Source: a virus
Reading direction: 5' to 3' (one strand)
Length of the DNA: 32,853 nucleotides
Virus record (IMG/VR): IMGVR_UViG_3300020180_000451
Span: 1-32,853 of that record
Shown: positions 1-32,853 of the stretch, in pieces
Numbering within the stretch: position 1 is the stretch's first letter
Layout of the letters: each line of letters starts with the position of its first letter
The notes under the pieces: model-generated
Told to the model about the DNA's origin: nothing
What the model saw: only the letters and a program-made list of their open reading frames with translations
Database searches by the model: none
Program-made: the position numbers and the translations under genes

Positions 1-1
1 C

Positions 2-208
2 GCAATAAACGAAGCACAGTCAACGACTGAAAAAGTAAATATACTTATTAAAGCGCGGGAGGAGCTCGGTCTAGAAGAATTTAAAAAGTTTTTCGAGAAA
101 GGCCGTACAAAGGTACAGTACGAAAACACACGTAAAGGTGCTGCAAATTCAGGGTACGTGCTTATCAGTGATGATCTTAGAAAAGAATACTTTAAATCAA
201 ATAAATGA
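2..208 (+). CDS. C-terminal end of an unrecognised protein (truncated by the window edge)
   Basis: The frame is open from the first complete codon and encodes 68 residues before TGA; the start lies outside the window. The fragment is charged and probably helical (KAREELGLEEFKKFFEKG), followed by a Lys-rich tail. I do not recognise a domain. Its stop overlaps the ATG of the next small gene in an ATGA junction, so the two are translationally coupled. Its place just before the lysis genes suggests it belongs to the late transcription unit. Confidence 0.6.
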   Translation, partial: AINEAQSTTEKVNILIKAREELGLEEFKKFFEKGRTKVQYENTRKGAANSGYVLISDDLRKEYFKSNK

Positions 209-306
209 AAACAATAAACTCTTTCCTCGGGGATAACGGTGAAGCCATTACGATTGCACTTTGGGGCTTCATGTTAGGGGCCGTTATATTCGGAAGCGAT
301 ACGTAA
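205..306 (+). CDS. Tiny single-pass membrane protein, 33 aa
   Basis: A short frame starts in the ATGA overlap with the upstream gene and runs 33 codons to TAA. After a polar N-terminus (MKTINSFLGDNGEA) comes one hydrophobic stretch, about residues 15-30 (ITIALWGFMLGAVIF), long enough to span a membrane, and then a very short tail. The translational coupling and the neighbouring endolysin and holin-like gene suggest a lysis accessory or small membrane component. This role is inferred from context only. Confidence 0.5.
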   Translation: MKTINSFLGDNGEAITIALWGFMLGAVIFGSDT

Positions 307-321
307 AAAAAGAATGTGTTG

Positions 322-327
322 TATAAT
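322..327 (+). promoter_or_regulatory. -10 box of a probable sigma70-type promoter for the lysis genes
   Basis: A perfect TATAAT lies 35 nt before the ATG at 363 in an A/T-rich region; no good -35 box is visible at 17 bp. It would start a transcript near 334 covering the acidic peptide gene, the endolysin and the membrane protein. Confidence 0.4.
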
Positions 328-362
328 TAAATAGGTACGAATAATAAATAAAAAACAAATTT

Positions 363-458
363 ATGATTGAAAATGAAAATGTAGAATTGGCAGCTGAAGA
401 AATTGCAGTTGAAGTTGAGGCAACTGAAGAAGTTGCAGCTGAAGAAGTATCTGAATAA
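363..458 (+). CDS. Very acidic repetitive small protein, 31 aa
   Basis: The ATG follows an A-rich leader with no Shine-Dalgarno site, the same arrangement as many structural genes in this window. The 31 residues are almost entirely Glu, Ala and Val, in repeats of the EEVA/EEIA type, ending VSE. No known domain is visible; it resembles an intrinsically disordered acidic peptide. It lies 8 nt before the endolysin gene and would be co-transcribed with it. The low-complexity sequence means a non-functional ORF cannot be excluded. Confidence 0.4.
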   Translation: MIENENVELAAEEIAVEVEATEEVAAEEVSE

Positions 459-466
459 GTAGTTGT

Positions 467-1198
467 ATGAAACTCCAACTTGCTTTTCCTTTAAAAAAAA
501 TCTTGATGACTCAGGGTTTTGGAAAAAACACATTGGATGTATACGCTAGTTTAGGTCTCAAAGGGCACAATGGTATTGACTATCGCGCACCAGACGGTAC
601 ACCCGTATTAGCTTCGCACGATGGAAGAGTCACATTTGCAGGATATGATGGTGCCGGAGGCCTGACTATTGTTATACGTACAGTGAAAGAGTTTGACGAC
701 ATTAACGGTGAACCAACATTTTGGAAAACTATTTATGGTCATCTAAAAAAGAATACGCTCAAGGTCACAGGTGGACAGACGGTGAAAACTGGTGATGTTA
801 TCGCACTTGCTGATAATACAGGGCTTTCTACAGGATCACACCTTCACTTTGGTCTCAAACCTATCTATCGAGGTGAAGAAGAGTGGCAGTGGTGGAACTC
901 GGAGCAGAAAAACGGGTACTTTGGTGCCGTTGATCCCGCTCCGTACCTTCCTGATGCGCTTACGTTCCCATTGGTCATAAAGAAAAGACAGAGAGGTGAG
1001 CAAGTTGAGCTGCTCCAGGCGTTTCTAATTAGACAGGGGTTTTTGAAAATGCCGGCCAATGTTTCAATAGGATTCTATGGAAACATAACAGCACTCGCGG
1101 TGAAGGCGTACCAAATATCAAAAGGTATCAAACACAATGAGGGCGTACAAGTTGGACCACTCACATTAGCAGCACTTAATAAAGATTACGATATATAA
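467..1198 (+). CDS. Endolysin: M23 metallopeptidase with peptidoglycan-binding domain
   Basis: A 243-residue protein with two domains. Residues about 10-160 form a LytM/peptidase M23 fold: GHNGIDY holds zinc ligands H34 and D38, YGHL has H92, and SHLHFGL has H125 and H127. Such enzymes cut peptide cross-bridges of peptidoglycan. Residues about 165-240 resemble a PG_binding_1 cell-wall-binding domain (RGEQVELLQAFLIRQGFL, then FYGNITALAVKAYQ). No signal peptide or membrane segment is visible, so export would depend on a holin. The next gene, 3 nt downstream, encodes a small membrane protein that could be that holin. Domain assignment is confident; use in host lysis rather than entry is inferred from context. 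Confidence 0.88.
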   Translation: MKLQLAFPLKKILMTQGFGKNTLDVYASLGLKGHNGIDYRAPDGTPVLASHDGRVTFAGYDGAGGLTIVIRTVKEFDDINGEPTFWKTIYGHLKKNTLKVTGGQTVKTGDVIALADNTGLSTGSHLHFGLKPIYRGEEEWQWWNSEQKNGYFGAVDPAPYLPDALTFPLVIKKRQRGEQVELLQAFLIRQGFLKMPANVSIGFYGNITALAVKAYQISKGIKHNEGVQVGPLTLAALNKDYDI

Positions 1199-1201
1199 TA
1201 T

Positions 1202-1477
1202 ATGGAAATTATTCCAGTACTTTTACTCGCTATAGCACCTTTTATAATTAAAGGCATCACGAGCGCAGTAAAAAAAATACAATCTATCCGGTACTCTAGT
1301 AGTAAAACAATGATTTTGCGATTTTTTGTCGCAGTCTTATCTCTTGTTACTGCTATTGGTATCTCAATAGTAAACGGCACAGAACTTGACGGCAGTGTAA
1401 TACCTACATTTGTGGACGCTTTCTTGGTGTTCTTGAGTGCTACGGCAGTATACTTCTTACAAGATAAAAAGGATTAG
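1202..1477 (+). CDS. Small membrane protein, holin-like
   Basis: A 91-residue protein with an N-terminal hydrophobic segment (about 2-20), a basic loop (KKIQSIRYSSSK) and two further hydrophobic segments (about 38-58 and 67-86), ending in the charged tail QDKKD. Size, topology and position immediately after the endolysin fit a class I-like holin, but I recognise no specific holin family. It is the last plus-strand gene before the convergent methyltransferase, with a hairpin terminator in the 63-nt gap. A second, better holin candidate lies at 29984-30511, so this one may have another membrane role. Confidence 0.65.
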   Translation: MEIIPVLLLAIAPFIIKGITSAVKKIQSIRYSSSKTMILRFFVAVLSLVTAIGISIVNGTELDGSVIPTFVDAFLVFLSATAVYFLQDKKD

Positions 1478-1498
1478 AGATAGTACTTTTCGCCGGAT

Positions 1499-1542
1499 CC
1501 GGCAAAAACTAAACACTCCCTTAATTGGGGGTGTTTTGCGTT
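1499..1542. terminator. Bidirectional hairpin terminator, repeat copy A1
   Basis: The stem pairs AAACACTCCC (1511-1520) with GGGGGTGTTT, with one wobble pair, around a short AT loop. T-rich runs follow in both orientations (TTTTGCGTT on plus, TTTAGTTTTTG on minus). It lies between convergent genes and should end both transcripts. A 44-bp identical copy (A2) occurs at 2883-2926. Just before it, 1492-1503 is a perfect 12-bp palindrome, GCCGGATCCGGC. Confidence 0.75.
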
Positions 1543-2305
1543 ATAAGAGCCTTTTATTGATAATGTCTATGTATTCCTCACTGATTTCTATTCCAATATA
1601 ATTCCTGTTGTTCTTCTTTGCCATCTTTAATGTAGTTCCTGAGCCAGCCATTGGGTCTAATACTATGTCTCCTTCGTTACTCCAAGAGAGTATATGGTCT
1701 TGCGCCAGTTTTTCTGGGAATATCGCAGGGTGTTCATAAGCAATTTTGTCGCTTGCGGAGTGTCCTTTTCCAACAAAGTACTCCCACACATTTGTTCGTC
1801 TACCGTATTTAGAATATCCACCTCTACTTTGTTTTAATAGTGTTCCGTCGTGTAATCTTTTTGTGCTATTATCGCCACCTCTTTCGTCTTTATTTTCTCT
1901 ATCTCTTATAAGGTTTATGGTTTTTGGCTTGCCTTTACTAAATACAAACATATACTCAAATGTTTGCCAGTATGTATTATTGTTACCAACTGCGCCTCGT
2001 GGAGGTTTTAGATATATCATCGTATCGTGCAGGTTAAACCCTATCTCCTTAAAATACAGAGCTTGCTTGAAAGATGTACCTGTTTCACTTCCTTTTATTG
2101 TGGCATCTCCTACTACCCATACAACAACACCTCCGTCTTTTGTAACTCTAAACAATTCTTTAGCAATTCCCTCAAAGTCAAAAGTATATCCATTGTATGT
2201 TCGTAGGTTATCGTAAGGAGGTGATGTTACAGTTAAATCAATAGAATTATCTTCTAGTGTTTTCATAACCTCTAAACAGTCTCCTTGTATAACATTATTT
2301 ATCAT
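1541..2305 (-). CDS. DNA methyltransferase, N4-cytosine/N6-adenine type (TSPPY)
   Basis: A 254-residue SAM-dependent DNA methylase. The catalytic motif IV is TSPPY at residues 27-31, and the SAM-binding motif I, DPMAGSGTT, is at 217-225. Catalytic motif before SAM motif is the permuted (beta-class) order. TSPPY is commonest in N4-cytosine enzymes but also occurs in N6-adenine enzymes, so the modified base is not certain. The region between (about 105-190) would hold target recognition. No restriction enzyme is adjacent, so this is probably an orphan phage methylase protecting against host restriction. The start overlaps the end of the upstream gene by 11 nt. It ends at repeat A1, which contains the terminator. 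Confidence 0.88.
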   Translation of the reverse strand: MINNVIQGDCLEVMKTLEDNSIDLTVTSPPYDNLRTYNGYTFDFEGIAKELFRVTKDGGVVVWVVGDATIKGSETGTSFKQALYFKEIGFNLHDTMIYLKPPRGAVGNNNTYWQTFEYMFVFSKGKPKTINLIRDRENKDERGGDNSTKRLHDGTLLKQSRGGYSKYGRRTNVWEYFVGKGHSASDKIAYEHPAIFPEKLAQDHILSWSNEGDIVLDPMAGSGTTLKMAKKNNRNYIGIEISEEYIDIINKRLL

Positions 2306-2672
2306 GTGTTCTACATCTTATACACACCTTTTCCCCCCTGGATATAAACGTCTTTAAACACCTAATACTTGTATTACGTTCGCACGTAACAAGGCCTATA
2401 CTTTTTATAACAGTTTTCTTTTCTACTGGAAGTTTTGAGACTTGTACGCGTGTTTTTTTTACTAATTGAGATGTATAGAAAGATTTTAGATTTTTCTGCC
2501 GTGTGAGTGCTTTTTTTAACTCCTGATGAATATGTTTAGAGTTTGGTGTGCTCCTTCTTGTAATTCTTTTTATTAAGTCCTCGGGATTTTCTAACCCCAG
2601 GCTTACTGCCATAGACATGTAGTGCATGTGTTTTCGCCTTCGTATTTCTGTTAAAGAAAGGGCTAGATTCAT
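2295..2672 (-). CDS. Basic protein of unknown function with a C-terminal cysteine cluster
   Basis: A 125-residue, strongly basic protein. The first 60 residues could contain a helix-turn-helix-like region (SLTEIRRRKHMHYMSMAVSLG). The C-terminus has four cysteines ending in CIRC, reminiscent of a zinc ribbon, though the first pair is not CxxC. I do not recognise the family; a DNA-binding or regulatory role is possible. Start choice: a TGCTATAAT extended -10 box sits 6 nt before the ATG, predicting a leaderless mRNA. Its end overlaps the start of the downstream methyltransferase by 11 nt, so the two form one transcription unit. Confidence 0.6.
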   Translation of the reverse strand: MNLALSLTEIRRRKHMHYMSMAVSLGLENPEDLIKRITRRSTPNSKHIHQELKKALTRQKNLKSFYTSQLVKKTRVQVSKLPVEKKTVIKSIGLVTCERNTSIRCLKTFISRGEKVCIRCRTHDK

Positions 2673-2678
2673 AGGTAT

Positions 2679-2687
2679 ATTATAGCA
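2679..2687 (-). promoter_or_regulatory. Extended -10 promoter, leaderless start for the gene at 2672
   Basis: On the minus strand the sequence reads TGC TATAAT ATACCT ATG: an extended -10 (TGn plus perfect TATAAT) exactly 6 nt from the start codon. Transcription would begin at the A of ATG. No clear -35 box is present, as is common for extended -10 promoters. Confidence 0.6.
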
Positions 2688-2759
2688 CCATGCGCTTAGT
2701 TTGTATTATAAAAAGCAAAAGACTCGTCGTAAGACAAGTCTGAAGCTTAAGTAAAAAAT

Positions 2760-2800
2760 AGAAAAGCACCGTGGAAACTGAACATTTGCGGTGTTTTTCT
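2760..2800. terminator. Long hairpin terminator
   Basis: A 12-bp stem with one wobble pair joins AGAAAAGCACCG (2760-2771) and CGGTGTTTTTCT (2789-2800) around a 17-nt loop. The A/T-rich stem ends give a T run on either strand. It lies in the 190-nt gap between the large methyltransferase (ending at 2864) and the promoter of the gene starting at 2672. It probably stops minus-strand read-through from the methyltransferase unit. Confidence 0.65.
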
Positions 2801-2822
2801 ATTTATAGTGTACCACATAGAA

Positions 2823-2874
2823 TATAAAAACCCCTCTGACACTTTGTCTCGGGGGTTTATTTGTTAGTTGCCGT
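2823..2874 (-). repeat. Repeat B copy 1, containing a terminator hairpin and the stop of the large methyltransferase
   Basis: These 52 bp are identical to 5456-5507. The core is a compound hairpin, CCCC tct GACA ctt TGTC tcg GGGG, with flanking AAA/TTT that reads as a rho-independent terminator. The repeat also covers the last two codons and stop (Gly-Asn-TAA) of the minus-strand gene. The copy at 5456 covers the same Gly-Asn-stop end of a different gene, so the repeat joins gene 3' ends to a shared terminator. B1 and B2 are direct repeats flanking the methyltransferase. Confidence 0.85.
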
Positions 2875-5338
2875 CGTCGGAGCCGGCAAAAACTAAACAC
2901 TCCCTTAATTGGGGGTGTTTTGCGTTTATCCGTGCTTCTGCTATCTTGCAATACTCTGGGTCAAGTTCTATTCCTATAAAATCAAAGCCTTCTAGTTTGC
3001 AAGCCTTACCTGTAGAGCCACTTCCCATGAAGGGGTCAAGTACTATTCCACCTTTTGGTGTTACAAGTCTTACTAGGTATTGCATGAGGGAGGTGGGTTT
3101 TATAGTCGGATGAGAATTAACAAATCCCTCCAGCCCATCATTCCTATCTTTCTTTGAAGCCTTCGGGAAGTATGCGAAGCTTGCGTGTTCTGACTTTTGT
3201 TCCGCCTTTTCCTTTGTGTCCAAGCTGGTGTTCTCGTCTATGGCAAGTAGCACAGAGCCAAATAATTGAGAGAGGTTTTGAGTAGTCGGGGTGGTGCCTA
3301 TGTTTTCCCATATCGCCACAATGGACGCAAGGTTCAGGATTGGGGTAGAGTTTTTGAAGTTTCCAATAAAGTCCTGAGTAGCTAGTAATTCCTCGTTCTT
3401 GAAAACCAAGCTCCTTATTTTTGCAAGTTCTTGAGCAATAGATGTTGCACATCTTTGACACTCTATTCCCACAGACTTTACATTTTGGACGAGTCGTTCG
3501 TCTAGCCAGTCCTCCACATTTAAGGGAGCAATATTTCCGATAGTTGCTCGGATAGTTATCAAAGCCAATTCCACATTGTTCGCATTTGTATGTTTGCATA
3601 CACTCATTGTATCATACTCTAGCGTTGGACTGCAAGTCTTAAAGAAGCGTGAGGCATTTCCTTCGCTTTTTTCAACACCAGGGCTTGTGACTTTTTTGCC
3701 ATTTCCTACAAAACCGCCAAATGTTCCACTTCCTGTTTTCCTTGCACCACTTGTTGAGTAAGGAAACAACCCTACCACCTCATCACTTCCGTCATGGATG
3801 AAGTTTGCGGGGAAGCGACCTGTTCTTTCTTCGTTAATTTCTTCTTTTTTACCCCATCCAGTTCCCTTACCTCCACCACCTCCGTTAATATGAATAGGCT
3901 CTGTCCCCACCCTTGAAGCGTCAATGTTAATCCCACCTGTTCCCCACTTCAATACATTCTCTGCGATAGTGCTTTCAGATAGTGGCTTGCGTGCTACTAC
4001 GATAGGTTCGTGAGCAGGTTTTAGAGCTGTACCCCAGCCTTCGTAGGGTGAGGTGCCTTTGGTGTCCTGTATCGTCAAGCTATTGTAACTACCGCCTTGC
4101 TTGTCATTCATTGTTCCATAAGCATCCCCACGAATATCAGGCACATTTCTTTCGCCTGTGACCTCCCTCTCATTCCCCTGCAACTTATCCACCGCCTTGC
4201 CTATGTTATGAGATTTGGGAAAGCCTGAATTACCTGTTACAAATATCTTTCCATTTCTACGAGCAACAAAAGCACCTGTTGATACAGTCGGACAAAAGAT
4301 TAGTCCTGTGTATTCAATTTTCGTAACTCTTGCCATTCGTGTAACTTGTGAACCCTGTTTGACGGAAACAACATCAGATTCTCCAACCGATTGTCCTCTG
4401 GGTTGTGGTTGATGTGATGAACTACCTCTACTCTTTCCAAGCAACGATTGAGAGATTGAGCCACTATCAGTCTGTGTTCCATAACATAGTTGTCTTTCCT
4501 TGCCATAGCTAAGTATTCTTTCGGACAACGTAAATACTTTATTCTGTATTTTCCGTAGTTTCCCTTTTTCCTGAAATAAGTTACTCCCCCTTTCCACGCA
4601 GGATTGTCCGCACCCCAATGAACCTTCTTTGCTCTGTGTTCTGGTAGGTTTGCTATTTCGCTCCCTATCTTTCCCCACTTCTTCCAGTCCTGCCCACGAT
4701 AATACCCGTTGCATTGTTTTGAGCAATACTTTGGATTGTAACTTGTGAACCCTATAAAAATCGTTTGACAATGTTGGCATAAGCTCCATTTCTGAGAGTT
4801 CCTCTGCCTGTACGAATGTAAGTTTTCCTTCTCGTTCAACAAGGCAACGATGGTTTCTACTGACGATTTGGTCTGTATAATCTGATTGTATTCTGTAGGC
4901 GGTATCTTTGTTGATTTGATACGACTGCCACCCTTCGGGTTCTTCCCATTTGTAAATGTCTTTTTGAATATCATATACCATAATCTTACCATACTTTGTA
5001 TCTTTATGGAAGCGTTCCCACCCATTACTTGTTAGGACTTCGGTATCTTCTGACAAACAACCATACACCCACATAATCTGGTCACGTATCTCAAACCCAG
5101 CATCTTCTATGTTTACTGCCATTCTGTGATAAGTTCTACTACCTGCAAAAGAAATTAAATGTCCACCTGGCTTTAATACTCGGATAGCTTCTTTCCATAG
5201 CTCTGTACTTGGTACATCGTAATCCCATTTCTTTCCCATAAAAGATAAGCCGTATGGCGGATCAGTTACGATTGAGTCCACACTGTTTTCTTCTAAAGTC
5301 TTTAATACTTCTAAGCTATCCCCATTTATTATTTGCAT
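2864..5338 (-). CDS. DNA methyltransferase with an intein and a second dual-coding insertion
   Basis: An 824-codon frame. Methylase motif IV is TDPPYG (residues 25-30) and SAM motif I is DPFMGSGSTG (768-777), the permuted beta-type order, probably N6-adenine or N4-cytosine. Residues 94-370 are an intein; removing it joins IMWVYG to SGFPKSHNIG, a junction typical of uninterrupted phage methylases. A second insertion lies roughly between ASRFFKT (562-568) and FAYFPKASKKDRN (721-733). It has no intein motifs but is completely covered by an out-of-frame HNH gene. The protein after splicing is 547 residues, still about 140 longer than expected because of that insertion. The last ~15 codons run through repeat A2, itself a terminator hairpin. 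An extended -10 lies 6 nt before the ATG. It is probably an orphan phage methylase. The catalytic core is confident; activity with the second insertion is uncertain. Confidence 0.88.
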   Translation of the reverse strand: MQIINGDSLEVLKTLEENSVDSIVTDPPYGLSFMGKKWDYDVPSTELWKEAIRVLKPGGHLISFAGSRTYHRMAVNIEDAGFEIRDQIMWVYGCLSEDTEVLTSNGWERFHKDTKYGKIMVYDIQKDIYKWEEPEGWQSYQINKDTAYRIQSDYTDQIVSRNHRCLVEREGKLTFVQAEELSEMELMPTLSNDFYRVHKLQSKVLLKTMQRVLSWAGLEEVGKDRERNSKPTRTQSKEGSLGCGQSCVERGSNLFQEKGKLRKIQNKVFTLSERILSYGKERQLCYGTQTDSGSISQSLLGKSRGSSSHQPQPRGQSVGESDVVSVKQGSQVTRMARVTKIEYTGLIFCPTVSTGAFVARRNGKIFVTGNSGFPKSHNIGKAVDKLQGNEREVTGERNVPDIRGDAYGTMNDKQGGSYNSLTIQDTKGTSPYEGWGTALKPAHEPIVVARKPLSESTIAENVLKWGTGGINIDASRVGTEPIHINGGGGGKGTGWGKKEEINEERTGRFPANFIHDGSDEVVGLFPYSTSGARKTGSGTFGGFVGNGKKVTSPGVEKSEGNASRFFKTCSPTLEYDTMSVCKHTNANNVELALITIRATIGNIAPLNVEDWLDERLVQNVKSVGIECQRCATSIAQELAKIRSLVFKNEELLATQDFIGNFKNSTPILNLASIVAIWENIGTTPTTQNLSQLFGSVLLAIDENTSLDTKEKAEQKSEHASFAYFPKASKKDRNDGLEGFVNSHPTIKPTSLMQYLVRLVTPKGGIVLDPFMGSGSTGKACKLEGFDFIGIELDPEYCKIAEARINAKHPQLRECLVFAGSDDGN
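2883..2926 (-). repeat. Repeat A copy 2, a terminator-like hairpin inside the methyltransferase 3' end
   Basis: These 44 bp are identical to A1 (1499-1542). Here the hairpin lies within the last codons of the large methyltransferase, encoding KHPQLRECLVF, whereas A1 lies just past the stop of the smaller methyltransferase. A1 and A2 are direct repeats bracketing the small methyltransferase and its upstream gene. A hairpin with a following T run (TTTAGTTTTTG) inside coding DNA could cause early termination of part of the transcripts. Confidence 0.8.
3144..3599 (-). CDS. HNH homing-type endonuclease nested out of frame in the methyltransferase gene
   Basis: A 151-residue protein in the +2 frame relative to the methyltransferase. 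Two N-terminal zinc knuckles are visible: CEQC (6-9) with CSLKC (24-28), and CKVC (40-43) with CSRTC (55-59). The HNH nuclease core follows: CVHC (91-94), HHPDYSKP (102-109) and CATCHRREH (116-124). Such HNH enzymes are free-standing or intron/intein-linked homing nucleases. It lies wholly inside the host gene, about 37 nt after the last clear host codon, and ends inside the resumed host motif KASKKDR. An ideally spaced extended -10 box precedes its ATG, suggesting independent leaderless expression. The cysteine pattern and HNH core make real coding very likely. Confidence 0.85.
   Translation of the reverse strand: MQTYKCEQCGIGFDNYPSNYRKYCSLKCGGLARRTTRPKCKVCGNRVSKMCNIYCSRTCKNKELGFQERGITSYSGLYWKLQKLYPNPEPCVHCGDMGKHRHHPDYSKPLSIIWLCATCHRREHQLGHKGKGGTKVRTRKLRILPEGFKER
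3606..3614 (-). promoter_or_regulatory. Internal extended -10 promoter for the nested HNH gene
   Basis: The minus strand reads TGA TACAAT GAGTGT ATG, an extended -10 with five of six consensus bases and exactly 6 nt before the HNH start codon. This matches the leaderless spacing of other promoters in this window, although it lies inside methyltransferase coding sequence. Confidence 0.5.
4229..5059 (-). other. Intein (Hint domain) in the methyltransferase
   Basis: Codons 94-370 (277 aa) of the methyltransferase. The N-terminal splice block starts with Cys94 (CLSEDTEVLTSNGW), block B is SRNHRCLVE (160-168), and the C-terminal blocks are GLIFCPTVSTGAFVARRNGK and IFVTGN, ending at Asn370. The next extein residue is Ser371, a valid +1 nucleophile, and a Gly-Asn end replaces the commoner His-Asn. 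The recognisable Hint part is about residues 94-193 plus 335-370, near 136 residues. The middle, about 194-335, has Ser/Gln/Gly-rich sequence without protein-like patterns in this frame and is the shadow of an HNH gene in the +1 frame. Excision should restore the host protein. Confidence 0.9.
4300..5025 (-). CDS. HNH homing endonuclease encoded out of frame within the intein
   Basis: An open frame of 241 codons in the +1 frame relative to the intein. The convincing part begins near residue 80: a zinc knuckle (CQHC at 83-86, CSKQC at 101-105) and a GxxNPAWKGG segment (138-147). The HNH_3-like core is YVMEHRL (180-186), VVHHIN (201-206), DNRLENL (211-217) and HKLH (226-229). Residues 1-75 look like the shadow of the intein N-half, and no ATG lies near residue 75-80. 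The true start could be a TTG, the distant ATG at 5025 or 4974, or a frameshift from the intein frame. The family is clear; how it is translated is not. Confidence 0.78.
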   Translation of the reverse strand: MGGNASIKIQSMVRLWYMIFKKTFTNGKNPKGGSRIKSTKIPPTEYNQIIQTKSSVETIVALLNEKENLHSYRQRNSQKWSLCQHCQTIFIGFTSYNPKYCSKQCNGYYRGQDWKKWGKIGSEIANLPEHRAKKVHWGADNPAWKGGVTYFRKKGNYGKYRIKYLRCPKEYLAMARKDNYVMEHRLIVAQSLNRCLERVEVVHHINHNPEDNRLENLMLFPSNRVHKLHEWQELRKLNTQD

Positions 5339-5344
5339 AAGTAT

Positions 5345-5353
5345 ATCATATCA
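5345..5353 (-). promoter_or_regulatory. Extended -10 promoter of the large methyltransferase (leaderless)
   Basis: The minus strand reads TGA TATGAT ATACTT ATG: an extended -10 (five of six consensus bases) 6 nt before the start codon. It predicts transcription starting at the ATG. Immediately upstream is a tandem direct repeat (5354-5377) that could bind a regulator. Confidence 0.55.
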
Positions 5354-5377
5354 CCATTCACCAAACCATTCACCAAG
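5354..5377. repeat. Two tandem 12-bp repeats abutting the methyltransferase promoter
   Basis: CCATTCACCAAA is followed directly by CCATTCACCAAG (minus strand: TTGGTGAATGG twice). One copy lies where a -35 box would be. A direct-repeat operator for a methylase regulator is possible; its function is inferred from position only. Confidence 0.45.
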
Positions 5378-5455
5378 TTTATTTCATGTGTGGATAACAG
5401 GGAGAATTCACGGAGAAAAAAGAAAATTATCCAGTAATTCTCCGATTTTGTGTAT

Positions 5456-5507
5456 TATAAAAACCCCTCTGACACTTTGTCTCGGGGGTTTATTTGTTAG
5501 TTGCCGT
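5456..5507 (-). repeat. Repeat B copy 2, terminator hairpin at the end of the small zinc-protein gene
   Basis: Identical over 52 bp to 2823-2874, including the compound hairpin and the terminal Gly-Asn-TAA codons. Here it ends the gene at 5497-5733. The stretch 5378-5455, between it and the methyltransferase promoter repeats, has no gene; it holds GGAGAATT and AATTCTCC segments that could pair. Confidence 0.85.
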
Positions 5508-5733
5508 TATCTTCGTGCATGTATCTCGCAGGTCGATAAGTGAATGAGAATGAAACTTGTGCGCCCATGCTATCAAGTGCATCACCTCTTACAATGGCAT
5601 CGTAGCAGTGTTGATGGAAAAAGATGTTCGTGTGACCCGTCCAGCGTGACATAAATGCTCCGTGAAGGTTTACACTAGCTCCGCAACATTCGCACGTCTG
5701 TAAAGCTGCAAGTGCTTTGTGGTGCTGATTCAT
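5497..5733 (-). CDS. Small zinc-binding protein, 78 aa
   Basis: A 78-residue protein with CECCG near residue 14 and a later HQHC, forming a likely Cys/His zinc site. No enzymatic motif is visible. The gene upstream at 5748-5948 has the same plan (CACCG and a distal HVLC), so the two are probably distant paralogues. A good Shine-Dalgarno sequence (GGGGAG, 6 nt before ATG) supports the start, which many neighbours lack. It is downstream in the same transcription unit as the paralogue, 14 nt away, and ends in terminator repeat B2. A protein or nucleic acid adaptor role is possible, but I do not recognise the family. Confidence 0.6.
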   Translation of the reverse strand: MNQHHKALAALQTCECCGASVNLHGAFMSRWTGHTNIFFHQHCYDAIVRGDALDSMGAQVSFSFTYRPARYMHEDNGN

Positions 5734-5747
5734 TTCATACTCCCCGT

Positions 5748-5948
5748 TTAAAGAACTTTTTGGTTCGCATTGAACGTCTGATTTGATATATACGTTCTTT
5801 CATTTCTCCTCCTATGCTCGATTGAGCGTAATGTGTCTATGCAAAGTACATGGTAAATATACCACGCACCATTCTTTTGTTGTACTTCTTCGTGACACTC
5901 TTCTTGAGCGTCTATCTTTTTACCACAACACGCACACTGATGTATCAT
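5748..5948 (-). CDS. Small zinc-binding protein, 66 aa
   Basis: A 66-residue protein with CACCGKK near the N-terminus and HVLC at about residues 33-36, consistent with one zinc site, followed by a basic, Arg-rich segment (EHRRRNER). The start is supported by AGAGGT five nt before ATG, one of the clearer Shine-Dalgarno sites here. It resembles its downstream neighbour in motif order. Its function is unknown. A palindrome overlapping a -10-like box about 30 nt upstream could control the pair. Confidence 0.6.
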   Translation of the reverse strand: MIHQCACCGKKIDAQEECHEEVQQKNGAWYIYHVLCIDTLRSIEHRRRNERTYISNQTFNANQKVL

Positions 5949-5973
5949 TTATTACCTCTTGAAAGAGCTACTC

Positions 5974-5988
5974 CCTGTAGTATACAGG
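5974..5988. promoter_or_regulatory. Palindromic operator-like site over a -10 box
   Basis: CCTGTA-GTA-TACAGG is a perfect 6-3-6 inverted repeat. On the minus strand it contains TATACT, a good -10 match, upstream of the gene starting at 5948. A TCTACA -35-like box lies about 18 bp further upstream. The overlap suggests repressor control. Confidence 0.4.
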
Positions 5989-6025
5989 CTCAGTCCTACC
6001 TTGTAGATAGGCTAGAGTCTGTAGG

Positions 6026-6331
6026 CTAGTTAATATCTGCTTTAATTACATTAAAAAGGTCAGATAATGATTTAAGTGGCATTTTTTCATCGTTCACTAC
6101 AGCTTTTGTATCTTTTTTACCCATATCACAATCATATATCCAGTAACTAATCCAATTCCATTTGTCATTCATGGCAATCTTTAAACTTCTAACTATTAAA
6201 GTTTCATACCTTTCATGCGATATACGACTGAAGTCTGGTTCAAATCTTTTAAGTGCGTCATTCAAATTATCTTCGGCTTTTTTTATTGAGACAAGTTCTG
6301 TCATCAGTTCTATAAATGTTTTTTTGTTCAT
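6026..6331 (-). CDS. Conserved phage hypothetical protein, 101 aa
   Basis: A 101-residue protein, mostly helical in appearance at the N-terminus (IELMTELVSIKKAEDNLNDA). A conserved-looking core follows, with FEPDFSRISHERYE and WNWISYWIYDCDMG. I recall similar small proteins from several phages, apparently with a shared RYE...WISY pattern, but no function is assigned. The start is an ATG at 6331 in an AT-rich region with no strong Shine-Dalgarno. It stands alone, with gaps of about 70 nt on either side. Confidence 0.6.
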   Translation of the reverse strand: MNKKTFIELMTELVSIKKAEDNLNDALKRFEPDFSRISHERYETLIVRSLKIAMNDKWNWISYWIYDCDMGKKDTKAVVNDEKMPLKSLSDLFNVIKADIN

Positions 6332-6400
6332 ATCATTTTTAGTCTATTTGAAATTGTAATTTTCTATATTTTAAGCCATATTTTAGGTTAAAAGTAGGTT

Positions 6401-7216
6401 TTAAATACCCTTTTTTTGACTATTTAAAAATAAAACTTCCCCGATATATGCCTTCGTTTCATCTGACTGGTCGTTAAAGTTGTCTTTGGATAGGTTCCAT
6501 ATTCCGTAACAAGTCCAAGTGCCAGTAACCATATTAAAGGCTGAGATGTGTCCTACTGTATCAACAGTAATTCTCCCTTGATTATCCCCGATTGCCAACA
6601 TTACCACTGATAGTGTGATAGGTTTGCCGAGGATTGTAATATCATCAACATATTCTATACAGTGTTCAGTTCTAACTTCTTGCCTATCACGTGTTTTAGG
6701 TATGACTTGCAATATTCGTGACACTATATCCATATTATCTATTACCTCACACCCAAACTCTAACTTCATAACATCTGGTACTAACTCCTGGATTCGTTTT
6801 ATTGTTGTTTCGTGGTTCATAATTACTTGTTGTTTAGTTTTTTGGTTTTTTCTGTTTTTCCATGCTTCTATGTCTAACCACATCTTAGAGACTGCTTCTT
6901 CTGGTGTTGAGCCTTTGTATTCTTGGTCTCTAGTCGTACTAAAATACATAATGTCATTTCCAGTAGCAATGTAGTGTTCTTCCCAGCCGTAACCGTCAGC
7001 AAATCTGTATGGGTTTATCCTTGATAGACGGTGAAACTTGTCGCCACACTTTGCTATTAAATCTGAAAGGTCTGGCATCGCTACCACCTCTGGTTCAATT
7101 AGAGTTTCAGCACTAGGTATACCAATAAGTATTCCGTGAGTGGGGTGATATAAAACAGACTTTGTGTCCTGAGGGTACCCTGCGTTCTTTAGTTTTAGTG
7201 CTAGTGCGTATGTCAT
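6401..7216 (-). CDS. Hypothetical protein, apparently two phage small proteins joined in frame
   Basis: A 271-residue frame made of two parts that each look like a complete small phage protein. Residues 1-131 start MTYALALKLKNAGYPQ and end with a GSTPEEAVSKMWL segment and a Lys-rich tail. Residues 133-271 start MNHETTIKRIQELVPDVMKL, with FGCEV after it. The second part has an ATG preceded by an A-rich leader that contains TAA only out of frame, as if the intervening stop had been lost. It may be expressed as a fusion, as two overlapping products, or both. No function is recognised in either half. It follows the upstream gene by 2 nt. Confidence 0.65.
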   Translation of the reverse strand: MTYALALKLKNAGYPQDTKSVLYHPTHGILIGIPSAETLIEPEVVAMPDLSDLIAKCGDKFHRLSRINPYRFADGYGWEEHYIATGNDIMYFSTTRDQEYKGSTPEEAVSKMWLDIEAWKNRKNQKTKQQVIMNHETTIKRIQELVPDVMKLEFGCEVIDNMDIVSRILQVIPKTRDRQEVRTEHCIEYVDDITILGKPITLSVVMLAIGDNQGRITVDTVGHISAFNMVTGTWTCYGIWNLSKDNFNDQSDETKAYIGEVLFLNSQKKGI

Positions 7217-7218
7217 AC

Positions 7219-7416
7219 CTATTCTAATTCTGTAATAAGTGAAGCGTTTACTTTGAAAATAAAATCACGTAGCCTTAAAAAAATCTCACCGTCCTCATGG
7301 ATTCCCTCAATACGGAATGGGTAAAAATAACTTTCATACGGTTTTGAAACAAGAACTGTTTGTAACGTCATCACGGTTGTACAATATCTGCCTATGTGTT
7401 CTTTTGTTATTTGCAT
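7219..7416 (-). CDS. Hypothetical protein, 65 aa
   Basis: A 65-residue protein, predicted to be mostly beta-strand (TTVMTLQTVLVSK, then DGEIFLRLRDFIFKV). It is packed between neighbours with gaps of 2-3 nt, so it is clearly part of the minus-strand operon. The leader is A/T-rich without a Shine-Dalgarno site. No domain is recognised. Confidence 0.55.
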   Translation of the reverse strand: MQITKEHIGRYCTTVMTLQTVLVSKPYESYFYPFRIEGIHEDGEIFLRLRDFIFKVNASLITELE

Positions 7417-7419
7417 ATA

Positions 7420-7848
7420 TTATTTCTTGTTTGGTTCTTTAATACTAAACTTGCCGTATTTATAGACAACTTCTTCGTGCTGTTGAGATATGTTCGACCA
7501 CATTTTGCCACCTCCCCAATAACCACCTCCCCAAAAACCACCTTCCCAAGTACCATTTCCCCAAGTACCGCCTTCCCAAACGCCATCTTTCCAACAACCC
7601 TCTTCCCAAATACCGTCTTCCCAAATACCGTCTTCCCAAATACCGTCTTTCCAAATACCGTCTTTCCAAATACCGTCTTTCCAAATACCGTTTTCCCAAA
7701 TACCGTCTTTCCAAATACCGTCTTTCCAAACAAGCCACTTTTCTGTTATGTCGATTACAGCATCTGTAAAAGTAGCTTTTTCTAACCATGGAAACTTTGT
7801 TATTGCTTCTTTTTCTGTATAACCTCCTATGATTTCTTTAAATTTCAT
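7420..7848 (-). CDS. Tryptophan-containing pentapeptide-repeat protein, 142 aa
   Basis: Residues 1-40 are a short non-repeated head. Residues 41-115 are 15 tandem pentads of the form W-x-[DNEG]-G-[ITVFY], dominated by WKDGI and becoming WEGGT/WGGGY toward the end. The C-terminus ([20 protein letters not shown]) is non-repetitive. One residue in five being Trp suggests a regular beta structure, such as a right-handed beta-helix, with stacked aromatic rungs. I know similar W-x-x-G pentads from phage proteins of unknown function. Frames on both strands are open across the repeat only because a 15-bp unit repeats in every frame. The head and tail read sensibly only in this frame, and it fits the operon. 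Confidence 0.7.
7504..7728. repeat. 15-bp tandem repeat array encoding Trp pentads
   Basis: About 15 units of 15 bp. Units at 7600-7728 are nearly identical (CCAAATACCGTCTTT with T/C changes), while units at 7504-7600 have diverged strongly. This gradient suggests recent expansion at one end of the array. Confidence 0.9.
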
Positions 7849-7851
7849 ATA

Positions 7852-8055
7852 TTATTTATTACAATACGGTGCGAAGATCTTCCACGCATCCGCGTCTGTG
7901 CCAATAAAACCAACTTCTGAAGCATAGTTATGTACACACTCTGCTCTATTCCTGAGGTCCGTGTCGTTTTCTGCTGCCGAAAATAGAATAAACATAGATG
8001 CAAATGCGACTGAAAATACAAATAATGTTGAAAGCAGTGCCTTAGTTATTGTCAT
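7852..8055 (-). CDS. Small exported or membrane-anchored protein, 67 aa
   Basis: An N-terminal Lys followed by a hydrophobic stretch (about residues 6-27, LLSTLFVFSVAFASMFILF) is a signal peptide or signal anchor. A short 40-residue outer part follows (DTDLRNRAECVHNYASEVGF) with two cysteines, C40 and C65, that could form a disulphide. The start overlaps the end of the upstream gene by 14 nt. A role at the host envelope, such as superinfection control, is possible but unsupported. Confidence 0.55.
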   Translation of the reverse strand: MTITKALLSTLFVFSVAFASMFILFSAAENDTDLRNRAECVHNYASEVGFIGTDADAWKIFAPYCNK

Positions 8056-8221
8056 GTTCTTCTTCTATACTTGTTAAAGTAAACGCCATTTCGATATCCT
8101 TAGTCGTTGCGATCTGTGTCTTGTATAGGCACGTATTTACACCGGCTTTGTCTACTATCATGGTAACGTGCCCTTGTCGGTCCCTCACCACTAACATTAG
8201 TTCTGATTTTGCTTGTTGCAT
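8042..8221 (-). CDS. Hypothetical protein, 59 aa
   Basis: A 59-codon frame from ATG (MQQAKSELMLVVRDRQGHV) to TAA that fills the gap between the flanking genes and overlaps the downstream gene by 14 nt. It looks like a small beta-rich fold followed by an acidic tail (IEEEHDNN). The operon packing supports it; no domain is recognised. There is no Shine-Dalgarno site, only an A-rich leader. Confidence 0.5.
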   Translation of the reverse strand: MQQAKSELMLVVRDRQGHVTMIVDKAGVNTCLYKTQIATTKDIEMAFTLTSIEEEHDNN

Positions 8222-8223
8222 AA

Positions 8224-8532
8224 TTATTTGTTTTTTTTGTAAATAGCGTATTCTTGCGCTATTTCTGATTTAGTTTTTAATAAGATATAGTCTTCTGGCA
8301 TTACTTCTTCCTTAATCTCAATGTACGATGTCGGCACGTACAAATCACCTTTTTCATCTAAGTAGCAATCTGGTATAACTAAATTTACTTTTTGTATCTT
8401 TAGGTTTTGTACATAATAATCTGCTTGCTTCGAGCACTCTACAATCAGAGAAATTACAACATCTACAAAAGCAGAGTCTTGCTCTTTGTCAGTTCTCCAA
8501 GTGTAATTTATATAGTTTTTTTGAATTGTCAT
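8224..8532 (-). CDS. Hypothetical protein, 102 aa
   Basis: A 102-residue protein with a possible amphipathic helix (DVVISLIVECSKQADYYVQN) followed by strands and a Lys-rich C-terminal helix. It starts at an ATG 7 nt downstream of the previous stop, with a weak AAGGT upstream. It ends 2 nt before the next gene. No function is recognised; its location in the replication-side operon suggests an early protein. Confidence 0.55.
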   Translation of the reverse strand: MTIQKNYINYTWRTDKEQDSAFVDVVISLIVECSKQADYYVQNLKIQKVNLVIPDCYLDEKGDLYVPTSYIEIKEEVMPEDYILLKTKSEIAQEYAIYKKNK

Positions 8533-8539
8533 AATTTTA

Positions 8540-8866
8540 TTACCTTAGTTTCTTGATGTCTTTATGTGGATCTGTGACGCTTAATTTTGCGTTTTCTAGG
8601 GCTATTCGGTGCTCTTCGATAACTCCTTCACCTATTGCCCTGTAATCCTCTCCTGTGAGCTTATACGTAGGATTGAAGCCTAATGCACGATTGAGGTCGG
8701 GTGTTATTGCAATGATATTATTTCCAGACACCGATCCGCCATTAAAAATTACAATACCTCCGTTTACTTGTGCGTATATAGCTTTTCGAATCTCATCTTG
8801 GTTAATAGATACAAACTCATCATCTTTGAATCCAAATTTAACTTTGTAATATAATGTTTTTTTCAT
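8540..8866 (-). CDS. Conserved small phage protein of unknown function, 108 aa
   Basis: The start is taken at the ATG encoding MKKTLYYKVKFGF; a TTG at 8881 is also in frame but would overlap the upstream gene. The protein shows a pattern I associate with a recurrent phage family: a GF-x-DDEFVSI strand, an AIYAQVNGG helix-turn, NIIAITPDLNRALG and a TGEDYRAIG segment. Its function is unknown. It lies directly after the replication initiator gene, so a replication accessory role is conceivable. Confidence 0.6.
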   Translation of the reverse strand: MKKTLYYKVKFGFKDDEFVSINQDEIRKAIYAQVNGGIVIFNGGSVSGNNIIAITPDLNRALGFNPTYKLTGEDYRAIGEGVIEEHRIALENAKLSVTDPHKDIKKLR

Positions 8867-8873
8867 TTTTTTG

Positions 8874-9701
8874 TTATTCAACTAAACCTCTACCTTTATT
8901 TTTTGACTGGCCACCACCTTGAAAATCTTTAAAATTTGCCCTATGAAACCATGTGTACAACCTTTTCCAAACCTCAAAAGTCTTCTGATTTTGCCATCTC
9001 TCATGTTTGCCGTCCTGCGTCCTTTCCGTCCAGTACCTGCTAAACGATACAACCTCATCCCAGATCTTGCGCTTGTGAACTGTTGGATTATTGGCGGCGA
9101 GTTTTGCTAACAGCTCACTTAACCAGGGTATCGATTTATTCTCAAGAAGATCTCGTACTCCATCAAAAAAGTTTTTAGTTTCATTTTTTGGAGTTGGGGT
9201 TTTTGGAGCTCTTTCTTCTCTACTGTCTTTAATATGTCTTTCTGTGTCTTTTGTGTCCATCAGTTTTGATAACACTTTGTTATCAGTTTTGATAACAACT
9301 GTTATCTGTTTTGATAACACTTTCCTTGTTACTTTGTTATCAGTTTTGATAATGACACCCTTTTCTTTGTTATCAGTTTTGATAACAAAAGGTACCCACT
9401 GTTCGTAATTCTTGTTGAGCATAAGTCGCAATCCTTCATGTGATTTTGTATCAGTTTTGATAACAATTTTATTTGCTACCAGTCTTGCTAATGATCTCGA
9501 TACATTCGCTCTATGCAACCCTGTGGCGTCACATATTTGAGAGTTTGCTATATTGTCTGCCTTCTTGTTGAAACCATACGTTTTTCGTATAATTACCTTT
9601 AGAACTTGCTCACATTCACCAGGAATCCTAAAAAGTGCCATTGCGTCGTAAATCTCGTTGGCTATTGGTACATACCCATTTTCTTTTTGAGGATTTGCCA
9701 T
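8874..9701 (-). CDS. Replication initiator, lambda O-like (N-terminal winged helix), origin inside the gene
   Basis: A 275-residue protein starting MANPQKENGYVPIANEIYDA. Residues about 7-100 match the phage replication protein O N-terminal fold: a winged helix with IIRKTYGFNKKADNIANSQI and a GLHRANVSRSLARLV recognition helix. In lambda this domain binds iterons in the origin. The middle (about 105-180) is low complexity, with repeated VIKTDNK imposed by six DNA iterons. The C-terminal part (about 200-275) has aromatic-rich helices (WERWQNQKTFEVWKRLYTWF) and may bind the helicase or loader. The ATG is preceded by TATAAA and 6 nt, suggesting an extra leaderless promoter inside the upstream gene. 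No helicase or loader gene is visible in this window. Confidence 0.82.
   Translation of the reverse strand: MANPQKENGYVPIANEIYDAMALFRIPGECEQVLKVIIRKTYGFNKKADNIANSQICDATGLHRANVSRSLARLVANKIVIKTDTKSHEGLRLMLNKNYEQWVPFVIKTDNKEKGVIIKTDNKVTRKVLSKQITVVIKTDNKVLSKLMDTKDTERHIKDSREERAPKTPTPKNETKNFFDGVRDLLENKSIPWLSELLAKLAANNPTVHKRKIWDEVVSFSRYWTERTQDGKHERWQNQKTFEVWKRLYTWFHRANFKDFQGGGQSKNKGRGLVE
9256..9464. repeat. Iteron array, probable replication origin
   Basis: Six copies of an 18-bp unit, consensus GTTATCAGTTTTGATAAC, itself an inverted repeat GTTATC-(6)-GATAAC. They lie at 9256-9273, 9279-9296, 9301-9318, 9336-9353, 9369-9386 and 9447-9464. Each has at most a few changes. They sit within the O-like gene, as lambda iterons do within gene O. 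Confidence 0.8.
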
Positions 9702-9707
9702 AGGTAT

Positions 9708-9713
9708 TTTATA
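9708..9713 (-). promoter_or_regulatory. Possible -10 box for the replication initiator gene
   Basis: The minus strand reads TATAAA ATACCT ATG, with 6 nt between the box and the start. The same ATACCT spacer occurs at the gene starting at 2672. It overlaps the stop of the nuclease-FtsK gene. Confidence 0.35.
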
Positions 9714-11799
9714 GATAATATCCTTGAAGTCTTTGTACTCCCGATGTTCCAGGTGCCATATACAACATATCTCCTTTTCCAAGTAACTTCTCTGCACCAG
9801 GAACGTCTATTACAACCTGGCTATCAACTTGTGAAGGTACTTTGAAGCAGATACGTGTTGGAAAGTTTGCTTTTATGTCACCGTCAACAACTTTAGTGGA
9901 AGGTCTTTGTGTTGTAAGTACTAAATGGATACCTGCAGCTCTTGCTTTCTGCGCAAGCCTTAAAACTAAATGTTTGATATTATCTGCTATATTGGCTAAT
10001 TTACCATCCTCAAGAATTATCGTTGCACTCCCTGTAAGATCACTGTACTCATCAATAAAAACAAATATGTACGGCAATCCCTTTCCTTTCGCATTGTACT
10101 GCTCAATGTTCTTAACTTTCGATTGCTGCATTATTTTGTAGCGCTCGTCCATTTCAACACTGAGTCTCTCTAACTCTTCATATATTTTACGCGTTTCGTG
10201 TGCATAGATTCTTGTGTTTTTACCTTCTGAAAACTCTGCAAGTTCTACCATTTTTGGATCAAAGAGTACTATTTGTACGTCTCTTTTTGGTAATGTCTGT
10301 AATTGCTTTATAAGTCCTGAAATAAAAATACTTTTACCTGATCCTGTTGTGCCGGCTACCAAAAGGTGCGGGGCCTCTCGAATATCCAAGCGAATTGTAT
10401 CTCCCATGATATCCTCGCCGATCGCTAGATTGAAGCCAAATACTGGGGGGTTTTTTGTAGGAAATGTCCGCTTTAATTTTGGTACCTCAAAACCAACAAG
10501 TCCTGAATTTGGGATAGGTGCAAGGATTCGTATACCGGATACTTTGACGATTTGCTCAATATCTTTAATATACGTCTCAATTTTACTCATTTTTACTCCA
10601 ACTGAAGGCTCGTAGCAATACAACTCGACTGTGCTCCCGATCACTTTTTCCTCAAAGTTTAGAGAAATACCGTGCTCTGCCATCTTAAACTTTATACGCT
10701 CTTCGATTGTCATGTCTTTATAATTTAACGTTTTAGCTGAAATAAATTGTTTTTCTATTGTGGACATGAATTTCTTCATCTCACCTGATTTTTGTATTTT
10801 CTTTTTGAGAAGATCCGTCATGTTTGTGACTTTCTCTCGTTTCATCTGCGCGGCCTTTTCAGTATCAACATCAAGCCTGTGAATATAAGCGAGCAATGCT
10901 ACCTCCTTGTCGTACATAGCTGTGATATTCGGTAAAAATACTTGTTTACCTAAAATCATATCCGTAACGTCCTGATACATGCGGTAGAATAACTCAAAGA
11001 CACAAAGATATTTTTCGTACACTATCTCAAAAGGTTTGTACTGACTCACTGATTTATCTTGATTTAATGAGTGCTTGAACTCGGAAAATATAATACTGTA
11101 AGGCTTTTCCCCTGTCTCTGCGTATACTAAGAAGTAGTAAAACGCTGCTTGTAACAGTTTTGGACCATCAAGTTCAGAATCTTTTGAGAAAATACTGACT
11201 ATCTTGTGATCTAGGATGACTATTTTGTTGTCAAAGTTCCTGTACGCAAGATCCGGGGCTCCTTTGAGTGGTACTGGTAAATATCTTCCTTCTATTTCTA
11301 TTGTGTACTTGAGCATTTTCTCAACTAACAGTATTTCTTTTGATCTGGCGGGTATATTAAGTTCTTTTACATAATTCAGATAACAAAATGAGTACTTCTC
11401 TTCTAACTTTTGTCTATTTGGAATAGTACTTGAGAAATCAATCATTCCATCTGGGTATGCGTCTAAGTACTCTTTACCTTTTTTGTAACCGAACTTTATA
11501 GCTTCTCCTTCGTCCACCGGCGTTGGTTCGTCTGTCCCCCCGCCGAGATAATACTTCATCGCCGTGTGCATTGCTTGTCCAAGCATACTACTTGCGCTAT
11601 TTGTTGTTTCAAAGTACTCGCCCTTTATGTTGTTTATGAGGAACATAAAGGGATTTGAACTTATCTTTGTGAAGCCTGATGCGCTGAAGTGTGGTACCGG
11701 AAAGTTATCTAATAATGGCGTTTTCTGGTTTGAAATCAGTATCGGCGCTTTCATTAACTTCAGATGTAGCTTCGACTTCTTTATTTTTGCTGTTTTCAT
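9709..11799 (-). CDS. RecB/Cas4-type nuclease fused to an FtsK/SpoIIIE DNA translocase
   Basis: A 696-residue two-part enzyme. Residues about 35-300 carry the PD-(D/E)XK pattern of RecB/Cas4-type nucleases: GQAMH (74-78), GAPD (180-183), ILDHK (195-199) and QAAFYY (217-222). Residues about 370-696 match the FtsK alpha/beta motor: EPSVGVKMSKI (397-407), ILAPIPNSGLVGFEVP (425-440), Walker A GTTGSGKS (483-490), Walker B FVFIDEYSDL (579-588) and LVLTTQRPS (626-634). There is no N-terminal membrane domain, and it stops before the gamma domain that reads polar sequences in bacterial FtsK. It should be a soluble DNA pump joined to a nuclease. The start overlaps the RecT-like gene by 95 nt; an ATG at 11754 is an alternative start. 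The context suggests end resection for recombination. Confidence 0.85.
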   Translation of the reverse strand: MKTAKIKKSKLHLKLMKAPILISNQKTPLLDNFPVPHFSASGFTKISSNPFMFLINNIKGEYFETTNSASSMLGQAMHTAMKYYLGGGTDEPTPVDEGEAIKFGYKKGKEYLDAYPDGMIDFSSTIPNRQKLEEKYSFCYLNYVKELNIPARSKEILLVEKMLKYTIEIEGRYLPVPLKGAPDLAYRNFDNKIVILDHKIVSIFSKDSELDGPKLLQAAFYYFLVYAETGEKPYSIIFSEFKHSLNQDKSVSQYKPFEIVYEKYLCVFELFYRMYQDVTDMILGKQVFLPNITAMYDKEVALLAYIHRLDVDTEKAAQMKREKVTNMTDLLKKKIQKSGEMKKFMSTIEKQFISAKTLNYKDMTIEERIKFKMAEHGISLNFEEKVIGSTVELYCYEPSVGVKMSKIETYIKDIEQIVKVSGIRILAPIPNSGLVGFEVPKLKRTFPTKNPPVFGFNLAIGEDIMGDTIRLDIREAPHLLVAGTTGSGKSIFISGLIKQLQTLPKRDVQIVLFDPKMVELAEFSEGKNTRIYAHETRKIYEELERLSVEMDERYKIMQQSKVKNIEQYNAKGKGLPYIFVFIDEYSDLTGSATIILEDGKLANIADNIKHLVLRLAQKARAAGIHLVLTTQRPSTKVVDGDIKANFPTRICFKVPSQVDSQVVIDVPGAEKLLGKGDMLYMAPGTSGVQRLQGYYL

Positions 11800-12433
11800 T
11801 TTTTTGAGAAAAATTACCCATTTGTAAATCGTTTACCACGAGAAGGTCTTTTACTTCATGAAGACGTGTCTCACCGTGATTCTTATCGTCCATCTCTTCC
11901 TCTATGTAATCTTTAGCTGCTTCTTCTGGGAAGGCCATACGTAGCGCGTGCATTTCTGCAACTTTTGCAATCATTGTACGTGGTTTTGTGTCCCAAAAAC
12001 TTGGATAACCAGGTTTTCCTGCTTTGTAATACTCACCAAAGAATACTTCTGCTGTATATTCACCAACAAAATTATCAACCCGCCTAGAAACCGTTATTGA
12101 GCAGCTCACTATTTTTTGGGCTTCATCCATGACATATACAGGTGCTTTCTTGCCACATAAGCCGCTGTGCATTGCCTTTGCTCTTGTAATCTCAATAGAC
12201 GTAACAAGCGCATATCCGTTCCCAAAAGGAATTGCATATACCCTTTTTGAAAGGAAGTCTTTGAATGTATACCCCCGAATCATACCCTCAAGCAATGCTT
12301 GTTTCATTCTCAGAGGATCAAGTCCTTTGAATGTTGTTGCAAGGAGCGCACTCACTACACTTGCAGTACTTAGTTCGGTGTTTATTTCTTGATTTATGCG
12401 CTCAACGATTGATAACTCTTTTTTTTCTTCCAT
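11705..12433 (-). CDS. RecT/Bet-family single-strand annealing protein
   Basis: A 242-residue protein. Residues about 1-180 resemble the RecT/Redbeta superfamily. The N-terminal helix region is followed by a strand-rich core with ALVTSIEITRAKAMHSGL. The typical C-terminal core segment FWDTKPRTMIAKVAEMHALR is followed by MAFPEE. These proteins anneal complementary single strands in phage recombination. The C-terminal 50 residues are acidic and unstructured (EVEATSEVNESADTDFKPEN), as in proteins that bind SSB or partners. Its gene overlaps the downstream nuclease-FtsK gene, so the two are translated together and probably form a recombination module. The family call rests on pattern recognition and is good but not certain. 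Confidence 0.75.
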   Translation of the reverse strand: MEEKKELSIVERINQEINTELSTASVVSALLATTFKGLDPLRMKQALLEGMIRGYTFKDFLSKRVYAIPFGNGYALVTSIEITRAKAMHSGLCGKKAPVYVMDEAQKIVSCSITVSRRVDNFVGEYTAEVFFGEYYKAGKPGYPSFWDTKPRTMIAKVAEMHALRMAFPEEAAKDYIEEEMDDKNHGETRLHEVKDLLVVNDLQMGNFSQKNENSKNKEVEATSEVNESADTDFKPENAIIR

Positions 12434-12439
12434 AATTTA

Positions 12440-12571
12440 TTATTTTTTTACCCATCTTCTCTTAGCTAACTTGGACATCCCATTACTTCCAAGTTTCTTG
12501 AAAATTGCGGCCCCTCCTTTCGCGCCGATCTTCTTCATGAATTTTTGCGTTGGCGTCTTTTTCCGAGGCAT
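12440..12571 (-). CDS. Very small basic KGG-type protein, 43 aa
   Basis: The start is taken at the ATG encoding MPRKKTPTQ, because an in-frame upstream start would run through the promoter. The 43 residues are strongly basic, with GAKGGAAIFKKLGSNGMSKL, a pair of Gly-Gly/Gly-Met turns resembling KGG-type small stress or DNA-associated proteins. GGAGG lies 17 nt upstream, farther than usual. It is the first gene of the recombination operon, 6 nt before the annealase gene. Its function is unknown; nucleic acid binding is plausible from its charge. Confidence 0.6.
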   Translation of the reverse strand: MPRKKTPTQKFMKKIGAKGGAAIFKKLGSNGMSKLAKRRWVKK

Positions 12572-12611
12572 ATTTTCTATTTTTATTACCTCCATTTCTG
12601 GAGTTAAATAT

Positions 12612-12620
12612 AGTATAGCA
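12612..12620 (-). promoter_or_regulatory. Extended -10 promoter of the recombination operon
   Basis: The minus strand reads TGC TATACT, an extended -10 with one mismatch. It predicts a start near 12605 and a leader of about 34 nt containing GGAGG. It is back-to-back with the plus-strand promoter at 12671. Confidence 0.5.
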
Positions 12621-12670
12621 CGCTCGCATATCGGTCGCATATAAATTTGTGGATAAGTACAAAAAAGGTA

Positions 12671-12676
12671 TATAAT
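12671..12676 (+). promoter_or_regulatory. -10 box of a leaderless promoter for the DUF1064 gene
   Basis: TATAAT is followed by TCAATC and then ATG at 12683, so transcription should start at the ATG. A TTGTGG box at 12647-12652 could serve as -35 with an 18-bp spacer. Confidence 0.6.
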
Positions 12677-12682
12677 TCAATC

Positions 12683-13060
12683 ATGAATTATAAATTTGCA
12701 TTAAAGATTCCAAAATCAAAAAGTAAGTATGGCAATGTGAAAACGTTCTATAATGGTGTTGTATACGAATCAAAGAGAGAAGCTGACTGCGCGCGTGACT
12801 TAGATACACTAAAAAAAGCTGTTGGCAAAGAACGAATAGAGTCTATTGAAAGGCAAGTACCTTTTTTATTACAAAATAAGTTTACTGATAACACTGGGAC
12901 AAAACACCGTGAAATAAAATATATTGCAGATTTTAAGGTGAAATACACAGACGGAAGAGAAGCATATGTTGAATCAAAAGGGATGCGCACAGACGTTTAC
13001 AAGATAAAATTGAAGCTCCTGCTATATAAATACCCTGATATTACCTTTATTGAAATGTAA
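12683..13060 (+). CDS. DUF1064 family phage nuclease-like protein
   Basis: The start is the ATG encoding MNYKFALKIPKSKSKYGN; an in-frame upstream ATG at 12647 lies before the promoter. The 125 residues match the DUF1064 pattern: KYGNVKTFYNGVVYESKREA, RQVPFLLQNKF, IKYIADFKVKY and EAYVESKGMRT. The D-(x)n-ExK arrangement (ADFK, then VESKG) is that of a PD-(D/E)XK fold, and the family is widespread near phage replication genes. It is thought to be a nuclease, perhaps acting on recombination intermediates. It is alone on the plus strand within a minus-strand region, with its own leaderless promoter and a hairpin terminator. Confidence 0.78.
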   Translation: MNYKFALKIPKSKSKYGNVKTFYNGVVYESKREADCARDLDTLKKAVGKERIESIERQVPFLLQNKFTDNTGTKHREIKYIADFKVKYTDGREAYVESKGMRTDVYKIKLKLLLYKYPDITFIEM

Positions 13061-13085
13061 AAATACCCCCAGGGTGGGAGTATTT
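13061..13085. terminator. Hairpin terminator between convergent genes
   Basis: AAATACCCCC pairs with GGGAGTATTT (one mismatch) around the loop AGGGT. It directly follows the DUF1064 stop codon and separates it from the convergent gene ending at 13100. Confidence 0.6.
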
Positions 13086-13099
13086 GTACCTTTTAGTCC

Positions 13100-13312
13100 T
13101 TATTTAGTTATTTTAGATCGTTTAGAACTTCTTTTTTCGTTTACTTGTTTAATTACTTTCTTCAAATACCCTTCACTTTCTGATTCCATTTTTCTCCACA
13201 ACGTCATTGCTTCACGCTGCATTACCCCTTTCTTTATCGCTAACTTTCTGAAATACTCCGGTCCTTTCTTAGCAAGCAACACCGCACCACCACTCGACTT
13301 CTTTTTTTCCAT
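13100..13312 (-). CDS. Small basic protein with Gly-Gly motifs, 70 aa
   Basis: A 70-residue, highly basic protein. Its first half (SSGGAVLLAKKGPEYFRKL, then AIKKG) resembles the KGG-type motif order GG...GPEYF..L..KKG also seen, in shorter form, in the gene at 12440. The second half is a charged helix (WRKMESESEGYLKKVIKQVN). No enzymatic motif is present. It is probably a small nucleic acid- or stress-associated phage protein; the function is unknown. The start ATG follows an A/T-rich leader. Confidence 0.55.
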   Translation of the reverse strand: MEKKKSSGGAVLLAKKGPEYFRKLAIKKGVMQREAMTLWRKMESESEGYLKKVIKQVNEKRSSKRSKITK

Positions 13313-13335
13313 ATATATTATTTTTTATCTGTAGT

Positions 13336-13614
13336 CTAGTTATTTAATAATTTATATAATTCTTCGTGTGTGTCTGCCCTTTTTATATTGTCTACATCAA
13401 GTGCCCCATTCACTATCTCTATAGCTTCCCACCCACTAAAAGTTATAAATGGTTCTCCGTTCATTAAACAGCCTACATCCATAACTGAATACTCCTTTCC
13501 GTTGATATTTGCGTTATACCAAGTATTTTTCTTAGATACATCTATGCGAGCACTAAGCCAATGGGGCGTCTTTTCCGTCATTAGGTAATTTGTAAGCCAA
13601 TTTTTTAAGTTCAT
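13336..13614 (-). CDS. Hypothetical protein, 92 aa
   Basis: A 92-residue protein starting MNLKNWLTNYLMTEKTPHWL, with a strand-rich middle (TWYNANINGKEYSVMDVGC) and a helical tail (THEELYKLLNN). The start lies inside the end of the upstream gene (62-nt overlap). The overlap and operon order support it, but I do not recognise it. Confidence 0.5.
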   Translation of the reverse strand: MNLKNWLTNYLMTEKTPHWLSARIDVSKKNTWYNANINGKEYSVMDVGCLMNGEPFITFSGWEAIEIVNGALDVDNIKRADTHEELYKLLNN

Positions 13615-14059
13615 CTTTGTTGTTTTCCCAAAGTATATATTCTAATGCTTCACGACCCATTTGTGTTATATTCTCACTCTCATCTAAAAATCCTACTTTA
13701 ATAAAAGATCTTTCTGGTTCTGTTCTTAGTAAACTTTTAATTGTGTCTTTAATTGTGTTCATAATGTTTGATTTAATTAACTTATTTATAATAACTTCCT
13801 CTCCACACCCCACTCTAAAAATAACCTGCTTAGAGTTACATACATTGCTAGTATGATGTGATATTTGAATTTGAGTATCTAATTTTCCTACATACTCTTT
13901 AAAAGGGTATAACAAAACATTATTCGCGCCACCTCTTCTAATTTCTCCTTTACACTCAACCCAATCATAACCATGATCGCGTAGGGTCTGTACACTACAC
14001 TCTACTTTTAATGGTGCTAAATCCCATAACTCTTTATCTGATATTTTTACTATATTCAT
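13553..14059 (-). CDS. Hypothetical protein, probably two small phage proteins joined in frame
   Basis: A 168-residue frame starting MNIVKISDKELWDLAPLKVE. Residues 1-99 look like one small protein. Residues 100-168 start MNTIKDTIKSLLRTEPERSF and contain FIKVGFLDES, which resembles a complete small protein recurrent in CPR-type phage genomes. The junction has a leader-like AT-rich sequence with stops in the other frames only. Independent internal initiation at 13762 (ATG) is plausible. No function is known for either part. Upstream in-frame starts up to 14125 are possible but lie in a palindromic, promoter-like region. Confidence 0.55.
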   Translation of the reverse strand: MNIVKISDKELWDLAPLKVECSVQTLRDHGYDWVECKGEIRRGGANNVLLYPFKEYVGKLDTQIQISHHTSNVCNSKQVIFRVGCGEEVIINKLIKSNIMNTIKDTIKSLLRTEPERSFIKVGFLDESENITQMGREALEYILWENNKDELKKLAYKLPNDGKDAPLA

Positions 14060-14089
14060 ATATATTATTATTAGGGACATATATATAAT

Positions 14090-14111
14090 ACACTTCGTGT
14101 GCGAACTTCGC
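14090..14111. promoter_or_regulatory. Two abutting 11-bp palindromes upstream of the 14059 gene
   Basis: ACAC-TTC-GTGT (14090-14100) is followed immediately by GCGAA-C-TTCGC (14101-14111). They lie between the transglycosylase stop and the next gene, next to a TATTAT -10-like box on the minus strand, and may be operators or a processed hairpin. Confidence 0.4.
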
Positions 14112-14139
14112 AAGCGTTGATACACATCTGGGTAGAAAC

Positions 14140-14868
14140 TTATTTACTAACTAAATACTTCTTATGTAAACCATGCTTATAAGAGACCCAGGCGTTCTTT
14201 GTTTCAGAATCATATATCTTACGCGCAAGTTTGACGTGTTCCTCGATACTCAACTCCTCGGTAGTATGCACACTGTTGATCCCAAACAAACCAGAGTCTT
14301 TAGACCATCCAAATTTTTCATGCCCGGATCTACAAAACGTAGACACGTATCCAGGAAGTCTTTTCTTAGAGATCGTCTCGAGATCGATGTATGTTTGAGT
14401 TAGTTTGTCGTATGTTTTACCGCCTAGCTTATATCTGCAGTTATAACTCTCTGCTTTACTGTTCAAAGAACTCTCTGCTTTAGCAATAGCGAGCATGATC
14501 TCCGGCTCTTCAGGGAAGTATTTAAAGATTAGAGGCTTGTATTTGTCTTCACGTTGCTTCATTGAGGCGGAAACAACATATTTTGAACGCACAGGAGCCT
14601 TTTTAACGATTTTCTTAGGTTGCATGGCACTTAGTAACTCTTTAGGGTCGTAGTGTGTGCTATGGATAGATTTTACTGGAACAATGCCATATTGAGACAT
14701 GAGGCCACTATCGTATCTGCTCGTGAGGTTGTGTGTGACGTAAATAGTGGTGAATAGCACTGTAAGTGTGCATACGTAGATCACTACGTGTCGGAGTTTG
14801 GTTTTGCGAACAGGTTTTATTTGTTTACGTTTCCTTTTTAAAAGTACAATGTCATTCATGTGTCTCAT
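14140..14868 (-). CDS. Membrane-anchored lytic transglycosylase-like protein
   Basis: A 242-residue protein. A basic N-terminus (KRKRKQIKPVRKTK) is followed by one membrane segment, about residues 27-46, so the rest should lie outside the membrane. Residues about 105-240 resemble an SLT/lysozyme-like transglycosylase: LAIAKAESSLN with likely catalytic E132, and DSGLFGINS (191-199), the usual second SLT motif, plus AWVSYKHG near the end. Such enzymes cut glycan strands of peptidoglycan. It is the first minus-strand gene after the divergent promoter region, so it would be made early. That timing suggests cell wall remodelling or superinfection effects rather than final lysis. An ATG nine nt downstream is an alternative start. 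Confidence 0.75.
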   Translation of the reverse strand: MRHMNDIVLLKRKRKQIKPVRKTKLRHVVIYVCTLTVLFTTIYVTHNLTSRYDSGLMSQYGIVPVKSIHSTHYDPKELLSAMQPKKIVKKAPVRSKYVVSASMKQREDKYKPLIFKYFPEEPEIMLAIAKAESSLNSKAESYNCRYKLGGKTYDKLTQTYIDLETISKKRLPGYVSTFCRSGHEKFGWSKDSGLFGINSVHTTEELSIEEHVKLARKIYDSETKNAWVSYKHGLHKKYLVSK

Positions 14869-14902
14869 TTTGGTATGTTTTGAGTTTTACTCAACTGGAT
14901 AC

Positions 14903-14932
14903 ATTATCGCATGCGAAGTATTTGAAAGTCAA
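14903..14932 (-). promoter_or_regulatory. Strong minus-strand promoter of the early block
   Basis: TTGACT (-35, 14927-14932), an 18-bp spacer and GATAAT (-10, 14903-14908) preceded by TGC, an extended -10. It predicts a start near 14896 and a 28-nt leader before the transglycosylase gene. It is the most complete sigma70-type promoter in the window. Confidence 0.7.
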
Positions 14933-14956
14933 TGATTTTATTAAAGTTATCCACAT

Positions 14957-14986
14957 AAAGACACTCAATGTCTTTTGTTGTATAAT
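14957..14986 (+). promoter_or_regulatory. Plus-strand late promoter with palindromic operator
   Basis: TATAAT lies at 14981-14986, with AAGACA as a -35 candidate at 17 bp (14958-14963). A perfect inverted repeat, AAAGACA-ctcaa-TGTCTTT (14957-14975), covers the -35 box and spacer, suggesting regulation of the packaging genes. The start would be near 14993, giving a leader of about 35 nt. Confidence 0.5.
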
Positions 14987-15027
14987 AAATGTAATACGCG
15001 GTTGGCGCATTAAAACAAATTATCAAC

Positions 15028-15375
15028 ATGGGAGCACATAACATAAAAATGGTAGCAATGGACGTTTCAGAATCACTCAGAAAGGGTGAAATTGTAAACT
15101 TGGGTAAAATCATGATGAAAAATGGATATAAAAAGAGTTCTTCATTGCGTCCGTCAGATGTAACTAGAAGTAAAAGCTACAAAGAAGTTGTGGACCCTGT
15201 TATTGAGGCGCTTGCTAGAGAAAGAAATGCTATCTTGAAAAGATTACCGCAAGTGCGAGCAAAAGCTAAGTATCGTGACTTAATTGATGGACTTGATAAA
15301 ACTACTAAGAACATGCAGTTGCTACAGGGTAAGGAAACGAGCAAAGAGAACATAACATTCACATGGGAAAAGTAA
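15028..15375 (+). CDS. Terminase small subunit-like protein
   Basis: A 115-residue protein directly before the large terminase gene, overlapping it by 13 nt. The middle (NLGKIMMKNGYKKSSSLRPS, then DVTRSKSYKEVV) looks like the DNA-binding helix-turn-helix region of small terminases. The C-terminal helix (RDLIDGLDKTTKNMQLLQGK) would form the oligomer. Small terminases recognise the packaging site and stimulate the large subunit. Sequence alone is only suggestive; the position makes the call likely. Confidence 0.7.
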   Translation: MGAHNIKMVAMDVSESLRKGEIVNLGKIMMKNGYKKSSSLRPSDVTRSKSYKEVVDPVIEALARERNAILKRLPQVRAKAKYRDLIDGLDKTTKNMQLLQGKETSKENITFTWEK

Positions 15376-16739
15376 ATAAGACTATAACAATACCTTATAA
15401 ACCTAGAAATTGGGCAAAGAAAGTACATGAATCTACGAAAAGATGGATAGTATTGGTGCTTCATAGACGCGCGGGCAAGACAACAGCTATCTTAAACCAC
15501 CTACAACGTGACGCATTGAACACAGACAAGTCTCAATACGCCTATATTGCCCCGACTTACAAGCAGGCGAAGCGTATTGCATGGGATATGTTGAAGAATA
15601 TCAGTAGGTGCATCCCTGGAATGGACTGGAACGAGGCCGAATTGACTGCTATATATCCAAATGGGAGTAAAATCTTCCTTGCAGGATCGGAAAACATTGA
15701 TGCGTTGCGTGGTATTGCTTTATGGGGAGGCGCTCAAGACGAATCTGCACAGCAACCACCCGGACTTTTTACGGAAGTTATATCAAAAGCCTTAGCGGAT
15801 CACTTAGGATATTGGATATGGGCAGGTACACCCAAAGGAAAGAATGACTTTTGGAGGACATATCAAACAGCAATCAAGAACCCCGATGATTGGACAAGTC
15901 TATATCAAACAATCGATGACACTCTCATTGGAGAGACTGGAGAAGTTGTTGATAATCTAAGAGTAGCCTTAGTGGATGATAAAACGCTCGTTACACAAGG
16001 CAAAATGACACGTGATGAATTCTTGCAAGAGTGGTACAACAGCTTTGAGGCGGCCATAAAGGGCGCATACTACATGGAAGAGGTATCAGAAATGAGAAAT
16101 AAGGGCAGAATCACGTCCGTGTCGTACGATAAACGTATGCCAGTGCACACAGTACTCGACTTAGGGACCGGAAGGAAGCTATCTTGTGGGTTTTATCAGT
16201 CTGATGGGCCGTTTATTAAGATGATTGACTACTGGGAAGGTACAGATGATGGCAAAGAAGGGCTGCCAGAGCTCATTGTTGCGATGAGATCTAAGTTATA
16301 TTTGTATGGGAAGCACTTTGCGCCACACGATATCAGAGCTACAGAGATATCAACAGGTAAAACAAGATGGGAAACAGCAAGGGATCTCGGTATTGAATTT
16401 GAACACGTGCCAATGATCCCCGTGATAGAAGGTATCGAGTCCGGCAAGCTATTCTTTTCTAAGTTATACATAGATTCACAGAAGTGTGAGAGATTTATTG
16501 ACGCGGTATCTCAATATCACAGTCAATGGAATGAAGAGCGCCAGATGTTTGGCGATAAACCGAACCACGACTGGTCTTCACACGCGGCAGATATGCACAG
16601 ATACGCTTCGATAGTTGCAGATGAGTTTGATAACTACTTTGAAAAGGGCAATATGGTATGGGATGACGATGAGAATGATCTCGTAGATCAAAATAGAACC
16701 GGACAAGATGAATTATTTGATAGATTTGGGATACTTTAA
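15363..16739 (+). CDS. terL: Terminase large subunit
   Basis: A 458-residue DNA packaging motor. The ATPase part has Walker A HRRAGKTT (34-41), acidic residues D126-E127 at the Walker B position (GGAQDESAQ), and the coupling motif AGTPKGKN (154-161). The nuclease part has an RNase H-like acidic triad: D266 (HTVLDLGTG), D323 (APHDI) and D410 (SSHAADMHRY). It pumps DNA into the prohead and cuts concatemers. The strand before D126-E127 is unusually polar for Walker B, where four hydrophobic residues are normal. The length is typical. It is in an operon with the small subunit. Confidence 0.93.
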   Translation: MGKVNKTITIPYKPRNWAKKVHESTKRWIVLVLHRRAGKTTAILNHLQRDALNTDKSQYAYIAPTYKQAKRIAWDMLKNISRCIPGMDWNEAELTAIYPNGSKIFLAGSENIDALRGIALWGGAQDESAQQPPGLFTEVISKALADHLGYWIWAGTPKGKNDFWRTYQTAIKNPDDWTSLYQTIDDTLIGETGEVVDNLRVALVDDKTLVTQGKMTRDEFLQEWYNSFEAAIKGAYYMEEVSEMRNKGRITSVSYDKRMPVHTVLDLGTGRKLSCGFYQSDGPFIKMIDYWEGTDDGKEGLPELIVAMRSKLYLYGKHFAPHDIRATEISTGKTRWETARDLGIEFEHVPMIPVIEGIESGKLFFSKLYIDSQKCERFIDAVSQYHSQWNEERQMFGDKPNHDWSSHAADMHRYASIVADEFDNYFEKGNMVWDDDENDLVDQNRTGQDELFDRFGIL

Positions 16740-16741
16740 TT

Positions 16742-16768
16742 TTGTGACACTTTTTTTCGTGGTATAAT
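16742..16768 (+). promoter_or_regulatory. Promoter of the portal gene
   Basis: TTGTGA (16742-16747) and an extended -10, TGG TATAAT (16760-16768), with a short 15-bp spacer. The start would be near 16775, leaving only about 8 nt before the portal ATG. Confidence 0.55.
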
Positions 16769-16782
16769 GTACCACATATTTT

Positions 16783-18738
16783 ATGCACATCACAGAAAAG
16801 CTGAATGGTGAGGTTAAAGAGGAAGTAATTTCCCCTGTTTATTCTGTAAAAGAAATAGCAGAGCGCTCACAATACATGATAAAGACGCGACTCGCACGCG
16901 ATAATCGTGAAATGCCCCACCCAGAGTTCGATGACATGACGTACACGCAGTACTATGACTCAAATAAACGTGCCGACATGGCCTACAACACGGCTAAACT
17001 TAATAAAGCAGACACAAAAATAGTCACAGGCTACACACGTGAGAAGGACACAACACTTCTTTCCACTCTATTGGGATATGATTTTCAACCGGACATAACT
17101 GTATACAACAATCAAGAGCTTGTTATTTCTGAATTGGGTAACAACATGGAGGATGTAGTGAAGAAGTCTCGAGAGCTTGAAGATTGGGTTGATAAACGAC
17201 AACTTGTATATAGGGAGCTCATTGCGCAAGGAGATGTGTTCGTTGAAGAGGTATGGCAGTGCCAATACATCCCAGAGATAGAAGATGAGGGAAATTGGAA
17301 GCCTGGAGACAAGATAAGTGACGCAAATTTTAATACAAAATTCAATAGCAGGAAGATGGAGCGTGCAGAAGTACGCCTACACCAAAGTAAAAACGTATAC
17401 TTGGGTAATTTTTGGGAGACTGATTACAGTAAACAAGACATGGTGTTTACGTACGAGATTATTAGCCGTGATGTAGCGTATGCAACGTATGGTACATGGG
17501 ACAGGTGGGATAATGTGCCGGATCAAGTAGATAATACAATCAGTCCAAATGATTTAGGAGGCACGTACAAAGATTGGTCGCTACTTACAGTGCAGAAAGG
17601 GTTTGTGGGAGTGCTCAAGATACAGCAAAAGTTTAAGAATAAGTACCAGATAATACTAAACGGTGTCATGATGTTGCCATGTAACTATCCACTGACAGCT
17701 ATTTCGCCATACGGAGAGTACACAATACGCCATGCAGGGCTAGAACGGATCAATGGATGTGCTTATGGAAAGGGACAACCGTCTAAAACAAAAGTGGATC
17801 AAGCTGTGCACGATAAGTTTTTACGCTTGATGATCCTTCGAGAAGAGCAAGCAGGCGCGCCACCAATGGGATACACAGGCAAGAAAGTGCTATCAAGTGA
17901 CATATACATGCCAGGGAAGATAACTAACAACTTGAGAGAAGGAGCTTTGTTCCCTATTCTTCCACCGTCTACAGGGCTAAATTCTGCAGACTTCTCAATG
18001 TATCAGCTTATCAAGCAAATGATGGACGATAAGACTATCAATGCCACATTTTCGGGTCAAGCACCTGATCAACAGGCTACATTAGGTCAATTACAGCAGG
18101 AAAAGCAGCAACAACTCATAAAACTTGGTATCAACTTCGATGCAATCAAGAACTTAGAGCGCACATTGGTATGGGCACGCATTGGAAATATCATAATGAA
18201 TTATGCAAAACCTACGGACAACAAAGTCGTGGATAAGAGCCCGGATGAACAGGTACTAGAGAACGTATACCGTACATTTTCAGTAGAAACTACGCTAGAG
18301 AATGGCCAGACAGGTATAAAAGAGTTTGAATTTACAGATAAAGAGTTCCCAGACATGCGCGAACAGCAAGCAGAAGAGGAAGGATTGAGTGAATACTACG
18401 GTAAACCAGTCAAAAAGATATATTTCAATGGCCCCGCGTTTATCACATTGCTCAAATACCGGTGGATTGTGAACATTATCGCTACGGAAGCTAACTCTGA
18501 TTCTATTGAAAAGCAAGAGTTTGTGAACAATGTCCGGGAAGCAAAGGAGATATTTGGACCTGATTCAGTGAATGACGGATACGCAAAAGAGAAGTTTGCA
18601 ATCAAGATAGGTGAAGATCCTACAAAGTTCTTCGTACCTCAAGAGCAGATCGAGCAGGCGAGGATGCAAGCGGGGCAAGTGGATGCAACAGGGAAGCCTA
18701 TTGCACCACAACCTATGCAAGGTAAACCATTAGTATAA
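16783..18738 (+). CDS. Portal protein
   Basis: A 651-residue protein between the terminase and the scaffold/capsid genes, where portal genes sit. It begins with helices and a TYTQYYDSNKRADMAY segment. It has QGDVFVEEVWQ (portal-like stem region, about 148-158) and a long Gln-rich helix near 430-445 (QATLGQLQQEKQQQ), then an alpha-helical C-terminus ending in a flexible Gln/Pro tail. Portals form the dodecameric ring at one capsid vertex for DNA passage. I recognise no catalytic site, as expected. Size, gene order and composition make the call good; family membership was not tested by search. Confidence 0.78.
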   Translation: MHITEKLNGEVKEEVISPVYSVKEIAERSQYMIKTRLARDNREMPHPEFDDMTYTQYYDSNKRADMAYNTAKLNKADTKIVTGYTREKDTTLLSTLLGYDFQPDITVYNNQELVISELGNNMEDVVKKSRELEDWVDKRQLVYRELIAQGDVFVEEVWQCQYIPEIEDEGNWKPGDKISDANFNTKFNSRKMERAEVRLHQSKNVYLGNFWETDYSKQDMVFTYEIISRDVAYATYGTWDRWDNVPDQVDNTISPNDLGGTYKDWSLLTVQKGFVGVLKIQQKFKNKYQIILNGVMMLPCNYPLTAISPYGEYTIRHAGLERINGCAYGKGQPSKTKVDQAVHDKFLRLMILREEQAGAPPMGYTGKKVLSSDIYMPGKITNNLREGALFPILPPSTGLNSADFSMYQLIKQMMDDKTINATFSGQAPDQQATLGQLQQEKQQQLIKLGINFDAIKNLERTLVWARIGNIIMNYAKPTDNKVVDKSPDEQVLENVYRTFSVETTLENGQTGIKEFEFTDKEFPDMREQQAEEEGLSEYYGKPVKKIYFNGPAFITLLKYRWIVNIIATEANSDSIEKQEFVNNVREAKEIFGPDSVNDGYAKEKFAIKIGEDPTKFFVPQEQIEQARMQAGQVDATGKPIAPQPMQGKPLV

Positions 18739-18754
18739 GGTAAATAATACACAT

Positions 18755-19345
18755 ATGAATAAAATATCGAGTTGGATATTGAAAGATCACATACAAAAAT
18801 TAGAACAAGAATACAAAGTACGCACTCGAAAAGAATACGATATACGCCTTCGAGAACTAGAACAAGAACACGAAACACGCATTCAAAAAGAATACGAAAC
18901 ACACAAACAAAAACTAGAAGAAGATTATAAAATACGCCTTGAGGAAGACGTTGGCAACAGAATAAAACTCTTCAAGGCGTCTGTAGACATTAAAGATCTA
19001 GTACGTGAGAAGTTGCAAGGGATAAACCCAGGTAGACCGGATGATGACAGGTTGCAAAACCTTTTGGATTCGTTTGAGTCTCCTGAACGGTTGGAGTTCT
19101 TATCAAAAGCTCACAGCGTGGTAGAAAACCGTGCCTTTGTTGAGGTAGTAACGTACTTAATGGCGGAGTCTATGAAGAAAGCCGCGCTATTAGCAAACGA
19201 AATGGGGGAAGTAAACTACCAGAGAGCCGTTGTAAATGGCCTTACTTTGCTAGAAAACGAGCTTGGAAGACTTTCTCGGATGTACGTAGATGAAAAGAAG
19301 GCACAGGTTGCATTGACTATAGAGGAACAGTTTGAAATTATTTAA
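18755..19345 (+). CDS. Coiled-coil virion or assembly protein, 196 aa
   Basis: A protein starting MNKISSWILKDHIQKLEQEY. Residues about 10-70 contain imperfect repeats of the kind RTRKEYDIRLRELEQEHETR, a long highly charged coiled coil. The second half is a helical domain (DIKDLVREKLQGINPGRP, then ENRAFVEVVTYLMAESMKKA). It lies between the portal and the scaffold-like gene, so an assembly or capsid role is likely. I do not recognise a family. A leader with AAGGTAAATAATA precedes the ATG. Confidence 0.65.
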   Translation: MNKISSWILKDHIQKLEQEYKVRTRKEYDIRLRELEQEHETRIQKEYETHKQKLEEDYKIRLEEDVGNRIKLFKASVDIKDLVREKLQGINPGRPDDDRLQNLLDSFESPERLEFLSKAHSVVENRAFVEVVTYLMAESMKKAALLANEMGEVNYQRAVVNGLTLLENELGRLSRMYVDEKKAQVALTIEEQFEII

Positions 19346-19363
19346 TAAACACACACATAACAC

Positions 19364-20002
19364 ATGGATTTAGATCAAGCACTCGCAAGAGTGGCAGAGT
19401 TAGAAGCAGAATCGGTGACACAGATACAATCTCTTTCTGAAAAAGATGCAAAGATTGAGGACATGGCACGACATGCACGGGAAAAAAGCGAACAGTTTAA
19501 GAAATTGAGAGACATGACGACTTCAGAGAAGGAGCTTTTGTCTGAAAAAGAGCTCGAGCTTATGAAGCGACAAGAGGGTATCGAAGAGATCTCTCGCAAA
19601 ACAGCGGAAGATCAGCAAGCATTCAGACAAGAACAGAGAGCTTCAGTGCTCAAAGGTATTGTGAATAAATTTGCACGAGGAGATATAGAGCTTGCTAAGA
19701 AGATTGAGTTTAATATCGCTAAGATTAAAGACGCAGACTTGGCCATGACAGAGGAAATGCTAGCACCTATCGTACAAGACGGATTCAATATGGTAGGAGT
19801 TGCAGCTACGGACGCGGTACGAAATGCAAACAATCAAGGTGGATCAGTGCCAGAATACGCGCCAGACGCACCAAATTACGCAGATACACCGGAAGGAAAG
19901 GAATTATCAACAATGATGTTCGGAGCACCGGCACCAGCACCAGTAGCGGCACCAGCACCAGTAGCGGCACCAGCGCCAGTAGCGGCACCAGTAGCTAAAT
20001 AA
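19364..20002 (+). CDS. Probable scaffolding protein
   Basis: A 212-residue protein. Residues 1-105 form a charged coiled coil (ARVAELEAESVTQIQSLSEK and onward). A middle helical region follows (VLKGIVNKFARGDIELAKKI). The C-terminus is Ala-Pro-Val repeats (PAPVAAPAPVAAPAPVAAPV). Location before the capsid genes and the coiled-coil composition suggest a scaffold that shapes the prohead. Capsid-binding helices are not evident and there is no protease motif. The function is inferred from order and composition. Confidence 0.55.
   Translation: MDLDQALARVAELEAESVTQIQSLSEKDAKIEDMARHAREKSEQFKKLRDMTTSEKELLSEKELELMKRQEGIEEISRKTAEDQQAFRQEQRASVLKGIVNKFARGDIELAKKIEFNIAKIKDADLAMTEEMLAPIVQDGFNMVGVAATDAVRNANNQGGSVPEYAPDAPNYADTPEGKELSTMMFGAPAPAPVAAPAPVAAPAPVAAPVAK
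19931..19996 (+). repeat. 18-bp tandem repeat encoding Ala-Pro-Val units
   Basis: Three nearly identical units of GCACCAGCACCAGTAGCG (19931-19984) plus a partial unit form the C-terminal tail of the scaffold-like protein. Confidence 0.85.
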
Positions 20003-20011
20003 TAAACATTT

Positions 20012-20668
20012 ATGGCAAATCAAGAAGAATTAAAACCAGGTGTAGAGGGTGTTACACCACTAGTTGTTGCAACTGAGACGACCAAAACAAAGAACAACTC
20101 CGTTCCAGTGGACCGCGACCAACTTGCACAGATTTTACGTGATAACGAGACATTTAGACAACAGATTGACCAGTTGCAATCAAATGCAGTGACGACACAA
20201 CAGGGGATGATCCCCGCAACTGCACGCTCAAAGAAAAAAGAGTCTATTACAAAATTAAAGAAGTGGAACGATAAGTACGTTGTAGGACACCAAAATGTGG
20301 GCACGGCAAAGCGACCGGTGTATGTATACTCCGAGTACAATCAAGTCTCACGTGAGAGTGTAATGTTTATAAACATAATACTTCTTAATGAAAAAGGTGT
20401 AGAAGAAAAACCGCTTAAAGTAGAATACTCACGTTTTATTCTGGAATCAGTACCTGAACTTGTGAAGATACTAGAAAAGATTGAAGGAGAGCCCCATGTT
20501 CTTACGCAAGGTATGACATACAAGAAGGACTTTGTAGAAAATGGCTATGGAATGATGGAAACAACAGTACAAGTACCTATGGACGTAACAACAAACAGGT
20601 ATTCGTACAAGGTTTTGCTAGAGGACGGTGTGACAGAATTAGTAGTCAATGAAAGAGTAATAGGATAA
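20012..20668 (+). CDS. Structural-region hypothetical protein, 218 aa
   Basis: A 218-residue protein. The N-terminus (about 1-70) is polar with a Gln-rich helix (QILRDNETFRQQIDQLQ). From about 75 it is a beta-rich domain (KWNDKYVVGHQNVGTAKRP, ESVMFINIILLNEKG). I recognise no family. It is packed tightly among the head genes (9-nt and 19-nt gaps) with the A-rich leader typical of this block. Confidence 0.55.
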   Translation: MANQEELKPGVEGVTPLVVATETTKTKNNSVPVDRDQLAQILRDNETFRQQIDQLQSNAVTTQQGMIPATARSKKKESITKLKKWNDKYVVGHQNVGTAKRPVYVYSEYNQVSRESVMFINIILLNEKGVEEKPLKVEYSRFILESVPELVKILEKIEGEPHVLTQGMTYKKDFVENGYGMMETTVQVPMDVTTNRYSYKVLLEDGVTELVVNERVIG

Positions 20669-20687
20669 TAATAAACAAAACAAATAT

Positions 20688-21011
20688 ATGGCACCAACAA
20701 GCAGAGACTCAAAAGACTTAACAATTGGTGAATTACAAGAAATATGTAATCATTTGAGTCTAAATAAAGAAGGGATGACAACAAAGGAGGAGGTATTAAA
20801 GGTTGTACAAGCGTGGGAAAAAGACTTGACCAATACAAAGGAGGACCTAGACGCTTTACAAGCGTGGGAAAAAGAATTGACCAATGCAGGTGATGAATCA
20901 GATCTTCATGACGGTAAAAAAATTATATCAAAGACACCTAAAACAGTGAATGGTGTTGAATATAATGAGATTCTAGTAGAAGGAGGTGTAACTTTCTTGG
21001 CTAAAAAATAA
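20688..21011 (+). CDS. Small protein with an N-terminal SAP-like helix-extended-loop-helix motif
   Basis: A 107-residue protein. Residues about 8-45 (DSKDLTIGELQEICNHLSLN, then EGMTTKEEVLKVVQAW) resemble SAP/HeH DNA-binding motifs, and nearly the same segment starts the next gene. An internal repeat, QAWEKDLTN and QAWEKELTN, follows. The C-terminal part is beta-like (VNGVEYNEILVEGGVTFL). The function is unknown; an end-joining adaptor or DNA-contacting head protein is possible. Confidence 0.55.
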   Translation: MAPTSRDSKDLTIGELQEICNHLSLNKEGMTTKEEVLKVVQAWEKDLTNTKEDLDALQAWEKELTNAGDESDLHDGKKIISKTPKTVNGVEYNEILVEGGVTFLAKK

Positions 21012-21013
21012 GT

Positions 21014-21649
21014 ATGGAAAAAGAATCAAAAGACTTAACAATTAATGAATTACAAGCAGTATGTACTGATTTAAGTCTAAATATTGAAGGGATGACAACA
21101 AAGAAGGAGATATTGAAGGTTGTACAAAAGTGGGAAAAAGAAGAAACTAAGGAAAAACCCATGAGATTTTCTTTCGATTTAGTTAATAAATCAGAAAAAG
21201 TTCCTACACTCACGGAAGAGAGAGAAGCACGGTGTGTACCGGCAGCAAGGTACCTTATCAAGCTTCTTGCAGCACAAGAATTGTTGCTAGTGGGCACAGA
21301 AGGGGCAGCATTTGATGGACCAGATCCATATGCACCTACAATTCGTGCCTTTTTACAGAGAATTATTGATAAAGATATCAAAGTATCAGAAATTACGTAC
21401 GTTTTTGCACTTGCAAAGGAGGCCCTAGACGTTGTACAAGCACAAATTGACGAGACAATGAATCAGCAAATGAATCGAAACTCCGAAAGCATGTACGGAC
21501 TAGATCATAACAAGTTCCATGACGTGACTGTTAAAGATCTAAACAGAGTAGTGAAACGAAGACACCTCATACGTGCTGCGTGGAAACCTATTTTGGACGC
21601 AGAAGTTGCACAAGTGCCAGAAGAAATATTTTCTACTATGAAAATCTAA
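21014..21649 (+). CDS. SAP-like motif protein with a helical domain, 211 aa
   Basis: A 211-residue protein two nt after its partial paralogue. Residues about 4-42 (ESKDLTINELQAVCTDLSLN, then EGMTTKKEILKVVQKW) duplicate the SAP-like motif of the upstream gene. The remainder is helical (AARYLIKLLAAQELLLVG, EITYVFALAKEALDVVQAQI) with a basic stretch (VVKRRHLIRAAWKPI). I do not recognise the domain. It ends just before the promoter and structured leader of the decoration/capsid genes. Confidence 0.6.
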   Translation: MEKESKDLTINELQAVCTDLSLNIEGMTTKKEILKVVQKWEKEETKEKPMRFSFDLVNKSEKVPTLTEEREARCVPAARYLIKLLAAQELLLVGTEGAAFDGPDPYAPTIRAFLQRIIDKDIKVSEITYVFALAKEALDVVQAQIDETMNQQMNRNSESMYGLDHNKFHDVTVKDLNRVVKRRHLIRAAWKPILDAEVAQVPEEIFSTMKI

Positions 21650-21658
21650 AAAAAAGAG

Positions 21659-21664
21659 TATAAT
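21659..21664 (+). promoter_or_regulatory. -10 box upstream of the decoration/capsid genes
   Basis: A perfect TATAAT directly after the upstream gene, without a clear -35 match. It predicts a leader of about 175 nt before the ATG at 21846. Confidence 0.45.
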
Positions 21665-21845
21665 GTTTAACAGAAGAATCTAGGTTGGCTTCTTCCTACA
21701 ACTCATTCGGTTTTTGTATACAACTTGTCGCTAGTAATAGCAGTATACTCCCTACAAAATCAGCGTGGTTCTCTTGGAAAAGAACTGGGTACACCTCACA
21801 AAGGTGTACTTTTCTGTATTAAAAATAACAATAAAACAATTTTTT
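21665..21845 (+). promoter_or_regulatory. Long structured leader of the decoration/capsid mRNA
   Basis: Several hairpins occur in this gene-free stretch: GAAGAA/TTCTTC (21673-21695); a GTATAC pair enclosing GCTA-gtaa-TAGC (about 21717-21749); GTTCT/AGAAC (21768-21785); and GTACACCT/AGGTGTAC with loop CACAA followed by TTTT (21789-21813), which resembles a terminator or attenuator. Possible roles are mRNA stability, or attenuation of capsid expression. Confidence 0.5.
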
Positions 21846-22274
21846 ATGATCATTCGAAAAGAAGGTGCACATAGAATAAAGTGGTTCAAAAAAATAGCTT
21901 CAACAGCTTTTGCACAAGGAGCACTTACAACTGTGAACGCCAACGGTTTCTTAATCCCCGGAACAGCAACAACTGTAAATCACGTGGGAGTAATTCTCCG
22001 TGAAGTATTAGCAACTAATGCAGACTTTGCAGGAACACCATATGTGCCTGTAGATATGGCCGGTACTACGGACGTATTCACTGCAGACGTTTCAGCAGGA
22101 GCAATCACTCAAACTAGAGTAGGTGAATACTTTGACTTAAATGCAACAGGTGACGCAGTGGACTTGGGCGCTACAACAGTGAAGCAAGTTTACGTACAAG
22201 ATATCAACGCTGCACAAAGCAAGGTTATTATCATTGTAAACTCAACTGCCGGAGCAGATGAGACAGGCGTATAA
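21846..22274 (+). CDS. Probable head decoration or minor capsid protein
   Basis: The start is the ATG encoding MIIRKEGAHRIKWFKKI; in-frame codons upstream fall within a hairpin-rich leader. The 142 residues have a short basic N-terminus, then a beta-rich domain (NGFLIPGTATTVNHVGVILR; VPVDMAGTTDVFTADVSAG) ending KQVYVQDINAAQSKVIIIVN. The gene directly precedes the major capsid gene, the usual place for a decoration protein. The domain was not matched to a specific known family. Confidence 0.6.
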   Translation: MIIRKEGAHRIKWFKKIASTAFAQGALTTVNANGFLIPGTATTVNHVGVILREVLATNADFAGTPYVPVDMAGTTDVFTADVSAGAITQTRVGEYFDLNATGDAVDLGATTVKQVYVQDINAAQSKVIIIVNSTAGADETGV

Positions 22275-22296
22275 TTTATTAACGTAATTCAACAAT

Positions 22297-23313
22297 ATGC
22301 AAGGTAATTTTCTAAACAATGTAACATTCCCAGAGTTTACAGACTTAGTACGTAAAGAGTGGGTAAAGAATCAGCAGATGTACGTACCGCAAGCGGAACA
22401 AATGTACATGAAACAGTCAGTAGGAAAGGGAGAAGGAAACACAAAACGATTTGATGAAATCGACACTGAGACATTCGCTAAATTGAAGCGAGAAGGTGAA
22501 GCAGTTTCTAAAGCATCTATCGGGACAGGTTATAACGTAACGATGACAAAGAAACGTGTAGGTATCGAAATCGATATTACACAGGAAATGCGAGACGAAA
22601 ATCGATTCCCACAAATTGGGGCACTCGTTACAAATCTTACTCACTTCTGTCCACAACGTGAAGAACTTGACGCTACACACCGATTCACATTCGGAACAGC
22701 AACATCTTACACGGATCGAGACGGAGAAGTAGTATCTCTTGTAGGTGGAGACGGTCTTGCTATCTTTACAACTGCACACACATTGAAGTATTCATCAATT
22801 CTATGGTCAAACCGTGTAACAGGTGATCCAATCTTTAGTGAAACATCACTCGTAGCAGCAGAATTGCTTACAACAACAGATATTCTTTCAAACTTTGGTG
22901 AAAACCGAGTAATGACATTCAATACTATTGTTACAGGTAACGATCCGGCTACATGTAATGTAGTACGCCGTTTCTTGAACTCTACAACAACTGTAGGTCA
23001 AGATAACCCTGGAGTAATGAACGTGTACAAAAATAAGTACCGTCACTTAGAACTTCCACGACTTGCTACAAATGCAAATGGTGGAAATGACTCTACAAAA
23101 GCTCGATGGTGGTTCTTGGCTTCATTAGGTCTTATGTCTGAAGGCTTCCAAGCGTACAAGGGTATTTGGGAAGCGCCTCACATGGTTGCTATGCCTGCAA
23201 ATGGAAACAACATGCAGGACTCTCACCGAGACGTATGGTCTTATGGAACACGATCTGGCTACGGTTTTTGTATCGTATCAGGACGAGGAATCATTGGTTC
23301 ATTCCCGGCTTAA
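22297..23313 (+). CDS. Major capsid protein, HK97-like
   Basis: A 338-residue protein. The N-terminus (TFPEFTDLVRKEWVKNQQMY), the E-loop-like segment (KRFDEIDTETFAKLKREGEA), and alternating P-domain and A-domain segments fit a Caudoviricetes capsid protein. A spine helix-like region (ITQEMRDENRFPQIGALVTN) follows. The C-terminus ends in aromatic/Gly-rich strands (RDVWSYGTRSGYGFCIVSGR). CGA and CGT arginine codons are frequent, a pattern fitting a highly expressed gene. Neighbours are the decoration-like protein and a long regulatory gap after the stop. Support is from position and sequence style rather than a specific motif, as the family lacks short motifs. Confidence 0.8.
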   Translation: MQGNFLNNVTFPEFTDLVRKEWVKNQQMYVPQAEQMYMKQSVGKGEGNTKRFDEIDTETFAKLKREGEAVSKASIGTGYNVTMTKKRVGIEIDITQEMRDENRFPQIGALVTNLTHFCPQREELDATHRFTFGTATSYTDRDGEVVSLVGGDGLAIFTTAHTLKYSSILWSNRVTGDPIFSETSLVAAELLTTTDILSNFGENRVMTFNTIVTGNDPATCNVVRRFLNSTTTVGQDNPGVMNVYKNKYRHLELPRLATNANGGNDSTKARWWFLASLGLMSEGFQAYKGIWEAPHMVAMPANGNNMQDSHRDVWSYGTRSGYGFCIVSGRGIIGSFPA

Positions 23314-23511
23314 ATTTCTTTTCAACTCTTTGGGGGTTGAAGCGAGGGTTACGATAATCGATTTAATGACGCCAACCGCATTTTGAACGAATATAATACG
23401 CCCTCACTCCAATCCCTATAAGTAGTTGAGATCTAGTTTTACTCAGTAGCAAAGTATTCCTTTGCTACTGGAATAAGGCTTGAAGCGCCTTAAATTAAAA
23501 AACAAATTATT
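23314..23511 (+). promoter_or_regulatory. Capsid gene terminator region, promoter and structured leader
   Basis: This 198-nt gap has no gene. It contains TTCAAC/GTTGAA (23321-23341), a weak terminator-like hairpin after the capsid stop; TATAAT at 23392-23397, a -10 candidate; a perfect 10-bp hairpin AGTAGCAAAG/CTTTGCTACT with loop TATTC (23445-23469); and TAAGGC/GCCTTA (23474-23492) just before the next ATG. The layout resembles the leader before the decoration gene and would make capsid expression separately regulated. Confidence 0.55.
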
Positions 23512-24171
23512 ATGCAATTACCACGACAAGTAACACTTTACAATGCAGTGACACCAGTTGCTATTGCGTCCTCAACGGATGCAACACCGATTGTTATCAC
23601 CGCAAACGCGCACGGAAGATCAACAGGGGACAGAGTTCTTATATTCGGACACACAACGAACGTAGCAGCTAATGGAATTTATGTAATAACAGTGCTCACC
23701 GCAAATACATTTTCACTACAAGATGAGTTCACAAGACTCAATGTTGTAGGAACAGGTGCCGGAGCAGGTGCAGGAGGCCTTGTATTGCTAGCGCCACCAG
23801 TATTGTACGTACAAGACTTTCGAAATGTTATCTTGCAAGTAGGAACAACAGGCACAGCGACTGTGACACTTAGAATTGCAGGATCACTTGGAAGGCCAGA
23901 GCCAACAGTACCAACGCGGACATCCCCACGTTTTGACTTTATGAATATGGCAGCAACAGTGTCACCGGCTAATCCGTATTCTTTCATACAAGCAATTAAC
24001 CTAGATACAGCAGGAGCAGTCAATGGTGCAACAGGTATTGTGGTAGCAGGTACAGACATAAACAGCACGTTCGAGGTAAATATAAATGCACTAAAGTACC
24101 TAACAGTATTTCCTATCAGTTGGACACAGGGTGCAATCACAATCAAGGCGCTTCTCAATAGTACAGTTTAA
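23512..24171 (+). CDS. Virion structural protein with an E1_FCCH-like fold segment
   Basis: A 219-residue protein. Residues about 25-75 contain ITANAHGRSTGDRVLIFGHT, then NVAANGIYVITVLTANTFSL, the pattern of the small beta-barrel (ubiquitin-activating E1 FCCH-like) domains common in phage virion proteins. A Gly/Ala-rich turn follows, and a beta-rich C-terminal domain (FRNVILQVGTTGTATVTLRI). It probably sits on the head or tail surface. It is translated from the leader described at 23314-23511. Confidence 0.65.
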   Translation: MQLPRQVTLYNAVTPVAIASSTDATPIVITANAHGRSTGDRVLIFGHTTNVAANGIYVITVLTANTFSLQDEFTRLNVVGTGAGAGAGGLVLLAPPVLYVQDFRNVILQVGTTGTATVTLRIAGSLGRPEPTVPTRTSPRFDFMNMAATVSPANPYSFIQAINLDTAGAVNGATGIVVAGTDINSTFEVNINALKYLTVFPISWTQGAITIKALLNSTV

Positions 24172-24176
24172 AAAGT

Positions 24177-25043
24177 ATGGCACTCAAAATCAACCTTGTG
24201 GAGAGAACAGAATCAGAAGAGAAAGAACAAAAAGAGCTCGAGAAGTTTCGTGGTGCCAATGAAACATTAACAAATGAAATAATTGCACTTGGAAGTACTA
24301 AAAAAAGCATTGAAGAAGTCATACAAGTGCTCAAGAATCAAGAAAGAGACGCGATAAAGGCTTCTGAAACGGTACAATTGGATATACAGGTCAAGACAAA
24401 TCGACTCAAAGAAGATACAAAAGACGCAGAACAAGCACTTGAGGGAGTGAATAAAGCTATTGTCTCCTTAAAAAGTAGAGAATCAGTGCTTGTGGCCGCA
24501 CTTGCGTCACTTGAAGGTAAAAAAGAAACTTTAAAAGAAGCTATCTTAGCACTTGAGATCGTTATTACAAAGCAAGAGATCAAACATAATGGTGTTGTGG
24601 AGCAAAACGAGCAAGAAAAAGAAATCCTTCTTGGTATAAAGAAAGAACAGTCTGAATTAAAAGCAGAGCTAGCTCAATTCGACTTAGTAATTGCGGATAA
24701 AAACAAAGAAATAGACTGGAAACAAATAGAATTGGCTTCATTGGATGTTGAAATCAACAGATCAACTTATGCAATCGCTCACCAGAAGGGAGTGAAACGC
24801 GATCTTGATGAGAGTATTATTATTGCGCAAGCAGCTTTTACAAGATCAATGCGAGAGACTAAAGAGCAACGTGATATTTTAGATGTTCTGTTAGAAGATA
24901 TACAAAAAGTAAAAACAGATACTGCGGACAGGACACACCTTTTGAATCTCACCGAACAAAGAGTTGAGGAGAAAGTTATTCTCTTGAAAAAAATGATTGA
25001 AAAAGCACAGTCAGATAAACTAATTGGTGACTTTATAATCTAA
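24177..25043 (+). CDS. Long coiled-coil protein, 288 aa
   Basis: Nearly the whole protein is charged heptad-like helix (ESEEKEQKELEKFRGANETL; EQALEGVNKAIVSLKSRESV; KKEQSELKAELAQFDLVIAD). It ends at IGDFII. It may be a fibre shaft, tape-measure-like ruler or assembly factor, but at 288 residues it is far shorter than typical tape-measure proteins. Position between two beta-rich structural genes favours a structural or fibre-associated role. No domain is recognised. Confidence 0.6.
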   Translation: MALKINLVERTESEEKEQKELEKFRGANETLTNEIIALGSTKKSIEEVIQVLKNQERDAIKASETVQLDIQVKTNRLKEDTKDAEQALEGVNKAIVSLKSRESVLVAALASLEGKKETLKEAILALEIVITKQEIKHNGVVEQNEQEKEILLGIKKEQSELKAELAQFDLVIADKNKEIDWKQIELASLDVEINRSTYAIAHQKGVKRDLDESIIIAQAAFTRSMRETKEQRDILDVLLEDIQKVKTDTADRTHLLNLTEQRVEEKVILLKKMIEKAQSDKLIGDFII

Positions 25044-25045
25044 AT

Positions 25046-25408
25046 ATGGCACGAACAGCAGTATCTAATCGCATAAGAATACTCGCTAATAACATTGAGG
25101 TAACAGACAATGCCGACTCTTTGGACTTTACAGGTGGAGGAGTGACACTATCTGCTATTGGTAATGCCGTTTCAGTTGCTATTCCAGGAGTAACAGGATC
25201 ATTTTCGATTCTTTCAGCAACAGGGACAATAAATGATACAAATCAAGCATTTACCTTTGCACAAAGGCCTGCAATTATCGTAATGAACGGTATCAGTTAT
25301 AGAGACGGTGCGACTACAGGTAGTGTAGTAGCGTGGACATGGAGCGGATCAACAGCAACAATGTTTGCCCCAGTAGGAACAGGTAATTCAATTTATGGAA
25401 TCGTTTAA
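25046..25408 (+). CDS. Small beta-rich structural protein, 120 aa
   Basis: A 120-residue protein starting MARTAVSNRIRILANNIEVT. Two beta-rich segments are visible: a Gly/Val-rich first half and a C-terminal half with FAQRPAIIVMNGISYRDGAT and VAWTWSGSTATMF. This C-terminal type occurs in phage fibre and tail-tip proteins. Its stop lies 4 nt before the start of the large fibre-like gene, so an accessory fibre or adaptor role is likely. Confidence 0.55.
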   Translation: MARTAVSNRIRILANNIEVTDNADSLDFTGGGVTLSAIGNAVSVAIPGVTGSFSILSATGTINDTNQAFTFAQRPAIIVMNGISYRDGATTGSVVAWTWSGSTATMFAPVGTGNSIYGIV

Positions 25409-25412
25409 CATT

Positions 25413-28400
25413 ATGAAAAAATATATATCATCACTCTTAATTGCACTTGTACTATTCACAGGAACAGCACAAGCACAAACAATGGTACCTCAAGGTGGTA
25501 CAGGTATCAGCTCGGTGCCGAATAACTTTTTCCTCGTAGGAGCAACAGCTTTACGCACACAAGCTATTTCTGCGGCGGATGCGGTTATTTTATTAACTAC
25601 ATCAATACGTAATCTTTTTTCCGCAACAAGTCCTATAGCATACAACAGTGGCACGGGGGTATTTAGTGTAGCGAGTGGATTCTCAATACCATCTACAACC
25701 TCAGTAACGAATTGGGATAGTTTTTATAACACACCAAGTACGCGGATAACTGCCGGTACAAACCTTTCATGGTCCGGTAACACATTAAATGCTACTGGCG
25801 GTGGTGGCACTCCAGGAGGCTCAGATACTCAATTACAGTACAACAATGCTGGAGCATTTGGAGGTATGTCTGGCACAGTGTGGGACAACACCAACCGTTC
25901 GCTGGCGATAACAGGCGCGACTGTCACAACGAGCAAGCCTGTTCTTGACCTTTCGCAGACGTGGAATGATGCAGCTGTTACGTTCGAGGGGATGTCCCTT
26001 GATGTGACCAGCACGGCAAGTGCCGCAGCTTCGGCAATATTAAATTTGAAAGTGGCTGGAGTGTCGAAGTTCAATGTTCGGCGAAATGTGAGCCTCGGTT
26101 TTCGTGAACAATTCTACACTGGGATGAATGGCAACGGCCAATTTATATCAAGAGACCCAGGCGGCACAAACGGCGTGTATGTGGATGGAGACGGTGGTGG
26201 GTTTGTGCGTGGCACGCAACAAATAGCAGCGTCCAGCGCTACCGGCTGGCATTTACAGAGGGATGGTGTGCTCCAATGGTCAACTAACCAATACTCGGCT
26301 GACCCAACTACATTCCGTGCTGCATTACGCAGCGATGCCGCGAACGAAGTAACCCAACGCAACGCGGCTAACGCGCAAAGTTTTAAACTGTATGGCACGT
26401 ATACCGACGCCAGCAATTACGAGCGTATTGGCGTGTCGGCAAACGCCATAGCCCTTGAAAGTGCGGGCACTGGCTCGGCCAACCGCTCACTAACCCTTAC
26501 AGCACTCGGCACTGGCGCAATTATCGCTGCATCGCCGTTGCGCTTGCCAGCAGGGTCAGCCACAGCAGGGACAGCTCCACTTAAACTTACAAGTGGAACA
26601 TTAAACACAACACCAGAAGCAGGAGCAATCGAGTTCCTTACAGACGCGTACCACGCAACCATTACTACTGGTGCAGCTCGGAGAACATTTGCGTTCCTAG
26701 AAAGTCCTACATTTACAGGCACAGTAGTTCTACCAAACAACACAATCACTAATGCAATGATTGCAGGTTCGGGAACTCGTGACGCTACTACGTTCTATCG
26801 TGGTGATGGTACGTTCGCTGTACCAGCCGGAGGTGGCAGTCTGGCAATCGGTGACACTATCACATCAGCTACGGCAGGATCGGTATTATTCGGCGGGGCA
26901 GCCGGAGTACTTGAACAAAATAATTCTAATTTCTTTTGGGACAATACAAATAATAGACTTCTTGTAGGAGGGGCCACTAACCCTTCAGGGATGGTTGCAA
27001 ACTCCTTGAATAGTATTCGTGATGGTGGACAGTCTCAGTTTATAGGAACAGGTTTTGGCTCAGGTTCAGGAGGATCGTTTGTGGGCAACAGAGCAAATGG
27101 ATCACTTGCTTCACCAACAACAGTTGTTTTGGGTAACTTTTTATCAACACTTGTTGGTGGAGGATATGACGGGACAGCTTGGTCTGGTGCACGAGGATCA
27201 GTGGGTGTATTTGGCGATGGTACGTGGACTACAGGTTCACATCCAACAAGTTTACTTTTTCAAGTAACACCGGCGTCATCAATTACAATGGCGGAAGTAG
27301 CGCGCTTTTCTAATGCAGGAAACTTTGGACTTGGTGACACTTCACCACTAGCAAAAACTGAAATTCACAGTACAAAAAATGTACTTGCGAATGCCGGGTT
27401 AACTACAAACTACAATTTACTACTTAAAAACACATCAGGTACTACTGGCGAAGGTACAGGAATAGGTTTTGGTGTAATTGCAGGTGCGACAGATAATAAC
27501 ATAGGTGGATCAATACTTTTTAGGCGGACAGGCACAAATTCACAAGGGGCGTTAGATTTTTACACTAAAAGAAGCACAACAGCGGACGCTGCGCCTGTTG
27601 TGGGTATGTCACTAAGTGAAGCGGGCTCACTTACAGTTGGATCAACAGCAGTATTAAATGATCTTGCGGTAGTAGATGAAGCCGGTCTTGCAGGAATTAC
27701 ACTTAGTTCATCTAATACAGTGACAGCCGTTTTTCAAGCGGCTATTGCAACAACACGTGTTGAATTTGGATCTATTACAAATCACGATGTTCTTTTTTAC
27801 AGAAATAATCTACTCCGACTAACACTAGATTCTACACAAGCGGCCTTTGCAACGTCTATTTCTTCGACAGGAGCTTTAGCACTTGTAGGTGCCGGTGGAT
27901 ATGTAACAAACTCTGCGGAGATGCAACTAGGAGGCTCGACTAACTTAGGTTATGCAGCGGGTATAAGTACAGGTTCGTTTGGGTTAATGGGTGCAGGGGA
28001 CGCGTATAGTAGATTGATTATTGGTTCAGGTGGTGTCACAGAAGCTGCTTCAGGCGTGCATCCGCTCATTGCCGGTGTTGCAATACGTCCACTTACTATC
28101 ACAGGAGGAGTTGCTACGCTCACAAATACAGCATCTTTGTATATTCAAAATGCAATGTCTGCGACTGTATCAAACATAAATTACGCACTATGGGTAGATG
28201 ATGGAGAATCACGGTTCGATGGATTAGTAACAGCGCCTACTATAGATTTAGGAAATATTGACACGACTCTCACGAGAAGTGCTGCAGGTGTCCTTGCGGT
28301 CGAGGGTGTAGCAGTACCAACTATTTCAAGTGCAAGTACACTTACTAATAAACGTAATCAACCTCGTACAAACTCAACCACTTCGTCTGGGACTCTTGCG

Positions 28401-28664
28401 CCCGACCTTGCAACAGCAAATATATACTTCCGCACAACTCAAACAGCAGCACTTACAATCTCTGCGCCTATTGGTACGCCAGTAGCAGGAGAGGTAATAA
28501 CAATTTACGTGGACAGTGTGGCGGCTCAAACGCTAACCATAAACGCTACGTATATTCCTTTTGGTGCAGCGTTCCCGGCAGCAACGACAGCAGGTAAAAC
28601 CTTTATGATGACAGCCATGTTCAACGGTACTGACTGGAAAACAACAACAACTAATCAAAATTAA
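25413..28664 (+). CDS. Large tail-fibre or adhesin-like protein with an N-terminal signal peptide
   Basis: The start is the ATG encoding MKKYISSLLIALVLFTGTAQ; an in-frame start 18 nt upstream is less likely. It has 1083 residues. The first 22 form a classic signal peptide ending in an AQAQ cleavage region, which is unusual for a phage fibre. The rest is beta-repeat fibre sequence with motifs recurrent in phage and bacterial fibre proteins: SDTQLQYNNAGAFGG, LNTTPEAGAIEFLTDAYHAT, FYRGDGTFAVPAG, NFGLGDTSPLAKTEIHS, and a C-terminal domain with AGEVITIYVDSVAAQTLTIN. Residues about 156-386 come from clearly GC-richer DNA than their surroundings. Probably a receptor-binding fibre or a host-surface protein. 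Confidence 0.7.
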   Translation: MKKYISSLLIALVLFTGTAQAQTMVPQGGTGISSVPNNFFLVGATALRTQAISAADAVILLTTSIRNLFSATSPIAYNSGTGVFSVASGFSIPSTTSVTNWDSFYNTPSTRITAGTNLSWSGNTLNATGGGGTPGGSDTQLQYNNAGAFGGMSGTVWDNTNRSLAITGATVTTSKPVLDLSQTWNDAAVTFEGMSLDVTSTASAAASAILNLKVAGVSKFNVRRNVSLGFREQFYTGMNGNGQFISRDPGGTNGVYVDGDGGGFVRGTQQIAASSATGWHLQRDGVLQWSTNQYSADPTTFRAALRSDAANEVTQRNAANAQSFKLYGTYTDASNYERIGVSANAIALESAGTGSANRSLTLTALGTGAIIAASPLRLPAGSATAGTAPLKLTSGTLNTTPEAGAIEFLTDAYHATITTGAARRTFAFLESPTFTGTVVLPNNTITNAMIAGSGTRDATTFYRGDGTFAVPAGGGSLAIGDTITSATAGSVLFGGAAGVLEQNNSNFFWDNTNNRLLVGGATNPSGMVANSLNSIRDGGQSQFIGTGFGSGSGGSFVGNRANGSLASPTTVVLGNFLSTLVGGGYDGTAWSGARGSVGVFGDGTWTTGSHPTSLLFQVTPASSITMAEVARFSNAGNFGLGDTSPLAKTEIHSTKNVLANAGLTTNYNLLLKNTSGTTGEGTGIGFGVIAGATDNNIGGSILFRRTGTNSQGALDFYTKRSTTADAAPVVGMSLSEAGSLTVGSTAVLNDLAVVDEAGLAGITLSSSNTVTAVFQAAIATTRVEFGSITNHDVLFYRNNLLRLTLDSTQAAFATSISSTGALALVGAGGYVTNSAEMQLGGSTNLGYAAGISTGSFGLMGAGDAYSRLIIGSGGVTEAASGVHPLIAGVAIRPLTITGGVATLTNTASLYIQNAMSATVSNINYALWVDDGESRFDGLVTAPTIDLGNIDTTLTRSAAGVLAVEGVAVPTISSASTLTNKRNQPRTNSTTSSGTLAPDLATANIYFRTTQTAALTISAPIGTPVAGEVITIYVDSVAAQTLTINATYIPFGAAFPAATTAGKTFMMTAMFNGTDWKTTTTNQN

Positions 28665-28666
28665 AT

Positions 28667-29674
28667 ATGGCAACAGGATTCAAACAGGCAACAGTAAGAG
28701 CGGCAGACGTACCGGCAACACAGACAGATTTTCCAGTGTATGTAGATTTGGCTCGTATGGGAATAACGCTACTCTCAGAAGCGTCAAGTGTTCGCGTGTA
28801 CTCTGATTTTGCTAAAACTGTAGAATTAGCACGTGAAATTGTATCTCTTTCTGAAATGCACGTAAAAGTATCCTCTCTAACAAACACATTTGTAATCTAT
28901 GTGGATTGGGACGATGTACGAGCTGACTATGCAGTAGGTGCTACTTTTGGGCGTAATGCAGTGTGGAGTACATATGAGTTTGTATCGCACTTAATTGGTA
29001 CAGATGATAGTGCAGGAAATCATAATTTAACCGCAAATGGTGGTGTAACTTTAGGAGGAGCAAGTGGTCAAATAGGTAGTGGTACAGATTTTGATGGAAC
29101 AAATGATTCTGCTACTCATACAACAACGACACTTGGTGCAAAATCAGCCTTTGCTATTCAGTTTTGGACGAACCCTGACAGTGTAAGTAGTAGAGCAGGT
29201 ATAGTTATGAATACCAACGGAGTTAATCAAGCAGGTGACTCGTTTGGTGTAGAAGTGGCTAACTCACTTAGTGGTGAATTGTCTTTTCGTACCGTATTAG
29301 GTGGTACTGGGTTTGTTCTTAATTCAGGGTCAGGTACTCTTACAACAGGTGCTTGGCAAAAAATAACGGCCACTCGAAGTAGTAATGTTGCAAGTATTTA
29401 CCGAAATGGTACGTCCGCTGCTACAACAAGTGCTTTTGGTACAGGTACTACAAACAATATTGCCATGTTTGGTATTGGCGCGTTTGGTATTGGGGCGTTT
29501 CTTTACTTCAATGGTCGGATAGACGAGGTACGTATTCCAAACTTCAATATCACTGCTAATTGGGAAACAACCGAATACAACAATCAAAACGCAGAGTCTA
29601 CTTTCTGGGGTACTTGGACAAATGCAGCTGCGGCAGCAGTCACAAGACCAGATAATAGAATGCACTTTATTTAA
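28667..29674 (+). CDS. DUF2341/LamG lectin-like structural protein
   Basis: A 335-residue protein two nt after the fibre gene. Residues about 15-95 resemble DUF2341 (TDFPVYVDLARMGITLL, then VYSDFAKTVELAREIV). Residues about 115-300 resemble a LamG/concanavalin-like jelly-roll: FDGTNDSATHTTTTLGAKS, AFAIQFWTNPDSVSSRAGIV, then WQKITATRSSNVASIYRNGT and RIDEVRIPN. Such domains bind carbohydrates or proteins, so this may be a receptor-binding tail component or adhesin. No signal peptide is seen. Confidence 0.7.
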   Translation: MATGFKQATVRAADVPATQTDFPVYVDLARMGITLLSEASSVRVYSDFAKTVELAREIVSLSEMHVKVSSLTNTFVIYVDWDDVRADYAVGATFGRNAVWSTYEFVSHLIGTDDSAGNHNLTANGGVTLGGASGQIGSGTDFDGTNDSATHTTTTLGAKSAFAIQFWTNPDSVSSRAGIVMNTNGVNQAGDSFGVEVANSLSGELSFRTVLGGTGFVLNSGSGTLTTGAWQKITATRSSNVASIYRNGTSAATTSAFGTGTTNNIAMFGIGAFGIGAFLYFNGRIDEVRIPNFNITANWETTEYNNQNAESTFWGTWTNAAAAAVTRPDNRMHFI

Positions 29675-29688
29675 TATATAATACAAAT

Positions 29689-29982
29689 ATGACAACAATA
29701 AAAATAGACGCAAATACAATCGAGTTTTCAAAAGTAATTCCACAAGAGATTATCCCAGAGAAAACAGAAAAAGTTACATACAACTTTGATTTTTTAGTAA
29801 AGCAAAAAGTAGCAGTGGAAAATGACCTAGCTAATCTAGTTGCACGACACGCTAAAGAAATAGAAGTAGCCGAAGCTAATATAACTGAAGTTATCGGTCT
29901 ATTAAATGAATGTGCCAGACTAGGAGTGAAGGGAGTGACAGCAGGTGTAGCAGAAGCCGCGCAAGCAACAATTATTAACTAA
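29689..29982 (+). CDS. Hypothetical structural-block protein, 97 aa
   Basis: A 97-residue protein, mainly helical (KQKVAVENDLANLVARHAKE; EANITEVIGLLNECARLGVK), with a strand-rich N-terminus. No domain recognised. It directly precedes the holin gene by 1 nt in the same operon. Confidence 0.5.
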   Translation: MTTIKIDANTIEFSKVIPQEIIPEKTEKVTYNFDFLVKQKVAVENDLANLVARHAKEIEVAEANITEVIGLLNECARLGVKGVTAGVAEAAQATIIN

Positions 29983-29983
29983 T

Positions 29984-30511
29984 ATGAAAATAGATATGCT
30001 AGAACAAGTCGCACTAACGCTAGAGAATAATGTAATTATAAAAGCTGTACTAGGTGTTGTTGTGGGCGTGTTCGCATATTTTCTCGATATAACCCTCCTT
30101 CCCGCTTTCATAGCTTTATTTATTCTTTCAATAATGGATTTGTTTGCAGCTTATCTCGCGAGAGGAGAGCATCCTACAGATCCGTTTTCTACTCCAATAA
30201 GAAAAACTACTCACAAAATAGCAGGGTACTTTGTATCAATCTCATCTGTGTACATTCTTGCTAAGTTTCTAACAGACGATGTAGGGTTAGATATAACAAT
30301 CTTAGACAATATGCTTATCGGGTTCTTTATAATCCACGAAGTTGTATCAATCATAGAGAACTTAAACAAGGCAGGTATACCAATACCCCTTCCTTTTATA
30401 GATAAACTACAAAAGGTTAAGGACTTACTAGGTAACACTGCGGCCACAGTCACAGTCAAGAGTAATGAAGTAAAAACAACAACAACAGAAACTAAAATAG
30501 ACATAAAATAA
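29984..30511 (+). CDS. Phage holin-like membrane protein
   Basis: A 175-residue protein. Residues about 18-58 contain two closely spaced membrane segments (IIKAVLGVVVGVFAYFLDI, then TLLPAFIALFILSIMDLFAA). Two further hydrophobic stretches lie at about 80-96 (IAGYFVSISSVYILAKFL) and 105-123 (NMLIGFFIIHEVVSIIENL). The pattern, with an LFILSIMDLFAAYLARG segment and a polar tail, is like the phage holin family 4 (toxin secretion/phage lysis holin). It would permeabilise the membrane for endolysin release. No endolysin gene is adjacent here; the peptidase is at the far left of the window. Confidence 0.7.
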   Translation: MKIDMLEQVALTLENNVIIKAVLGVVVGVFAYFLDITLLPAFIALFILSIMDLFAAYLARGEHPTDPFSTPIRKTTHKIAGYFVSISSVYILAKFLTDDVGLDITILDNMLIGFFIIHEVVSIIENLNKAGIPIPLPFIDKLQKVKDLLGNTAATVTVKSNEVKTTTTETKIDIK

Positions 30512-30513
30512 AT

Positions 30514-30732
30514 ATGAAAGAATCAACAAAAATAGCATTAGGGGTCGCAGTAGCAACAAGTATGGCGTTAGGTATAAATTCTATCAATACAAACACTGTA
30601 CCAGTAGCGCCACAGTCACAAATTATTGATCTTTCAACTCAAACAACACCTCCTTTTGAAAGTGTGATCATTCGGCTGCCTTCTGAGGAAGTAATTCCTC
30701 AAAAAAGTAGTATAATTAGAATAGAAAATTAA
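30514..30732 (+). CDS. Small exported or membrane protein, 72 aa
   Basis: Residues about 5-21 form a moderately hydrophobic segment after a Lys (IALGVAVATSMALGINS), a signal peptide or anchor. The rest is a polar, Pro-rich external tail (VPVAPQSQIIDLSTQTTPPF). It starts 2 nt after the holin stop and precedes another small membrane protein. The pair may be a lysis accessory or spanin-like set, but no spanin family is recognised. Confidence 0.5.
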   Translation: MKESTKIALGVAVATSMALGINSINTNTVPVAPQSQIIDLSTQTTPPFESVIIRLPSEEVIPQKSSIIRIEN

Positions 30733-30740
30733 AAAAATAT

Positions 30741-30926
30741 ATGCAATTCATTAAACAAAACGTAGTAGGTATCATATTAGGACTTTGTATAGCAATCACA
30801 GTGTTTCACGTGTGGTTTTTATACTCAATCAGTGCTCAAACGGGACAGAATACAGCGGCAATACAGCAAGTGGTTTCATTCTTAAATGAAGTCAATAAGA
30901 ATACTGCAGGGGTAACTCCACAATAA
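30741..30926 (+). CDS. Small single-pass membrane protein, 61 aa
   Basis: One strong membrane segment at about residues 8-30 (VVGIILGLCIAITVFHVWFL) with a basic N-terminal side, then a helical tail (NTAAIQQVVSFLNEVNKNT). The size and position after the holin suggest a lysis accessory, for example an inner-membrane spanin-like protein, but this is only contextual. Confidence 0.5.
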   Translation: MQFIKQNVVGIILGLCIAITVFHVWFLYSISAQTGQNTAAIQQVVSFLNEVNKNTAGVTPQ

Positions 30927-30930
30927 CTCC

Positions 30931-32130
30931 ATGAGAACAATAGCAGAGATACAAACAAAAATTACAAGTCGACTGCACGGATCAACACTAAACAAAGTGA
31001 GTGACTTTTATGGACTTTGTGAAGATGCAGCCGAATTGGTGTTGTCACGTATTGATCCTATTGAAACAAATCGTAAAGTATCACTTATTAACCCGGTGTA
31101 TGACAACGTGTATGATTATGCGCTACCTGCTGATCTAAAAGTGATCACAGATCTCACTCCTCAAGCAAATGCGGACAATATAGACAACAGCTCACTGAGT
31201 AGGACGTTCAGTAGGGAGTTTGTAAACAATAAAAAAGACAATCAATTTGCAGTGGTATGGCATGACGGTGTTCGTTTCTTACGTTATTCAAAGTTTCTTA
31301 AGGCCCCAGTGGTAATCGATCAGGCCGATTCACTTACAAGTAACGGGACATGGACTATTGGAGGTAATGCAAGTAATTTGGAACTCGATACATATAACTT
31401 TGTATCAGGGAGTGGATCATTGAAATGCAACGTATCAAGCCCTGGTGCGCTTTTAAACGTAGAAATACGCATAGGTAATGATTCTTCCAACTACTTTGCC
31501 AAGACTGTAACAGCAGGTCATTTTGAGGCATTCAAGGCAGGGTGGAATCTATTGCGTTTTGATTTAAATACAGCAACGCAAGTGGGTACAGTGAATATGG
31601 CAGCGGTTGATTATGTACGTGTTACGACAACGTACAATGTAAATCAGACGGCATTTTACGAAAAGACACTTACTCAAAGACTAGATCTATCAAAAAACTA
31701 CAAATCAGACGGCGCAATCTTCTTGTATCAGTTCTTTGACTCAATAAGTACGCTTAGTTTAGTGCGACTTGATAACATTGTAGCGGCTATAGGCTCATTA
31801 TTTGATGTTTCTTATAATTCAATCTACCTTTTTAGGTCTTCAGCAGGTGTGTGGAAGAGTAAACCTACGAGCGCTACGGACATAATAAACTTATCAGGTC
31901 TTTCATATAATATATTTGAGGCAGAAATATCACGAGCAATTACGCAGATAGTGCAGGGGCCAATGGGTGTATTTGATTACACTTACTGGAACAACATGCT
32001 CGAGGGTGCGGACGGGACGGGAGAAAATACCGGATTGTATGCAGAATACGCGACTAAAAACCCTAGCGAACGCATAGACGGGACGACTACGTACTACAGA
32101 ATGAGCGGTAATAGTTTTGATAACGACTAA
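30931..32130 (+). CDS. Tail-adaptor-like structural protein, 399 aa
   Basis: A 399-residue protein. Residues about 1-130 start with a helix (IAEIQTKITSRLHGSTLNKV) and a domain with YDNVYDYALPADLKVITDL, a pattern I associate with head-tail connector or tail-tube adaptor proteins of podovirus-like phages. A beta-rich central domain follows (ASNLELDTYNFVSGSGSLKC) with a FYEKTL strand. The C-terminus is charged. It lies between the lysis-type genes and another tail protein, so a neck or tail role is likely. The family is not securely identified. Confidence 0.55.
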   Translation: MRTIAEIQTKITSRLHGSTLNKVSDFYGLCEDAAELVLSRIDPIETNRKVSLINPVYDNVYDYALPADLKVITDLTPQANADNIDNSSLSRTFSREFVNNKKDNQFAVVWHDGVRFLRYSKFLKAPVVIDQADSLTSNGTWTIGGNASNLELDTYNFVSGSGSLKCNVSSPGALLNVEIRIGNDSSNYFAKTVTAGHFEAFKAGWNLLRFDLNTATQVGTVNMAAVDYVRVTTTYNVNQTAFYEKTLTQRLDLSKNYKSDGAIFLYQFFDSISTLSLVRLDNIVAAIGSLFDVSYNSIYLFRSSAGVWKSKPTSATDIINLSGLSYNIFEAEISRAITQIVQGPMGVFDYTYWNNMLEGADGTGENTGLYAEYATKNPSERIDGTTTYYRMSGNSFDND

Positions 32131-32135
32131 ATAGT

Positions 32136-32853
32136 ATGATGCGAAGATCTATACCAGTAAGAAGTCAATCAAGTGCAGCAAGCCGGGTAGGACGGCTCGC
32201 TACTGGCGGTATCGCAAGGTACGATCTTGTGGGGAAGCCTATAGGATACGTAAATAAACCAGAAATCACAAACTTAGATCAGCGTTTTTTAATAGTAGGA
32301 TCCAAGAACGTAATTATAAACGATGCGGACAAAGTCAGCACACGTTTAGGTTTTGTGCGGGATGGACAAGCTCGGGTAGTGACTCAAAAACATGAGGGGT
32401 CTTTTGACTGGTCAAGCAAATGGGGATTAAAAGTAGTAAAAGCATGTAAAGGAGCAGCCCCAAGTACAGGCCTATTAAAAGTTAGAACTAAGGATTTTAA
32501 TACTCAAGGCATTATCTATAGAAATATACTTTCTAATATCGCAACAACAACATACCAATTCGCTACATGGTGGAGTACAACTGAAAACCAAGACTTTCTA
32601 CTTTTTGTAGACGGTACATCTTCTTTACGAATGTGGTCAGGTGGTATGGGGCACGTTGCTGCGCAAGCAATAAGTGGTACAACACTTGTTCTCTTAGGAG
32701 GTGGTACATGGAAACAATCAGGGTTTTTATCTACACTTTCACCACGTGCAGTGACAATTGACGGTATTTCATACACGTATACAGGAGGTGAGACAACTGC
32801 AACATTGACAGGTGTGGCGACATTGCCGGTAATAACAGCGGGTACTTTTGTCA
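32136..32853 (+). CDS. Tail structural protein, N-terminal part (runs off the window)
   Basis: Open from the ATG at 32136 to the window end, 239 residues so far. The N-terminus is basic (MRRSIPVRSQSSAASRVGR). The NLDQRFLIVGSKNVIINDAD segment followed by STRLGFVRDG resembles the start of P22 gp10-type tail-hub or packaged-DNA-stabilisation proteins, which carry a repeated KNV...R-x-G pattern. Beta-rich segments follow (WSGGMGHVAAQAISGTTLVL). The resemblance is from memory and unverified. Confidence 0.55.
   Translation, partial: MMRRSIPVRSQSSAASRVGRLATGGIARYDLVGKPIGYVNKPEITNLDQRFLIVGSKNVIINDADKVSTRLGFVRDGQARVVTQKHEGSFDWSSKWGLKVVKACKGAAPSTGLLKVRTKDFNTQGIIYRNILSNIATTTYQFATWWSTTENQDFLLFVDGTSSLRMWSGGMGHVAAQAISGTTLVLLGGGTWKQSGFLSTLSPRAVTIDGISYTYTGGETTATLTGVATLPVITAGTFV

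Follow-up and report, generated by a model that had tools for sequence, protein, structure and literature searches.

Inteins are taught as single polypeptides in which a splicing domain and an endonuclease domain are combined. The canonical methylase intein of actinophages carries its LAGLIDADG endonuclease in frame and fused (PMC9957025), and inteins with an in-frame HNH endonuclease go back to Dalgaard et al. (1997), as that work is cited in PMC5050341. The ShiLan domain is an out-of-frame HNH within an insertion in a mycobacteriophage methylase, the insertion being neither an intein nor an intron (Arsenault, Gosselin, and Gogarten, 2025; PMC11855218), and Applejack gp54/55 is a hidden HNH insertion of this kind (PMC12613952). 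A preprint by the ShiLan authors ("Actinobacteriophage Inteins: ... Non-Canonical Architecture"; bioRxiv 10.1101/2025.01.02.630785) is cited by PMC11855218 for frequent overlapping frames and, judging by that citation, may describe out-of-frame endonucleases in inteins. Among the papers covered by our literature search, none reports an endonuclease encoded out of frame in an intein, and it is with this preprint that our results may overlap.

Herein we analyze a stretch of viral DNA of 32,853 nucleotides (the window; IMG/VR virus record IMGVR_UViG_3300020180_000451, positions 1 to 32,853), in which we propose that a methyltransferase gene very probably contains a mobile intein in which the homing endonuclease is encoded by a gene of its own that overlaps the intein. 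A sequence-only reading of the window had raised the possibility that such an arrangement is new, which may hold for an intein, for which we found no description, while out-of-frame HNH in phage methylases had already been published as ShiLan (PMC11855218).

The methyltransferase gene and its intein

The host gene is a DNA methyltransferase (MTase) open reading frame of 824 amino acids (2864–5338; N6_N4_Mtase, phrog_67), which has no internal stop, hosts two insertions and lies, like all of the window features described below, on the minus strand. Its exteins are encoded at 5060–5338 and 2864–4228, the latter including the second insertion, and between them an intein of 277 residues (4229–5059) runs in frame from Cys1 to TGN and is followed by Ser+1, as delimited by the sequence and a model of the Hint fold. 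The intein has a nucleophilic Cys1, a TxxH-like block B (TDQIVSRNH, 4850–4876), a terminal Asn and a Ser at +1, and these intein residues are invariant or almost so in 35 sequences. In the AlphaFold2 model the N-terminal part of Hint (intein residues 1–105, 4745–5059; pLDDT mostly above 85 up to residue 100) and the C-terminal part with blocks F/G ending in TGN (residues 237–277, 4229–4351; pLDDT 89–96 over residues 241–277) are joined by a linker (residues 106–236, 4352–4744) that is predicted to be disordered (pLDDT mostly below 50). This model matches inteins by Foldseek, the best being 6zgq (E 2.8e-5), the match to TIGR01445 is weak (14.8 bits, under the cut-off), and a single-sequence scan with P0004 gave no match. 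The Hint splice blocks that had been recognized in the MTase frame, from Cys94 to Asn370 with Ser371 at +1 in MTase numbering, are confirmed by this analysis, and the frame is open throughout.

The penultimate residue of the intein is Gly and not the usual His, and splicing is therefore not guaranteed. Two further residues, C256 in block F and T275 in block G (window numbering), are invariant and resemble those of class 3 inteins, yet the Cys1 of class 1 is present; the closest solved structure to the intein model is the class 3 AceL NrdHF intein.

The overlapping HNH gene

In the +1 frame relative to the intein the same DNA contains an HNH open reading frame at 4300–5025, within which the endonuclease gene itself likely begins at the ATG at 4974, at intein residue 28, and so extends over 4300–4974. 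The protein has a C4 zinc finger (CQHC ... CSKQC, 4711–4779) and an HNH_3 catalytic core (EHR ... VVHHINHNPEDNRLENL, 4357–4476) that matches Pfam HNH_3 at 1.8e-7 with 31.1 bits, against a curated cut-off of 24.8. HNH_3 is matched by all 35 family members at E ≤ 1, and the catalytic and zinc-binding residues, the latter being C66, C69, C84, and C88, are invariant across these 35 sequences. A zinc-knuckle HNH_3 nuclease had been read in this frame from the letters of the DNA, and the zinc finger and the match above the curated cut-off establish it, with the core lying about 50 bases from where it had been placed (4339–4419).

When the AlphaFold2 model of HNH was compared with solved structures by VIA-align, the best matches were the homing endonucleases I-HmuI (Z 5.8 over 74 residues) and I-PpoI (Z 4.2), of which only I-HmuI was clearly separated from the other structures. 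Foldseek with the same model gave no match at E ≤ 0.001, so the likeness to I-HmuI is one seen by VIA-align, and a sequence search of the PDB using HNH profiles gave no match. The helical N-terminal part of HNH had no Pfam match and no clear structural match.

The openness of both frames was compared with chance by reshuffling synonymous HNH codons 1000 times, such that the HNH protein was kept, and counting stops in the intein frame. Shuffles of the window averaged 14.5 intein-frame stops against 0 observed, and 0 of 1000 were open; the same result, 0 of 1000, was obtained in each of 38 distinct inteins. The third frame of the window DNA has 18 real stops. The earlier estimate that an intein frame open over ~140 HNH codons is unlikely by chance is borne out by the shuffles.

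Distribution of the family

A search with an HNH profile yielded 74 viral loci, and inteins at the same MTase site were collected with a profile of the intein C-terminus, which is blind to HNH. There are 84 distinct inteins at this site (83 besides that of the window), with copies also in bacterial assemblies. The HNH family is carried by 65 of the 84, which represent 59 clusters at 80% nucleotide identity, and its frame is offset by +1 in all 65 and in frame in none, whereas the endonuclease of a canonical intein is in frame with Hint. An out-of-frame HNH in an intein is a recurrent arrangement, not a one-off, and the proposal that the mobility nuclease of this intein is an overlapping +1-frame gene is supported by what proves to be a recurrent mobile family.

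The remaining 19 inteins include canonical ones with in-frame LAGLIDADG (LAGLIDADG_3 in the comparators L119, L155, and L159) as well as minimal inteins, of which L088 and L149 are without the HNH linker and L112 has only the N-terminal part of HNH left. The sequence-only reading had pointed to inteins without HNH as a check on its proposal, and no homologue with the same linker was found among them, as they are either these three minimal inteins or have an in-frame LAGLIDADG. Computation thus shows that loss of HNH leaves mini-inteins. Since homologues without HNH lack the linker or have in-frame LAGLIDADG, the linker derives from the HNH gene.

A further 19 distinct loci, termed class B, carry HNH genes of this family, likewise in the +1 frame of the MTase, inserted slightly downstream and with no Hint. 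One intein, L055, clusters with class B in the HNH tree, and it therefore seems that the nuclease has switched between intein and Hint-less contexts. The class-B-like HNH of L055 (MTase segment 2707–5431) starts only after Hint block B, its reading frame opening at intein residue 112, and this MTase also has a ShiLan-like insertion, flanked by the duplicated motifs EPVIVAQKP and EPIVLARKP. The MTase of L053 has, after INIDQTRI, an additional in-frame insertion besides the intein with the hidden HNH. In L003 (2995–4047) HNH is enlarged to ~350 residues with repeated zinc-finger units while the intein frame of 427 residues is still open, which suggests an expansion by unit duplications in multiples of three. 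One relative has been published, as the same intein and out-of-frame HNH are present at 1992–4346 of LR756508.1 (L005), a 484-kb uncultured phage whose genome is unannotated.

Selection on the two frames

Over the zinc-finger/HNH body omega is 0.26–0.40 in the HNH frame and 1.1–1.5 in the intein frame, values obtained by simple counting on non-independent pairs with few doubly synonymous sites. The HNH values stay in this range even for the closest pairs, and substitutions over the body concentrate at position 3 of the HNH codons. Measured against a stop-free null, the intein-frame similarity of class A equals that of a third-frame control within 0.2–0.3 Z. With intein-frame similarity no higher than the control and an omega of 1 or more, selection acts to maintain an open, in-phase linker whatever its residues, and the predicted disorder of the linker agrees with selection of this stop-free kind only. 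Its openness is due solely to the overlapping HNH gene, in which stops in the intein frame are avoided. Selection for a hydrophilic linker was also considered and rejected for class A, where there was no clear shift in hydropathy (−0.92 vs −0.94 in the null); the fraction of disorder-promoting residues was 0.682 vs 0.669 in the null for class A and showed a small excess in class B (0.711 vs 0.683).

Selection for both frames had been suggested from their openness. What stands is that HNH residues are constrained and that the intein frame is kept free of stops, but intein-frame residues over the HNH body are unconstrained. Conservation of one frame only had been named as the result that would speak against dual coding, and over the ~140-codon HNH body this is the outcome, such that dual coding at the level of residues is refuted there and is rejected as a description of the whole of HNH.

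The situation is different at Hint block B, as the HNH frame runs on upstream into the Hint domain and through this block, where the predicted helical N-terminal part of HNH (residues 21–60, 4795–4914) lies over it. When Hint codons were redrawn synonymously and stops counted in the +1 frame of block B, 62 HNH-bearing inteins had 3 stops against 101.6 expected (2 against 128 in an earlier version of the test) and 16 inteins without HNH had 19 against 25.4. Within block B SN/SS is 0.28–0.34 in the HNH frame and 0.55–0.71 in the unused frame, the HNH-frame values being 0.60–0.95 in that part of Hint which precedes the HNH start. Similarity in the HNH frame is above the null in block B, with a paired excess over the third frame of 1.26 Z vs 0.18 upstream, and AlphaFold2 gives the same DNA confident helices when read as HNH (pLDDT ~89–96) and confident strands when read as Hint. 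Computation thus shows that HNH residues are under purifying selection and that the HNH frame is kept open through block B. These results suggest, with moderate confidence, genuine dual coding over ~45 codons of this block; the dual constraint that had been placed in the HNH body is not found there, and it is in block B instead that both frames appear constrained. It is an even question whether these ~45 codons encode two structured parts, the catalytic block-B strands and the helical HNH N-terminus, the latter overprinted on Hint when the HNH start moved upstream, which would make mobility gene and splicing domain inseparable by point mutation there.

Start sites and mobility

An HNH-frame start codon is present at or before intein residue 52 in 59 of 61 inteins. 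Many have an ATG at residue 46, and the window and its close relatives L007 and L008 have one at residue 28 instead. Strong Shine-Dalgarno sequences are found in several inteins (L003, L009, L031, and L033), and 12 inteins, vs 5.8 expected, combine an ATG with 4 or more matching Shine-Dalgarno bases; the ATG at 4974 in the window has only a weak match, and the enrichment of start codons across the family is modest. We infer that HNH is made by internal initiation, and release of the endonuclease without intein splicing is plausible.

The correlation of distances is 0.45 between Hint and HNH and 0.25 between extein and Hint. Intein DNA is 85–88% identical between L087 and L167 (a Gallionella MAG) and 82–84% between L085 and L087, whereas flanks beyond 40 bases are 47–62% and 42–56% identical, respectively; L002 and L029 have the same pattern in their Hint parts, which are 78–80% identical, with 64% identity in the middle. 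Hint and HNH thus appear to have been transferred as one unit between diverged MTases in a pattern typical of homing, with identity limited to the intein and co-inheritance of Hint and HNH as the indirect signs of transfer between alleles.

A second hidden HNH in the same gene

By alignment with the insertion-free L002 and L005, the window MTase has a second in-frame insertion at ~3173–3640, after ASRFF and before YFPKASKKDRN, with no Hint motifs. A second hidden HNH reading frame with a zinc ribbon (HNH2, 3144–3599) lies there in the other shifted frame and matches the endonuclease phrog_2340 (1.2e-9). The insertion site is common to L177–L180, the fragment L181 shares its end, and L177, L179, and L180 have RFF/RFLY-like flanks on both sides of the insertion. 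Openness was rejected as evidence for HNH2, with 0.84 stops expected and a chance of 0.35 of being open. Its recurrence at one site suggests a ShiLan-like element, and 3173–3640 fits the ShiLan type, an insertion with an out-of-frame HNH and no splicing domain, unlike 4229–5059, which has Hint.

Discussion

We propose that ribosomes in the MTase frame would make the exteins, Hint, and the long disordered linker, and that Hint would splice itself out together with the linker. Ribosomes that initiate within the Hint-encoding DNA, in a frame shifted by one base, would make the zinc-finger HNH nuclease. HNH likely cuts MTase alleles that are free of the intein, after which the whole intein would be copied in by repair.

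Alternatively, programmed ribosomal frameshifting out of the MTase frame might yield HNH as part of an extein-Hint-HNH fusion and not as a free nuclease, and the HNH offset of always exactly +1 to the MTase and the absence of a good Shine-Dalgarno at many start sites would accord with this. We consider it unlikely given that the HNH-frame start precedes block B in all but two of the 61 inteins, that ATG codons, alone and with a Shine-Dalgarno, are above expectation, and that the HNH frame is unconstrained upstream of the start zone (intein residues 1–44). Phage HNH proteins have several roles (discussed in PMC11855218) and HNH could be expressed for one other than homing, such as defence or packaging; however, it travels with its Hint, identity is limited to the intein as in homing elements, and among solved structures it best matches two homing endonucleases, I-HmuI and I-PpoI, all of which makes such a role quite improbable.

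The low omega of HNH even in the closest pairs, the invariant catalytic and zinc-binding residues in 35 sequences and transfers that look recent argue against a decaying relic that is tolerated by the intein and yields no nuclease today, and in spite of the HNH-deleted inteins (L088, L112, and L149) we regard this as very improbable. Phage HNH genes commonly sit in introns, and the insertion might be a group I intron with an HNH reading frame that is removed at the RNA level, the open MTase frame being a coincidence. This is hardly credible, as a search of 2800–5400 gave no Rfam match at E ≤ 1, the Hint fold and splice residues are present, and openness is beyond chance.

With a mobile intein and an overlapping nuclease gene as the preferred reading, the genes for splicing and nuclease overlap and are entangled with each other, and this is so in dozens of divergent phage lineages as well as in contigs that were binned to bacteria of several phyla. 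The overlap would uncouple expression of the nuclease from splicing, and one can ask whether it makes the nuclease slower to be lost once fixed, such loss being part of the homing-cycle model. Annotation misses such out-of-frame nucleases, as in LR756508.1.

Comparison with known systems

The HNH core fold of the window is shared with the I-HmuI family, whose members are intron-encoded and differ in their N- and C-terminal DNA-binding parts. In the in-frame-HNH inteins of Dalgaard et al. (1997), as cited in PMC5050341, HNH and Hint are one polypeptide, whereas here they are two overlapping genes. The canonical methylase intein of actinophages (PMC9957025; L139) has the same kind of MTase site, a Hint domain, and an end of TGN followed by SGFPKS, but its LAGLIDADG is in frame while the window HNH is out of frame. 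The ShiLan domain resembles the window element in having an insertion that is open in the methylase frame and encodes a zinc-finger HNH in another frame, and in a disjunct distribution that suggests homing. One ShiLan-type HNH, gp64 of Mycobacterium phage Mantra (L006), is distantly related to the window HNH at 30% identity, with a different relative frame and no Hint. Closer to ShiLan are the second HNH of the window and the Hint-less class B loci. The ShiLan domain is without a splicing domain, at another site and in the third frame, whereas the window element is an intein with HNH in the second (+1) frame and, unlike ShiLan, with an HNH reading frame that reaches into the catalytic block of Hint.

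Follow-up and report, generated by a model that had tools for sequence, protein, structure and literature searches.

The usual view is that a homing endonuclease can persist within a gene only alongside an intron or intein that removes it. The closest described system to the one reported here is the ShiLan domain of mycobacteriophage ShiLan gp65, an apparently homing insertion across which the host frame stays open, whose third frame codes for an HNH endonuclease, and which contains neither intron nor intein (Arsenault, Gosselin and Gogarten, Genes 2025, PMC11855218; precursor PMC9957025). PMC11855218 contains no test of selection on the host frame. We analysed a 32,853-nucleotide stretch of viral DNA (IMG/VR record IMGVR_UViG_3300020180_000451), referred to throughout as the window, in which an out-of-frame HNH gene is nested in a DNA methylase. 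The kind of element is thus already known (ShiLan domain, 2025), and the window holds another HNH family at another site that is apparently unreported: neither the family nor the site was found in the papers searched, and a preprint beyond them, cited by PMC11855218 (doi 10.1101/2025.01.02.630785), may describe similar ones. What this analysis adds is a test of selection in each frame, a calibrated control, a description of promoter layouts and a broad span of viruses.

The host gene is an N6/N4 DNA methylase of 824 aa on the minus strand (2864..5338; Pfam N6_N4_Mtase, E 2e-35; PHROG 67 DNA methyltransferase, E 3e-72), and its frame is uninterrupted over the whole length. The catalytic motifs flank the insertion, with DPPYG toward the N-terminus and DPFMGSGST toward the C-terminus. 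Comparison of the junctions with insertion-free homologues, proposed in an earlier sequence-only reading of this DNA, defined the empty site: in methylases retrieved via their N-terminus, ASRFF is joined directly to YCAKASKSER. Judged against this reference, and with an accuracy of a few codons, the window has an in-frame insertion of approximately 156 codons (~3173..3640, minus strand) between ASRFF and the resumed YFPKASKKDR. The sequence-only reading had described about 150 extra codons without Hint motifs; the lack of Hint motifs stands and the size is revised. The same methylase also contains an intein-like insert (4229..5059, minus strand; WVYG, CLSEDTEVL...FVTGN, SGFPKS; boundaries placed by eye), in the position occupied by an intein in phage ShiLan gp65. 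Another out-of-frame HNH ORF (HNH_3; 4300..5025, minus strand) is nested within that insert, and its relatives L281-L283 are nested likewise.

The nested HNH endonuclease ORF encodes 151 aa in the host +2 frame (3144..3599, minus strand; PHROG 2340 endonuclease, E 1e-9). Together with the methylase ORF running from 5338 to 2864, it confirms that the HNH lies out of frame within an open host frame, as had been read from the letters. The distance from RFF to the HNH ATG is 41 nt, a gap as short as had been noted but not the ~37 nt first given, and at its other end the ORF extends ~29 nt past the insertion into host codons. N-terminal Cys4 fingers are followed by the motif HHPDYxKPxxxxWLCxxCHxxxH. 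The AlphaFold model has a mean pLDDT of 83, and its structural neighbours in VIA-align over residues ~70-137 (Cas5-HNH, IscB HNH, GVE2 HNH, EcoKMcrA and T4 endonuclease VII; Z 2.5-4.3) agree weakly with a predicted HNH fold. Foldseek gave no match to this model at E<=0.001, a search by sequence for a solved structure found none, and the HNH of one relative (L008) had no match in a plasmid collection. A spurious HNH ORF was dismissed on account of its omega of 0.28 and its invariant Cys and His residues.

Relatives were found by searching with the HNH rather than the methylase (L005-L009, L013, L014-L042, L049-L051, L144, L153 and L189), so the sample was not selected for an open host frame. 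Every relative that spans the length of the family sits in a methylase of the same family and in the identical relative frame, and the insertion site is the same in all those with both flanks readable. They include a 485 kb phage (L013, LR745208; left flank unresolved) and a virus (L026) in which, judging from the alignment, UGA encodes glycine in both frames and which fits the open-frame pattern under that code. Among 80 methylases picked by N-terminal similarity the site is empty in all readable cases, indicating that invasion is rare. Sequencing error or assembly artefact was dropped as a candidate, as independent contigs concur.

Taken by itself, the openness of the host frame in the window proves nothing. 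With HNH protein and codon usage held fixed, synonymous shuffling yields an expectation of 0.85 host-frame stops and P(0)=0.35; the chance of about 0.0008 given in the sequence-only reading was wrong, having assumed random codons and ignored the HNH coding. The 32 in-methylase HNH loci together contain 0 host-frame stops against 58.0 expected (sd 5.4), which upholds the earlier suggestion that the host frame is kept open by selection. The same procedure applied to 40 distant free-standing HNHs gave 244.8 expected stops against 248 observed, which shows good calibration of the shuffle null. Nothing unusual appears in the third frame of the in-methylase loci (287 stops observed, 324.5 expected). 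When the set was cut to 18 members that diverge by 30% or more in DNA, 29.3 stops were expected (log10 P = -17.9), a nominal value that, like the others, exaggerates independence since the sampled loci share ancestry. A spurious host ORF was dismissed by this stop test. The idea that the HNH alone is selected and that host-frame openness is a by-product of its amino acid and codon composition holds for the lone window, where so few stops are expected. For the family the 58 predicted stops, from a method that predicts the free-standing relatives exactly, have already refuted it unless the shuffle null is biased, and we give it almost no credence.

Pairwise, overlap-aware estimates of omega were 0.28 (0.20-0.39) for the HNH frame, 0.61 (0.45-0.80) for the host frame and 1.34 (1.04-1.75) for the unused control frame. 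By these estimates both coding frames evolve under purifying selection, in answer to the proposed check of codon-level constraint, and the difference between host and control frames again argues against a composition by-product. In close pairs, differences fall nearly evenly on HNH codon positions 1, 2 and 3 (for example 26, 18 and 32). Codon choice points the same way. The Val of the HNH motif PVRLMRN is encoded by GTG in 20/22 loci, compared with 14/133 elsewhere (Fisher 4e-14), and GTG, followed by C (T in the window), is the only Val codon that yields a host-frame Cys at this position; such a preference is also contrary to openness arising from HNH composition.

This Cys belongs to the second of two host-frame CxxC pairs, CxLC before the HNH ATG and LCDxC inside the HNH. 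Over the 32 loci, 18 have both pairs, 2 the second only, 0 the first only and 12 neither (Fisher 4e-7, a statistic that ignores shared ancestry). The first pair precedes the start codon of the HNH, in DNA with no HNH coding. The window has lost this pair and has only the second, as CQRC (3449..3460, minus strand), its version of the CxxC kept in 20 loci, which overlaps HNH residues VSKM. These pairs raise the alternative that the host-frame reading is a working zinc-binding domain of the methylase and that the HNH is secondary or decaying. The co-occurrence of the pairs, the position of the first outside the HNH, the GTG choice at the host Cys and two loci that retain the host frame despite an HNH-frame stop (L049, L013) would all suit such a domain. 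Yet the HNH frame is the more constrained of the two, 12/32 loci lack both pairs and the window lacks the first, the pair correlation takes no account of ancestry, and empty-site methylases manage without the insert. The predicted host-frame fold is also of low confidence: in an AlphaFold model of the invaded L008 methylase (26-row alignment) the core is good, and the insert and adjoining variable region have pLDDT 30-43. Three helices predicted in the insert region of this model were not interpreted at these values. Overall we judge this alternative unlikely. A tentative and still rather doubtful extension is that the insert would be both things at once, an overprinted and selected zinc-binding methylase module in the host frame and, in the same DNA, a mobile nuclease under a promoter of its own. 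If true, dual-frame modules would represent a third widespread lifestyle of homing endonucleases within genes, beside introns and inteins.

The view that the HNH resides in neither an intein nor an intron was also sustained. No Hint motif was detected in the insert by a profile search of the methylase ORF at E<=1, a search that also missed the neighbouring intein-like insert, and by eye the insert has no +1 Cys/Ser and no terminal Asn. Rfam covariance models gave no match to a group I or II ribozyme core, or to any other RNA, at the gathering score or at E<=1. Moreover, a spliced element would not require an open host frame, which argues that the insert is not spliced. We nevertheless considered that it might be removed as an unrecognised intron, or bypassed by the ribosome as in T4 gene 60, with the frame open for an unrelated reason. 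So little space around the HNH is what one expects of a minimal element, and the codons at the two flanks are partial repeats of each other (RFF ... RFxY), a feature also described for the ShiLan domain. An untranslated insert should nonetheless gather stops, and the complete lack of them where 58 were expected, a host-frame omega below 1 and the empty Rfam search for introns make removal or bypass very improbable.

An extended -10 promoter-like box, TGATACAAT, is present at 3606-3614 (minus strand), with 7/8 matches to TGnTATAAT, and ends 6 nt before the HNH ATG. If it functions as a promoter, its position would place the transcription start at or adjoining the A of the ATG, giving a leaderless mRNA. 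The sequence-only reading had taken this box as support for separate expression, and the comparison agrees: a box with at least 7/8 matches lies between RFF and the HNH ATG in 15/25 loci where 1.6 are expected, and a perfect 8/8 box in 9 loci where 0.1 are expected. These expectations come from codon-order shuffling (2000 runs, maximum 6 loci at >=7/8), and the scoring uses a sigma70-type TGnTATAAT consensus that may not suit the hosts of these viruses; 10/25 loci are without a convincing box. The box falls at varying host codons and in varying host frames, so the DNA itself, and not the methylase, appears to be under constraint. The window is one of seven loci in which exactly 6 nt separate the end of the box from the ATG, as expected of a leaderless transcript. 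For eight others this distance is 27-36 nt, and a significant Shine-Dalgarno match precedes the start in several of them (L020, L023, L024, L025, L034); for L024 and L027 the ATG used for the box distance differs from the start tested for Shine-Dalgarno. The window HNH lacks a Shine-Dalgarno of its own, and this signal alone is not general (7/28 loci at P<0.05). A general sigma70 scan detected no promoter excess in the region; the informative signal came only from comparing extended -10 boxes across loci.

In most loci an HNH-frame stop occurs close upstream of the ATG, 12 nt away in the window, which favours separate initiation of the HNH. The same stops bear on the alternative that the HNH has no start of its own and that programmed frameshifting joins it to the methylase N-terminus. 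The order of the overlapping frames would fit such a fusion, but the stops leave little room for a shift and the promoter box is conserved, and we regard a frameshifted product as most improbable.

The histories of insert and host differ. HNH identity is barely correlated with N-flank methylase identity (r=0.20, compared with r=0.47 between N and C flanks), and the nearest methylase by N flank often has an empty site. In the 3' two thirds of the insert and slightly past its right end, L025 and L027 share 95-100% DNA identity, whereas their flanks are only ~50-60% identical. L049 and L013 have an HNH-frame stop with the host frame open; the reverse case of a broken host frame with an intact HNH, which the sequence-only reading had named as evidence against dual coding, was not seen among 32 loci. 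Together these observations match the expectation for homing with subsequent decay. The comparative data also support the methylase as a repeated target.

Taken together, we think it probable, from comparative sequence evidence, that a compact mobile element of the homing type makes up the insertion, with an HNH gene in a second frame as its whole cargo and the methylase frame reading through it. The methylase would be made as a single longer polypeptide, with ~156 added residues in a variable loop, and would remain active. The HNH would be made separately from the internal extended -10 promoter, by leaderless initiation in the window or with a Shine-Dalgarno in other members. As the distribution suggests, it may cut insertion-free methylase alleles near the conserved ASRFF/YCAKASK codons, and repair off the invaded copy would then spread the element. 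Overprinting would thus take the place of splicing, with harm avoided through translatability of the host frame and not through self-removal as in an intron or intein.

A stretch of approximately 150 codons is held translatable in two frames by selection, across viruses that range from the 485-kb phage record to one that, on our reading, takes UGA as glycine. The analysis provides a first statistical test for the 2025 ShiLan proposal, and broadens the proposal by a second site and a second HNH family beyond actinophages. The internal extended -10 box, in leaderless or Shine-Dalgarno layout, offers a testable answer to the question raised in PMC11855218 of how the hidden HNH is expressed. The loci also supply many natural same-strand overlaps for the study of overprinting as a source of new protein sequence. 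Gene callers will report one protein of the two and miss the other.

Compared with known systems, the element resembles inteins with homing endonucleases in being inserted in frame at a conserved point of the host, with a putative homing endonuclease, but it has no Hint domain and its endonuclease is in another frame. It shares a predicted HNH fold with zinc fingers, and probably homing by cleavage of the empty allele, with group I intron HNHs (I-HmuI) and with gene-splitting free-standing HNHs; unlike these, it has no ribozyme, and the host is neither split nor, by sequence, spliced. Pacc40 gp60 and Applejack gp54/gp55 (PMC11855218, PMC12613952) are, like the window gene, methylases with a nested out-of-frame HNH-like ORF. 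Pacc40 gp60 is set apart by its description as a helicase-methylase with a nested 160-aa product similar to PacI-type/AP2-type proteins.

The ShiLan domain remains the nearest relative in kind. The window element shares its location within a phage DNA methylase gene, the host frame open across the insertion, the HNH endonuclease in the third frame, and a patchy distribution with differing histories of insert and flank. ShiLan gp65 even belongs to the same methylase family and has its intein where the window has the intein-like insert. The two elements nevertheless occupy different sites. The ShiLan site is given as after the ARKP motif, and in the gp65 sequence the insert follows CVAVKP and precedes PIVVARKP; the window insert follows ASRFF, where ShiLan gp65 is empty. 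ShiLan-type HNHs were found after ARKP in L020, L022 and L049, and more of them turned up in a further scan; those inside a methylase again leave the host frame open. That of L020 is 52% identical to ShiLan, whereas its similarity to the window HNH is confined to the finger region (30% over 92 aa) and does not amount to full-length homology. Finally, the ShiLan HNH has a GTG start with no RBS reported, and the window family uses an ATG with an extended -10 box and sometimes a Shine-Dalgarno.

The methylase of the window (2864..5338 on the minus strand, 824 aa) carries an intein-like insert at 4229-5059 on the same strand, which holds an out-of-frame HNH ORF of the HNH_3 type (4300-5025, minus strand). 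Three related loci (L281, L282 and L283) carry an HNH nested in the same way at the identical methylase site; in each the intein frame stays open, and the start of the HNH overlaps the block-B-like motif TAYRIQSDxTDQIVSRNHR. The arrangement would be that of an intein carrying an overprinted endonuclease. Near-identical stretches (GGCAAAAACTAAACACTCCCTTAATTGGGGGTGTTTTGCGTT) at 1492-1548 and 2880-2935, predicted to form a terminator-like hairpin on the plus strand, each lie close to the 3' end of one of two adjacent methylase genes, the second copy falling within the methylase coding end.

Related loci differ in other respects. In contig L026, UGA appears to be read as glycine (code 25), because conserved Gly codons of both the methylase and the HNH are TGA in both frames. 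L106 carries a large in-frame insert of ~220 aa at a separate methylase position (residues ~240-470), ahead of AIDRAAGAEREV. In L190 (3435-4020) the methylase start (...LQELEENSID) is fused directly to the insert's host-frame remnant (TTPTTKNLL...) with the frame kept, an apparent deletion. In L049 (4529-5299) the methylase C-terminus is truncated by the next ORF, which encodes zinc fingers together with a Vsr-like endonuclease domain.

Large in-frame inserts also occur after the ARKP motif, the site used in mycobacteriophage ShiLan gp65 (PMC11855218), in L020, L022, L049, L067, L086, L212, L214-L219 and L221, from IMG/VR contigs and one MAG contig; the L067 and L086 entries are known solely as long inserts. 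Those of these inserts that were checked encode ShiLan-type HNHs, which occupy the host +2 frame and come with 0 host-frame stops, whereas free-standing relatives have many. At the ARKP site of L050 (3035-3514), the host +2 frame encodes a nested HNH of a third kind (TRKCKRCGEVKQ...CWNCNWAYRLNGYCPHH).
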